Below are positions 1 through 43,811 of a DNA stretch of 43,811 nucleotides, piece after piece. Positions within the stretch are counted from its first letter, which is position 1. Each line of letters opens with the position of its first letter. The notes under the pieces are model-generated. The model was not told the DNA's origin. It made no database searches and saw only the letters and a list, made by a program, of their open reading frames with translations. The stretch is from Sulfurovaceae bacterium (lineage in GTDB: Bacteria > Campylobacterota > Campylobacteria > Campylobacterales > Sulfurovaceae): the NCBI GenBank assembly GCA_016744315.1, contig JADGER010000004.1, positions 1-43,811 of the forward strand, read 5' to 3'. Both the position numbers and the translations under genes were made by a program.

Positions 1-283
1 TTGAATATTTGTAGTAAATCTTCGATTTTCTCTCTCTTTTGTTTTCTTGTATTTTACTATTTTTTTATTAGAATGATATTAGTAGTGGAATGGGCTAATT
101 AGAAGGGCTATGATAACGGAAATGTTAATTAATATACCTGAATTAGAAGAACAGCAAAAAATAGCCAATACTTTAAGCTCTCTTGATAATCTTATAGAAG
201 CACAAACTAAAAAAGTGGAAACACTTAAACAACATAAAAAAGGCTTGATGCAAAAGCTTTTTGTAAATAAGGAAGAAAATTAA
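1..283 (+). pseudogene. hsdS: Decayed 3' remnant of type I restriction specificity gene hsdS
   Basis: The last 57 codons (from position 110) encode a typical HsdS C-terminus: a PELEEQQKIA segment followed by an amphipathic helix ending in KGLMQKLF, the conserved region that contacts HsdM. Upstream the reading frame is broken. HsdS-like words appear in successive different frames (VFYYFF in frame 1, NDISSGMG in frame 3, then the C-terminus in frame 2), with stops between them. The gene is also cut by the window edge, so its start is not visible. The stop codon shares one base with the next ATG (TAATG at 281-285), showing that it was once part of this operon. A functional fragment initiating at the ATG at 110 cannot be excluded. 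The C-terminal identity is fairly sure; the frameshifts are my reading of weakly conserved sequence. Confidence 0.6.
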
Positions 284-1374
284 TGAGTACACAAAAAAAA
301 CTTTGGACTTATAAAAAATTACCAAATCTAATAACTAGACTAAGAGATGATTTAAACGACAAAGATTTTGTATTGATTTATGCCTATAATGGCACAGGTA
401 AAACGCGTATGTCTATGGAGGTTAAAGAAAAGGGTAAAAAGAAACAAGGAGTCAATAGAGATACTCTCTACTTTAATGCTTTTACTGAAGATTTATTCCA
501 TTGGAATAATGACTTAGAGAATGATACTCATAGACATCTTATTATTAATGAAGACTCTATGTTCTTTAGTGGTTTTAAAGAGTTAGCACTTGAAAGAAAA
601 ATATCTAACTATTTATGGCGATATGCTGATTTTAATTTTATTATTGATTATGAAGCTTGGACTATTATATTTTCAAAAAATGACGATGACCACATCAAGA
701 TATCAAGAGGAGAAGAGAATATCTTTATTTGGTCTTTTTTTCTTGCTATTTGTCAATTGGTGATTGATGATACTGAGGGAGTTGGTACATATAATTGGGT
801 GAAATATTTTTATATTGATGACCCTATCTCATCGCTTGATGATAATAATGCTATTGCTGTGGCAAGTGACCTTGCTTCATTACTTAAAGATAGTGTAGGA
901 AAAGTAAAAACTGTTATATCCTCGCATCATGGCTTATTCTTTAATGTAATGGTCAATGAACTAAAAAAGAAAAAACATAAAAGATATTTTTTGCATAGAG
1001 ATAGAAATAGTGATACCTACACACTACAAGCTACTGATGAGACTCCATTTTTTCATCATGTAGCAACACTAAGTGAACTTCAAGAAGCAGTAAAATCAAA
1101 TAAAATCTATACTCATCATTTTAATATGTTACGAAGTATTTTAGAAAAAACTGCAACTTTTTTTGGTTCAGATGATTTTTCTTATTGTATTAATGGGATA
1201 GAAGATGAGGCACTATATGCTAGAGCATTAAATTTACTAAGTCATGGTAAACATTCAGTATATGAACCAAGAGAAATGGTAGAAGACAATAAAGAACTAT
1301 TTAAAGAAATATTATCAAAATTTTTAAATCAATATAAATTTGATTTACCTAATATATTTGAACAAGAAGGATAA
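283..1374 (+). CDS. AAA_13-type ATPase linked to type I restriction locus (RloA/PrrC-like ATPase)
   Basis: A 363-residue protein with ABC/SMC-type ATPase motifs: Walker A AYNGTGKT (34-41), a signature-like SRGEEN (141-146), Walker B with extension YIDDPISSLD (177-186) and a switch-histidine segment ISSHH (212-216). This pattern belongs to the AAA_13 group, which includes the ATPase part of PrrC and RloC anticodon nucleases and the 'restriction-linked' proteins of Campylobacter hsd loci. I see no recognised nuclease domain. The C-terminal 140 residues are His- and Glu-containing helical sequence of unknown role. It lies between hsdS and hsdM, overlaps the hsdS stop by one base and ends 2 bases before hsdM, so it is co-transcribed and probably translationally coupled. 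The likely role is an accessory phage-defence ATPase; that is inference. Confidence 0.75.
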   Translation: MSTQKKLWTYKKLPNLITRLRDDLNDKDFVLIYAYNGTGKTRMSMEVKEKGKKKQGVNRDTLYFNAFTEDLFHWNNDLENDTHRHLIINEDSMFFSGFKELALERKISNYLWRYADFNFIIDYEAWTIIFSKNDDDHIKISRGEENIFIWSFFLAICQLVIDDTEGVGTYNWVKYFYIDDPISSLDDNNAIAVASDLASLLKDSVGKVKTVISSHHGLFFNVMVNELKKKKHKRYFLHRDRNSDTYTLQATDETPFFHHVATLSELQEAVKSNKIYTHHFNMLRSILEKTATFFGSDDFSYCINGIEDEALYARALNLLSHGKHSVYEPREMVEDNKELFKEILSKFLNQYKFDLPNIFEQEG

Positions 1375-1376
1375 GT

Positions 1377-2984
1377 ATGAGCGATGAAAACCAAAAAGAA
1401 TTAGGAAAAATACTCTGGGCTATAGCTGATGATTTGCGTGGGTCTATGAATGCCGATGATTTTAGAGATTATATGCTCTCTTTTTTGTTCTTGCGATACC
1501 TTTCAGACAATTATGAAGCGTCTGTCAAAAAGGAGTTGGGGGCTGATTATCCAGTGGTTGGGGAGGAGGATAAGCGTCCACCTTTGGCTTTGTGGTATGA
1601 ACAAAATGAAGAAGATATAAAACCTTTTGAAGAGCAGATGCGTAAGAAAGTGCATTATGTTATAGAGCCTAGATATTTGTGGAATGCTATATCTGAACTG
1701 GCACGAAGACAAAGTGACGCACTTCATAAGACTTTGGAAGAGGCTTTTAAATATATTGAAAATGAGTCTTTTTCTACGGCTTTTGATGGACTGTTTTCGG
1801 AAATTAATCTCAACTCTGAAAAATTGGGCAAAAACTATTCTGCTAGAAATGAGAAGCTTTGTAAGATTATTACCAAAATAGCAGAGGGTATTGCAGAGTT
1901 TTCTAATGATAGTGATGTGTTGGGTGATGCGTATGAGTATCTTATTGGTCAGTTTGCAGCAGGTGGAGGCAAAAAAGCAGGAGAGTTTTATACGCCTCAA
2001 CAAGCCTCTACCATACTCTCTCGTATCGTCTCGCTTGATAGCCAAGACCCTAGTATGGGAAAAAAGAAAAAGATTAATGCTGTTTTTGACTTTGCTTGTG
2101 GTTCTGGGTCTTTGCTACTGAATGTGCGTAAACAGATGGGCAAATATGGCGTAGGCAAAATCTATGGACAAGAGAACAATATCACCACTTATAACCTTGC
2201 ACGGATGAATATGCTTCTTCACGGTGTCAAAGACAGTGAATTTGAGATACAGCACGGAGATTCGCTTATCAATGAGTGGGAGTTGCTAAGTGAGGAGAAC
2301 CCATCCAAAAAGATGCGTTTTGATGCTGTTGTAGCCAATCCTCCTTTTTCTCTGCGTTACGAGCCTAATGATGAAATGGCTAAAGATTTTAGATTTAAAA
2401 ACTATGGTCTAGCCCCAAAGAGTGCAGCTGATTTTGCTTTTTTACTCCACGGATTTCACTTTTTGGACAAAGAGGGAACAATGGCGATAATCTTGCCTCA
2501 CGGTGTGCTGTTTCGTGGTGGAGCAGAGGCAAAAATACGCACAAAACTACTACAAGATGGACATATAGACACAGTGATAGGTTTACCTCCTAAACTCTTC
2601 TTCTCTACTGGAATACCTGTGTGTATTTTGGTACTCAAAAAGTGTAAAAAGAGTGATGATGTGTTGTTTGTGAATGCTAGTGAGTATTTTACCAAAGGCA
2701 AACGACAAAATCATTTGGGAATAGAAGATATAGATAAAATCGTAGAGACTTATCAATACAGAAAAGAAGAAGAACGATACTCTCGTGCAGTCTCATTTGA
2801 AGAGATAGAAAAAAATGATTTTAACCTCAATATCTCACGATATGTAAGCACAGCAAAACCCGAAACCATTGTAGATTTGGATGAGGTGGGTAGTGAACTG
2901 AAAAATATAGAGAAAGATATAAAGAAGTTTAGAAATGAACATAATGCGTATTTAAAAGAGTTGGGGTTGGAGGGGTTGGTTTAA
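1377..2984 (+). CDS. hsdM: Type I restriction-modification DNA methyltransferase subunit HsdM
   Basis: A 535-residue N6-adenine methyltransferase subunit. Residues 1-160 form the helical HsdM N-terminal domain. The Rossmann methylase domain follows, with S-adenosylmethionine motif I DFACGSG (238-244) and the catalytic NPPF motif (321-324). The C-terminus (about 500-535) is a helical segment that probably packs on HsdS. The length and N-terminus resemble the EcoR124/type IC branch. The ribosome binding site AAGGATAAGT lies in the end of the preceding gene. All catalytic motifs are intact, but the linked hsdS is broken and no hsdR is in view, so methylation would need another specificity subunit or the hsdS fragment. 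It is the last gene of the operon; a new promoter follows directly. Confidence 0.93.
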   Translation: MSDENQKELGKILWAIADDLRGSMNADDFRDYMLSFLFLRYLSDNYEASVKKELGADYPVVGEEDKRPPLALWYEQNEEDIKPFEEQMRKKVHYVIEPRYLWNAISELARRQSDALHKTLEEAFKYIENESFSTAFDGLFSEINLNSEKLGKNYSARNEKLCKIITKIAEGIAEFSNDSDVLGDAYEYLIGQFAAGGGKKAGEFYTPQQASTILSRIVSLDSQDPSMGKKKKINAVFDFACGSGSLLLNVRKQMGKYGVGKIYGQENNITTYNLARMNMLLHGVKDSEFEIQHGDSLINEWELLSEENPSKKMRFDAVVANPPFSLRYEPNDEMAKDFRFKNYGLAPKSAADFAFLLHGFHFLDKEGTMAIILPHGVLFRGGAEAKIRTKLLQDGHIDTVIGLPPKLFFSTGIPVCILVLKKCKKSDDVLFVNASEYFTKGKRQNHLGIEDIDKIVETYQYRKEEERYSRAVSFEEIEKNDFNLNISRYVSTAKPETIVDLDEVGSELKNIEKDIKKFRNEHNAYLKELGLEGLV

Positions 2985-2995
2985 GAGTATTATCC

Positions 2996-3024
2996 TTGAC
3001 ATCTTTTGGACAATCTCCTATAAT
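2996..3024 (+). promoter_or_regulatory. Consensus sigma70 promoter for the Trp-repeat protein gene
   Basis: TTGACA at 2996-3001 and TATAAT at 3019-3024 are separated by exactly 17 bases, a perfect match to the consensus. It lies just after hsdM and 28 bases before the ATG at 3052. The 8-bp inverted repeat CTTTTGGA (3003-3010) / TCCAAAAG (3035-3042) flanks the -10 box and could be an operator. Confidence 0.8.
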
Positions 3025-3051
3025 ACGATTTTTATCCAAAAGGTCTCTTCA

Positions 3052-3744
3052 ATGAAAAAATTTCTCCTTGTGTTTATTCTCTTTAGTATAGTTTTGTTTG
3101 CTGGTACTGCGTATAATAAAGGTCGTGAAGCATACTTAAACGAAGAGTATTTTAAAGCTCTAAAATACTTTTATGTCTCTGCTAGAAAACATAATACAAA
3201 TGCGTATCTTGAATTAGCAATAATGTATGAAAAGGGTATAGGTACAGAGGTTAATACTATGACTGCTTTGTATTGGTATCAAAAAGCATCTAATCGTGGA
3301 AATCGTTATGCAAAAAATAGATTAAGCACGCTAAAGGTAACGCCTTTGGAGAAAGAAGAAGAGTCTATAGTATGGAGTTTGGGTACTTTTTGGAATGAAC
3401 AAACAGATATGCCAGAAGAAAGTAAAGAGACTTTAGATGAAAACAAAACTTCAGTATGGCACTGGTCAGACTTATGGGATAAAGAAGAAGAGAACCTAAC
3501 AAAAGAGTTTGAAGAAGAAGAGACACAGAGTGATGATAGCTCTATATGGACTGCTATTAGCTCGTGGAATAAAGATGATAATAGTTCTGTAGAAGTAGAA
3601 GATAATAGCAGTGATGAAAATGGAAGTTCTTTATGGAGTAGTATCAAGTTTTGGGATAGTAACGAGAGCAATAGTTCTCCTGCTCGTATCCAAAAACCAA
3701 GACCTACAAACCAAGAAATTCTTATGGGCAGAGAGGAGTGGTAA
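3052..3744 (+). CDS. Secreted Sel1-like protein with four W-x5-W acidic repeats
   Basis: A 230-residue protein with an N-terminal signal peptide (about 1-18). Residues 20-95 look like Sel1/TPR-like helices (AYLELAIMYEKGIG, ALYWYQKAS, NRYAKNRL), and an acidic low-complexity region follows. That region carries four copies of S-[hydrophobic]-W-x5-W-[N/D], with Trp pairs at 108/114, 136/142, 166/172 and 195/201. The copies are 28-30 residues apart and separated by Glu/Asp/Ser/Asn linkers; the protein ends in Trp. The Sel1 part suggests periplasmic protein-protein contacts; I do not recognise the W repeats. The gene has its own consensus promoter and an AAAAGG ribosome binding site, and dnaX follows after 67 bases. 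Function unknown. Confidence 0.85.
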   Translation: MKKFLLVFILFSIVLFAGTAYNKGREAYLNEEYFKALKYFYVSARKHNTNAYLELAIMYEKGIGTEVNTMTALYWYQKASNRGNRYAKNRLSTLKVTPLEKEEESIVWSLGTFWNEQTDMPEESKETLDENKTSVWHWSDLWDKEEENLTKEFEEEETQSDDSSIWTAISSWNKDDNSSVEVEDNSSDENGSSLWSSIKFWDSNESNSSPARIQKPRPTNQEILMGREEW

Positions 3745-3811
3745 CTCTTTGCGTGTTTACAGTAACCTTTACCTACAATTTAAAATATATTAACCCCCCC
3801 AAGGAGTCCCT

Positions 3812-5575
3812 ATGTCATTAGCCCTAGCAAGAAAATATCGTCCTAGCTCGTTTGATGATCTTGTCGGTCAAGATACGGTCTCACAAACACTTATTCAGGC
3901 TCTTGATAGCCATAGATTATCACATGCATATCTTTTTTCTGGTTTGCGTGGAAGTGGAAAAACTTCTACAGCTAGAATATTTGCTAAAGCACTGCTTTGT
4001 GAAAAAGGAGAGAGTTCTCATCCTTGTGAAGTATGTTCTAACTGTTTGATGGCAAATGAGAGTAGACATATGGATATTATCGAGATGGATGCAGCAAGTA
4101 ACCGCGGAATTGATGATATTAAAGACCTTATCGAACATACCAAATATAAACCAAGCTCGGCAAGATATAAGATTTTTATTATTGATGAGGTGCATATGCT
4201 CACCCCACAAGCCTTTAATGCTCTGCTCAAAACGCTAGAAGAGCCTCCTGAATTTGTAAAGTTTATTCTTGCTACTACAGACCCACTTAAACTTCCTGCA
4301 ACGATTCTCTCACGAACACAGCATTTTAGATTCAAAAAAATAGCCCAAAAGCTTATACTCCAACACCTCGAACATATACTCAACAAAGAGAGAGTAAGTT
4401 ATGAGAGAGAAGCTTTGGAAATTCTAGCACGAAGTGGGGCAGGGAGTCTTAGAGACGCTCTTACACTTCTTGACCAAGCAATAGTATATTCCAAAAACCA
4501 TGTAGATACGCAAACTATTACAAGTATGCTAGGGATTATAGAACCGAATCTACTAGAAAATCTTATTGATAATATCATGAACAAAGATACAAAGCAGATA
4601 CTTAGCTTTGTAAAAATGGCAAGTGATTATGAGACAGAGATGATTCTTGACGAGCTTATATTATTTCTCAAAGATATTCTTCTTTCTCAAAACCCCAAAG
4701 TAACACCGATGATTATTGAGAGATTTTTCCGTGTGCTTGCCCAGTCAAAATCTCTTTTAAGTTTGGGTGCTGATGGGGAGTTTATTCTCTCGTTGACTCT
4801 ATTTAAGATGATGGAGTCCTTAGAAATTAGAGATATTGATAGTATGATTAAAGTTTTAGAAAAAGAGCTAAAAGGTATTAGTGTACCACAAGAGAGAACA
4901 GAAGTTATAGTTAAAGAAGAGCCTATTATTAAAGAAGAGAAGCTCCCTGAAAAGGTAATTATTAGACCTACACCTGAGATTATTCCAGAGCCAGTTATAG
5001 AAGAGCCTCTTATTCCTAAAAAACCTTTGGTTGATAAGCATTTAAGTACATTTGAAAAACTTGTTAAAAAAATCTATGATAGAGATTATGACTTAGGAGA
5101 ATGTTTTGAGAGAAATATTACTTTTGAAAGTTATAAAGATAATACGCTTACATGGGGTTCTACAGCCAAAGATGAGGATAAAAAAGCACTTATTACACAT
5201 TGGGCAATTATCAAACATTTTGTAAAAGACAATTTTGGCTTAGAAACGAAAATTGTTAATATTCCAAAGGTAGCAGAAGCACCAAAAGCCCCAGAAGCAC
5301 CAATTTTTCCAGAACCTATTATAGAAAATCCTATTCCTGAATATCCTCCTGAGATTAATAATATCGAAATTGATGATAGTGAATTTGATTCATTTGCAAG
5401 TACTAGCTCTATGATAGAAGATATAGAAATGCCAAATAGTTGTGTATCTCCGCTAGTAGGAAACAGTGAGGCATCCAAAGAAAAAGAGCCTACAGATATG
5501 TTACAAGAGCCAATGATAAAAGAAATTATCAATCTTTTTGACCCAAAAAAGGTTCGTATACAAAAAAAAGTATAA
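3812..5575 (+). CDS. dnaX: DNA polymerase III subunit gamma/tau
   Basis: A 587-residue clamp-loader ATPase. It starts with the family signature ALARKYRP, then Walker A GLRGSGKT (44-51), a zinc-binding set of cysteines (C63, C72, C75, C78), Walker B DEVHML (125-130) and an arginine-finger segment SRTQ (167-170). Clamp-loader domains run to about residue 350. After that come a Pro/Glu-rich linker and a region with GECFERNITFESY and ALITHWAIIKHFVKDNF resembling the tau C-terminal part. It loads the beta clamp and organises the replisome in the cytoplasm. The start is supported by a strong AAGGAG ribosome binding site at about 3800. I did not find a clear slippery heptamer plus hairpin, so whether a short gamma form is made is unknown. 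Confidence 0.95.
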   Translation: MSLALARKYRPSSFDDLVGQDTVSQTLIQALDSHRLSHAYLFSGLRGSGKTSTARIFAKALLCEKGESSHPCEVCSNCLMANESRHMDIIEMDAASNRGIDDIKDLIEHTKYKPSSARYKIFIIDEVHMLTPQAFNALLKTLEEPPEFVKFILATTDPLKLPATILSRTQHFRFKKIAQKLILQHLEHILNKERVSYEREALEILARSGAGSLRDALTLLDQAIVYSKNHVDTQTITSMLGIIEPNLLENLIDNIMNKDTKQILSFVKMASDYETEMILDELILFLKDILLSQNPKVTPMIIERFFRVLAQSKSLLSLGADGEFILSLTLFKMMESLEIRDIDSMIKVLEKELKGISVPQERTEVIVKEEPIIKEEKLPEKVIIRPTPEIIPEPVIEEPLIPKKPLVDKHLSTFEKLVKKIYDRDYDLGECFERNITFESYKDNTLTWGSTAKDEDKKALITHWAIIKHFVKDNFGLETKIVNIPKVAEAPKAPEAPIFPEPIIENPIPEYPPEINNIEIDDSEFDSFASTSSMIEDIEMPNSCVSPLVGNSEASKEKEPTDMLQEPMIKEIINLFDPKKVRIQKKV

Positions 5576-5580
5576 AAAAG

Positions 5581-5589
5581 TGATATAAT
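5581..5589 (+). promoter_or_regulatory. Extended -10 promoter (TGA-TATAAT) upstream of the trypsin-like protease
   Basis: TGATATAAT begins 6 bases after the dnaX stop and ends 29 bases before the ATG at 5618. No good -35 hexamer is visible, which is common for housekeeping promoters in this phylum. Confidence 0.5.
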
Positions 5590-5617
5590 TTTAATTAAAT
5601 AATTAAAAAGGATTATC

Positions 5618-6928
5618 ATGTTTATAAGAATTTTAAAATACTCTTTTATAAGTTTATCTTTGAGTGCTGTGGCACTTTTTGGAGAACATAATACAAGAAT
5701 TATAAATGGCTCTGAGGTGGCAGATGCTAGTACTCGTTGGAACTTTATTGTCTCTTTATCAGAAGATGGTGAAGCAAGTTGTGGAGGTACGCTTATTGCT
5801 CCTAGCTGGGTACTTACTGCGTCACATTGTGTTATAGATGATTATGGTAAGTTGATGGCTGGAAGTATGGATATGAAGGTAAAATTAGGAAACTATACCC
5901 TTTCGAACCAAGAAATAGAAACCTATACGGTCAAGCAAATTATATCAAACCCAAATTATGATCCCTCTACAACTGATAATGATATAGCACTTATTGAACT
6001 CTCTACAAATAATACAAGTATAGAATATTTCCCAACTATTGCATCTAATATAGCACTAGACACAGGAAAAGTAGCATTTGTAGCTGGCTGGGGGAATTTG
6101 GTAGCCGATAGTAATTTAGAAGCTTCTTATCCTGATAGACTCAATGAGGTAAAAGTACCTATTGTAGATTATAATTTATGTAATGATGGATTTGATGGTG
6201 TTTTAACAGAAAATATGTTTTGTGCTGGATACCTAGAAGGAGGCAAAGATTCTTGTCAAGGAGATAGTGGAGGTCCTTTGATTAGTTATGAAAACACTCA
6301 AAGTAATTTAATAGGTGTAGTAAGCTGGGGTGATCAGTGTGCAGAAGTAGGAAAAGCAGGTGTTTATACAAAAGTTCAAAATTATTATAATTGGATTGTT
6401 TCATATACAGGAGAGTTAACGAGTAAAAATAGTTATTTTGTAGCTTCAGAGCTTCTTTCTGCATCTACTTTAACAAAACTTTATGTAGCTACATTTAATA
6501 GAGCTCCTGATAGTGCAGGAATTTCATATTGGTTAGATTCTAAATTAGCTATAGAAAATATTGCTCAAAGCTTTTTCCAACAGCCAGAAACACAGACTTT
6601 GTACCCAGAAGATACAAGCACAGAAGCATTTGTTGTATTAGTCTATCAAAACCTTTTTAACCGAGAGCCTGATCAAGAGGGCTTAACTTATTGGATAGAA
6701 GAGTTAGAAAATGGTTTGATTTCTAAATCTTATTTTATACTTGCTGTTATGCATGGTGCAAAAGATGATGATAGTGTTATTTTAGAAAATAAAAAATCTG
6801 TTGGTGAACATTTTGCAAATAGTGCTTTAAATAGTGTAACTGATGCCAAAAGTGTTATGAGTGGCGTAAATGAAACATCACAAAGTGTAGACAGTGCATT
6901 TGCTACTATAGATAGCTTAAGCCAATAA
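5618..6928 (+). CDS. Exported trypsin-like serine protease with C-terminal DUF4214-like domain
   Basis: A 436-residue protein with a signal peptide (about 1-21) and a complete S1 (chymotrypsin-fold) domain at 27-265. The catalytic triad is H70 (TASHC), D122 (NDIAL) and S217 (GDSGGP). D211, six residues before the Ser, matches trypsin Asp189 and predicts cleavage after Lys/Arg. Cys pairs 55/71, 188/202 and 213/241 match the conserved disulfides. R27-IING resembles a zymogen activation site. Residues 270-400 hold two copies of a DUF4214-like unit (FNRAPDSAGISYWLD and FNREPDQEGLTYWIE), a module often found on surface or secreted proteins. The gene has its own -10 promoter. It is probably secreted or surface-bound; the substrate is unknown. 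S1 proteases with intact disulfides are uncommon in this phylum, so horizontal acquisition is possible. Confidence 0.92.
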   Translation: MFIRILKYSFISLSLSAVALFGEHNTRIINGSEVADASTRWNFIVSLSEDGEASCGGTLIAPSWVLTASHCVIDDYGKLMAGSMDMKVKLGNYTLSNQEIETYTVKQIISNPNYDPSTTDNDIALIELSTNNTSIEYFPTIASNIALDTGKVAFVAGWGNLVADSNLEASYPDRLNEVKVPIVDYNLCNDGFDGVLTENMFCAGYLEGGKDSCQGDSGGPLISYENTQSNLIGVVSWGDQCAEVGKAGVYTKVQNYYNWIVSYTGELTSKNSYFVASELLSASTLTKLYVATFNRAPDSAGISYWLDSKLAIENIAQSFFQQPETQTLYPEDTSTEAFVVLVYQNLFNREPDQEGLTYWIEELENGLISKSYFILAVMHGAKDDDSVILENKKSVGEHFANSALNSVTDAKSVMSGVNETSQSVDSAFATIDSLSQ

Positions 6929-6957
6929 AAAATAAAATTAATGGAGATTTTAAAAAT

Positions 6958-7878
6958 ATGACAAACCCTCTTATTACTATAGCTATTCCTGTATATAATA
7001 ATGAAAAGACTATACGAAAAACTATTGATTCTTGCTTGAATCAAAATACTACTATCAATTATGAAATATTAATAGTAGATGATGCAAGTGAGGATAGTAT
7101 TCCTCAAATTTTGGCTACTTATAATGACCAAAAGATACGCATTAAAACACTTACTACTAGAGTTCCATTGATTGCAAATCATAATGTTTGTCTTGATAAT
7201 GCTTTGGGTGATTATGTTGTTTTTTGTCATGCAGATGATGCTTTGGAACCGCATGCTATAGAGACAATAGCCAAGAAATTAAAAGAGAGAAATTATCCCA
7301 AAAAATATCTCCTTTGGGGACATAGTTTGTTTAGAGATTATGGTCTACAATTGCAAAAAGCAGGATTTAATACCAATGAACTTATTGTAGGGGAATATGC
7401 TGTAATGCTTCCTATGCATGGAGGGCTTACACCATCAGGGACTTGTTATAGTAGAGAGTCTCTTTTGGAGTTTGGTGGATTTATGCATGTAGATATTATG
7501 CTAGCACCTTCGGATATTACTACAATGTTACATTTGGCACTCAATGGATTTAGGTTTGAGATGATGGATGAGATGATATTTATTCGCAAAGGTGCATCTA
7601 CCATGACCAGCGATACTAAAATCAAAGAGTTTTTAGAAGCCTATGATAATGCGTATCTTCATTTTATCAAAAATACAGCACATGAAGAGATAGAAAATCT
7701 GCTAAGAGTCTCTACACAGCACAAACAAAAACCATACTACTGCTACTATTCTTTAGCACAAGATAGCAGATATAAAAAACCTATTTGGAATATACTCAAA
7801 AGAGACCTTATTACACAGCCATGGAGACTCAAAAGTAAAATTGTTCGTAAACTTATCAGCAGAGTGCGTTCTTCATAA
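6958..7878 (+). CDS. Family 2 glycosyltransferase, first gene of the glycan cluster
   Basis: A 306-residue GT-A fold transferase. The N-terminus is the classic ITIAIPVYNNEKTI start, followed by the nucleotide-binding VDDASED (40-46) and a DXD-like HADDALEP (91-98) for metal and UDP-sugar binding. The C-terminal third is helical and basic, ending in RKLISRVRSS, which may touch the membrane. The stop codon is immediately followed by the ATG of the flippase gene, so the two are coupled. It probably adds a sugar to the lipid-linked repeat unit on the cytoplasmic face. Donor and acceptor cannot be predicted. No promoter is evident in the 29 bases before it; a GGAG ribosome binding site is present. 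Confidence 0.88.
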   Translation: MTNPLITIAIPVYNNEKTIRKTIDSCLNQNTTINYEILIVDDASEDSIPQILATYNDQKIRIKTLTTRVPLIANHNVCLDNALGDYVVFCHADDALEPHAIETIAKKLKERNYPKKYLLWGHSLFRDYGLQLQKAGFNTNELIVGEYAVMLPMHGGLTPSGTCYSRESLLEFGGFMHVDIMLAPSDITTMLHLALNGFRFEMMDEMIFIRKGASTMTSDTKIKEFLEAYDNAYLHFIKNTAHEEIENLLRVSTQHKQKPYYCYYSLAQDSRYKKPIWNILKRDLITQPWRLKSKIVRKLISRVRSS

Positions 7879-9312
7879 ATGTCACTTAAAGCCAAAGTCC
7901 TAACAGGCACTAAGTGGGTTGCCTTTGCAAATGTATTTAAGCAAGTGTTACAGGTTTTGAGCCTAGTAGTTTTTGCACGACTTCTTTCTCCTGATGATTT
8001 TGGTCTTTTTGCCTTGCTTATGATTTTTGTAAGTTTCTTGGCAATGTTTACAGATATGGGGACAGCTTCGGCACTTATTCATATAGACCAACCTAGCCAA
8101 AAACTTCTCTCTAGTGTGTTCTTTTTTAATATATTTTTAGGCTTTTTTCTAGCAGTATTGTTGGTGCTGTCAGCGAGTTCTATTGCTCTATTTTTTGCTA
8201 ATCCTCCCCTTGAATTTTTGTTACAGCTTATTTCTATAAATTTTATTATTATAAGTTTTGGTGTGGTGCAGAAAGCTCGTTATGAAAAGGCATTAGAATT
8301 TAGAGAGTTGGCTATGATAGAGACATTGGCTATCTTTATAGGTATAAGTACAGGGATTATTTGTGCTATTAATGGTTTAGGAGTTTATAGCCTTTTGGCT
8401 CAAACATTAGTTACAAGCCTTCTGTCTGTGCTTGCTCTTTGGATAGTTGCCAAATGGCGACCTTCTTTGCACTTTTCTTTTGAAGATATTAAAAGAATTT
8501 GGGGTTATACTGCCAATCTCTCTACTTTTAATTTTGTAAACTATTTTTCAAGAAATGCAGATAACTTTTTGATTGGAAAGTTCTTGAACTCTTCGGCTTT
8601 GGGAGTTTATAGCTTGGCTTATAGTATTATGCTCTATCCACTCCAAAATATCTCACGAGTTCTTTTGCGTATACTCTTTCCTGCTTTTTCTACAATACAA
8701 AATGATAATGAAAAGTTCAAAAGAGTTTATCTTAAAACTATATTTTTTATAGCCCTTGTTTCTTTTCCTATTATGGCTGGATTGGTGGCTACAGCAGATT
8801 TATTAGTAGCAGTTTTATTTGGTGATAAGTGGCTTGGTTTGGCTCAAATTCTTATGATTTTGGCTCCTGTAGGGATTATTCAATCTATTGGCACAACCAA
8901 TGGCTCTATCTTTATGGCAAAAGGAAATACAAGACTTTTGCTTAGAGTAGGGATATTTAGTACGGTTGTTACAATTGCTTTTTTTGTAGGTGGACTTTTT
9001 TGGGGTGTTGAGGGTGTGGCATTTTCTTATTTGCTTTCTAATATGGTATTATTTTATCCAGTTTTTCGTATCTCTTGGGGACAAATAGGACTAAGTGTAT
9101 CAGAAGGACTTGTTGTACTTTTGCCTCTTTTGGCTATTGTTTCAATAATGGGTGCGAGTGTATGGGGATTAGGGCAATGGTTAGATACGCTTTCTCTTTA
9201 CCCCGTTGTACAGCTTATACTTATGATTGTTGCAGGTGTAGTTTTGTATATAGCACTGCTAACACTCAAATATGGGAACCCAAAAAAGTTCCTTAAAGAA
9301 CTCAAGAGATAA
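7879..9312 (+). CDS. wzx: Wzx/WzxC-type polysaccharide flippase
   Basis: A 477-residue integral membrane protein with about 12-14 hydrophobic segments. The N-terminus (LSLVVFARLLSPDDFGLFALLMIF) is characteristic of the polysaccharide-export MATE-like (PST) family that includes WzxC and TuaB. It would flip lipid-linked oligosaccharide units across the inner membrane before polymerisation by the Wzy-like protein encoded at 12827. It is fused directly to the preceding glycosyltransferase (TAA-ATG). Its last 11 bases overlap the end of the convergent membrane-protein operon. Family assignment is firm; the transported glycan is unknown. Confidence 0.9.
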   Translation: MSLKAKVLTGTKWVAFANVFKQVLQVLSLVVFARLLSPDDFGLFALLMIFVSFLAMFTDMGTASALIHIDQPSQKLLSSVFFFNIFLGFFLAVLLVLSASSIALFFANPPLEFLLQLISINFIIISFGVVQKARYEKALEFRELAMIETLAIFIGISTGIICAINGLGVYSLLAQTLVTSLLSVLALWIVAKWRPSLHFSFEDIKRIWGYTANLSTFNFVNYFSRNADNFLIGKFLNSSALGVYSLAYSIMLYPLQNISRVLLRILFPAFSTIQNDNEKFKRVYLKTIFFIALVSFPIMAGLVATADLLVAVLFGDKWLGLAQILMILAPVGIIQSIGTTNGSIFMAKGNTRLLLRVGIFSTVVTIAFFVGGLFWGVEGVAFSYLLSNMVLFYPVFRISWGQIGLSVSEGLVVLLPLLAIVSIMGASVWGLGQWLDTLSLYPVVQLILMIVAGVVLYIALLTLKYGNPKKFLKELKR

Positions 9313-10324
9313 GTAAATTTCTCTTGTGTTTGTCCCATCGTTTGCTTCGTGTGGCTCGTATTTCTCTCCAAACTCTTTTTTTTAGGACAACTCTTTCAAA
9401 AGTTTTTTTAATTTGTTTCCAAATTGTATTCTTTTTATTTTTTTTGGCTTCTTGTCTCAAAGAGCGTTTTTCAGAGAGATTTTTGACGATATTACTATAT
9501 CTTGACCGTTTGTTAGAGAGTTTATCTACAGAGTTAAGTCCATGGTCTAATATAGACTCTAGCCATTTATTAAACATATTTGATAGCTTTACAAGCCACG
9601 CTTTTGGATCTATTCCAATATAATTTAGTATGGTATTAAAAAAGTTTAAAATAGCCGCTATAAAGTATACTATTTTATCTACAACGAGTATAAATTTTTG
9701 ACCTATTTTATATCTAGCAAGTGTTTCTAAAAAGAGATTGAGCATAAGTACTTGAAAGATAAAACTCAAAAAATTAAAGCTTGTAATAATAAGATTCCAT
9801 AGGATTGTTATGAGTGGTAAAAAAATAGCATACATAAATTTTTGGATAGCTGCACCCAAAACTTTTGTCCAAAAAAAGTAGACCATTGGAATAGACAAAA
9901 GCATACTTCCAAAGGCTTTGAGTTTTTTGGCAAGAGTTGATTCTAAGATCTCTTCAAACTTTTTTTTCACAACAAGCGTAAGGTTTTTTTTGTATCTATT
10001 TACAGAGTGTTCTGTAAAAAACCGAGAGAGAATATCAATAATATGCCGTTTTGTTAGCATTCCAGCAGTAGCTATAAGTATAGCTTTTTTACCACCAGCT
10101 TTGATAATGGCATGTGCGAGTGTCTTGGCTCCTGTTACTTTGGCACCAAGTCCAAATTTTAGAAAGAGTATACCAAGTGTTTCCCACCAGCCAAAAAAAT
10201 AGAGCGAAAAAAGTAAAAGCATAAACGATATAAGCGTAACAATTCCCACAATATGTTTGTGTACCCATGCTTTGAGGGTAAGAAAAGAGTGTGGTACTCT
10301 TTTATTCGTCTCCTGTGTCACCAT
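9302..10324 (-). CDS. Unrecognised membrane protein with strongly basic C-terminus (third gene of antisense operon)
   Basis: About 340 residues. The start at 10324 is chosen because GGGGGAG lies 6 bases upstream; a longer in-frame reading to 10450 would overlap the previous gene by about 150 bases. Hydrophobic segments follow a short N-terminal tail (HIVGIVTLISFMLLLFSLYFF), then a Gly/Ala/Lys-rich loop (GAKTLAHAIIKAGGKKAIL) and several more hydrophobic stretches. The last 90 residues are hydrophilic and very rich in Lys and Arg, predicted cytoplasmic and possibly nucleic-acid- or phospholipid-binding. I do not recognise the family. It is the last gene of a three-gene operon transcribed against the surrounding glycan cluster, and its 3' end overlaps wzx by 11 bases. 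Confidence 0.75.
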   Translation of the reverse strand: MVTQETNKRVPHSFLTLKAWVHKHIVGIVTLISFMLLLFSLYFFGWWETLGILFLKFGLGAKVTGAKTLAHAIIKAGGKKAILIATAGMLTKRHIIDILSRFFTEHSVNRYKKNLTLVVKKKFEEILESTLAKKLKAFGSMLLSIPMVYFFWTKVLGAAIQKFMYAIFLPLITILWNLIITSFNFLSFIFQVLMLNLFLETLARYKIGQKFILVVDKIVYFIAAILNFFNTILNYIGIDPKAWLVKLSNMFNKWLESILDHGLNSVDKLSNKRSRYSNIVKNLSEKRSLRQEAKKNKKNTIWKQIKKTFERVVLKKRVWREIRATRSKRWDKHKRNLLIS

Positions 10325-10931
10325 CTCCATCTCCCCCGTCACCAGTACCTGACTCTGTAGAGTTAACGCCTCTGATACCATGGAGTGCTGATCTAATTTG
10401 AGACCAAGTTCCACCCAAAAAGAGAATAACAAATATAGCAAACTGACCAAGCTCTACAGTCATACCCCATCCAATAGTATTAAACCATTTTAAAAATGCA
10501 ATAGGTGTTGCAAAAACAAGTGCAAGACCTATTATTCCAATGGTGTTAAGTGTTCCAGCACTCAAAGAGAGCATATAAAATGCAATACTAACAAGCAAAA
10601 TACCACTAAATGGATAAATAACATCTGAGGGTGTTTTTACTGATAAAAGCATTAATCCCAAGATAACTATAGATAAACCAAGAAGAATAAATATCTTTTT
10701 GGCTGTATTCATAACACCTTTGATATAATAGGTTTTTGCTATAAAATAAGTGAGAATTGTCAAAATAACAATAGCAATATTCTCAACTTTTTGTACCATG
10801 TTTGGAAGGGCAATAACTTCTTTGAACCAAAATTCAAAAAGATATACAGAGACCAAAGATAGAATCAAATTTATTCCTATCATTCCCCAGTTGCTTTTAT
10901 TACCACTTTTTACTGCTGTTTCTTTACTCAT
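10302..10931 (-). CDS. Unrecognised six-segment membrane protein with Gly/Asp tail (second gene of antisense operon)
   Basis: A 209-residue protein with about six hydrophobic segments (around 17-36, 46-70, 79-98, 106-150 as two, and 163-180). The acidic C-terminal tail has alternating Gly and Asp (SGTGDGGDGDGDTGDE). I do not recognise the family. The ATG at 10931 follows the previous stop by one base, and the GGAG ribosome binding site is inside the preceding gene. The DNA for the Gly/Asp tail is G-rich, unlike its AT-rich surroundings, and contains both the ribosome binding site and the start codon of the next gene, giving a 23-base overlap. This implies tight co-expression of the two proteins. 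Confidence 0.78.
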   Translation of the reverse strand: MSKETAVKSGNKSNWGMIGINLILSLVSVYLFEFWFKEVIALPNMVQKVENIAIVILTILTYFIAKTYYIKGVMNTAKKIFILLGLSIVILGLMLLSVKTPSDVIYPFSGILLVSIAFYMLSLSAGTLNTIGIIGLALVFATPIAFLKWFNTIGWGMTVELGQFAIFVILFLGGTWSQIRSALHGIRGVNSTESGTGDGGDGDGDTGDE

Positions 10932-10932
10932 A

Positions 10933-11808
10933 TTACTGCTCCTTAATAGATTGAGATTTATTTTTGATGTGATTATTTACACAATCAAAAAACTTTTTAT
11001 AGAGTTGCTGTTTTTGATCTTGGGAAGATGAGACTATTTCTATTCGTACTGCTTCACACTCTGGTGATAAAATATCATCATGCTCAAATGCTTTTTTAAG
11101 AAGTATAATAGTCTGAGTAAATCTGTTTTTGAAGGCAAGAATATATGCCTTAAGTGTTTCTGATATATTATGTATCTTCACATAAGATTGTGATTTTTTG
11201 AACCAAATGAGTGTAGCTATTACTATATCATAACGGCGTTTAAACCATGGTATTGCCATCAGCTGTGCTTCTCCTACATGCAAGACAAAGTGTACAGGAA
11301 TAAAAAAGAGTACTTTAAAAAGATACAATCCAATACCTATCCAAATATGCCCCGAGACAAAAGCACCTAATGCAAAAATACCAATAAGTTCCATAAAGAT
11401 AAATGGTGCGCCAAAGAGAGTAAGCACCATCCAATTTGGCATAGCTTTGATTTTGACTTCTGTATAATGAGCTATGCGTGATTTCTCTAATGATTTGGTA
11501 ATTCCCTTAAATCCTAATTCCCAAAATATCTCTAAAAAGATTACAACAAAAGCAGAGAGAGTAAAAAAGAGTATTCTTGCAAAGATATTATTGAGCTGTA
11601 ACTCTATTTCTTTGTTTTCACTCCAATTCTCTTTGACACTATAGAGCTTGTTTTCATAAGTGACCAAAAACCATTCACCAAAGCTCTTAATCTTAAGTCC
11701 AATTTTTTGCCATACTATCTTGGTATAAGGTATATATTCACCCAAAAAGAGGATAAGAATTGGCACCATTATCCAAGGATTTATAAGTAATGCTACTAAG
11801 TGATCCAT
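10933..11808 (-). CDS. Unrecognised multi-pass membrane protein (first gene of antisense operon)
   Basis: A 291-residue protein. Hydrophobic segments lie at about 5-22, 75-98, 125-170 (two or three) and 160-185. A hydrophilic stretch at 30-70 follows the first, and the last 90 residues are hydrophilic and mixed charge (ending in KNKSQSIKEQ). An extended -10 promoter lies upstream at 11845-11853 and an AAGGAAAA ribosome binding site precedes the ATG. I do not recognise the family. It heads an operon of three membrane proteins transcribed opposite to the glycan genes, which suggests an envelope function or an insertion into the cluster. No catalytic motif is evident. Confidence 0.8.
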   Translation of the reverse strand: MDHLVALLINPWIMVPILILFLGEYIPYTKIVWQKIGLKIKSFGEWFLVTYENKLYSVKENWSENKEIELQLNNIFARILFFTLSAFVVIFLEIFWELGFKGITKSLEKSRIAHYTEVKIKAMPNWMVLTLFGAPFIFMELIGIFALGAFVSGHIWIGIGLYLFKVLFFIPVHFVLHVGEAQLMAIPWFKRRYDIVIATLIWFKKSQSYVKIHNISETLKAYILAFKNRFTQTIILLKKAFEHDDILSPECEAVRIEIVSSSQDQKQQLYKKFFDCVNNHIKNKSQSIKEQ

Positions 11809-11844
11809 CTATTTTCCTTATAAAATTTATATTTTTAATAAACT

Positions 11845-11853
11845 ATTATACCA
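11845..11853 (-). promoter_or_regulatory. Extended -10 promoter (TGG-TATAAT) of the antisense membrane operon
   Basis: Read on the minus strand, TGGTATAAT lies 36 bases upstream of the ATG at 11808. It shares the 131-base divergent region with the promoter of the glycosyltransferase gene at 11940. No -35 match. Confidence 0.5.
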
Positions 11854-11903
11854 AAATATTTTAGTTTATACTCTTGCTAAGAAGTCTACTTTTTTGTTAA
11901 ATT

Positions 11904-11912
11904 TGATATAAT
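11904..11912 (+). promoter_or_regulatory. Extended -10 promoter (TGA-TATAAT) restarting the glycan cluster
   Basis: TGATATAAT sits 27 bases before the ATG at 11940, with an AAGGGAGTG ribosome binding site between. It probably drives 11940-19171, because the first two glycan genes are separated from this block by the antisense operon. Confidence 0.55.
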
Positions 11913-11939
11913 ATCTGTAAATTAAGGGAGTGATAGTAT

Positions 11940-12827
11940 ATGAAAAATCTTATCTGTATAAATACATATAATAGTGTCCAATTAGTCAAATCATTTATAT
12001 GGGATTATATAGAGTTTGCTAAATCTAATGAAGAGTATGATTTTGTAGTGAGTCTTGATGGAAGTGATAGTGATACTATTGCATATTGTCAAGCTCATAA
12101 TGTACCACTTGTCTATTCTGATGCTAATGAAGGTGTGGGTATTTCCAAAAATAGAATTATAGAATCTTTTGGTGATTATGATTACTACTTTTTTATTGAA
12201 GATGATATAGAACTTCTCAATCCTGAAGTATTTGATATTCATATCAAACTCTCAAAAGCACTTGATATTCACCACTTTTCTCTTTTTGAAGCAAGACGCA
12301 TTAGAAATCAAAAAGGGTGTTTGGAATCTGAGGGTTATCATATTATCCAAGCTATGTATGGTGGGGCTCCTTTTAACTTTTTTAGTAAAAAAGGTCTTGA
12401 TATAGTGGGTGGATTTCATACAAAATTTGCTGAATATAAACGCTTTGGACATACAGAACATACTTACCGTTTTGTAACTAATGGTTTAAGTAGCCACCCA
12501 TTTTTAATTATCCAAGAACTTCTTGATGGCTATTTTAGATGGAATGATCCTATATCACGAATTAAAATATCTGTAGAAGTATCTGAAAATAGACTTTTTA
12601 TGGAAGAAGAAAAGCTTATACAAGAGAAGATAAAATTTTTCCCTTTAGAAACACTCTCTGTTTATCACACAAGTAATATTGAAAATATGACTGCCTTAGA
12701 GAATGTTATTATTGACCCAAATATAAAACAGCATAAACAGAAATTTTATTTTAAATTATTTTTTTTAGAGTCTCTTCGTAAGCTCAAAAATATAGCTAGA
12801 TTTATCCTAAGAAAACCTCTTGCCTAA
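11940..12827 (+). CDS. Glycosyltransferase, GT-A fold
   Basis: A 295-residue probable family-2-like transferase. The N-terminus is LICINTYNSVQLV, with a nucleotide-binding Asp at 40 (VVSLDGSDSD), a segment NEGVGISKNRII (63-74) typical of GT-A enzymes, and a metal-binding acidic motif IEDDIEL (86-92). The second half contains FRWNDPISRIKIS and a basic amphipathic C-terminus, suggesting peripheral membrane attachment. Its stop shares one base with the ATG of the following polymerase-like gene (TAATGA). It is predicted to extend the lipid-linked oligosaccharide on the cytoplasmic face; the sugar is unknown. Confidence 0.82.
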   Translation: MKNLICINTYNSVQLVKSFIWDYIEFAKSNEEYDFVVSLDGSDSDTIAYCQAHNVPLVYSDANEGVGISKNRIIESFGDYDYYFFIEDDIELLNPEVFDIHIKLSKALDIHHFSLFEARRIRNQKGCLESEGYHIIQAMYGGAPFNFFSKKGLDIVGGFHTKFAEYKRFGHTEHTYRFVTNGLSSHPFLIIQELLDGYFRWNDPISRIKISVEVSENRLFMEEEKLIQEKIKFFPLETLSVYHTSNIENMTALENVIIDPNIKQHKQKFYFKLFFLESLRKLKNIARFILRKPLA

Positions 12828-14002
12828 TGAATAAGTCATACTTTCCTATGCTAGACCCTTTGGGGTTTTTATTATTATTACTTTATATGGTTATTTTGAT
12901 AGGAGCATTAATCTATATCTCTAGACGGCTCAAAGTAGGATTCTCTGCAAAAGCTATTAGTATGTTTTTTATCTACTATACACTCTTTTTTATTGTGAGT
13001 ACACTTTTGCCTTTTGTACCAGATTTACCAGATACAGAACTTTTTGCGTTAATAATTACCGAAAATTATTTTCCTCCGCATCAATCTTTGGGTGTACGGC
13101 TTTTTTATGGTATTACTTATCCTTTACGGTTTTTATCATTTTTTACTTTGGAGCTATTTATACTTTTGCAGATTTTTATTTTTATGCTCTCTTTAATGAT
13201 TCTATGGAAATCTTGGCAAATTGTATTAAAGTATAATCATCAAGATATAGCTCTAGGAGCAAATCTATTTTTATTTCTCTCTGCTATTTATCCCTCTTTT
13301 TTACTCTATATACCTATACCTTTACGAGAATTTTTTATTCTTTTTGGATTTTCAGTTATGATTTATGGATTGGTAGAGAGATATTATCTTGGAAGTGGAC
13401 TTTTTTATATATTCTTAGGATCACTTCTTTTGATTTTTGGAAGACCGCAACTTATTGTTATTGTTATTATCTTTTTGGCACTTTTCCAAAAAAATAGATG
13501 GATCAAATATGGATTAGTTGCAGGAAGTATACTTTTTCTTCCTATTATTTTTTCTAAACTTACTTCGTATCAGTTTACTCCAGAATTTTTTGCATATTTA
13601 CGCAATGTAAGTAATGAACGATATGGGGAATTAGCGTATGGAATGGTAGAATGGAGTAGTTATTGGGAGCTTATTCGTGATTTACCTCTGCTATTTTTGC
13701 AGTTTATACTCTCTCCTTTTCCTTTTTTACATGATAAAAATCCTCTCTCTCTTTTGGCTATATTTATAGATGCTCTGTTTGTGATTGCTATTTATCTTTC
13801 TGTATTATATGCAGGGTTAAAAGTATCCAAAATATATCTTTTTATATTTCTTACAAGTAGTATATTATTTGCTATATGGGAATTTCATCTAGGTGCAGCA
13901 GTTCGTCATCGTATGCCTTTGATAGCAATACTTCTTCCTGTGGCATCGTATGGGATGATAAAACTATACCAAGATATTCAAAATTATAAGGCAAAAAAAT
14001 GA
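12827..14002 (+). CDS. wzy: Wzy-like O-antigen/polysaccharide polymerase
   Basis: A 391-residue integral membrane protein with about 10 hydrophobic segments and a long periplasmic-type loop around 260-300 (FAYLRNVSNERYGELAY). The segment YPSFLLYIPIPLREFFILFG (about 155-174) and the late AAVRHRMPLIAILLP fit the Wzy/EpsG-type pattern: Arg-containing loops between membrane helices, low overall similarity. Its position between glycosyltransferases and next to a Wzx and a Wzz supports polymerase function. It overlaps both neighbours by 1-4 bases. Wzy proteins are too divergent for a firm call from sequence alone. Confidence 0.7.
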   Translation: MNKSYFPMLDPLGFLLLLLYMVILIGALIYISRRLKVGFSAKAISMFFIYYTLFFIVSTLLPFVPDLPDTELFALIITENYFPPHQSLGVRLFYGITYPLRFLSFFTLELFILLQIFIFMLSLMILWKSWQIVLKYNHQDIALGANLFLFLSAIYPSFLLYIPIPLREFFILFGFSVMIYGLVERYYLGSGLFYIFLGSLLLIFGRPQLIVIVIIFLALFQKNRWIKYGLVAGSILFLPIIFSKLTSYQFTPEFFAYLRNVSNERYGELAYGMVEWSSYWELIRDLPLLFLQFILSPFPFLHDKNPLSLLAIFIDALFVIAIYLSVLYAGLKVSKIYLFIFLTSSILFAIWEFHLGAAVRHRMPLIAILLPVASYGMIKLYQDIQNYKAKK

Positions 14003-14715
14003 CTCTACAGATACTTATTTCTACTATGAATAATAAATTTATAGATAGAAATATCACTCCTCCTGCACCTTATGTGCTTATCAATCAAATATCACCCGAG
14101 AAAGGCTTATCCAAAAGTAGAAACCAAGCTATAGCCAAAAATAGCAGTGATATTGGGCTTATTAGTGATGATGATTTGGAGTATAAAGAGGATATAGAGA
14201 ATATTATCCTAGAAGCATTTACAAAAAATAGTGATGCTGATATAATAACCTTTCAAGTTCAAACCCCAGATGGTTTAGCATATAAAAAATATAAAGCAGA
14301 CTCTTTTTGGCATACACAAAAGAGCATTATGAGTGTTTCTTCTGTGGAGATAGCATTTAGAAATTCTTCTATCAAAGAGAAGGCTCTTACATTTGATGAA
14401 AGGTTTGGTCTAGGAAGTGATTTTCCTACAGGTGAAGAGGTTATATTTTTGAGTGACGCATTGAAAATGGGTCTAAAGATTCTTTATATACCTATACCTA
14501 TAGTAATTCATCCCTTAGAGAGTTCAGGAAAAAACTATGATAATCCACTGCTTATACAGGCAAAAGGGGCTATGTTTTATAGAATATTTTCGTTTTTAGG
14601 CTATGGTGCTTCTTTGCTTTTTGCACTCAAAAAATATAAATCATCCCCGCACTCTCTAATGCACTTTTTTGCATTAATGTCAGAAGGTATACGCAACTAT
14701 AGGAGTATAAAATAA
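13999..14715 (+). CDS. Short glycosyltransferase family 2-like protein
   Basis: A 238-residue protein. It begins LQILISTMNN and has an SKSRNQAI segment (38-45) and a triple-Asp motif SDDDLEY (56-62), as in GT-A enzymes where the acidic motif binds metal and UDP-sugar. The region between the first strand and SKSRNQAI is shorter than in typical GT2 enzymes, so the usual first nucleotide-binding Asp loop is missing or altered. A hydrophobic helix follows at about 197-212. The ATG overlaps the polymerase stop (ATGA), and its own stop overlaps the wzz ATG by one base. Glycosyltransferase identity is likely, activity less certain. Confidence 0.75.
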   Translation: MTLQILISTMNNKFIDRNITPPAPYVLINQISPEKGLSKSRNQAIAKNSSDIGLISDDDLEYKEDIENIILEAFTKNSDADIITFQVQTPDGLAYKKYKADSFWHTQKSIMSVSSVEIAFRNSSIKEKALTFDERFGLGSDFPTGEEVIFLSDALKMGLKILYIPIPIVIHPLESSGKNYDNPLLIQAKGAMFYRIFSFLGYGASLLFALKKYKSSPHSLMHFFALMSEGIRNYRSIK

Positions 14716-15542
14716 TGAATCAAACAACAGTAGAAAGAAATGAGATAAATGAGATAATAGATCTTTTGATAGGCTATAAAAAACTAATTGCTAGTGTCAC
14801 TATAGTTATAGTTCTTATAGCTACGATATATGCTTTTTTTATTTACAAACCTATTTATCAAGCCACAGCTCTTATTCAGTTAGCCAAACAGAATACTTTT
14901 ATATTTGAAGATGCTAATACACTAAGAGAAAAGTTAATTAATAAGTATGCTATTTATACAGACCCTGATAAAGCATTCCCACATATTGCTAGTATAGAAA
15001 AGCCAAAATACTCAACAGGTTTTCTTGAAATTACAGCTTTCTCTTATAATAAATCAGAATTAAGAACCATACTTACAAAGAGTGTTTCTGCAATACAAGA
15101 AGATCATAATACTTCATTCCAAGCATATATTAAAAATCAAAAAAATGTACTTACGCAGTCGAATGATATTATAGAGATGATGCAAAAACAGATAAGTCAA
15201 CTAAAAATAAATAATGAGCAATTAGATACGCAACTCAAAGGCTTAGATAATAATCAGTTAGCATTGATTGCTATTAAAACAGTCACTATTATTAAAAATG
15301 AAACAGAGATAATACGATTAGAAGAAAAAGAAATACGACAAGTAAATTTTTCAAAGTCTTTAACTGTAACACTTGATCCCACAAGAACATTCAATACAAA
15401 ACTTATAAATGGTATTAATATTCATCCAAAACCTATTACTCCAAGTAAAAAAATTATTATTATTGTAGGATTTATAAGTGGAATACTCCTTGGACTTCTT
15501 TTGTCTTTTTTCTTGTCATTTCTAGCAAAAAGGAGAGAATAA
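14715..15542 (+). CDS. wzz: Wzz-type chain-length determinant / polysaccharide co-polymerase
   Basis: A 275-residue protein with the two-helix topology of polysaccharide co-polymerases. The first membrane helix is at about 28-48. A periplasmic coiled-coil region follows (50-235, with MMQKQISQLKINNEQL). A Pro-rich segment HPKPITPS precedes the second helix (about 250-270), which ends in a short basic tail. There is no cytoplasmic tyrosine-kinase domain, so it is of the Wzz class and not a Wzc. It sets glycan chain length with Wzy. The deacetylase gene starts one base after its stop. Confidence 0.85.
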   Translation: MNQTTVERNEINEIIDLLIGYKKLIASVTIVIVLIATIYAFFIYKPIYQATALIQLAKQNTFIFEDANTLREKLINKYAIYTDPDKAFPHIASIEKPKYSTGFLEITAFSYNKSELRTILTKSVSAIQEDHNTSFQAYIKNQKNVLTQSNDIIEMMQKQISQLKINNEQLDTQLKGLDNNQLALIAIKTVTIIKNETEIIRLEEKEIRQVNFSKSLTVTLDPTRTFNTKLINGINIHPKPITPSKKIIIIVGFISGILLGLLLSFFLSFLAKRRE

Positions 15543-15543
15543 T

Positions 15544-19171
<3,628 letters not shown>

Positions 19172-19196
19172 TGTATAAAATTTTAGGAGTTTATAC

Positions 19197-19607
19197 ATGA
19201 AAAAAATTACTGTACTAGCATTGTTATTAGCAACAAGCATGGCTTTTGGGATGAGTGTAGGTGAACTTAACAAAGCCTCAAAAGAAGATTTAATGAAAAT
19301 CAATGGTATTGGTGAAACAAAAGCAAATGCCATTATCAAACATAGATCAAAAACAAAATTTAAATCTATATCTGATTTAGAAGAGGTAAAAGGTATAGGA
19401 ACTGCACTTGCAAAGAATATCAAAAATGATGTTCACAAAAAACCTACAACTGATAAGAAAAAGACTAAGAGTAAAAAAGATACAACAACTACTTCTAGTA
19501 CAAAAAGTAAAAAAGATACAACAAGTACTTCTAGTAAAAAAGATAAAAAAAGTACAAAAGAGTCAAAAAGTACAAAAGATACAAAAACTAGTTCTAGTTC
19601 AAAATAA
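19197..19607 (+). CDS. ComEA-like helix-hairpin-helix protein with Lys/Ser/Thr tail
   Basis: A 136-residue exported protein. The signal peptide is at 1-18. The (HhH)2 domain is at 20-80, with the two hairpins INGIGETKANAII and VKGIGTALAKNI that bind DNA backbone non-specifically in ComEA-type proteins. The rest is a low-complexity tail of Lys, Ser, Thr and Asp that carries a 36-bp direct repeat in the DNA. The domain suggests periplasmic DNA binding in uptake or repair of incoming DNA. The basic tail may add DNA or wall affinity. It is monocistronic, followed by a strong hairpin, and no other competence gene is in the window. Confidence 0.88.
   Translation: MKKITVLALLLATSMAFGMSVGELNKASKEDLMKINGIGETKANAIIKHRSKTKFKSISDLEEVKGIGTALAKNIKNDVHKKPTTDKKKTKSKKDTTTTSSTKSKKDTTSTSSKKDKKSTKESKSTKDTKTSSSSK
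19470..19536 (+). repeat. Two-copy 36-bp tandem repeat in the ComEA-like tail
   Basis: AGTAAAAAAGATACAACAA begins at 19470 and again at 19506. Each copy continues with a near-identical TACTTCTAGTA. The copies encode SKKDTTTTSSTK and SKKDTTSTSSKK. Such repeats can change copy number by slippage. Confidence 0.75.
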
Positions 19608-19619
19608 GTGATATTTATT

Positions 19620-19640
19620 CCCCTTTATATTATAAAGGGG
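19620..19640 (+). terminator. Hairpin between convergent genes
   Basis: CCCCTTTATA and TATAAAGGGG form a perfect inverted repeat with one central base, 13 bases after the ComEA-like stop and 11 bases before the end of the convergent GGDEF-EAL gene. There is no long T tract on either side. It probably terminates both strands, but efficiency is unclear. Confidence 0.65.
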
Positions 19641-19650
19641 CGTATTATTA

Positions 19651-22600
19651 CTATGACTCACTTAATATAAATATTTTTTCTATCTCTTCAGCAGGTATAG
19701 GTCTAGAATAAAAATACCCTTGAATATTCTCACAACCATTTGCAACAATAAAGTCTCTTTGTTCTTTTGTTTCAACCCCTTCAGCAATTACTTTTAGATT
19801 TAAACTTTTTCCAAGTGCTATTACTGCTTGTGCAATAGCTGAGTCCTCTTCATCATCTGGTAAGTTTCGTATAAATGCTTGATCAATTTTTAATTTATCT
19901 ATAGGGAGTCTTTTAAGATATGCCAAAGATGAGTATCCAGTTCCAAAGTCGTCTACAGCTAGTTCTATTCCTATATCACTAATTTCTTGTAGTATCATTA
20001 TCGCTTCATCAGGATTTGTCATAATTTGATCTTCTGTAAGCTCAAATTCAAGCCACTCTGCTTTACATCCAGTTTCTTTAATTAAGTTTTGTAATATTGC
20101 AATAAAGTCATCTTGTTTGAGTTGTTGGACTGTTAAATTCATAGCAAGTATACCAGGGTTGAGTCCCTTTTGATACCATTTTGAGAGCTGAGTCATAGCT
20201 GTTTTCATAACAAATCTATCTAATTGTACTATAAGTCCTGTTGACTGAGCAAGTGAAATAAATTTATCAGGAAATACTAGTCCCATAGTTGGATGTTGCC
20301 ATCTTACTAATGCTTCCATACCTATGAGTTTATCGGTTACTCCATTGACTTGTGGTTGATAATAAACTATAAACTCTTCATTTTTCAATCCTGCTCTTAG
20401 GCTTGTTTCCATGGCTACTCTCTCAAATGCAAGTTCAGTCATAGTAGAGTTGTAATACTGATAGTTATTTCTTCCTTCATCTTTTGCTTTATACATAGCA
20501 GAATCAGCAAATTTTAAAAGATTTTGAGCAGATATGCCATCATCTGGATAGATACTTATTCCTATACTACACGAGACATAGAGGATATTATCGTCAATAG
20601 TCATTGACTTAGATAAAGAATTTAGTATCCTATTAGCAATAAGAGATGCGTCTTGTACTTGGGATAAGTTTTCTAAAATAACAGTAAATTCATCTCCACC
20701 TAATCTTGAAACACTATTTTCATCTTGAATAACTTCATCTAGTCTTTTACTAACAGTTTTTAAAACCTCATCCCCAAAGTTATGACCCAAAGAATCATTT
20801 ATCTCTTTAAAGTGATCTAAATCAATAAAAAGTAATGCAATATTTGTTTTATTCTCTTTTGCTATTTTTATTGCTTGTTCTAACTTATTACTAAAGAGAA
20901 CTCTATTGGGAAGTCCTGTCAAAGCATCGTGATGTGCTTGATGGTCTAAAATACTTTTTTGTTCTCTTAATTCATTTTGAATATTTAGATGTCCTGTAAT
21001 ATCTCTTGCAACTTCAATAATACCTATACAATTTTTATCTTTATCAAAGAGTGGACTAGCTGAAAGTTCTATATATTGATTCTCTTTTTCAGTGATAGCA
21101 TTATTATGAATAACTGTTGTATGCTGTTGTGTCTGAAGAACACTTAGTAAAGGACAGGGATGCTCAATCCCCTCACATGGAGTTGAGCGACGATGTGATA
21201 TTTCATAGCATTTTGGATTTTCTGGATCTGCTAGATCAAGATTATGTAAAGATGCTTTTAGCGTTTCATTCATAACTTCTACACTGTAATCTTCTTTTAT
21301 CACCATTATAGGATCATCAACTCCATCTATTACAGATTGGAGGTATTTATGTTGTTTTAGCAGTTCTGCTTCAGCCATTATTTTGTGAGTAATATCCATT
21401 CCTGAACTTAGAAGTCCAAGACATTTTTTTTCACTATCTAAAAGAAAAGCAGTTCTAAAACTAAACATCAGCTTTTTACCGCTTTTAGTAATAAGGTTGT
21501 GCTGTAACTCCTTATTTGGTGCTTCCTTTATATTCGCAAGGTTAGCAAAAAAATCTTTTACATTTAACGCTATATCTTCAGGAAGTATCCCTGTCTCAAA
21601 CCATACTTTCCCTAAAAGTTCTTCTTCTTTATACCCTAGAAGCTCTTCACCTTTTCGGTTTAACATAGTAATTCTAGCATTGGTATCTAAAGCTAGTAAA
21701 AGTACCTCTGCGGTATCGAGATAAAGTTCACTACGATCTCGTTCTTGTTTATAGGCATCTTGTACAGCATATAATTCTGTCATATCAACATGAGTACCTA
21801 CAAAACGCTCAACTTCATTGTTGGAATCAAAAATTTTTTTAGCTCTAGATAAAATAGAAACCCAATGTCCATCTTTATGTTTCATACGGAATTTATTATT
21901 ATACTGATCTTCTAAATCATCTGATGCTAAAAAACGCTCATATTCTATCAAGGCTAATTTTATATCATCAGGATGAACTTTATTTATCCATTGGCTATAT
22001 TCATTTTTAAATTCATCATCAGAATATCCAATTATTTCTTTCCATCTTGGAGAAAAATAAATTTCATTTGTTTGAATATTCCAATCCCAAAGACCATCAT
22101 TACTTCCTCTTATGGCATAAGAGAGACGCTCTTGAAGAAGTTTTTGTCTCTTTTCAAGTTCTATTCTTCGTGAAATATCGTTAATAGTCCATAGAACTCC
22201 AAGTGATAGATCTGCTGGTATATTGTCATCAATCGCTTTACCTGAAAGTTCACACCATATACTAGAGCCATCTTTACAACAAAGTTCATATTCTATATAG
22301 CGATTCACTCCCATTTTGAGTGTATCAAAATTCATTTTTCCATATTCAATATATTTTTCTTCTGAAAGATGTAACTTTCTCATACTAAAGCCAATCATCT
22401 CTTCAGGATTGTCATAACCTAAAATATCTGCCAATCGTTGGTTAGCATTTATTAAGATTCTATTGCTAGTAATATACATCAAGCCTGACTGTGCATGATC
22501 AAAAATGTTTTTGAGAGCCTTTTCATTCTCTACCATTTTTAGATGTAGTTCTTCTTCGACTTGATTCTTGGATTTAACAGTAGAGTCTATTTTTTTTTCG

Positions 22601-22803
22601 TACCAGAGAAGTAATCTATACAATAATAGAGTACTTAAGAGTACAAAAGCCCAATCTTTATACAATTGATAAGTACTTAAACTTTCAAAATCTTTTAGAA
22701 AATAAAGTAAAGCATTATGAGAGAGTATAATCCACAATATACCAATAGATGCATATATAAAAACAAAAGTGAATCTAGTAGAAACTTTCTTAATAATATT
22801 CAT
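19651..22803 (-). CDS. Membrane PAS-GGDEF-EAL cyclic-di-GMP enzyme
   Basis: A 1050-residue sensor. Two N-terminal membrane helices (about 12-32 and 50-65) precede about four PAS domains, starting near 85, 225, 355 and 490. The fourth PAS contains an unusual Cys/His set (C532, H537, C543, H548, C550). The GGDEF motif is intact at 702-706 and the EAL motif at 830-832. DDFGTGYSSLAYL and AEGVET motifs complete a phosphodiesterase site, so both synthesis and breakdown of cyclic-di-GMP look possible. It probably switches between motile and attached states in response to an intracellular, possibly redox, signal. It is a single gene with its own extended -10 promoter and converges with the ComEA-like gene. 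Confidence 0.95.
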   Translation of the reverse strand: MNIIKKVSTRFTFVFIYASIGILWIILSHNALLYFLKDFESLSTYQLYKDWAFVLLSTLLLYRLLLWYEKKIDSTVKSKNQVEEELHLKMVENEKALKNIFDHAQSGLMYITSNRILINANQRLADILGYDNPEEMIGFSMRKLHLSEEKYIEYGKMNFDTLKMGVNRYIEYELCCKDGSSIWCELSGKAIDDNIPADLSLGVLWTINDISRRIELEKRQKLLQERLSYAIRGSNDGLWDWNIQTNEIYFSPRWKEIIGYSDDEFKNEYSQWINKVHPDDIKLALIEYERFLASDDLEDQYNNKFRMKHKDGHWVSILSRAKKIFDSNNEVERFVGTHVDMTELYAVQDAYKQERDRSELYLDTAEVLLLALDTNARITMLNRKGEELLGYKEEELLGKVWFETGILPEDIALNVKDFFANLANIKEAPNKELQHNLITKSGKKLMFSFRTAFLLDSEKKCLGLLSSGMDITHKIMAEAELLKQHKYLQSVIDGVDDPIMVIKEDYSVEVMNETLKASLHNLDLADPENPKCYEISHRRSTPCEGIEHPCPLLSVLQTQQHTTVIHNNAITEKENQYIELSASPLFDKDKNCIGIIEVARDITGHLNIQNELREQKSILDHQAHHDALTGLPNRVLFSNKLEQAIKIAKENKTNIALLFIDLDHFKEINDSLGHNFGDEVLKTVSKRLDEVIQDENSVSRLGGDEFTVILENLSQVQDASLIANRILNSLSKSMTIDDNILYVSCSIGISIYPDDGISAQNLLKFADSAMYKAKDEGRNNYQYYNSTMTELAFERVAMETSLRAGLKNEEFIVYYQPQVNGVTDKLIGMEALVRWQHPTMGLVFPDKFISLAQSTGLIVQLDRFVMKTAMTQLSKWYQKGLNPGILAMNLTVQQLKQDDFIAILQNLIKETGCKAEWLEFELTEDQIMTNPDEAIMILQEISDIGIELAVDDFGTGYSSLAYLKRLPIDKLKIDQAFIRNLPDDEEDSAIAQAVIALGKSLNLKVIAEGVETKEQRDFIVANGCENIQGYFYSRPIPAEEIEKIFILSES

Positions 22804-22831
22804 AGTATATTCCTCTAAAATTTGCTTTTTT

Positions 22832-22840
22832 ATTATAGCA
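22832..22840 (-). promoter_or_regulatory. Extended -10 promoter (TGC-TATAAT) of the GGDEF-EAL gene
   Basis: On the minus strand TGCTATAAT lies 28 bases before the ATG at 22803. TAGACA occurs 19 bases upstream of the -10 as a weak -35. A short inverted repeat AGACA/TGTCT (22843-22847 and 22857-22861) lies between them and could be a regulator site. Confidence 0.5.
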
Positions 22841-22877
22841 TGAGACAGTTATATCTTGTCTATTTTTATTATAACGC

Positions 22878-25379
22878 TTACATAAATTTCTTTGTCTTGG
22901 CTGTTGCGATAGCTTCTAGTGGGTTGTCTGGCCAGTAGTGTCTTTTGTATTTACCTCGCAACTCTTTTTTGACATCACTATAGCTATTTTCCCAAAAACT
23001 CTGCAAGTCTTGTGTTATCTGCATGGGACGCATGGCTGGGGAGAGTAGATGTATTGTGAGGGTTACTTTGCCTCTCATTACTTTTGGAGTTTCTTTGGTA
23101 CCAAACATTTCTTGTAAGCGTACAGCTAAGATGGGTTGTATTGGGTTGGCGTAGTTTATGGTAACTTTGGAACCACTGGCTACTTCTTGTTTGCTTGGGG
23201 CTAGAGCTTCTAACTCTTGGGTTTGTACATAAGTTAATGTGCCTAGTAAAATTTTGTGTATATTTAGGTTTTGGCAGGCTTTGAGTGTAGTTAATCCTAG
23301 GAGATAAGGAGCAAGCCACTCATCAAGGTTTTCCAAAAGATACTCAGTACTAAAGTCAGGAAATTTTAGGCTAGTATCTTTGCTATGATGTCTTACAAAA
23401 TTTACTCTATTTTTTAGTGCTTGTGCTTCTTGGCTCCAGTTTAGTACCTCTAATCCCAAGGCTTCTAATTCTGATAGAAGGACTTCAAGGACTTCATCAC
23501 TTTGTTGAGTATTGACTTGCATCTCTTTAAGTACTATAGCCCCCAAGCGAGTAATTTGACGCACTTCTACCCTCTGAAACTCTTCATTCCAAGTCACAGC
23601 ATCATAGACTTCTATCTGCTCAGTAAGGTGGGTTTCTATATCAACGCTACTAATCTCTATAGCTTTATAGATAGTGGCATTCTTTGTTTTGGCATTAAGG
23701 TCACTAATGACTAAAAATCTTGTATTAAAGAGTTCATCATCTGGGTGAAGTACTGCACCTTTCCCATTAGAGAGTAAGTAAGTACCTTGATTTGCATGAC
23801 GAAGGGACGCAACTCTATCTGGGTAGGCAAAAGCAAGAAGCAGACCAAGTATTTGGCTATTGAGATTCTTCTTTTGCTTGTTTTCTATTCGCTTGGCATT
23901 AGTTAGAAGGAGACGGCACTGTTGGAGATTTATATCTTTATAATGTAGAGTTTTTCCTTGTGCTACATCATGTAAAACCTGTACCCGTTCTTTAATATCT
24001 GAAGTGTTCCGTGCATTATAATATATATCTTTTTCGGTAATTATTACAGCCAAGAGAGAGGCTTCATACGCACAGTCAAATGTTTGGGCTTTGAGTATCA
24101 TATGTGCAAGTCGTGGGTGCAGACCAAAACGGCTCATGGATTTGCCATGTTGGGTGATAATTCCTCGTGAGTCTAACGCACCTAGTTGTATTAGAAGCGA
24201 CTTTGCATGGGTTATGGCAGTAGAAGGGGGCAAGTCTAACCATGAGAGATCTTCTATTTTGTTATTCCCCCAAAGGGCAAGTTCTAGTAGCATCTGTGTA
24301 AGGTCGGCTAAGAGGATTTCGGGTATATCGTGTTTGAGTAGTATTTTGGATTTATGCCAAATATGGTATGCTTTTCCACTACTAAGTCTGCCTGCTCGCC
24401 CTGCTCTTTGTGTTGCAGAATCCTGAGAGATAAAGTGAGACTCCAAAGCATTCATTCCTGAAAATGGACTAAATACGGAAACATTTTGAAGACCTGAGTC
24501 TATGACTATTTTGATACCCTCTATGGTTAGAGAGGTTTGTGCAATATTGGTACTAAGAACTATTTTTCTATACCCTTTGGGTGGTGCTTTAATGGCTCTA
24601 TCTTGCTCATTTTTATTGAGATTCCCATAAAGAGTAGAGATATATATAAGGGGTAAGTGAGAGGATTTTAGGAGCTTTTCTACACTTTTTATCTCTCTTA
24701 AGCCAGCTAAAAAGACTAGTATATTTCCCTCTTCGAGTTCGAGTATTTTGAGTAAGCGTTTGTGTATATAAGAAGGGAGTTCTCTTTTGCTTGGGACAGG
24801 AGTGTTAGTATCAAGATAGTGTTGTTCCACAGGAAAAAGTCGCCCCTCACTTTGCACTATGGGGGCATTATCTAATAGCTTTGAGATGGCTATAGTATTG
24901 AGTGTGGCAGACATAATAAGCACTTTTAACTCTTCACGCAAGAGAGACTGTGATTCCAAAGCCAATGCAAGAGATAAGTCAGCATGGATAGACCGCTCAT
25001 GAAACTCATCAAAGATAATAAGGGCTATATCTTCTAAACTAGGATCGTGCTGGAGTTTGCGAGTGAGTATCCCCTCGGTGACGATAAGTATTTTTGTCTT
25101 TTTACTCTGAACGGATTCCATTTTGATTTGATAGCCTATCCGTTCTCCAACCTTTTCACCCAACAACTCAGCCATTTGTCTAGCAGAAGAACGAACAGCC
25201 AAGCGACGAGGCTCTAGCATAATAATCTGCTTGCCTTCTAGCCACGGTTCATCTAAGAGTGCCAAAGGTAAAACTGTAGTCTTCCCTGCACCTGCTGGGG
25301 CTTGAAGTACAAGACGGTTATGGTGGAAAAGTTTTTCTTTAACTTCGGGTATAACTTGGTTTATGGGTAAGTTTTTCAT
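22878..25379 (-). CDS. hrpB: ATP-dependent helicase HrpB (DEAH/DExH family)
   Basis: An 833-residue superfamily 2 helicase. The N-terminus PINQVIPEVKEKL is typical of HrpB. Walker A is APAGAGKTT (27-35), the Walker B variant is FDEFHERS, motif III is MSATLN and motif VI is QRAGRAGR. The helicase-associated and HrpB C-terminal domains fill residues 380-833. It unwinds RNA or DNA substrates; the physiological target is unknown in most bacteria. The start lacks a purine-rich ribosome binding site; instead a perfect palindrome lies 1 base upstream of the ATG. The gene stands alone on the minus strand. HrpB is not a universal gene in this phylum. Confidence 0.95.
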   Translation of the reverse strand: MKNLPINQVIPEVKEKLFHHNRLVLQAPAGAGKTTVLPLALLDEPWLEGKQIIMLEPRRLAVRSSARQMAELLGEKVGERIGYQIKMESVQSKKTKILIVTEGILTRKLQHDPSLEDIALIIFDEFHERSIHADLSLALALESQSLLREELKVLIMSATLNTIAISKLLDNAPIVQSEGRLFPVEQHYLDTNTPVPSKRELPSYIHKRLLKILELEEGNILVFLAGLREIKSVEKLLKSSHLPLIYISTLYGNLNKNEQDRAIKAPPKGYRKIVLSTNIAQTSLTIEGIKIVIDSGLQNVSVFSPFSGMNALESHFISQDSATQRAGRAGRLSSGKAYHIWHKSKILLKHDIPEILLADLTQMLLELALWGNNKIEDLSWLDLPPSTAITHAKSLLIQLGALDSRGIITQHGKSMSRFGLHPRLAHMILKAQTFDCAYEASLLAVIITEKDIYYNARNTSDIKERVQVLHDVAQGKTLHYKDINLQQCRLLLTNAKRIENKQKKNLNSQILGLLLAFAYPDRVASLRHANQGTYLLSNGKGAVLHPDDELFNTRFLVISDLNAKTKNATIYKAIEISSVDIETHLTEQIEVYDAVTWNEEFQRVEVRQITRLGAIVLKEMQVNTQQSDEVLEVLLSELEALGLEVLNWSQEAQALKNRVNFVRHHSKDTSLKFPDFSTEYLLENLDEWLAPYLLGLTTLKACQNLNIHKILLGTLTYVQTQELEALAPSKQEVASGSKVTINYANPIQPILAVRLQEMFGTKETPKVMRGKVTLTIHLLSPAMRPMQITQDLQSFWENSYSDVKKELRGKYKRHYWPDNPLEAIATAKTKKFM

Positions 25380-25380
25380 T

Positions 25381-25395
25381 GTAAAATTATTTTAC
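25381..25395. promoter_or_regulatory. Palindrome at the hrpB start
   Basis: GTAAAAT-T-ATTTTAC is a perfect 15-base palindrome one base upstream of the hrpB ATG, exactly where the ribosome binding site should be. It may be an operator or an RNA hairpin limiting translation. Confidence 0.45.
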
Positions 25396-25488
25396 GCAAT
25401 TTTTCTTAAAAATAACAGTATTAGGCTTTAGTTTCTGTTACCAAGTATTTACTAAACATTACTTACAGTTTAATCAAATTGAGTATCA

Positions 25489-25497
25489 TGCTATAAA
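25489..25497 (+). promoter_or_regulatory. Extended -10 promoter (TGC-TATAAA) of the two-component operon
   Basis: TGCTATAAA ends 18 bases before the response-regulator ATG, with a GAGGGA ribosome binding site between. The -35 region (TTTAAT at 25469) is weak. Upstream sequence has repeated TTAC words (TTTACTAAACATTACTTACA) that could serve autoregulation. Confidence 0.4.
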
Positions 25498-25515
25498 TAA
25501 GTAGAGGGATATATT

Positions 25516-26187
25516 ATGAAAATATTAATGATAGAAGATGATCCTGAGATGGCTGAACTCATTTGTGAGTTTCTGGAACGGCACCATATTACTGTAGAGA
25601 ACTATGAAAATCCTCATCTTGGTCTCTCTGCTTTGAGTTTTAAGCCTTATGATTTGTTGATACTTGATCTCTCTTTGCCTGATATAGATGGGTTAGAGGT
25701 ATGTAGGATGGTACGAGAGAAGTCGGACATTCCTATTATTATCTCTTCTGCTCGGTCTGATATGGCAGATAAAAGTGCTTGCTTTTATATGGGTGCAGAT
25801 GATTATTTGCCTAAGCCTTATAATTCACAAGAGCTACTGCTTCGTATCCATTCTGTACTGCGTCGCTATAATAAACCAATAGTTGCAGAAGAACCTAGCT
25901 CTATATTTATGGTAGATATAGATAGACATGAGATTAAAAAAGAGGGAGAGTCTATTTATCTAACGAATGCAGAGTTTGAGATACTTGCCTACTTTATCAA
26001 AAAAAAGGGTTTTGTAGTGAGTCGTGAAGAGTTACTTACTAATGTTTCTTCTATTAATTATGAGAGTTCTCTTAAAAGTATAGATGTAATGATTGGTCGC
26101 ATCCGTGCAAAAATTGAAGTCAACCCAAAACAGCCTCGTCATCTTATCTCTATACGAGGATTGGGGTATAAACTTGTCAATGAATAG
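25516..26187 (+). CDS. OmpR-family response regulator
   Basis: A 223-residue two-domain regulator. The receiver domain has the acidic pair ED (7-8), phospho-acceptor D51 (ILDLSLPD), and the conserved Lys in PKPY near residue 100. The C-terminal winged-helix domain (about 130-222) ends SIRGLGYKLV, as in OmpR/PhoB DNA-binding domains. The following kinase gene starts inside its last codons (8-base overlap), so the two are translated together. The paired kinase resembles ArsS, so this may be the ArsR-like (acid-responsive) regulator of Campylobacterota. Target genes are not evident; the nearest candidates are the convergent cco genes. Confidence 0.93.
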   Translation: MKILMIEDDPEMAELICEFLERHHITVENYENPHLGLSALSFKPYDLLILDLSLPDIDGLEVCRMVREKSDIPIIISSARSDMADKSACFYMGADDYLPKPYNSQELLLRIHSVLRRYNKPIVAEEPSSIFMVDIDRHEIKKEGESIYLTNAEFEILAYFIKKKGFVVSREELLTNVSSINYESSLKSIDVMIGRIRAKIEVNPKQPRHLISIRGLGYKLVNE

Positions 26188-27493
26188 ACATTCACTTCAC
26201 TTTCATATATCACTCTTTTTTTTGGTGATTATGTTACTTATCAATATACTCTTTGTATTCCAGTATCAATACCAAACTACACAATATAATGAGTCTCTAC
26301 TCCAACGATTTCATGAGAGTATGAAAATATTGCAAAGAGGTGTTAATAAACATAGACCTCCCATGAGAAGAGGTAATGAGGAACATAGACCTCCTATGGG
26401 AAGAGGTTTTGAAGAACATAGACCCCCACAGGCAAATCAACAGGAAAATAAAAAAGATCAGGAGAAAAAACACCAAAGAGTTGCGTCACTTTTGCAAGTA
26501 GAGGTTATCAAAGAAAATGAGATGCCTGACCTAAGAGATTATACGCTTATTATAAAAAAAGAAAATATTGAAGTCTATAAAAATAAACAGCAGATATATT
26601 TTATACCTAAAAGAATAGATGACCCCAGAATGGATATGCATGACACTCTTTATCTTAGCTATATAGCTGAGGAACAAGAGGGCTATAGATTAATACTTTT
26701 TGCCCTTTTGATAGATATATTTATCTCTTTGTTTTATTTATATGTTATTAAACGCTTACAACCATTAAAAAAACTTAAAAAGAAAATTATAGGATTTTCA
26801 CAAGGAGAGCTAGAAGTTGATAGCCCAGAAAAAGGCAAAGATGAGATAGCTGAGGTATCCAATGAATTCAACGAAGCTATAGCCAAGATAAAAACGCTCC
26901 AAGAGTCTCGAAACCTCTTTTTGCGAAATATTATGCATGAGCTTAAAACTCCCATAGCCAAAGGCAAACTTATCTCTGATCTTATAGATGATGATAAAAA
27001 CCAAAAACGACTTCAGACTATTTTTGCACGGTTTGAGTATTTGTTGAGTGAGTTTACCAAAATAGAGCAAGTAACTTCTAATGCTATGATATTGAATAAA
27101 AAGCGATTTAGAGTTGTAGATATTGTAGATAATGCTTTTGATTTACTTTTAATAGATAATGATTTGCTAGATATAGAAATTAATGATAATTTAGAAATAG
27201 ATGCAGATTTTGAACTTTTTTCTACGGCTCTTAAAAATCTTATAGATAATGCTCTTAAATATAGTTCACAAAAAGCTAAAATCGTTGTGGATAAAGAAAG
27301 TATATCTATCCTCTCTTATGGAGAAAAACTCAAAAATACTGAGTTTGAAACAGCATTTAATAGAGCCTTTGAGAATAGTAGCAAAGGTCTAGGTCTAGGT
27401 CTTTACATCACTCACCATATCGTAAAAAAGCATGGATTTACGCTAGAGTATGAGCATAGTGAGGGATGTAATAGATTTATAATTTTGGTTTAA
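26180..27493 (+). CDS. ArsS-like sensor histidine kinase with periplasmic HRPP repeats
   Basis: About 437 residues. The start at 26180 (MNRHSLHF) is chosen because it overlaps the regulator stop. A first membrane helix (10-28), a periplasmic domain (30-170), a second helix (171-190), a HAMP-like linker and an H-box MHELKTPIAK with H253 follow. The ATPase domain has an N-box NALKYSS and a G-box GLGLGLYI. The periplasmic part has three HRPP units at 58, 69 and 80, exactly 11 residues apart, then a Gln/Lys-rich stretch. The H-box and the segment after it resemble the ArsS group, which senses acid in Helicobacter; His-rich repeats would suit pH or metal sensing. The last 17 bases overlap the end of the convergent FixH-like gene. 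Confidence 0.9.
   Translation: MNRHSLHFHISLFFLVIMLLINILFVFQYQYQTTQYNESLLQRFHESMKILQRGVNKHRPPMRRGNEEHRPPMGRGFEEHRPPQANQQENKKDQEKKHQRVASLLQVEVIKENEMPDLRDYTLIIKKENIEVYKNKQQIYFIPKRIDDPRMDMHDTLYLSYIAEEQEGYRLILFALLIDIFISLFYLYVIKRLQPLKKLKKKIIGFSQGELEVDSPEKGKDEIAEVSNEFNEAIAKIKTLQESRNLFLRNIMHELKTPIAKGKLISDLIDDDKNQKRLQTIFARFEYLLSEFTKIEQVTSNAMILNKKRFRVVDIVDNAFDLLLIDNDLLDIEINDNLEIDADFELFSTALKNLIDNALKYSSQKAKIVVDKESISILSYGEKLKNTEFETAFNRAFENSSKGLGLGLYITHHIVKKHGFTLEYEHSEGCNRFIILV
26351..26428 (+). repeat. 33-bp tandem repeat encoding HRPP units
   Basis: CATAGACCTCC begins at 26351 and 26384, and CATAGACCCCC at 26417, so the period is 33 bases. The encoded units are HRPPMRRGNEE, HRPPMGRGFEE and a partial HRPP. 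It lies in the sensor domain of the histidine kinase. Confidence 0.85.
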
Positions 27494-28031
27494 GATATGC
27501 CTCTAATGAAAAGTATCCAGTAAAGTCGCCTACTGAAGCTTTGAGTTTGAGTGTATATCTTCCTGCTTTTGTTATGTTTATATCAGGTGTTATATAAAAA
27601 CCTTTATCAAAAGGTATATTTTCTATCATCTGATCTTCTTTTGTACTATGTGGTTGTGTTAATAAAAAAGAGACATTAGCATCTGATACTACTGTATTAT
27701 CTTTTTTTGTTACAGTATATGTAAAATGATTTGCACCCATTTTTAATACAACAAGTTCTGGTTGTAGACGGTTACTATGAATATTATCTGTCATTACCAT
27801 AGTTTTCACATTTGTTAGGCTCAAACGATAGAGTTTATCAAAGGCTTGTTGGCTTTTTATAATATCATTAATATTAATATCGGCTTGCTGATATTTCATC
27901 ATATAATCATTAGTCTCTTGCACAGGAAGTGATGAAGCTGTTTTGACAGTCCAAAAACTTAATGTTATTGCCAAGAGTAAAAATCCAACAATCATATGTG
28001 GCCAATAGGTCTTTTTGCTATTTGTTTCCAT
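27477..28031 (-). CDS. FixH-like membrane protein of the cbb3 operon
   Basis: A 184-residue protein with one membrane helix (about 12-30) and a periplasmic beta-rich domain. The latter ends in a motif pattern common to FixH-type proteins (DINITKAGRYTLKLKASVGDFTGYF). FixH/CcoH helps assemble the cbb3 oxidase, possibly with the copper transporter CcoI. It is longer than the usual FixH of about 150-170 residues, with an inserted helical region around 35-65. It is the last gene of the cco operon and overlaps the preceding TPM-like gene by 14 bases. The family assignment is by context and shape more than by clear signature. Confidence 0.65.
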   Translation of the reverse strand: METNSKKTYWPHMIVGFLLLAITLSFWTVKTASSLPVQETNDYMMKYQQADININDIIKSQQAFDKLYRLSLTNVKTMVMTDNIHSNRLQPELVVLKMGANHFTYTVTKKDNTVVSDANVSFLLTQPHSTKEDQMIENIPFDKGFYITPDINITKAGRYTLKLKASVGDFTGYFSLEAYLKPKL

Positions 28032-28647
28032 TTTTAATCCTCTCGATAGTCGGTCTTAATATAAAAATCCATAAAACTATTATTGAACCAAAATAAATAA
28101 CATATCTTAGTAACCCTATTATAAAACGAGTATCATTAGGGATAGTTTCTTTCATTTCTACATTTTTTGCTGAAGCTATTTCATCAGCTAGTTCTGAATA
28201 TGATTGGACTACACCAATATTATATTTGTCTTGTTTTGAGTTCTTATCTTTGGAAGCAACTACATCTATAGCAAAATCTTTGACTGTACTACTATCATAT
28301 AATTTAGCTATATCTTGGTTAGAGGCTATTAAACCTACTCTTCCACTATACTCTAATTTTTTGCTAATAATAGCATTAGGTGCAAAGATAAGAATAATAT
28401 TTGGCTTACTTAACTCTTTTTCAAACTTCTTTGTATACTCTACAAAATTAAATTTTTCAGGAAATGCTTCGTTTGTAATATATGCATAGATATAAATACC
28501 TGTTTTAGAAGATAACTCATCACCAATCTCTTCAATTATTTTAGAAGCTTCAGGTGTTAATAAATCATTTTTTATAAAATTGCTAGCATTAAGAAGAAGT
28601 GGAAGTAGAAAAGCAAGCAGGGCGAACCCTACTTTTGCTTGTATCAT
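28018..28647 (-). CDS. TPM-like membrane protein in the cbb3 operon
   Basis: A 209-residue protein with a signal peptide (1-21), an extracytoplasmic domain (25-170) and a C-terminal membrane helix (about 176-200) followed by a short basic tail. The domain pattern LTPEASKIIEEIGDELSSKTG, then YIYAYITNE, then NIILIFAPNA resembles the TPM/Psb32 fold (YgcG-type) of thylakoid and periplasmic quality-control proteins. It sits between the small peptide gene and the FixH-like gene, and starts 4 bases after the peptide stop. That predicts a role in assembly or repair of the oxidase, not electron transfer: there are no heme-binding motifs. Function is inference. Confidence 0.7.
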   Translation of the reverse strand: MIQAKVGFALLAFLLPLLLNASNFIKNDLLTPEASKIIEEIGDELSSKTGIYIYAYITNEAFPEKFNFVEYTKKFEKELSKPNIILIFAPNAIISKKLEYSGRVGLIASNQDIAKLYDSSTVKDFAIDVVASKDKNSKQDKYNIGVVQSYSELADEIASAKNVEMKETIPNDTRFIIGLLRYVIYFGSIIVLWIFILRPTIERIKNGNK

Positions 28648-28651
28648 AAAT

Positions 28652-28753
28652 TTAACCTACAAAAAGGTGATTATCAGTGAAGACTGACCAAAGTGTAATA
28701 GCTGCTGTAAGTACCATACCCCAAGCCAAAACTTTATCCATAATTACGATCAT
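28652..28753 (-). CDS. 33-residue single-helix membrane peptide in the cbb3 operon
   Basis: A 33-codon reading frame (start MIVIMDKVLAWG, end NHLFVG) with one hydrophobic helix in the middle. It fills the gap between the DUF4006 gene (10 bases) and the TPM-like gene (4 bases). AAAGGA lies about 7 bases before its ATG, so translation is likely. The sequence has W, F and Y residues in a membrane helix, like small accessory subunits of heme-copper oxidases (CcoQ/CcoM type). I do not recognise a family. It is too small to be predicted by most gene finders. Confidence 0.7.
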   Translation of the reverse strand: MIVIMDKVLAWGMVLTAAITLWSVFTDNHLFVG

Positions 28754-28763
28754 TATCTATCCT

Positions 28764-28994
28764 TTATTTAGCATCTTGGAATGCAAAGTTTGCATTCTCT
28801 GTACTATTCATTTTAAGATTGTTAATATCTAATATTGGTGCAGGATCATAAAAGTTACTAGCACTTTTTTGCTGTACGCTAATCCCCCATACCGTTAAAC
28901 CAACAAGAATCGTAAGCAATAATACTGTTGCTATCAACATTCCTGTTACACCGTGTAGACCAAATACTGCTCTATTTGTATTTTCTGCTGACAT
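28764..28994 (-). CDS. DUF4006 family membrane protein
   Basis: A 76-residue protein with the characteristic start NTNRAVFGLHGVTGMLIATVLLL and one membrane helix (about 17-37). An Asn/Ala-rich tail is predicted on the periplasmic side. DUF4006 proteins occur next to ccoP in Campylobacterota and probably belong to the cbb3 oxidase. Nine bases separate it from ccoP. The role is unknown; a small subunit or assembly factor is likely. Confidence 0.85.
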   Translation of the reverse strand: MSAENTNRAVFGLHGVTGMLIATVLLLTILVGLTVWGISVQQKSASNFYDPAPILDINNLKMNSTENANFAFQDAK

Positions 28995-29003
28995 ATAATT
29001 CTC

Positions 29004-29891
29004 CTAATTCTCTAATGAATGTAGATAGGTTGCTAAGGCTTTTTCTTGAACAGGTGTAAATCTACCCTTGAATGCTGGCATAGCACCTATAATACCTTTT
29101 TTCCCATGTTCTAGTACACTATGTACAAGAGTATTATCATAGTCAGCTATATTTGGAGCTGTACCACCATTTCCTGTACCATCAGCACCATGACATCCAG
29201 CACATACACCATAAGATGCAGGAGCTTCACCTTTCATTCCAGCAACGATATAATCAGCAATAGCTTCTGCATCTGCACCACTCGCCATACCACCTGGCAT
29301 TGCACCCATTGGATACTTGAGTTGATCAGAACCATTAGCTATTACATCTAAAATCTGCTCTTTACTCTCTCTTGTTGTAAAATCTTGTGCTTTTCCTGAG
29401 AGACCATCACCTGTCTCACCATGACATGGAGCACATTGAACAAGAAAGATTGATTCACCCATTTGTTGCAAAGTTGCTGCATCAGCATTTTTATGTTTTT
29501 CTTCAAACTTTGCTTGGTGTGCGAGTACTTCTTCATTATATTGACCAATTTGACTGAAAGCATTTACAGGATACCCTGCAAACCAGTACCATAGAGCCCA
29601 AATAATTGTAGCCAAGAATGAAAATGCCCATCCTGAAGGAAGTTCATTTTTATACTCACCAATACCATCCCAGCTATGATCAACAAGTTCACCAGTAGCC
29701 GTATCTGTTTTCATTTGATTGATATACTTGATAGATACACCAGCAGATAAGCCTGCAATTACTAATGCACCAATCATAGTAATCAAGTTAATTGGATCAC
29801 TTAAATCTATATCCATAGACATAACAACCGCAAGCGTAGCTATCATTAGCACGGCTGCAAATGCAAGTCCTTTTATCATTAACGCATTCAT
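29004..29891 (-). CDS. ccoP: cbb3 cytochrome c oxidase diheme subunit CcoP
   Basis: A 295-residue subunit with three hydrophobic segments (about 5-25, 33-55 and 88-106), where many CcoP proteins have one or two. Two periplasmic cytochrome c domains follow. Heme sites are CAPCH (153-157) and CAGCH (230-234), with Met axial-ligand candidates in YPMGAMPGG and GAMPAF. It carries electrons from soluble cytochrome c to CcoO and CcoN. Its ATG overlaps the end of ccoQ by 4 bases. Both hemes look intact. Confidence 0.96.
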   Translation of the reverse strand: MNALMIKGLAFAAVLMIATLAVVMSMDIDLSDPINLITMIGALVIAGLSAGVSIKYINQMKTDTATGELVDHSWDGIGEYKNELPSGWAFSFLATIIWALWYWFAGYPVNAFSQIGQYNEEVLAHQAKFEEKHKNADAATLQQMGESIFLVQCAPCHGETGDGLSGKAQDFTTRESKEQILDVIANGSDQLKYPMGAMPGGMASGADAEAIADYIVAGMKGEAPASYGVCAGCHGADGTGNGGTAPNIADYDNTLVHSVLEHGKKGIIGAMPAFKGRFTPVQEKALATYLHSLEN

Positions 29892-30106
29892 TTATTTTGC
29901 TCCTCATTTTCGTTCATGGTCTTAGGATTAGGAACAATTGGTTTACTGTCTATTTCATCATCCAGAGCAATATTCCCAAATTTTTCATAATCACTTTCAC
30001 CCTTTTTTTCGCTTCTATACAGGTGAATGATATACCCGTATAGCATGATTACTAAAAAGATAGTCATAAAGAAGTTGGCGTAACCTTGTAATTCTCTTAT
30101 GTCCAC
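29888..30106 (-). CDS. ccoQ: cbb3 oxidase small subunit CcoQ
   Basis: A 72-residue protein with one membrane helix (about 12-30, FFMTIFLVIMLYGYIIHLY) followed by a charged cytoplasmic tail. This size, topology and position between ccoO and ccoP identify CcoQ, which stabilises the core complex. The tail is unusually long and acidic (GNIALDDEIDSKPIVPNPK). It starts 11 bases after ccoO and overlaps ccoP by 4. Confidence 0.88.
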   Translation of the reverse strand: MDIRELQGYANFFMTIFLVIMLYGYIIHLYRSEKKGESDYEKFGNIALDDEIDSKPIVPNPKTMNENEEQNK

Positions 30107-30117
30107 TTTTTATCCTA

Positions 30118-30783
30118 TTACTTTAATCTATTCATATATGCTATGAGTGCAACAATTTCAGGAATATTTCCTGCTTCTACTGCATCTTTAACATCTTTGT
30201 TTTTCATATCAGCAGTAATAAGTTTTGCATCTGCAAGAACTTTTGGTTTATGTGCTTCCCAAGCAGCTCTTGTGCCTTGGAACTCATCACCATAAGGTGT
30301 TGCAAATACATTTTTAACTGTTACTGCTTCAGCATACGCGGTTTCAATATCAGCAATATTTGTAAACATATGTTTATATGCTGGCATAATAGACTGAGGT
30401 ACAACTGATGTAGGATCCCACATATGGTTTTCATGCCAATCTGTTGTACGGTAGTTTCCTACACGGTGAAGATCTGGACCAGTTCTTTTTGAACCCCAAA
30501 GGAACGGTCTATCATATGCATATTCACCTGAAAGTGATACTTGACCATATCTATCAGTTTCTGATTTAAATGGTCTAATCAATTGTGAGTGACAAGCGAT
30601 ACAAGCGTCTTTTTTATAAACTTCTTTCCCTGCAAGCTCAAGTACAGTGTAAGGCTTAAGCCCTACAACTGGTCTTGATGCTTCTGCAAAGTTTGGCAAG
30701 ATCTCAACAAGACCTGCAAATGCGATAACTAAAAATACTCCTACAGAGAAGAAGAATGGATTTTTTTCTAACCAATGAAACAT
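30118..30783 (-). CDS. ccoO: cbb3 oxidase monoheme cytochrome c subunit CcoO
   Basis: A 221-residue subunit with an N-terminal membrane anchor (about 10-30), the heme c site CIACH (61-65), and conserved CcoO words GSKRTGPDLHRVG (97-109) and MPAY (133-136) with the axial Met. It passes electrons from CcoP to CcoN. It lies 14 bases downstream of ccoN in the operon. Confidence 0.96.
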   Translation of the reverse strand: MFHWLEKNPFFFSVGVFLVIAFAGLVEILPNFAEASRPVVGLKPYTVLELAGKEVYKKDACIACHSQLIRPFKSETDRYGQVSLSGEYAYDRPFLWGSKRTGPDLHRVGNYRTTDWHENHMWDPTSVVPQSIMPAYKHMFTNIADIETAYAEAVTVKNVFATPYGDEFQGTRAAWEAHKPKVLADAKLITADMKNKDVKDAVEAGNIPEIVALIAYMNRLK

Positions 30784-30797
30784 AATAACCTACCTCC

Positions 30798-32264
30798 TTA
30801 TGCCATAGGTGATTTAAACTGTGGCTCTTGAGTTAATTCTCTAGAAACTGTCATAGTTTTAATCATATTGTATGCGAACATTAAGAAACCTGTTAGGTAT
30901 AAAACACCTGAAAGGGCTCTAATAGCATAGTAAGGGTGAAGTACTGCAACTGTATCAATAAATGAATACATTAAGTTACCATACTCATCAACAGCTCTCC
31001 ACATCATACCTTGTGTAATACCTGCAATCCACATAGAAGTAAAGTAGAGAACAACAGCTGTAGTTTGAAGCCAGAATTGTTTTTCCATTAAACTTTTAGA
31101 ATAGATTTCTCTTTTGAACATTCTTGGAGCCATATGGAAAAGTGCTGCCATAATCATAAAGACAACCCAACCAAGTACACCATCGTGAACATGTCCTGGA
31201 ATCCAATCTGTAAAGTGTGCAATTGCATTTACTGATTTGATTGCTTGAATTGGACCTTCAAGAGTTGAAAGCATATAGAATGTAGATGCTAGTACCATAA
31301 ATTTAATAAGTGGATTTTCTGTTAACTGATTCCACTCACCCTTCATAGTAAGGAGCATATTAATCGCCGAGCCCCAAGATGGAAGAATTAGAATTATAGA
31401 GAATACTGACCCCATAGTTTGCATCCAATCTGGAACTGTAGAGTAAAGAAGGTGGTGCGAACCAGCCCAAAGATAAACAAACATTAGACCCCAAAAAGAG
31501 AGTAGTGAGAGTTTATATGAGTAGATAGCTTGACCTGACTCTTTTGGGAGGAAGTAATATATCATAGCAACAATAGGAACAGTAAAACCAAATGCAACAG
31601 CATTATGACCATACCACCACTGTACAAGTGCATCATTTGTACCAGAATACATTGAAACAGAGTGCATGAAATTACCAAGACCTTCTGTAGCAAAATAAGT
31701 AGGTACAGACATATTATTAAAGAGATAAAGCATAGCTATACCTAAGAATGTAGCAATATAGTACCACATAGAGATATACAATGATTTTTCTCTTCTAATT
31801 CCGATAAGACCAAAGAGTGAAGTACCCCAAGCTACCCAAATAAGAACAATAACAATATCTATTGGCCACTCATATTGTGCATACTCTTTAGATTGACTGT
31901 ATCCTAAAAGAAGAGAAACAGTTGCCACAAGAGCACCCACAAAATAGAGCCAAAAATGAAGTTTTCCAACAAACATTAAAAACTTTGATTCAGCCATAGA
32001 GACTTTAAGTACTCTCTGCCCAACATAATAGAATGTCGCGAAGACACCACTTAGTGTAAATCCAAAAATAACCGTATTAGTATGAACTGGTCTTAATCGT
32101 GAGAATGTACCATATTCACCTAGCATGTAGTTGAGTTCTGGAAATGCCATTTGAGCCGCGATAAGCGTACCCAAAAGCATACCTAAAAATCCAAACAAAA
32201 TCGTCGTATAAGTAAACAATTTTGCTACAGAATAATCATATTCTAATGCAGCGTTTGATTGCAT
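30798..32264 (-). CDS. ccoN: cbb3 oxidase catalytic subunit CcoN
   Basis: A 488-residue subunit with about 12 membrane helices. It carries H61 (RPVHTN) for the low-spin heme, WYGHNAVAFGF with the copper-B His, SHHLLY with two more copper ligands, and HVHDGVLGW for the heme ligands. It reduces oxygen to water at high affinity and pumps protons. It is the first gene of the cco operon; the ribosome binding site is AAGGGGG. A minus-strand -10 (TATAAT) lies upstream at 32319-32324. Confidence 0.97.
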   Translation of the reverse strand: MQSNAALEYDYSVAKLFTYTTILFGFLGMLLGTLIAAQMAFPELNYMLGEYGTFSRLRPVHTNTVIFGFTLSGVFATFYYVGQRVLKVSMAESKFLMFVGKLHFWLYFVGALVATVSLLLGYSQSKEYAQYEWPIDIVIVLIWVAWGTSLFGLIGIRREKSLYISMWYYIATFLGIAMLYLFNNMSVPTYFATEGLGNFMHSVSMYSGTNDALVQWWYGHNAVAFGFTVPIVAMIYYFLPKESGQAIYSYKLSLLSFWGLMFVYLWAGSHHLLYSTVPDWMQTMGSVFSIILILPSWGSAINMLLTMKGEWNQLTENPLIKFMVLASTFYMLSTLEGPIQAIKSVNAIAHFTDWIPGHVHDGVLGWVVFMIMAALFHMAPRMFKREIYSKSLMEKQFWLQTTAVVLYFTSMWIAGITQGMMWRAVDEYGNLMYSFIDTVAVLHPYYAIRALSGVLYLTGFLMFAYNMIKTMTVSRELTQEPQFKSPMA

Positions 32265-32290
32265 GCAATACCCCCTTGAAAAAATTACTA

Positions 32291-32324
32291 TAGTCTAATG
32301 AAACAGACTAAACCGTAAATTATA
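32291..32324 (-). promoter_or_regulatory. Candidate ccoN promoter with inverted repeat
   Basis: TATAAT on the minus strand at 32319-32324 lies 54 bases upstream of the ccoN ATG. A 6-bp inverted repeat TAGTCT/AGACTA (32291-32296 and 32305-32310) sits just downstream of it, a candidate site for oxygen or redox control. No -35 match. Confidence 0.4.
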
Positions 32325-32430
32325 AGATGATTTTTTGTAAGAGATGCTTAATAAATAAACTTTGCAATAAGTATAGATATATTAAGTTTTTTTTAAAGAA
32401 AGTTGTTTCAAATTACCACATAAAAATGTG

Positions 32431-32457
32431 CTAATAGGAGAAAAGAACTCCTATTAG
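32431..32457 (-). terminator. Terminator after the DUF1566/Lcl-like gene
   Basis: CTAATAGGAG and CTCCTATTAG form a perfect 10-bp stem with a 7-base loop, starting 7 bases beyond the stop at 32464. On the minus strand it is followed by CACATTTTTATG with five T. A second small palindrome, CACAT-AAAA-ATGTG (32417-32430), adjoins it. Confidence 0.75.
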
Positions 32458-32463
32458 TAGTTA

Positions 32464-32868
32464 CTATTTAGAGATTCTTATACAACGAACATAACGGTCA
32501 TAACTTTTACCATTACCATCAATTGCACCATCTTTAAACTTAACACCCCATACTTTATCTATATCACCTGTATAGGGAGTTGATGACCAATAGTAGTAAG
32601 ATTCAACTGATGAAAAGCCATCAAGAATTGCAGGATCATATTTTTTGTAATCAACGATAGTAAGAAGTTCATTGATAGTTGGAATACGCCAATCATCATA
32701 TTTATCTATCTTTAACTCTTTACATACTTGTTTTGCCTCATCAAATGTCACTTTTTGGACTATTACTGATTGTGTATCTTGCCACATAAAACCAGTTTTT
32801 TTATGAAATACCATATCTCCAGCATGTAAAACCCCTATACTTAATAAAACCAATAGAACACTTTTCAT
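32464..32868 (-). CDS. Secreted DUF1566/Lcl C-terminal-type domain protein
   Basis: A 134-residue exported protein with a signal peptide (1-16). A single DUF1566/Lcl-like domain follows: FHKKTGFMWQD near the start, then DDWRIPTINELLTIVDY (58-74), YYYWSSTPY (91-99), and RYVRCIRI at the end. The domain is common in surface and fimbrial-type proteins of bacteria and belongs to a fold related to C-type lectin or formylglycine-generating enzymes. The two Cys (about 48 and 129) could form a disulfide. It is a single gene with its own terminator; the ligand is unknown. Confidence 0.85.
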   Translation of the reverse strand: MKSVLLVLLSIGVLHAGDMVFHKKTGFMWQDTQSVIVQKVTFDEAKQVCKELKIDKYDDWRIPTINELLTIVDYKKYDPAILDGFSSVESYYYWSSTPYTGDIDKVWGVKFKDGAIDGNGKSYDRYVRCIRISK

Positions 32869-32909
32869 TCTAACTCCTTTTTATTTTTTAGCTAACTATG
32901 TATTATAAG

Positions 32910-33950
32910 TTATGCTTTCCCTTTGGCTTGTTGTATTGAGTCAATATATTGATAATCTATAACAATTGTATGTTCTTTGGGAAGATTAGAGGCAACTCTT
33001 TCTATCATAGCTTCAAAATCTTCAAAAAGATAGTTTGCCATAGAGCCAGGAATTGGATTAATTTCATTTAAAAGTACTTCGCCTCCAACAACAAAAAAAT
33101 CACAACGGATAATAGAACCCAAAAAGAGTGGGTCATATATTTTTTTGAATGTTTCTTGGATTTTATCACTTAGCTCAGTACTTATACTAGCTTTACTTAC
33201 TTGTTCATCACGAGAAAAATCCATGTATTTTTTTTCAAAATCTAAAAATTCTTCTTTTTGTGGCTCTTCGATAATAGAAAGTTCCCACTCTTTACTTTTT
33301 GTACCAGCTTGATTATATTCTCTTACTCCATCAATAAAAGGCTCAATGATTACATCACTATCAAATTCAAAAGCAACATCAAGAGCATACTCTAGTTGAG
33401 ATTCTTCTTTGATAATACTTACACCAATACTACTTCCTAATCTTACAGGTTTGATGATAACAGGATAGGATAATGTAAGTTTTCTCTCATCATTTTTACA
33501 GAGGTGTTGATACTCTACTACTTTTACCCCTAAACTCTCTGCTAAAAATTTTGTATAGAGTTTATTATAACTTAAGGCTGACGCTTCTACTCTTGGTGAG
33601 ATAAAAGGTACTTTATAAAACTCCATGAGCGAGGCAATTTTACCATCTTCTCCATCTCTTCCATGGATAAGGTTTAATGCTACTTTTATCTCTATAGCTT
33701 TACTCCCAAACATTGTATCAACAAAGAAACCGCCACTTTTGAGAGTAATATTCTTACTTTTTTTATATTTTCCCGAACTAAATAGACTAGATTTCATATT
33801 GTCTGAATCAATCAGATAGAAATCACGATTTTTATCTACAAAAATAAAACTTAATTCACTATTTTTAAGTACCTTTTTCATTGTAATGGCACTTACGATA
33901 CTAATCTCATGTTCGTAGCTTGACCCACCAAATACTATTGCAATTTTCAT
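32910..33950 (-). CDS. ddl: D-alanine--D-alanine ligase
   Basis: A 346-residue ATP-grasp enzyme. The ATG at 33950 is preferred over an in-frame TTG nine bases upstream, because the AAAAGG ribosome binding site would be too close to the TTG. Conserved elements are IAIVFGGSSYEHEIS at the start, HGRDGEDG, KPVRLGSSIGV (ATP-binding loop), and EINPIPGSM (Mg-binding and substrate loop). It makes the D-Ala-D-Ala dipeptide for peptidoglycan in the cytoplasm. Its candidate promoter TGCTAAAAT lies in the short gap before the gene at 34008. Confidence 0.96.
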   Translation of the reverse strand: MKIAIVFGGSSYEHEISIVSAITMKKVLKNSELSFIFVDKNRDFYLIDSDNMKSSLFSSGKYKKSKNITLKSGGFFVDTMFGSKAIEIKVALNLIHGRDGEDGKIASLMEFYKVPFISPRVEASALSYNKLYTKFLAESLGVKVVEYQHLCKNDERKLTLSYPVIIKPVRLGSSIGVSIIKEESQLEYALDVAFEFDSDVIIEPFIDGVREYNQAGTKSKEWELSIIEEPQKEEFLDFEKKYMDFSRDEQVSKASISTELSDKIQETFKKIYDPLFLGSIIRCDFFVVGGEVLLNEINPIPGSMANYLFEDFEAMIERVASNLPKEHTIVIDYQYIDSIQQAKGKA

Positions 33951-34007
33951 ATATATCAAACCTTTTATCTTAAATTAGGCGTATTTTAGCATAGTATTGA
34001 TTATAAT

Positions 34008-34343
34008 CTAAAAAATTAGCCAGTTCTCCATAGAAAAAGCGTCTTTTGTTATGGGCATAGTTTTCCATCCATAAGACTCTAAGTACATCATTCTTCCACC
34101 AAAATATCCTACTACATAATGCTCTTTATAGATGGGAAATCCTCCCATATCAAAAAGTTGGAATATTTGAGTGTACTCTTTTGCTTGATGGTAGTTTGAA
34201 AATTCTACAGTATGTATGGCTTCTAGTGAGGCTTGTAGCATCTCATTTTTATGCATACTTTTACTAAGACTGTAATAGGAAGGGTAGGTTAGTATAGGAT
34301 CTTCTATAAAATCGGAAATATATAAGCGTTCTTTAGTTTTCAT
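34008..34343 (-). CDS. Hypothetical protein of about 111 residues
   Basis: From the ATG at 34343 the protein starts MKTKERLYISDF and ends SMENWLIF. It is rich in Tyr, Phe and Gly in the second half (FDMGGFPIYKEHYVVGYFGGRMMYLESYGW), suggesting a compact soluble fold. I do not recognise it. The ATG has no purine-rich ribosome binding site. The frame stays open upstream, through the hairpin and into porB, but only from GTG codons. It lies downstream of porB across a 13-bp hairpin. The start is uncertain and the gene moderately so. Confidence 0.5.
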   Translation of the reverse strand: MKTKERLYISDFIEDPILTYPSYYSLSKSMHKNEMLQASLEAIHTVEFSNYHQAKEYTQIFQLFDMGGFPIYKEHYVVGYFGGRMMYLESYGWKTMPITKDAFSMENWLIF

Positions 34344-34367
34344 AGAAAGGAGTATAGTAGATTTTGT

Positions 34368-34398
34368 ATTAAGAGTATCTATAAAAGATACTCTTAAT
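34368..34398 (-). terminator. Perfect 13-bp hairpin after the porCDAB operon
   Basis: ATTAAGAGTATCT and AGATACTCTTAAT pair perfectly around a 5-base loop, beginning 13 bases beyond the porB stop. The T tract is missing, so it may act as a weak terminator, an attenuator for the gene at 34343, or an mRNA 3'-end stabiliser. Confidence 0.6.
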
Positions 34399-34410
34399 AT
34401 GTTATGGAGA

Positions 34411-35364
34411 TTAAACTCTTGCTTCTTCTCTTCTTTGGAGCATGTTCCAGTACTTATCAATATCACTTTGAATAAGTTCTATTACATGTTTGTTTTCTGG
34501 TTTGAAAAGGTGCTTATAACGCCCTTGAGCGCTAAGATACTCTTCAACTGGCATAACATTTTTTGGTCTATAAAGAATGTTAAGCTCATGTCCATCAAGA
34601 ATTTCATATACAGGGAACATCAAAGTATCTGTTGCTAAGTCTGTGATATGAATAGTATCTTTTGGATCAAATCTCCACTCTGTACAACAAGCAGAAACAG
34701 TGTTAATAAAACAAGGTCCTTCAGTCTCTAGAGCTTTTTGGAAACCTTTAGCCATACTTTTCCATTTGTTTGGAGCAAGTTGTGCTACATAAGGAGCACC
34801 ATGTGCTGCCATAATAGAAACGATATCTTTTTTCTTCTCTTTTTTACCATAGCTATGTGTACCAGCTTGAGCAGTAGAAGTAGTTGCACCAATAGGTGTA
34901 GCTGAACTTCTTTGTCCACCTGTGTTAGCATAGTTTTCGTTGTCAAGACAGATATATGTAAAGTCATGACCTCTTTCCATAGCTCCTGAAAGCCACTGGA
35001 AACCAATATCAAAAGTACTACCATCACCACCAAATGCTACAAACTTCACTGGAGCATCGTTGTCTTTGAGTGTACCTTTTCTCTTTCTTACTTGGTGCAT
35101 AACTTGAGAAGCAGTAACAGCTGTTGCTGCATTTTCAAAACCAATATGAATCCAAGAAGTATCCCAAGAAGTATATGGATATACCGCTGTTGATACTTCA
35201 AGACAACCTGTATTTGCAGAGATAACAAGGTTATCATCTGTACAGTTCATAAGCTCTCTAACAATCATAGAGTGAGCACATCCAGGACAAAGAGTGTGTG
35301 CACCCTCAAATCTATCATTATTCGTAGAGAACTCTTTTAAGTTCTTAATTGATGTAATTGCCAT
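34411..35364 (-). CDS. porB: Pyruvate:ferredoxin oxidoreductase beta subunit
   Basis: A 317-residue thiamine-diphosphate-binding subunit. LCPGCAHSM (C26, C29), C54 (NTGCLEV) and a Cys in SACCTEWRF provide the proximal iron-sulfur cluster. GDGSTFDIGFQWLSGA is the thiamine diphosphate/Mg motif, with NYANTGGQRS downstream. It catalyses reversible oxidative decarboxylation of pyruvate to acetyl-CoA, important in the reductive TCA cycle of these bacteria. It is the last gene of porCDAB, 2 bases after porA, and is followed by a hairpin. A related 2-oxoacid substrate cannot be excluded. Confidence 0.94.
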   Translation of the reverse strand: MAITSIKNLKEFSTNNDRFEGAHTLCPGCAHSMIVRELMNCTDDNLVISANTGCLEVSTAVYPYTSWDTSWIHIGFENAATAVTASQVMHQVRKRKGTLKDNDAPVKFVAFGGDGSTFDIGFQWLSGAMERGHDFTYICLDNENYANTGGQRSSATPIGATTSTAQAGTHSYGKKEKKKDIVSIMAAHGAPYVAQLAPNKWKSMAKGFQKALETEGPCFINTVSACCTEWRFDPKDTIHITDLATDTLMFPVYEILDGHELNILYRPKNVMPVEEYLSAQGRYKHLFKPENKHVIELIQSDIDKYWNMLQRREEARV

Positions 35365-35366
35365 TC

Positions 35367-36599
35367 TTAGCTCCTTTCTGTTTTGAAAAATCCAAGTTTA
35401 GGTCCTCTAAGTCCACTAAACTGCTGAATATTTGTTGTGATATGACCAGCTTCTATATTATCTACTTGCTCTGAATAAATTCTCTCTGCTTCTGCAATAG
35501 AAAAGTCACGACCACCAAGACCATAAATAAAGTTTGTCATCATTGGTCTATTATTAGATGTATACATAGCAGCAGTTACTTCATTAAAGAATGCACCCAT
35601 CGCGCCACCTGGAGATGAACGATCTGTTACAGCAATAGCTTTACAGTTTTTAAGAGCTTCTCTTACTTCTTCATAAGGGAATGGTCTAAAGCATCTCATA
35701 GCAACAACACCTGCTTTGATACCTTTTTCTCTCATGTTTTTAGCTGCAACTCTAGCAGTCTCAACTGTAGTACCAAGACCCATAATAACTACATCAGCGT
35801 CTTCCATATCGTAGCTTTCAACTCTGTTGTATTCTCTACCAGTAAGCTCTTTAAACTCAGCAAAAACAGCATCTATTACTGGTTTTGAATCCATAATAGC
35901 TTTATGTTGTTTTGCTTTGTGTTCAAAATGCCAATCTTCTTCAGTTTGTGCACCATAAGTTACAGGTCTTGAAAAATCAAGCATATCATCAATAGGTTGA
36001 ATTTTACCTACAAAATTAATAGCTGCTTCATCTGTAAGTGGGTATACATTTTGAGCTGTGTGAGATGTGATAAATCCATCTTGGTGAATCATCATTGGAA
36101 GTCTCACTGCTGGATCTTCAGCAATCTTAAATGCACATAATGCAAGGTCATATGCCTCTTGAGCATTGAATGCACCAGCTTGAAGCCAACCACTATCACG
36201 ACCTAAATACATATCAGCATGGTCACCACGAACATTAAGTGGAGATGCTAATGCACGGTTTACAACATTAAGCACGATAGGAAGTCTCATTCCTGATGCT
36301 TGATAAAGTACCTCTGCCATTAGAGCAAAACCTTGTGATGATGTAGCTGTTGATACACGACCACCAGAAGCAGAAGCACCAATACATCCTGACATAGCAG
36401 CATGTTCAGACTCAACCATTACAAATTCACCGTCGATATAACCATTAGCTACATAACTACCATAGTTTTCAACGATAGGTGTAGATGGAGTAATAGGATA
36501 TGCTACAACAACATCAACATCAGCTTGTCTTAAAGCTTGAGATGCAGCGTAATTACCATCCCATACTTCTCTTTCGTTTAAATCAAATTTTACTGCCAT
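35367..36599 (-). CDS. porA: Pyruvate:ferredoxin oxidoreductase alpha subunit
   Basis: A 410-residue subunit with the N-terminal YPITPSTPIVE motif (about 35-45) that binds substrate and thiamine diphosphate, and ESEHAAMSGCIGASASG typical of the pyrimidine-binding domain. The later AVTDRSSPGGAMGAF belongs to the C-terminal domain. It pairs with porB to form the catalytic site. It lies between porD (9 bases) and porB (2 bases). Confidence 0.95.
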   Translation of the reverse strand: MAVKFDLNEREVWDGNYAASQALRQADVDVVVAYPITPSTPIVENYGSYVANGYIDGEFVMVESEHAAMSGCIGASASGGRVSTATSSQGFALMAEVLYQASGMRLPIVLNVVNRALASPLNVRGDHADMYLGRDSGWLQAGAFNAQEAYDLALCAFKIAEDPAVRLPMMIHQDGFITSHTAQNVYPLTDEAAINFVGKIQPIDDMLDFSRPVTYGAQTEEDWHFEHKAKQHKAIMDSKPVIDAVFAEFKELTGREYNRVESYDMEDADVVIMGLGTTVETARVAAKNMREKGIKAGVVAMRCFRPFPYEEVREALKNCKAIAVTDRSSPGGAMGAFFNEVTAAMYTSNNRPMMTNFIYGLGGRDFSIAEAERIYSEQVDNIEAGHITTNIQQFSGLRGPKLGFFKTERS

Positions 36600-36608
36600 A
36601 ATGACCCC

Positions 36609-37079
36609 TTATTTTTTCTCTTTTTTCTTTTTCTCTGGCCAATCAGCTAAAGATTCACCTAAGTCAGTATGTTCACCAAACATTAAGAGTGATTTTGGAT
36701 TTGTAGGACAAACCTCTACACAAACACCACACCCTTTACAGTGATCATAGTCAATACCTAGCATCTGCTTATCTCTAGAGATGATAGATGTATCAGGACA
36801 CCATACCCAACAGTTTTGACAATCAATACAAATATCTCTGTTGTAAACTGGTTTAATAACTCTCCAAGAAGCAACAGTTGCTGTATAAGAGTTAAAATTA
36901 GAGTATGCTCTCTCTTCAGATTTTTTAAGTGATATATCTGAAGCGTCTCCTTCAAATGATGCTAATACAGAACCCTGTGTTACTTCATCCCAACCTAAAA
37001 GGTCAAAACCAGCTTCAAGTTGATGTTTCCCTCTATTGTCATTTGCCAATAAGTCTAATTCTTGTGCTTCTACACTCAT
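36609..37079 (-). CDS. porD: Pyruvate:ferredoxin oxidoreductase delta subunit (2x 4Fe-4S)
   Basis: A 156-residue ferredoxin-like subunit. Two complete 4Fe-4S motifs are C84-x2-C87-x2-C90-x3-C94-P and C114-x2-C117-x2-C120-x3-C124-P. The N-terminal 75 residues are longer than in the roughly 100-residue PorD of many organisms and contain LEAGFDLLGWDEVTQGSVLA. It moves electrons from the catalytic subunits to ferredoxin or flavodoxin. The start is supported by a GAGGGG ribosome binding site. The C-terminus is a poly-Lys tail. Confidence 0.93.
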   Translation of the reverse strand: MSVEAQELDLLANDNRGKHQLEAGFDLLGWDEVTQGSVLASFEGDASDISLKKSEERAYSNFNSYTATVASWRVIKPVYNRDICIDCQNCWVWCPDTSIISRDKQMLGIDYDHCKGCGVCVEVCPTNPKSLLMFGEHTDLGESLADWPEKKKKEKK

Positions 37080-37092
37080 ATTTTACCCCTCT

Positions 37093-37656
37093 CTACTTTA
37101 CTTCATTATATGCACGAGTAATTGCTTTCATATTTCCATCAATAATCTTTTGTGGAAACTTCGCGAGTACTCTTGCCATGTTTTCTAAAAAATAGTCCAA
37201 CTCAAACATACCTGAAATCTTAACAAATGCACCAAGCATTGGGGCATTTGGAATCGAACGACCAATAGTATCAAGAGAAATCTGAACACAGTCAACAGTA
37301 AAGATTCTATCTTCCTTACCTTTTAGAGCAGGAATACCTTCTATTAATTCCTCTTTTGAGAGGTGTGTAGTGATAATATATTGTGTAGACTCTTTTTCAT
37401 TTACTTCAATATTATCTGTAAATGCCAAAGCTGGATCAATAACAAGCACAAAGTCTGGATTCATAAATTTTGCATGATTAAAAATCTGCTCATCTGAAAT
37501 CCTATTATAAGCTCGCAGAGCGGCTCCTCTTTTTGCAGAACCATAAAGTGCAAAAGCCTGAACCTCTTTCCCCGTTGTAGCTACAACATCACCTAGACCT
37601 TTGGCACCAGATACAGCACCTTGACCAGCTCGGCTATGCCATCTTATCTCTGTCAT
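37093..37656 (-). CDS. porC: Pyruvate:ferredoxin oxidoreductase gamma subunit
   Basis: About 187 residues. The start MTEIRWHSRAGQG is chosen because AGGAGA lies 6 bases before this ATG; a start five codons earlier would place the ribosome binding site inside the gene. RAGQGAVSGAKGLGDV near the N-terminus and KRGAALRAYNRI are signature elements of the gamma subunit, which shapes the CoA-binding part of the complex. It is first in porCDAB. The 77-base gap upstream contains TACAAT as a possible -10 and an 11-base palindrome CTCTT-T-AAGAG. Confidence 0.94.
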   Translation of the reverse strand: MTEIRWHSRAGQGAVSGAKGLGDVVATTGKEVQAFALYGSAKRGAALRAYNRISDEQIFNHAKFMNPDFVLVIDPALAFTDNIEVNEKESTQYIITTHLSKEELIEGIPALKGKEDRIFTVDCVQISLDTIGRSIPNAPMLGAFVKISGMFELDYFLENMARVLAKFPQKIIDGNMKAITRAYNEVK

Positions 37657-37733
37657 GATTTCTCCTATCATTTGATTTGTTCTGCTTATTGTAATCTCCC
37701 CTCTCTTAAAGAGTGCTTGAATTTACAATTTTT

Positions 37734-38384
37734 TTAACCGCAACTTATAGAAGCTACTGCTTCAAACGCATTTGTGGTGATAATAGTAGCACACTTAGAT
37801 AATTGCTCTTGTGAACCATAGCCACAACTAACTGCAATAGAGTGAATATTAGCAGCTTTAGCTGCATCTATATCCATACAAGTATCTCCTATCATCCAAC
37901 ACTTAGTTGTATCACTTTGAAGCTTTGATAAAGCTTTAAGTATTGGTTCTGGATTTGGTTTTGGATTTTTTACATCTTCCCGTCCTATAAGAACTTCAAA
38001 ATAGTGCATAAGTTCTAGGTGTTCTAAGAGTTCTTTGGAGTATAACGCAGTTTTGGTAGTGACAATGCCTAGTCGTGCAATTTTTGAGGCTTCTTCTATG
38101 GCTTCTCTTGCTTGAGGGAGCAAAAAAGTTTTTGCTTTGCTAATTTTTCTATAATGTTCTTTATATTTGGCTACAAAATCCCATACTTCTTCTGTAGAAA
38201 CTCCTAATGCTAGAAACATATAATCCAAAGGATGTCCGATCTCTGCTAATATTAGACTATCATCAGGTCTTTTATTAGCAAAGTGGTCAAAAGTAGAGTG
38301 AAAGCTCTCTAATATAGCTTCAGTAGAATCAATAAGTGTACCATCCAAATCAAAAAGAATAGTCTTCTCTTTTTTTAGATTCAT
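37734..38384 (-). CDS. HAD-family phosphatase (phosphoglycolate phosphatase-like)
   Basis: A 216-residue HAD hydrolase. Motif I FDLDGTLID has the nucleophile D12 and general acid D14, motif II is IVTTK, motif III is the Lys in NPKPNPEP, and motif IV is IGDTCMD. The helical cap domain (15-85) is of the Gph/PpaX type. Phosphoglycolate, pyrophosphate or another small phosphoester is the likely substrate. It is the last gene of the probable 41899-37734 operon, one base after the flavoprotein gene. Confidence 0.88.
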   Translation of the reverse strand: MNLKKEKTILFDLDGTLIDSTEAILESFHSTFDHFANKRPDDSLILAEIGHPLDYMFLALGVSTEEVWDFVAKYKEHYRKISKAKTFLLPQAREAIEEASKIARLGIVTTKTALYSKELLEHLELMHYFEVLIGREDVKNPKPNPEPILKALSKLQSDTTKCWMIGDTCMDIDAAKAANIHSIAVSCGYGSQEQLSKCATIITTNAFEAVASISCG

Positions 38385-38385
38385 T

Positions 38386-39555
38386 TTACATTCCTGGAAT
38401 TCGTGGTATGTTTCCTAGTTTAGAGTGACGGTAATACCAACCCCAACCTTTTTTCATCCAATGTCCTATAATAGGCAGAGGTATCATCTTTCCACCATTA
38501 TCATCTCGATAAACAAAAGCAGCACCATCTCCTGTATCCATAACACATAAAATATTCAGATGTGCGAGGTAACTCTCTTTAGAATCAATGTTTTGTGAAT
38601 GGTTAAAGAGATTATAGGCAATATTTTTTGCCATTACTTCTGCTACATGCCCTTGTTTTGCTCTCCAGTGTGGACCTATAAGAGACGCACTATCACCAAT
38701 GGCATATATATGTTCAAAGCCTTCTATCTCATTATATTCATTTGTTACTACAAATCCTGATTCACTCAGAGGAAGTCCAGAGTTAAGTACAAGAGAATGA
38801 CCAGTACCAGCAGATATAAACATAGTTAGATCAGAACTTATCTTCTCTTTATCTTCAAAATTAATACCATCACTCTCAAAAGAGGTAATCTTACTACCTA
38901 CTTTTTTCTTGATATTTGTCATACCAAACATTTTATCCATCATAAGAATAGCTTTATCTCCCATTTTATGACCAGGTTTTTCCATTGGTGCAAAAAATGT
39001 AAGTTCAAAATTGTCTCTAATACCTTTTCTTTTGAGCATAGTATGCACATTAAAGAGTACCTCAAATGCAGGACCACCACGCACAGCAGAGCTATCTTTT
39101 GGATTACCTCCAAAGCCCATAGCTATTTTGCCAGAGCCTTTTGCTATAAGTGCTTGAAGTCTGTTATGAAGCTGTGTCGCTTCTTCGGGAGCAGCACAAA
39201 TAGAAAGGGTATTTTCTATACCTTTCATTTTGATCTTATCTTGACCAAGTGCTACTACTATATATTGATATTCATCTAATATACGACCACTTGCCAAAGA
39301 AACTTTCTTTTGGTTTGCATCAAAGTGTGTGATAGGGTCAATAATTAGCTTAAAGTCATGTTTTCGTGCTAATTGATCTAATGGTATACTTACACTTTCT
39401 CTTGTTTCTCCACCTGTAGGAATCCAAATAGAGGTAGGATAGAGATAAAAATAATCCCTATTACTAACTAATGTTACATCCATATTATTTTTGCGTAGTT
39501 GTATAGCAGCCTCTACACCTGCAAATCCTCCACCTAATATTAATACACTCGCCAT
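38386..39555 (-). CDS. SQR-like FAD-dependent oxidoreductase
   Basis: A 389-residue flavoprotein. The FAD-binding GGGFAGVEAA (8-17) and the GDSA segment (287-290, YAIGDSASL) are intact, as in sulfide:quinone oxidoreductases and type II NADH dehydrogenases. C120 (LSICAAPEEA) and C337 (ILCVMDTGD) match the first and third SQR cysteines. The middle Cys is replaced in SSAVRGGPAFE. The C-terminus WMKKGWGWYYR is amphipathic and probably membrane-touching. It may be a divergent SQR or a quinone reductase with another donor. It sits in an operon with ccoG, 18 bases after a small membrane protein gene. Confidence 0.82.
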   Translation of the reverse strand: MASVLILGGGFAGVEAAIQLRKNNMDVTLVSNRDYFYLYPTSIWIPTGGETRESVSIPLDQLARKHDFKLIIDPITHFDANQKKVSLASGRILDEYQYIVVALGQDKIKMKGIENTLSICAAPEEATQLHNRLQALIAKGSGKIAMGFGGNPKDSSAVRGGPAFEVLFNVHTMLKRKGIRDNFELTFFAPMEKPGHKMGDKAILMMDKMFGMTNIKKKVGSKITSFESDGINFEDKEKISSDLTMFISAGTGHSLVLNSGLPLSESGFVVTNEYNEIEGFEHIYAIGDSASLIGPHWRAKQGHVAEVMAKNIAYNLFNHSQNIDSKESYLAHLNILCVMDTGDGAAFVYRDDNGGKMIPLPIIGHWMKKGWGWYYRHSKLGNIPRIPGM

Positions 39556-39573
39556 ATTTTCCCTTTAGTTTAT

Positions 39574-39774
39574 TTAATGTTTAATTATACCAGTTTCTTG
39601 CATAGAATTTTGTTGGTCATCTACACTACTACTTGTTTGGAGAATAGTATAAATAGAACCTATCAAAAGGCCAGAGAGTATAACTATCCAGATAGTCATA
39701 CGCTTCTCTTTACTCTCTTTGCCATTATAATCTTCTATATCTTCTAAGCTTGGTTCAGTATTATTAGTATTCAT
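39574..39774 (-). CDS. Small single-pass membrane protein downstream of ccoG
   Basis: A 66-residue protein with an acidic N-terminus (EPSLEDIEDYN), one membrane helix (about 26-45, MTIWIVILSGLLIGSIYTIL) and a Ser/Gln-rich tail. It starts 4 bases after ccoG. I do not recognise the family. Position suggests a part in oxidase assembly or anchoring, but that is inference. Confidence 0.75.
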   Translation of the reverse strand: MNTNNTEPSLEDIEDYNGKESKEKRMTIWIVILSGLLIGSIYTILQTSSSVDDQQNSMQETGIIKH

Positions 39775-39778
39775 AAGC

Positions 39779-41227
39779 TTACTTCTTCACTAAATCTATA
39801 CGAGGATAAACAAAAACAGTTTTTCTTGTCACTACTATAAGTTCTTTATCATCTTCTGCATATGCTTTGATTGTTACAGGAATAGGAACATCTTTTCTTG
39901 TATCCTTGGCTAACTCTTTACTTGTTTGAAGGAGTACAACTTTTTTCTTCTTTTTACCTGCACCTAATTTAAAGCCTTCTTTTGGTCTTACAATTTTAAT
40001 ATCATCATTTCCTACAATCTCAAAGAAATAAGTATGCTCTTTACTATCTGTATTTGTAAATAAGAATATATAACTATTCTGTACAACTCCAGCATCAAGT
40101 ACTTTGTAGAGTCTTGTGGTTTTGTTAACATTTAATAACATATGTTCTTTTGTACTTCCCATAACAAAAAGTGAGATAAGTATAATAACTAATACCGCAC
40201 CATACGCAAGTACTGTGCCTCTATAGAAATTTGTTTTACCCTCATGTCTTAGACCCTCTTTTTCACTTGTCCATCGTACAAGACTAGGTTTTCCTAATGC
40301 ACCCATAACAGAAGTACAAGCATCTACACATTCTAGGCAGTTAATACATTCTAATTGTAAACCTTTTCTTATATCAATATGTGTAGGACAAACGGTTACA
40401 CAACTTTCACATGTTGTACATTCAGCAGTAGGGATAACTGATAAAAGTTCTTTTTTCTTTTCATAAACTTTTTCTCTTTCATATCCATGTCCTTGATAAA
40501 TATCTCCACCTCTAATTGGATCATACACTGCCATAACAGTATCTTCATCATAAAGTACAGATTGTACACGGCTATAAGGACAGATATAAACACAAAAATC
40601 TTCTTTAATAAATATAACATCAATTATAATAAAAAGAGCAATACCTATAAGTATACCAACTAGCATTAAATGCTCACTAGGATTTGCTAAATAGGCAAAA
40701 AAGTCTTCAGGTGGTACAAAAAACCAAAGGAAGTTAGCAGCAGCAACAAAAGATAAGATTGTCCAAAGGAGTATAGCAACTACTTTTTTAATCTGATTTT
40801 CACCTGTAGTCATATCAGGAGTTTTTTGTTTATTTTTAATGCGTTTATGGAGACCTAATAATTTGGTTTCTATACCATCTCTATAGATAACACGAAATAT
40901 AGTTTGTGGACATGCCCACCCACACCAAGCACGACCACCAACAGCTGTAACTGCAAAAATACCTATAAATAGAAGCATTAATAAAAATGGCATTAAATAG
41001 AGTTCTTGCATATCAAAGGCGACACCTGCAAGGTGTAATTTCTTTTGGTCAAAACTCAATAAGAAAAGGTGATTTCCTCCAATAGTAATCCAAGGCATTA
41101 CTAGGGCAATGATAGTTGCTATTGCATAAGCCCAGTAGCGTTTGATACGATAAGGTACCCAATCTTTTAGATACTCTTTTGTTTGATTCTTTGCTGGTTT
41201 TTTTACGCTCTGATTTTGTTCATCCAT
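39779..41227 (-). CDS. ccoG: Cytochrome c oxidase accessory protein CcoG (FixG/RdxA)
   Basis: A 482-residue membrane iron-sulfur protein with about five membrane helices. It has CGWACPQT (polyferredoxin start), CVYICPYSR, and two 4Fe-4S motifs (C-x2-C-x2-C-x3-CP in ECTTCESCVTVCP, then C-x2-C-x2-C-x3-C). A periplasmic Ig-like FixG C-terminal domain is at about 370-482. CcoG reduces copper for insertion in the cbb3 oxidase. It is 7.5 kb from the ccoNOQP operon and is preceded by the recombinase-like regulator gene by 27 bases. Confidence 0.96.
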   Translation of the reverse strand: MDEQNQSVKKPAKNQTKEYLKDWVPYRIKRYWAYAIATIIALVMPWITIGGNHLFLLSFDQKKLHLAGVAFDMQELYLMPFLLMLLFIGIFAVTAVGGRAWCGWACPQTIFRVIYRDGIETKLLGLHKRIKNKQKTPDMTTGENQIKKVVAILLWTILSFVAAANFLWFFVPPEDFFAYLANPSEHLMLVGILIGIALFIIIDVIFIKEDFCVYICPYSRVQSVLYDEDTVMAVYDPIRGGDIYQGHGYEREKVYEKKKELLSVIPTAECTTCESCVTVCPTHIDIRKGLQLECINCLECVDACTSVMGALGKPSLVRWTSEKEGLRHEGKTNFYRGTVLAYGAVLVIILISLFVMGSTKEHMLLNVNKTTRLYKVLDAGVVQNSYIFLFTNTDSKEHTYFFEIVGNDDIKIVRPKEGFKLGAGKKKKKVVLLQTSKELAKDTRKDVPIPVTIKAYAEDDKELIVVTRKTVFVYPRIDLVKK

Positions 41228-41254
41228 CTTATCTCCTTTAAGTTGTTTATATTT

Positions 41255-41899
41255 TTATTTTTCAAATGGACAAATAAGAAGTTTATTATCCATTTTAGCC
41301 TCTTCTATAGATGGGGTAATCTCTACCCAAGACCGCTCAATCATCTCTTTTATACCTCTTGATTGTATATAATCTTTGAGTGAACTACGACTCACTACAA
41401 TCTTTCTAGCAATAGCAGAAACACTTATACCCTCTTTAAGATAATCAATTATCTCTGATTGGTAAGGATCAAATTTTGATTTTGATCTGCTACCTTTGGG
41501 ACGACCTATTTGATTTTGTCTATTTTTTTGTTCTTCACGAACTCTATTAAGTAGAGGAAAAATTTCTCCTATAGTACTATTTTTAGTTAGAGTAGTTTGA
41601 GAAGAGGCACTATAAAGTAATATACCTCTGCTTAGCATACAGTGTATAATTTTTATAATCTCATCAACTTTTTCACTCAACATCCAGAGTTCATCTACTA
41701 TGATAGCATCACCATCTTTTAGTCCATGCACAAACTTCTCAAATTGATCTCTCTCTTCTATAGGAGAATTTCTATTAGAGTATTCAATCACCTCTTTGTC
41801 TATACGCAACTCTTGTGTTAATGAAAAGGAGAGAATAGTACTCTGTTGGTCAGTAATATTTCTTTGTCCTAAGAGTTGTCGCAAATAAGCATAAATCAT
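41255..41899 (-). CDS. Serine-recombinase-like DNA-binding protein lacking catalytic residues
   Basis: A 214-residue protein. Residues 1-120 have the resolvase fold outline (MIYAYLRQLLGQRN, then DAIIVDELWMLSEKVDEII). The catalytic Ser of the R-V-S motif is replaced (YLRQLL), and the later Arg pair (D-R-L-x-R) is replaced by ELWMLS. Residues about 130-185 are a helix-turn-helix of the HTH_7 type after a GRPKGSRSK linker (SAIARKIVVSRSSLKDYI). A C-terminal tail of 30 residues follows. It should bind DNA but not recombine. As first gene of the ccoG operon it is probably a regulator. Confidence 0.85.
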   Translation of the reverse strand: MIYAYLRQLLGQRNITDQQSTILSFSLTQELRIDKEVIEYSNRNSPIEERDQFEKFVHGLKDGDAIIVDELWMLSEKVDEIIKIIHCMLSRGILLYSASSQTTLTKNSTIGEIFPLLNRVREEQKNRQNQIGRPKGSRSKSKFDPYQSEIIDYLKEGISVSAIARKIVVSRSSLKDYIQSRGIKEMIERSWVEITPSIEEAKMDNKLLICPFEK

Positions 41900-41968
41900 A
41901 TCCTACCTTTATCATTTGTATAATACTAGCTTATTTGATGATAGAACTCACTTAAAAATATAATATTT

Positions 41969-41997
41969 TCGTCACTTTTATCTTTTAATCGTCACTT
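41969..41997 (+). repeat. 9-bp direct repeat TCGTCACTT, 20-bp spacing
   Basis: TCGTCACTT at 41969-41977 and 41989-41997, two helical turns apart, in the divergent region between the recombinase-like gene and moaC. A partial copy, ACTCACTT, is at 41946-41953. A candidate operator for a regulator binding one face of the DNA. Confidence 0.5.
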
Positions 41998-42001
41998 CTG
42001 T

Positions 42002-42030
42002 TTAGTTTTATCACCCATTTATGTTAGAAT
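42002..42030 (+). promoter_or_regulatory. Promoter of moaC
   Basis: TTAGTT (42002-42007), 17-base spacer, TAGAAT (42025-42030) preceded by TGT, giving an extended -10. It ends 36 bases before the GTG start at 42067. Confidence 0.5.
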
Positions 42031-42066
42031 GTTTAAGAAATAAATTACAATAAAGAGGAGTTATAT

Positions 42067-42540
42067 GTGAATTTAACACATTTAGATGAACAAAACAAAC
42101 CAAAAATGGTAGATGTGGGAGATAAATCCGAGACTTTGCGTATAGCAGTTGCTAGTGGTGTTATAGAAGTAACTCCAAAAGCATTTAATGCAGTTGTAGC
42201 TAATAGTACAAAAAAAGGTCCAGTACTTCAAACAGCTGTTATTGCTGCGATACAAGGGGCAAAACAGACAAGTACACTTATTCCTATGTGTCATCCTTTG
42301 ATGTTGACTTCTATTAAAACAAATATTGAGGAACTAGCAGAGTTACCAGGATTTAAGCTCACGGTAACAGCCAAGCTTATTGGGCGTACTGGTGTTGAGA
42401 TGGAAGCTTTGACAGGAGTGAGTGTAGGATTGTTAACTATTTACGATATGTTAAAAGCCATTGATAAAGGTATGGTTATTAAAAATATCCAATTAGAGTC
42501 CAAGGATGGTGGGAAAAATGGAGATTTTAAAAGAAAATAA
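42067..42540 (+). CDS. moaC: Cyclic pyranopterin monophosphate synthase MoaC
   Basis: A 157-residue molybdenum-cofactor enzyme. It starts at GTG, supported by AAAGAGGAG 6 bases upstream. The N-terminus [19 protein letters not shown] is typical, and PMCHPL (73-78) and [18 protein letters not shown] (about 117-134) carry the active-site residues. It converts the rearranged GTP intermediate into cyclic pyranopterin monophosphate. It is followed 18 bases later by a DUF493 gene. No other moa gene is in view. Confidence 0.96.
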
Positions 42541-42558
42541 TTTTTTAGAGGAGAAAAG

Positions 42559-42831
42559 ATGATAACACTAGATGATACAACAGTAGATAAACCACAAATA
42601 GACTACCCTACACGATGGGGATTTAAGCTAATTGGTAGAGATGTTGATGCTTTACATACATGCATTAAAGAAATTATGGGAGAAAAAGAACATTTATGTT
42701 CTCTAGGAAATGCTTCTTCAGGTGGAAAATTTCATAGCTATAATGCTAGTTGTATAGTAGAAAGTCAAGAGCAAAGAGATGCACTTTTTCAGTGTTTTCA
42801 AGATCACAATGATGTAAAAATGGTTATTTAA
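42559..42831 (+). CDS. DUF493/YbeD-like protein
   Basis: A 90-residue protein with the DUF493 pattern: PTRWGFKLIGRDVDAL near residue 17 and SSGGKFHSYNASCIVESQEQRDAL in the middle, an alpha-beta fold of the ACT-like type. YbeD/HP0495 proteins are small and of unknown or allosteric role. Co-transcribed with moaC, with a GAGGAG ribosome binding site. The last 8 bases overlap the convergent yaaA. Confidence 0.88.
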   Translation: MITLDDTTVDKPQIDYPTRWGFKLIGRDVDALHTCIKEIMGEKEHLCSLGNASSGGKFHSYNASCIVESQEQRDALFQCFQDHNDVKMVI

Positions 42832-43558
42832 ATGTATAAATAATTTGTTGATGATGCTTTTTTTGGATAATTTCAGAGAGAGAGAGATTTTCTATAGGGA
42901 GTTTTATAAAATCATCAATCGTTGTGATATTATTAAGAGCCAAGTGGCGAAGTACAATACCTCGGTAAGCTTTTGCCCAGTGACTAACTACTTTGCCATC
43001 TTTTATAAATTTGAGACTTGTATAAGGTTTTGATGGCTTATAGAACTTATCATAAAATCCTGCACGAAGATCAAGTATTTCTTGGGAAGCTAAATACTCT
43101 TCGAGTAAAGATGCTGAGCATTCATTATAAAATTTCTCTACTTTTATCTCACCTACACTCTCTCCTTGTTTGAGTTTGTATTCAGGGATATAATCTTCTG
43201 CACGAATAGGACCAAAAAGATTTGAAAAAAGTATAATGCTCTTATCTATATATTCTTGAGCATTTTGATCTAATGAGGAATAATCCAAATAATCAAAGGC
43301 AACACCAGTATATCTTTGGATAGCTTTTAGTGTTGGTTCATAAATAATATCTTTTTTATATTTGAGTATATCATTAGGTTTTTTTAATCCAAACATTTTG
43401 GAAAGTGTTTCTCTGTCTCCTCTTTGGATAATATTAATATAGTTATGGAGTAGTTTTATTCTTGATGGAGTAAGAGAGCTAAAGAGCAAAGAATTAATGT
43501 TAAAGGCATCTTTCCCACCTGATATTTTTGTTTCGCTAGGAGCTAAAAGAATTTTCAT
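42824..43558 (-). CDS. yaaA: YaaA family peroxide stress protein
   Basis: A 244-residue YaaA/DUF328-family protein. It starts with the family signature MKILLAPSETK and has the RYTGVAFDYLDY and LFGPIRAEDYIPEYKL regions and the C-terminal VVSHWAKAYRG. E. coli YaaA lowers free iron during peroxide stress and contains a DNA-binding fold. The promoter on the minus strand is TGCTATAAT at 43610-43618. It converges with the DUF493 gene and overlaps it by 8 bases. Confidence 0.92.
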   Translation of the reverse strand: MKILLAPSETKISGGKDAFNINSLLFSSLTPSRIKLLHNYINIIQRGDRETLSKMFGLKKPNDILKYKKDIIYEPTLKAIQRYTGVAFDYLDYSSLDQNAQEYIDKSIILFSNLFGPIRAEDYIPEYKLKQGESVGEIKVEKFYNECSASLLEEYLASQEILDLRAGFYDKFYKPSKPYTSLKFIKDGKVVSHWAKAYRGIVLRHLALNNITTIDDFIKLPIENLSLSEIIQKKHHQQIIYTFK

Positions 43559-43609
43559 AGAGCTATTCCTTAATTTATGTTATTTTTTATTAGTATTTAA
43601 TGTAAGTAT

Positions 43610-43618
43610 ATTATAGCA
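43610..43618 (-). promoter_or_regulatory. Extended -10 promoter (TGC-TATAAT) of yaaA
   Basis: TGCTATAAT on the minus strand, 51 bases upstream of the yaaA ATG, within the region divergent from the tRNA promoter. No ribosome binding site stronger than AAGGAA lies between. Confidence 0.5.
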
Positions 43619-43662
43619 TAAAAACAAATAAAAAAGAATTTAGAGGAAATTCACTAAAAGAC

Positions 43663-43691
43663 TTGACAAATAATATTTTTTTGTCTATAAT
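43663..43691 (+). promoter_or_regulatory. Consensus sigma70 promoter of the tRNA-Thr gene
   Basis: TTGACA (43663-43668), 17-base spacer, TATAAT (43686-43691); both boxes perfect. It ends 38 bases before the tRNA. As expected for a stable-RNA operon, it is one of two perfect promoters in the window. Confidence 0.88.
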
Positions 43692-43729
43692 TCCGTCACA
43701 TTTCAAGTAAACGACTTAGAGATGATGGT

Positions 43730-43806
43730 GCTGGTGTAGCTCAGTTGGCTAGAGCAGCTGATTTGTAATCAGCAGGTCGGGGGTTCGAGTCCCTTCACCA
43801 GCTCCA
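43730..43806 (+). tRNA. tRNA-Thr (anticodon UGU)
   Basis: The 77-base cloverleaf has acceptor stem GCTGGTG pairing with CACCAGC, D arm GCTC/GAGC, anticodon stem GCTGA/TCAGC with loop TTTGTAA (anticodon TGT at 43764-43766), and a T arm with GGTTCGAGTCC. The discriminator is T and CCA is encoded (43804-43806). It is probably the first gene of a stable-RNA operon that continues beyond the window. Confidence 0.97.
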
Positions 43807-43811
43807 TAAAA

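Follow-up and report, generated by a model that had tools for sequence, protein, structure and literature searches.

Three minus-strand membrane-protein genes in a Wzx/Wzy glycan cluster of a Sulfurovaceae bacterium and their relation to a Campylobacterota gene pair

Do genes that split a glycan cluster belong to the glycan pathway, or is their location a poor guide to their function? The question is raised by a stretch of 43,811 nucleotides (the window; contig JADGER010000004.1 of a Sulfurovaceae metagenome bin), in which three minus-strand open reading frames, designated A, B and C (the trio; positions 9302 to 11808), are located between wzx and a glycosyltransferase (GT) gene.

The three genes and the flanking cluster

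Gene A (10933 to 11808, minus strand) encodes a 291-residue protein combining an N-terminal transmembrane portion with a core common to an unnamed Campylobacterota family of ~190 residues. The product of gene B (10302 to 10931, minus strand) comprises 209 residues, with about six transmembrane segments, a conserved acidic Gly/Asp C terminus and a weak resemblance to DUF6524. Gene C (9302 to 10324, minus strand; its start is placed at the ATG of position 10324, the open reading frame called mechanically beginning at a TTG at 10450) encodes 340 residues with about four transmembrane-like segments, a very basic loop (+14) and a very basic tail (+21). A gap of 1 bp separates A from B, and B and C share 23 bp. 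C also runs 11 bp into the 3' end of wzx, its final codons (9302 to 9345) being antisense to the end of that gene. Simple hydropathy analysis gave four, six and four transmembrane-like segments for A, B and C, respectively. The first-pass annotation had described three tightly coupled minus-strand genes for multi-pass proteins splitting the glycan cluster after wzx, in agreement with the reading frames, spacing and hydropathy obtained here.

Comparison with a second version of the trio, carried by contig C147 of the same bin and 86% identical in DNA, gave dN/dS ratios of 0.09, 0.12 and 0.15 for A, B and C, respectively, indicating that the three are real coding genes under purifying selection. 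This conclusion is further backed by the recurrence of all three genes, with their order unchanged, in four other genomes. Searches of Pfam, NCBIfam, PADLOC, PHROG and PDB afforded no above-threshold match for any of the three proteins, and profile searches against solved structures returned chance matches only. The earlier statement that the proteins are devoid of known motifs therefore holds, the sole resemblance being that of B to DUF6524, which is below threshold. AlphaFold models of C and A built from five-sequence alignments (pTM of 0.21 and 0.24, respectively) were too poor to use.

A scan for promoters and terminators revealed nothing in excess of shuffled sequences. Between A and the GT gene lie 131 bp (11809 to 11939), of which 124 are identical in C147, a proportion above the 86% of the genes. 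This region contains a TATAAT motif on each strand, which is consistent with divergent promoters, a weak indication since such a pair is expected by chance in ~20% of shuffles.

The flanking genes are on the plus strand. To the left (6958 to 9312), Pfam identified a GT2 gene (6958 to 7878) and wzx (7879 to 9312), whose orthologues are contiguous with those of the right-hand genes in genome G002. The right-hand part (11940 to 19171) encodes a GT, a Wzy-like protein, a second GT, Wzz, a deacetylase, an aminotransferase and a 4,6-dehydratase. The Pfam domains detected on the two sides were GT2, Polysacc_synt_3, Wzz, polysaccharide deacetylase, DegT and Polysacc_synt_2; the presumed Wzy and the GT encoded at 11940 had no Pfam match. 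The cluster adjoins a gene (5618 to 6928) for a protease of the trypsin family that carries a DUF4214 domain at its C terminus, and repeats resembling those of this protease were seen by eye in proteins at two other loci (L033 and L119). At the left edge of the window (283 to 2984), a gene for an AAA_13-domain protein is followed by one for a type I-like DNA methylase (HsdM_N plus N6_Mtase); the two may belong to a restriction or defence locus.

Location of the trio in related genomes

Among 10 genomes of the genus included in the search, 5 carry the trio, in each case in the order A-B-C and with tight spacing. Co-occurrence elsewhere was the check proposed by the first-pass annotation, which took its failure as an argument against a unit; the set recurs in G002, G003, G004 and G008. 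The form of C found in the trio was absent from other genera among 99 relatives searched. Most of the genomes compared are metagenome-assembled, and absence from incomplete bins counts little. The bin of the window is a Campylobacterota genome, and the named carriers of the trio are metagenome-assembled genomes of Epsilonproteobacteria, Sulfurovaceae and Sulfurovum. Based on Pfam assignments, which we also used to identify ffh, rplS, trmD and smpB, the trio adjoins rpsB-tsf in G008, G003 and G002 and the peroxiredoxin gene bcp in G002 and G004. Glycan genes were present in the fetched DNA around none of these four loci.

The comparison between G002 and the genome of the window was the most informative. 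In G002, the trio is located between bcp and rpsB. The orthologous glycan operon of G002 (GT-wzx-GT-wzy-GT-deacetylase), which is largely colinear with that of the window at 50 to 75% protein identity, lacks the trio, wzx being separated from the next GT gene by 4 bp. Reciprocally, bcp and rpsB are neighbors in the genome of the window, ~195 bp apart and with no trio between them. These reciprocal empty sites indicate that the trio changed place, in keeping with the independent insertion that had been listed among the early options. The source was most likely the rpsB-peroxiredoxin site, a direction deduced from this type of location being the commoner. Neither a transposase nor a clear terminal repeat was found, and inspection of the borders of the trio for transposon ends revealed no convincing terminal or target-site repeats. 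The end of C is shorter in the window than in three of the other four genomes with the trio (that of G003 is similarly short), and it was possibly trimmed on relocation.

The second version of the trio on C147 (locus L031, matching 9339 to 12596 of the window) is more likely a strain variant than a paralogue, because A adjoins the same GT gene as in the window and the DNA identity is 86%; the single copy of tsf in the bin bears against this interpretation. This second version is relevant to the possibility that the junction is an artefact of metagenome binning, the trio being really located elsewhere. The bin is fragmented into 277 contigs with 3.74% contamination and holds two trio versions, and the wzx-C side of the junction was covered by a single contig, that of the window; the contig of G009 stops inside wzx. 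However, the side of the trio facing the GT gene is present on two contigs of 86% identity, and the rpsB-bcp site of the same genome is empty, making an artefact very unlikely. Participation of the three proteins in the modification or export of the glycan, as subunits of the Wzx/Wzy system, would account for the insertion between wzx and the GT gene and for the same A-GT adjacency on C147, but the trio is on the opposite strand, all four other trio loci are free of glycan genes in the fetched DNA, and the G002 operon is intact without it. Thus, the conserved presence with glycan genes expected of a Wzx/Wzy component was not observed, and the intact trio-free operon in particular leads us to consider this proposal of the first-pass annotation highly improbable. 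Its other proposal, an envelope defence unit, fits a compact three-gene membrane operon located ~6 kb from the hsdM and AAA_13 genes at the left edge of the window. We regard it as scarcely tenable, since PADLOC, PHROG and viral contigs provided no match or other sign of defence, phage or mobile-element functions, and the relatives of the genes reside in housekeeping neighborhoods elsewhere.

We therefore favor, with a probability of roughly 70%, the interpretation that the trio is a self-contained, relocated operon that elaborates an A+C gene pair and acts outside the glycan pathway. Since the trio was relocated, its placement among sugar genes says little about function, and the locus illustrates how a position in a glycan cluster can mislead when a sister genome has the orthologous cluster without the inserted genes.

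Protein families of A, B and C

The core of A (~160 residues) is common to unnamed proteins of 170 to 210 residues at 25 to 30% identity. This family is present in 27 of 298 genomes of the class, and A belongs to it according to both a profile search (A5 profile; E = 3.6e-19) and hhalign (probability 99.1, E = 2e-18). The genes encoding the core are mostly located directly downstream of trmD-rplS and often before smpB; this rplS-side location is typical of the family but was not seen for the trio, which adjoins rpsB-tsf/bcp or, in the window, splits the glycan cluster. In five genomes of one genus of family f8, a DedA (VTT) gene lies between rplS and A, which is not so in a sixth f8 genome (G095), and in f15 the A gene is located between genes for DedA and a PAP2 phosphatase. 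Loci with an A-family gene beside DedA (VTT) include L123 (6065 to 7124) and L122 (5757 to 6911), in two families other than that of the window, with PAP2 once. In a tree of A, the trio proteins form one long-branched clade, and the genome of the window encodes no other A besides the C147 version.

In three genera (g4, g6 and g11) and in G001, a member of the genus of the window, the gene after A encodes a protein of ~300 to 340 residues that is distantly homologous to C. Comparison of C by hhalign with the set of these pair-type proteins gave a probability of 88, and with an enlarged set of C-like proteins from other genera a probability of 95.6 (E = 1e-8), unrelated pairings remaining below 1%. 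C of the window thus both matches the profile of the C-like partner family and is encoded in an operon with A. Many genomes that carry A lack C. G001 has the pair without the trio, and the two forms were never seen together. The pair and the trio of Sulfurovaceae have the same relative gene order, a homologous A core, a distantly related C and a basic C tail; unlike the trio, the pair has no B, an A shorter by ~100 residues and another genomic location, and identity between the two forms is ~28% for A and ~20% for C. The pair of Sulfurovum mangrovi (WP_229937474.1 and WP_229937475.1), next to smpB, is annotated as hypothetical proteins, and no paper describing the pair was found in the literature searched. 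A plasmid search with A retrieved S. mangrovi only; those with C and with a DUF6524 protein retrieved none.

The most distinctive feature of C is its charge. The net charge of the last 110 residues is +16 to +32 in every trio or pair protein tested and is thus kept despite ~20% identity between the two forms. When the last 110 residues of 311 proteins of at least 250 residues were compared, 15 of the 16 most basic tails belonged to C homologues.

All six B proteins match the C-terminal part of DUF6524 (PF20134) with E values of 5e-4 to 3e-3, below the cut-off; B of the window scores 17.8 bits against a curated cut-off of 27 bits. Alignment of B with the DUF6524 proteins of relatives by hhalign gave a probability of 1.3 (E = 0.04, 91 columns), and B differs from these proteins by additional N-terminal transmembrane segments. 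B was not assigned to the family on this sub-cut-off score. Three genomes of another genus (g10; G018, G027 and G272) have a true DUF6524 gene that abuts, or overlaps with, the gene for a C-like protein of 420 residues, which lacks the basic tail and which hhalign linked to the pair-type C at 97.8. At two loci (L126, 228 to 3182, and L127), the DUF6524 and C-like genes are divergent from a gene of the MotA/TolQ/ExbB family. A literature search revealed no paper on DUF6524.

A putative membrane complex and its candidate partners

The pairwise linkages of A with C, of DUF6524 with C, and of A, B and C together support the inference that the three proteins form one inner-membrane complex. A-B-C is probably an elaborated form, in which A has gained an N-terminal extension and B has joined, of an A+C pair of Campylobacterota that has not been described before and that normally resides in the ffh-rimM-trmD-rplS operon region. 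A and C would constitute the membrane core and B an accessory subunit. Through its strongly basic and probably cytoplasmic loop and tail, C may dock the complex onto an anionic partner in the cytoplasm, the ribosome being the likeliest candidate, in the course of membrane-protein biogenesis. Docking onto the ribosome is suggested by the basic tails and by the nearby genes ffh, rplS, rpsB, tsf and smpB, and we propose it tentatively, as a possibility short of even odds. A narrower version, in which A-B-C is a lineage-specific Campylobacterota tether of the translating ribosome, or of the chain delivered by SRP, at the inner membrane, and thereby a factor of membrane-protein biogenesis unrelated to YidC and Sec, appears distinctly doubtful.

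The neighboring translation genes may reflect an inherited gene order, and either such inheritance or binding to anionic lipids would equally explain the basic tails and the neighborhood. The main rival to ribosome docking is a role in the handling of lipid carriers or phospholipids, the complex flipping, recycling or organizing undecaprenyl phosphate or phospholipids and its basic segments binding anionic head groups. The adjacency of A to DedA in all five loci of the f8 genus and, together with PAP2, in f15 favors the binding of anionic lipids, as DedA proteins are reported as undecaprenyl-phosphate flippases in two papers (PMC9876793 and PMC10127716), and the trio of the window is beside Wzx/Wzy genes. 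However, the latter placement is secondary, neither the A loci of Sulfurovaceae nor any trio has a DedA neighbor, and no flippase family is matched by A or C, leaving this role unlikely in our estimation. Most of the remaining probability goes to functions other than those listed here. Whatever the partner, the two families, which have no Pfam or NCBIfam entry and are usually encoded in or near a translation operon, provide a defined and testable gene set.

Ribosome docking by the A-B-C platform would have a parallel in the membrane proteins of the YidC/Oxa1 type, which dock ribosomes and carry basic tails. Similar to these proteins, C is a predicted membrane protein with a long basic tail that is probably cytoplasmic. 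Its sequence, however, does not match their family.
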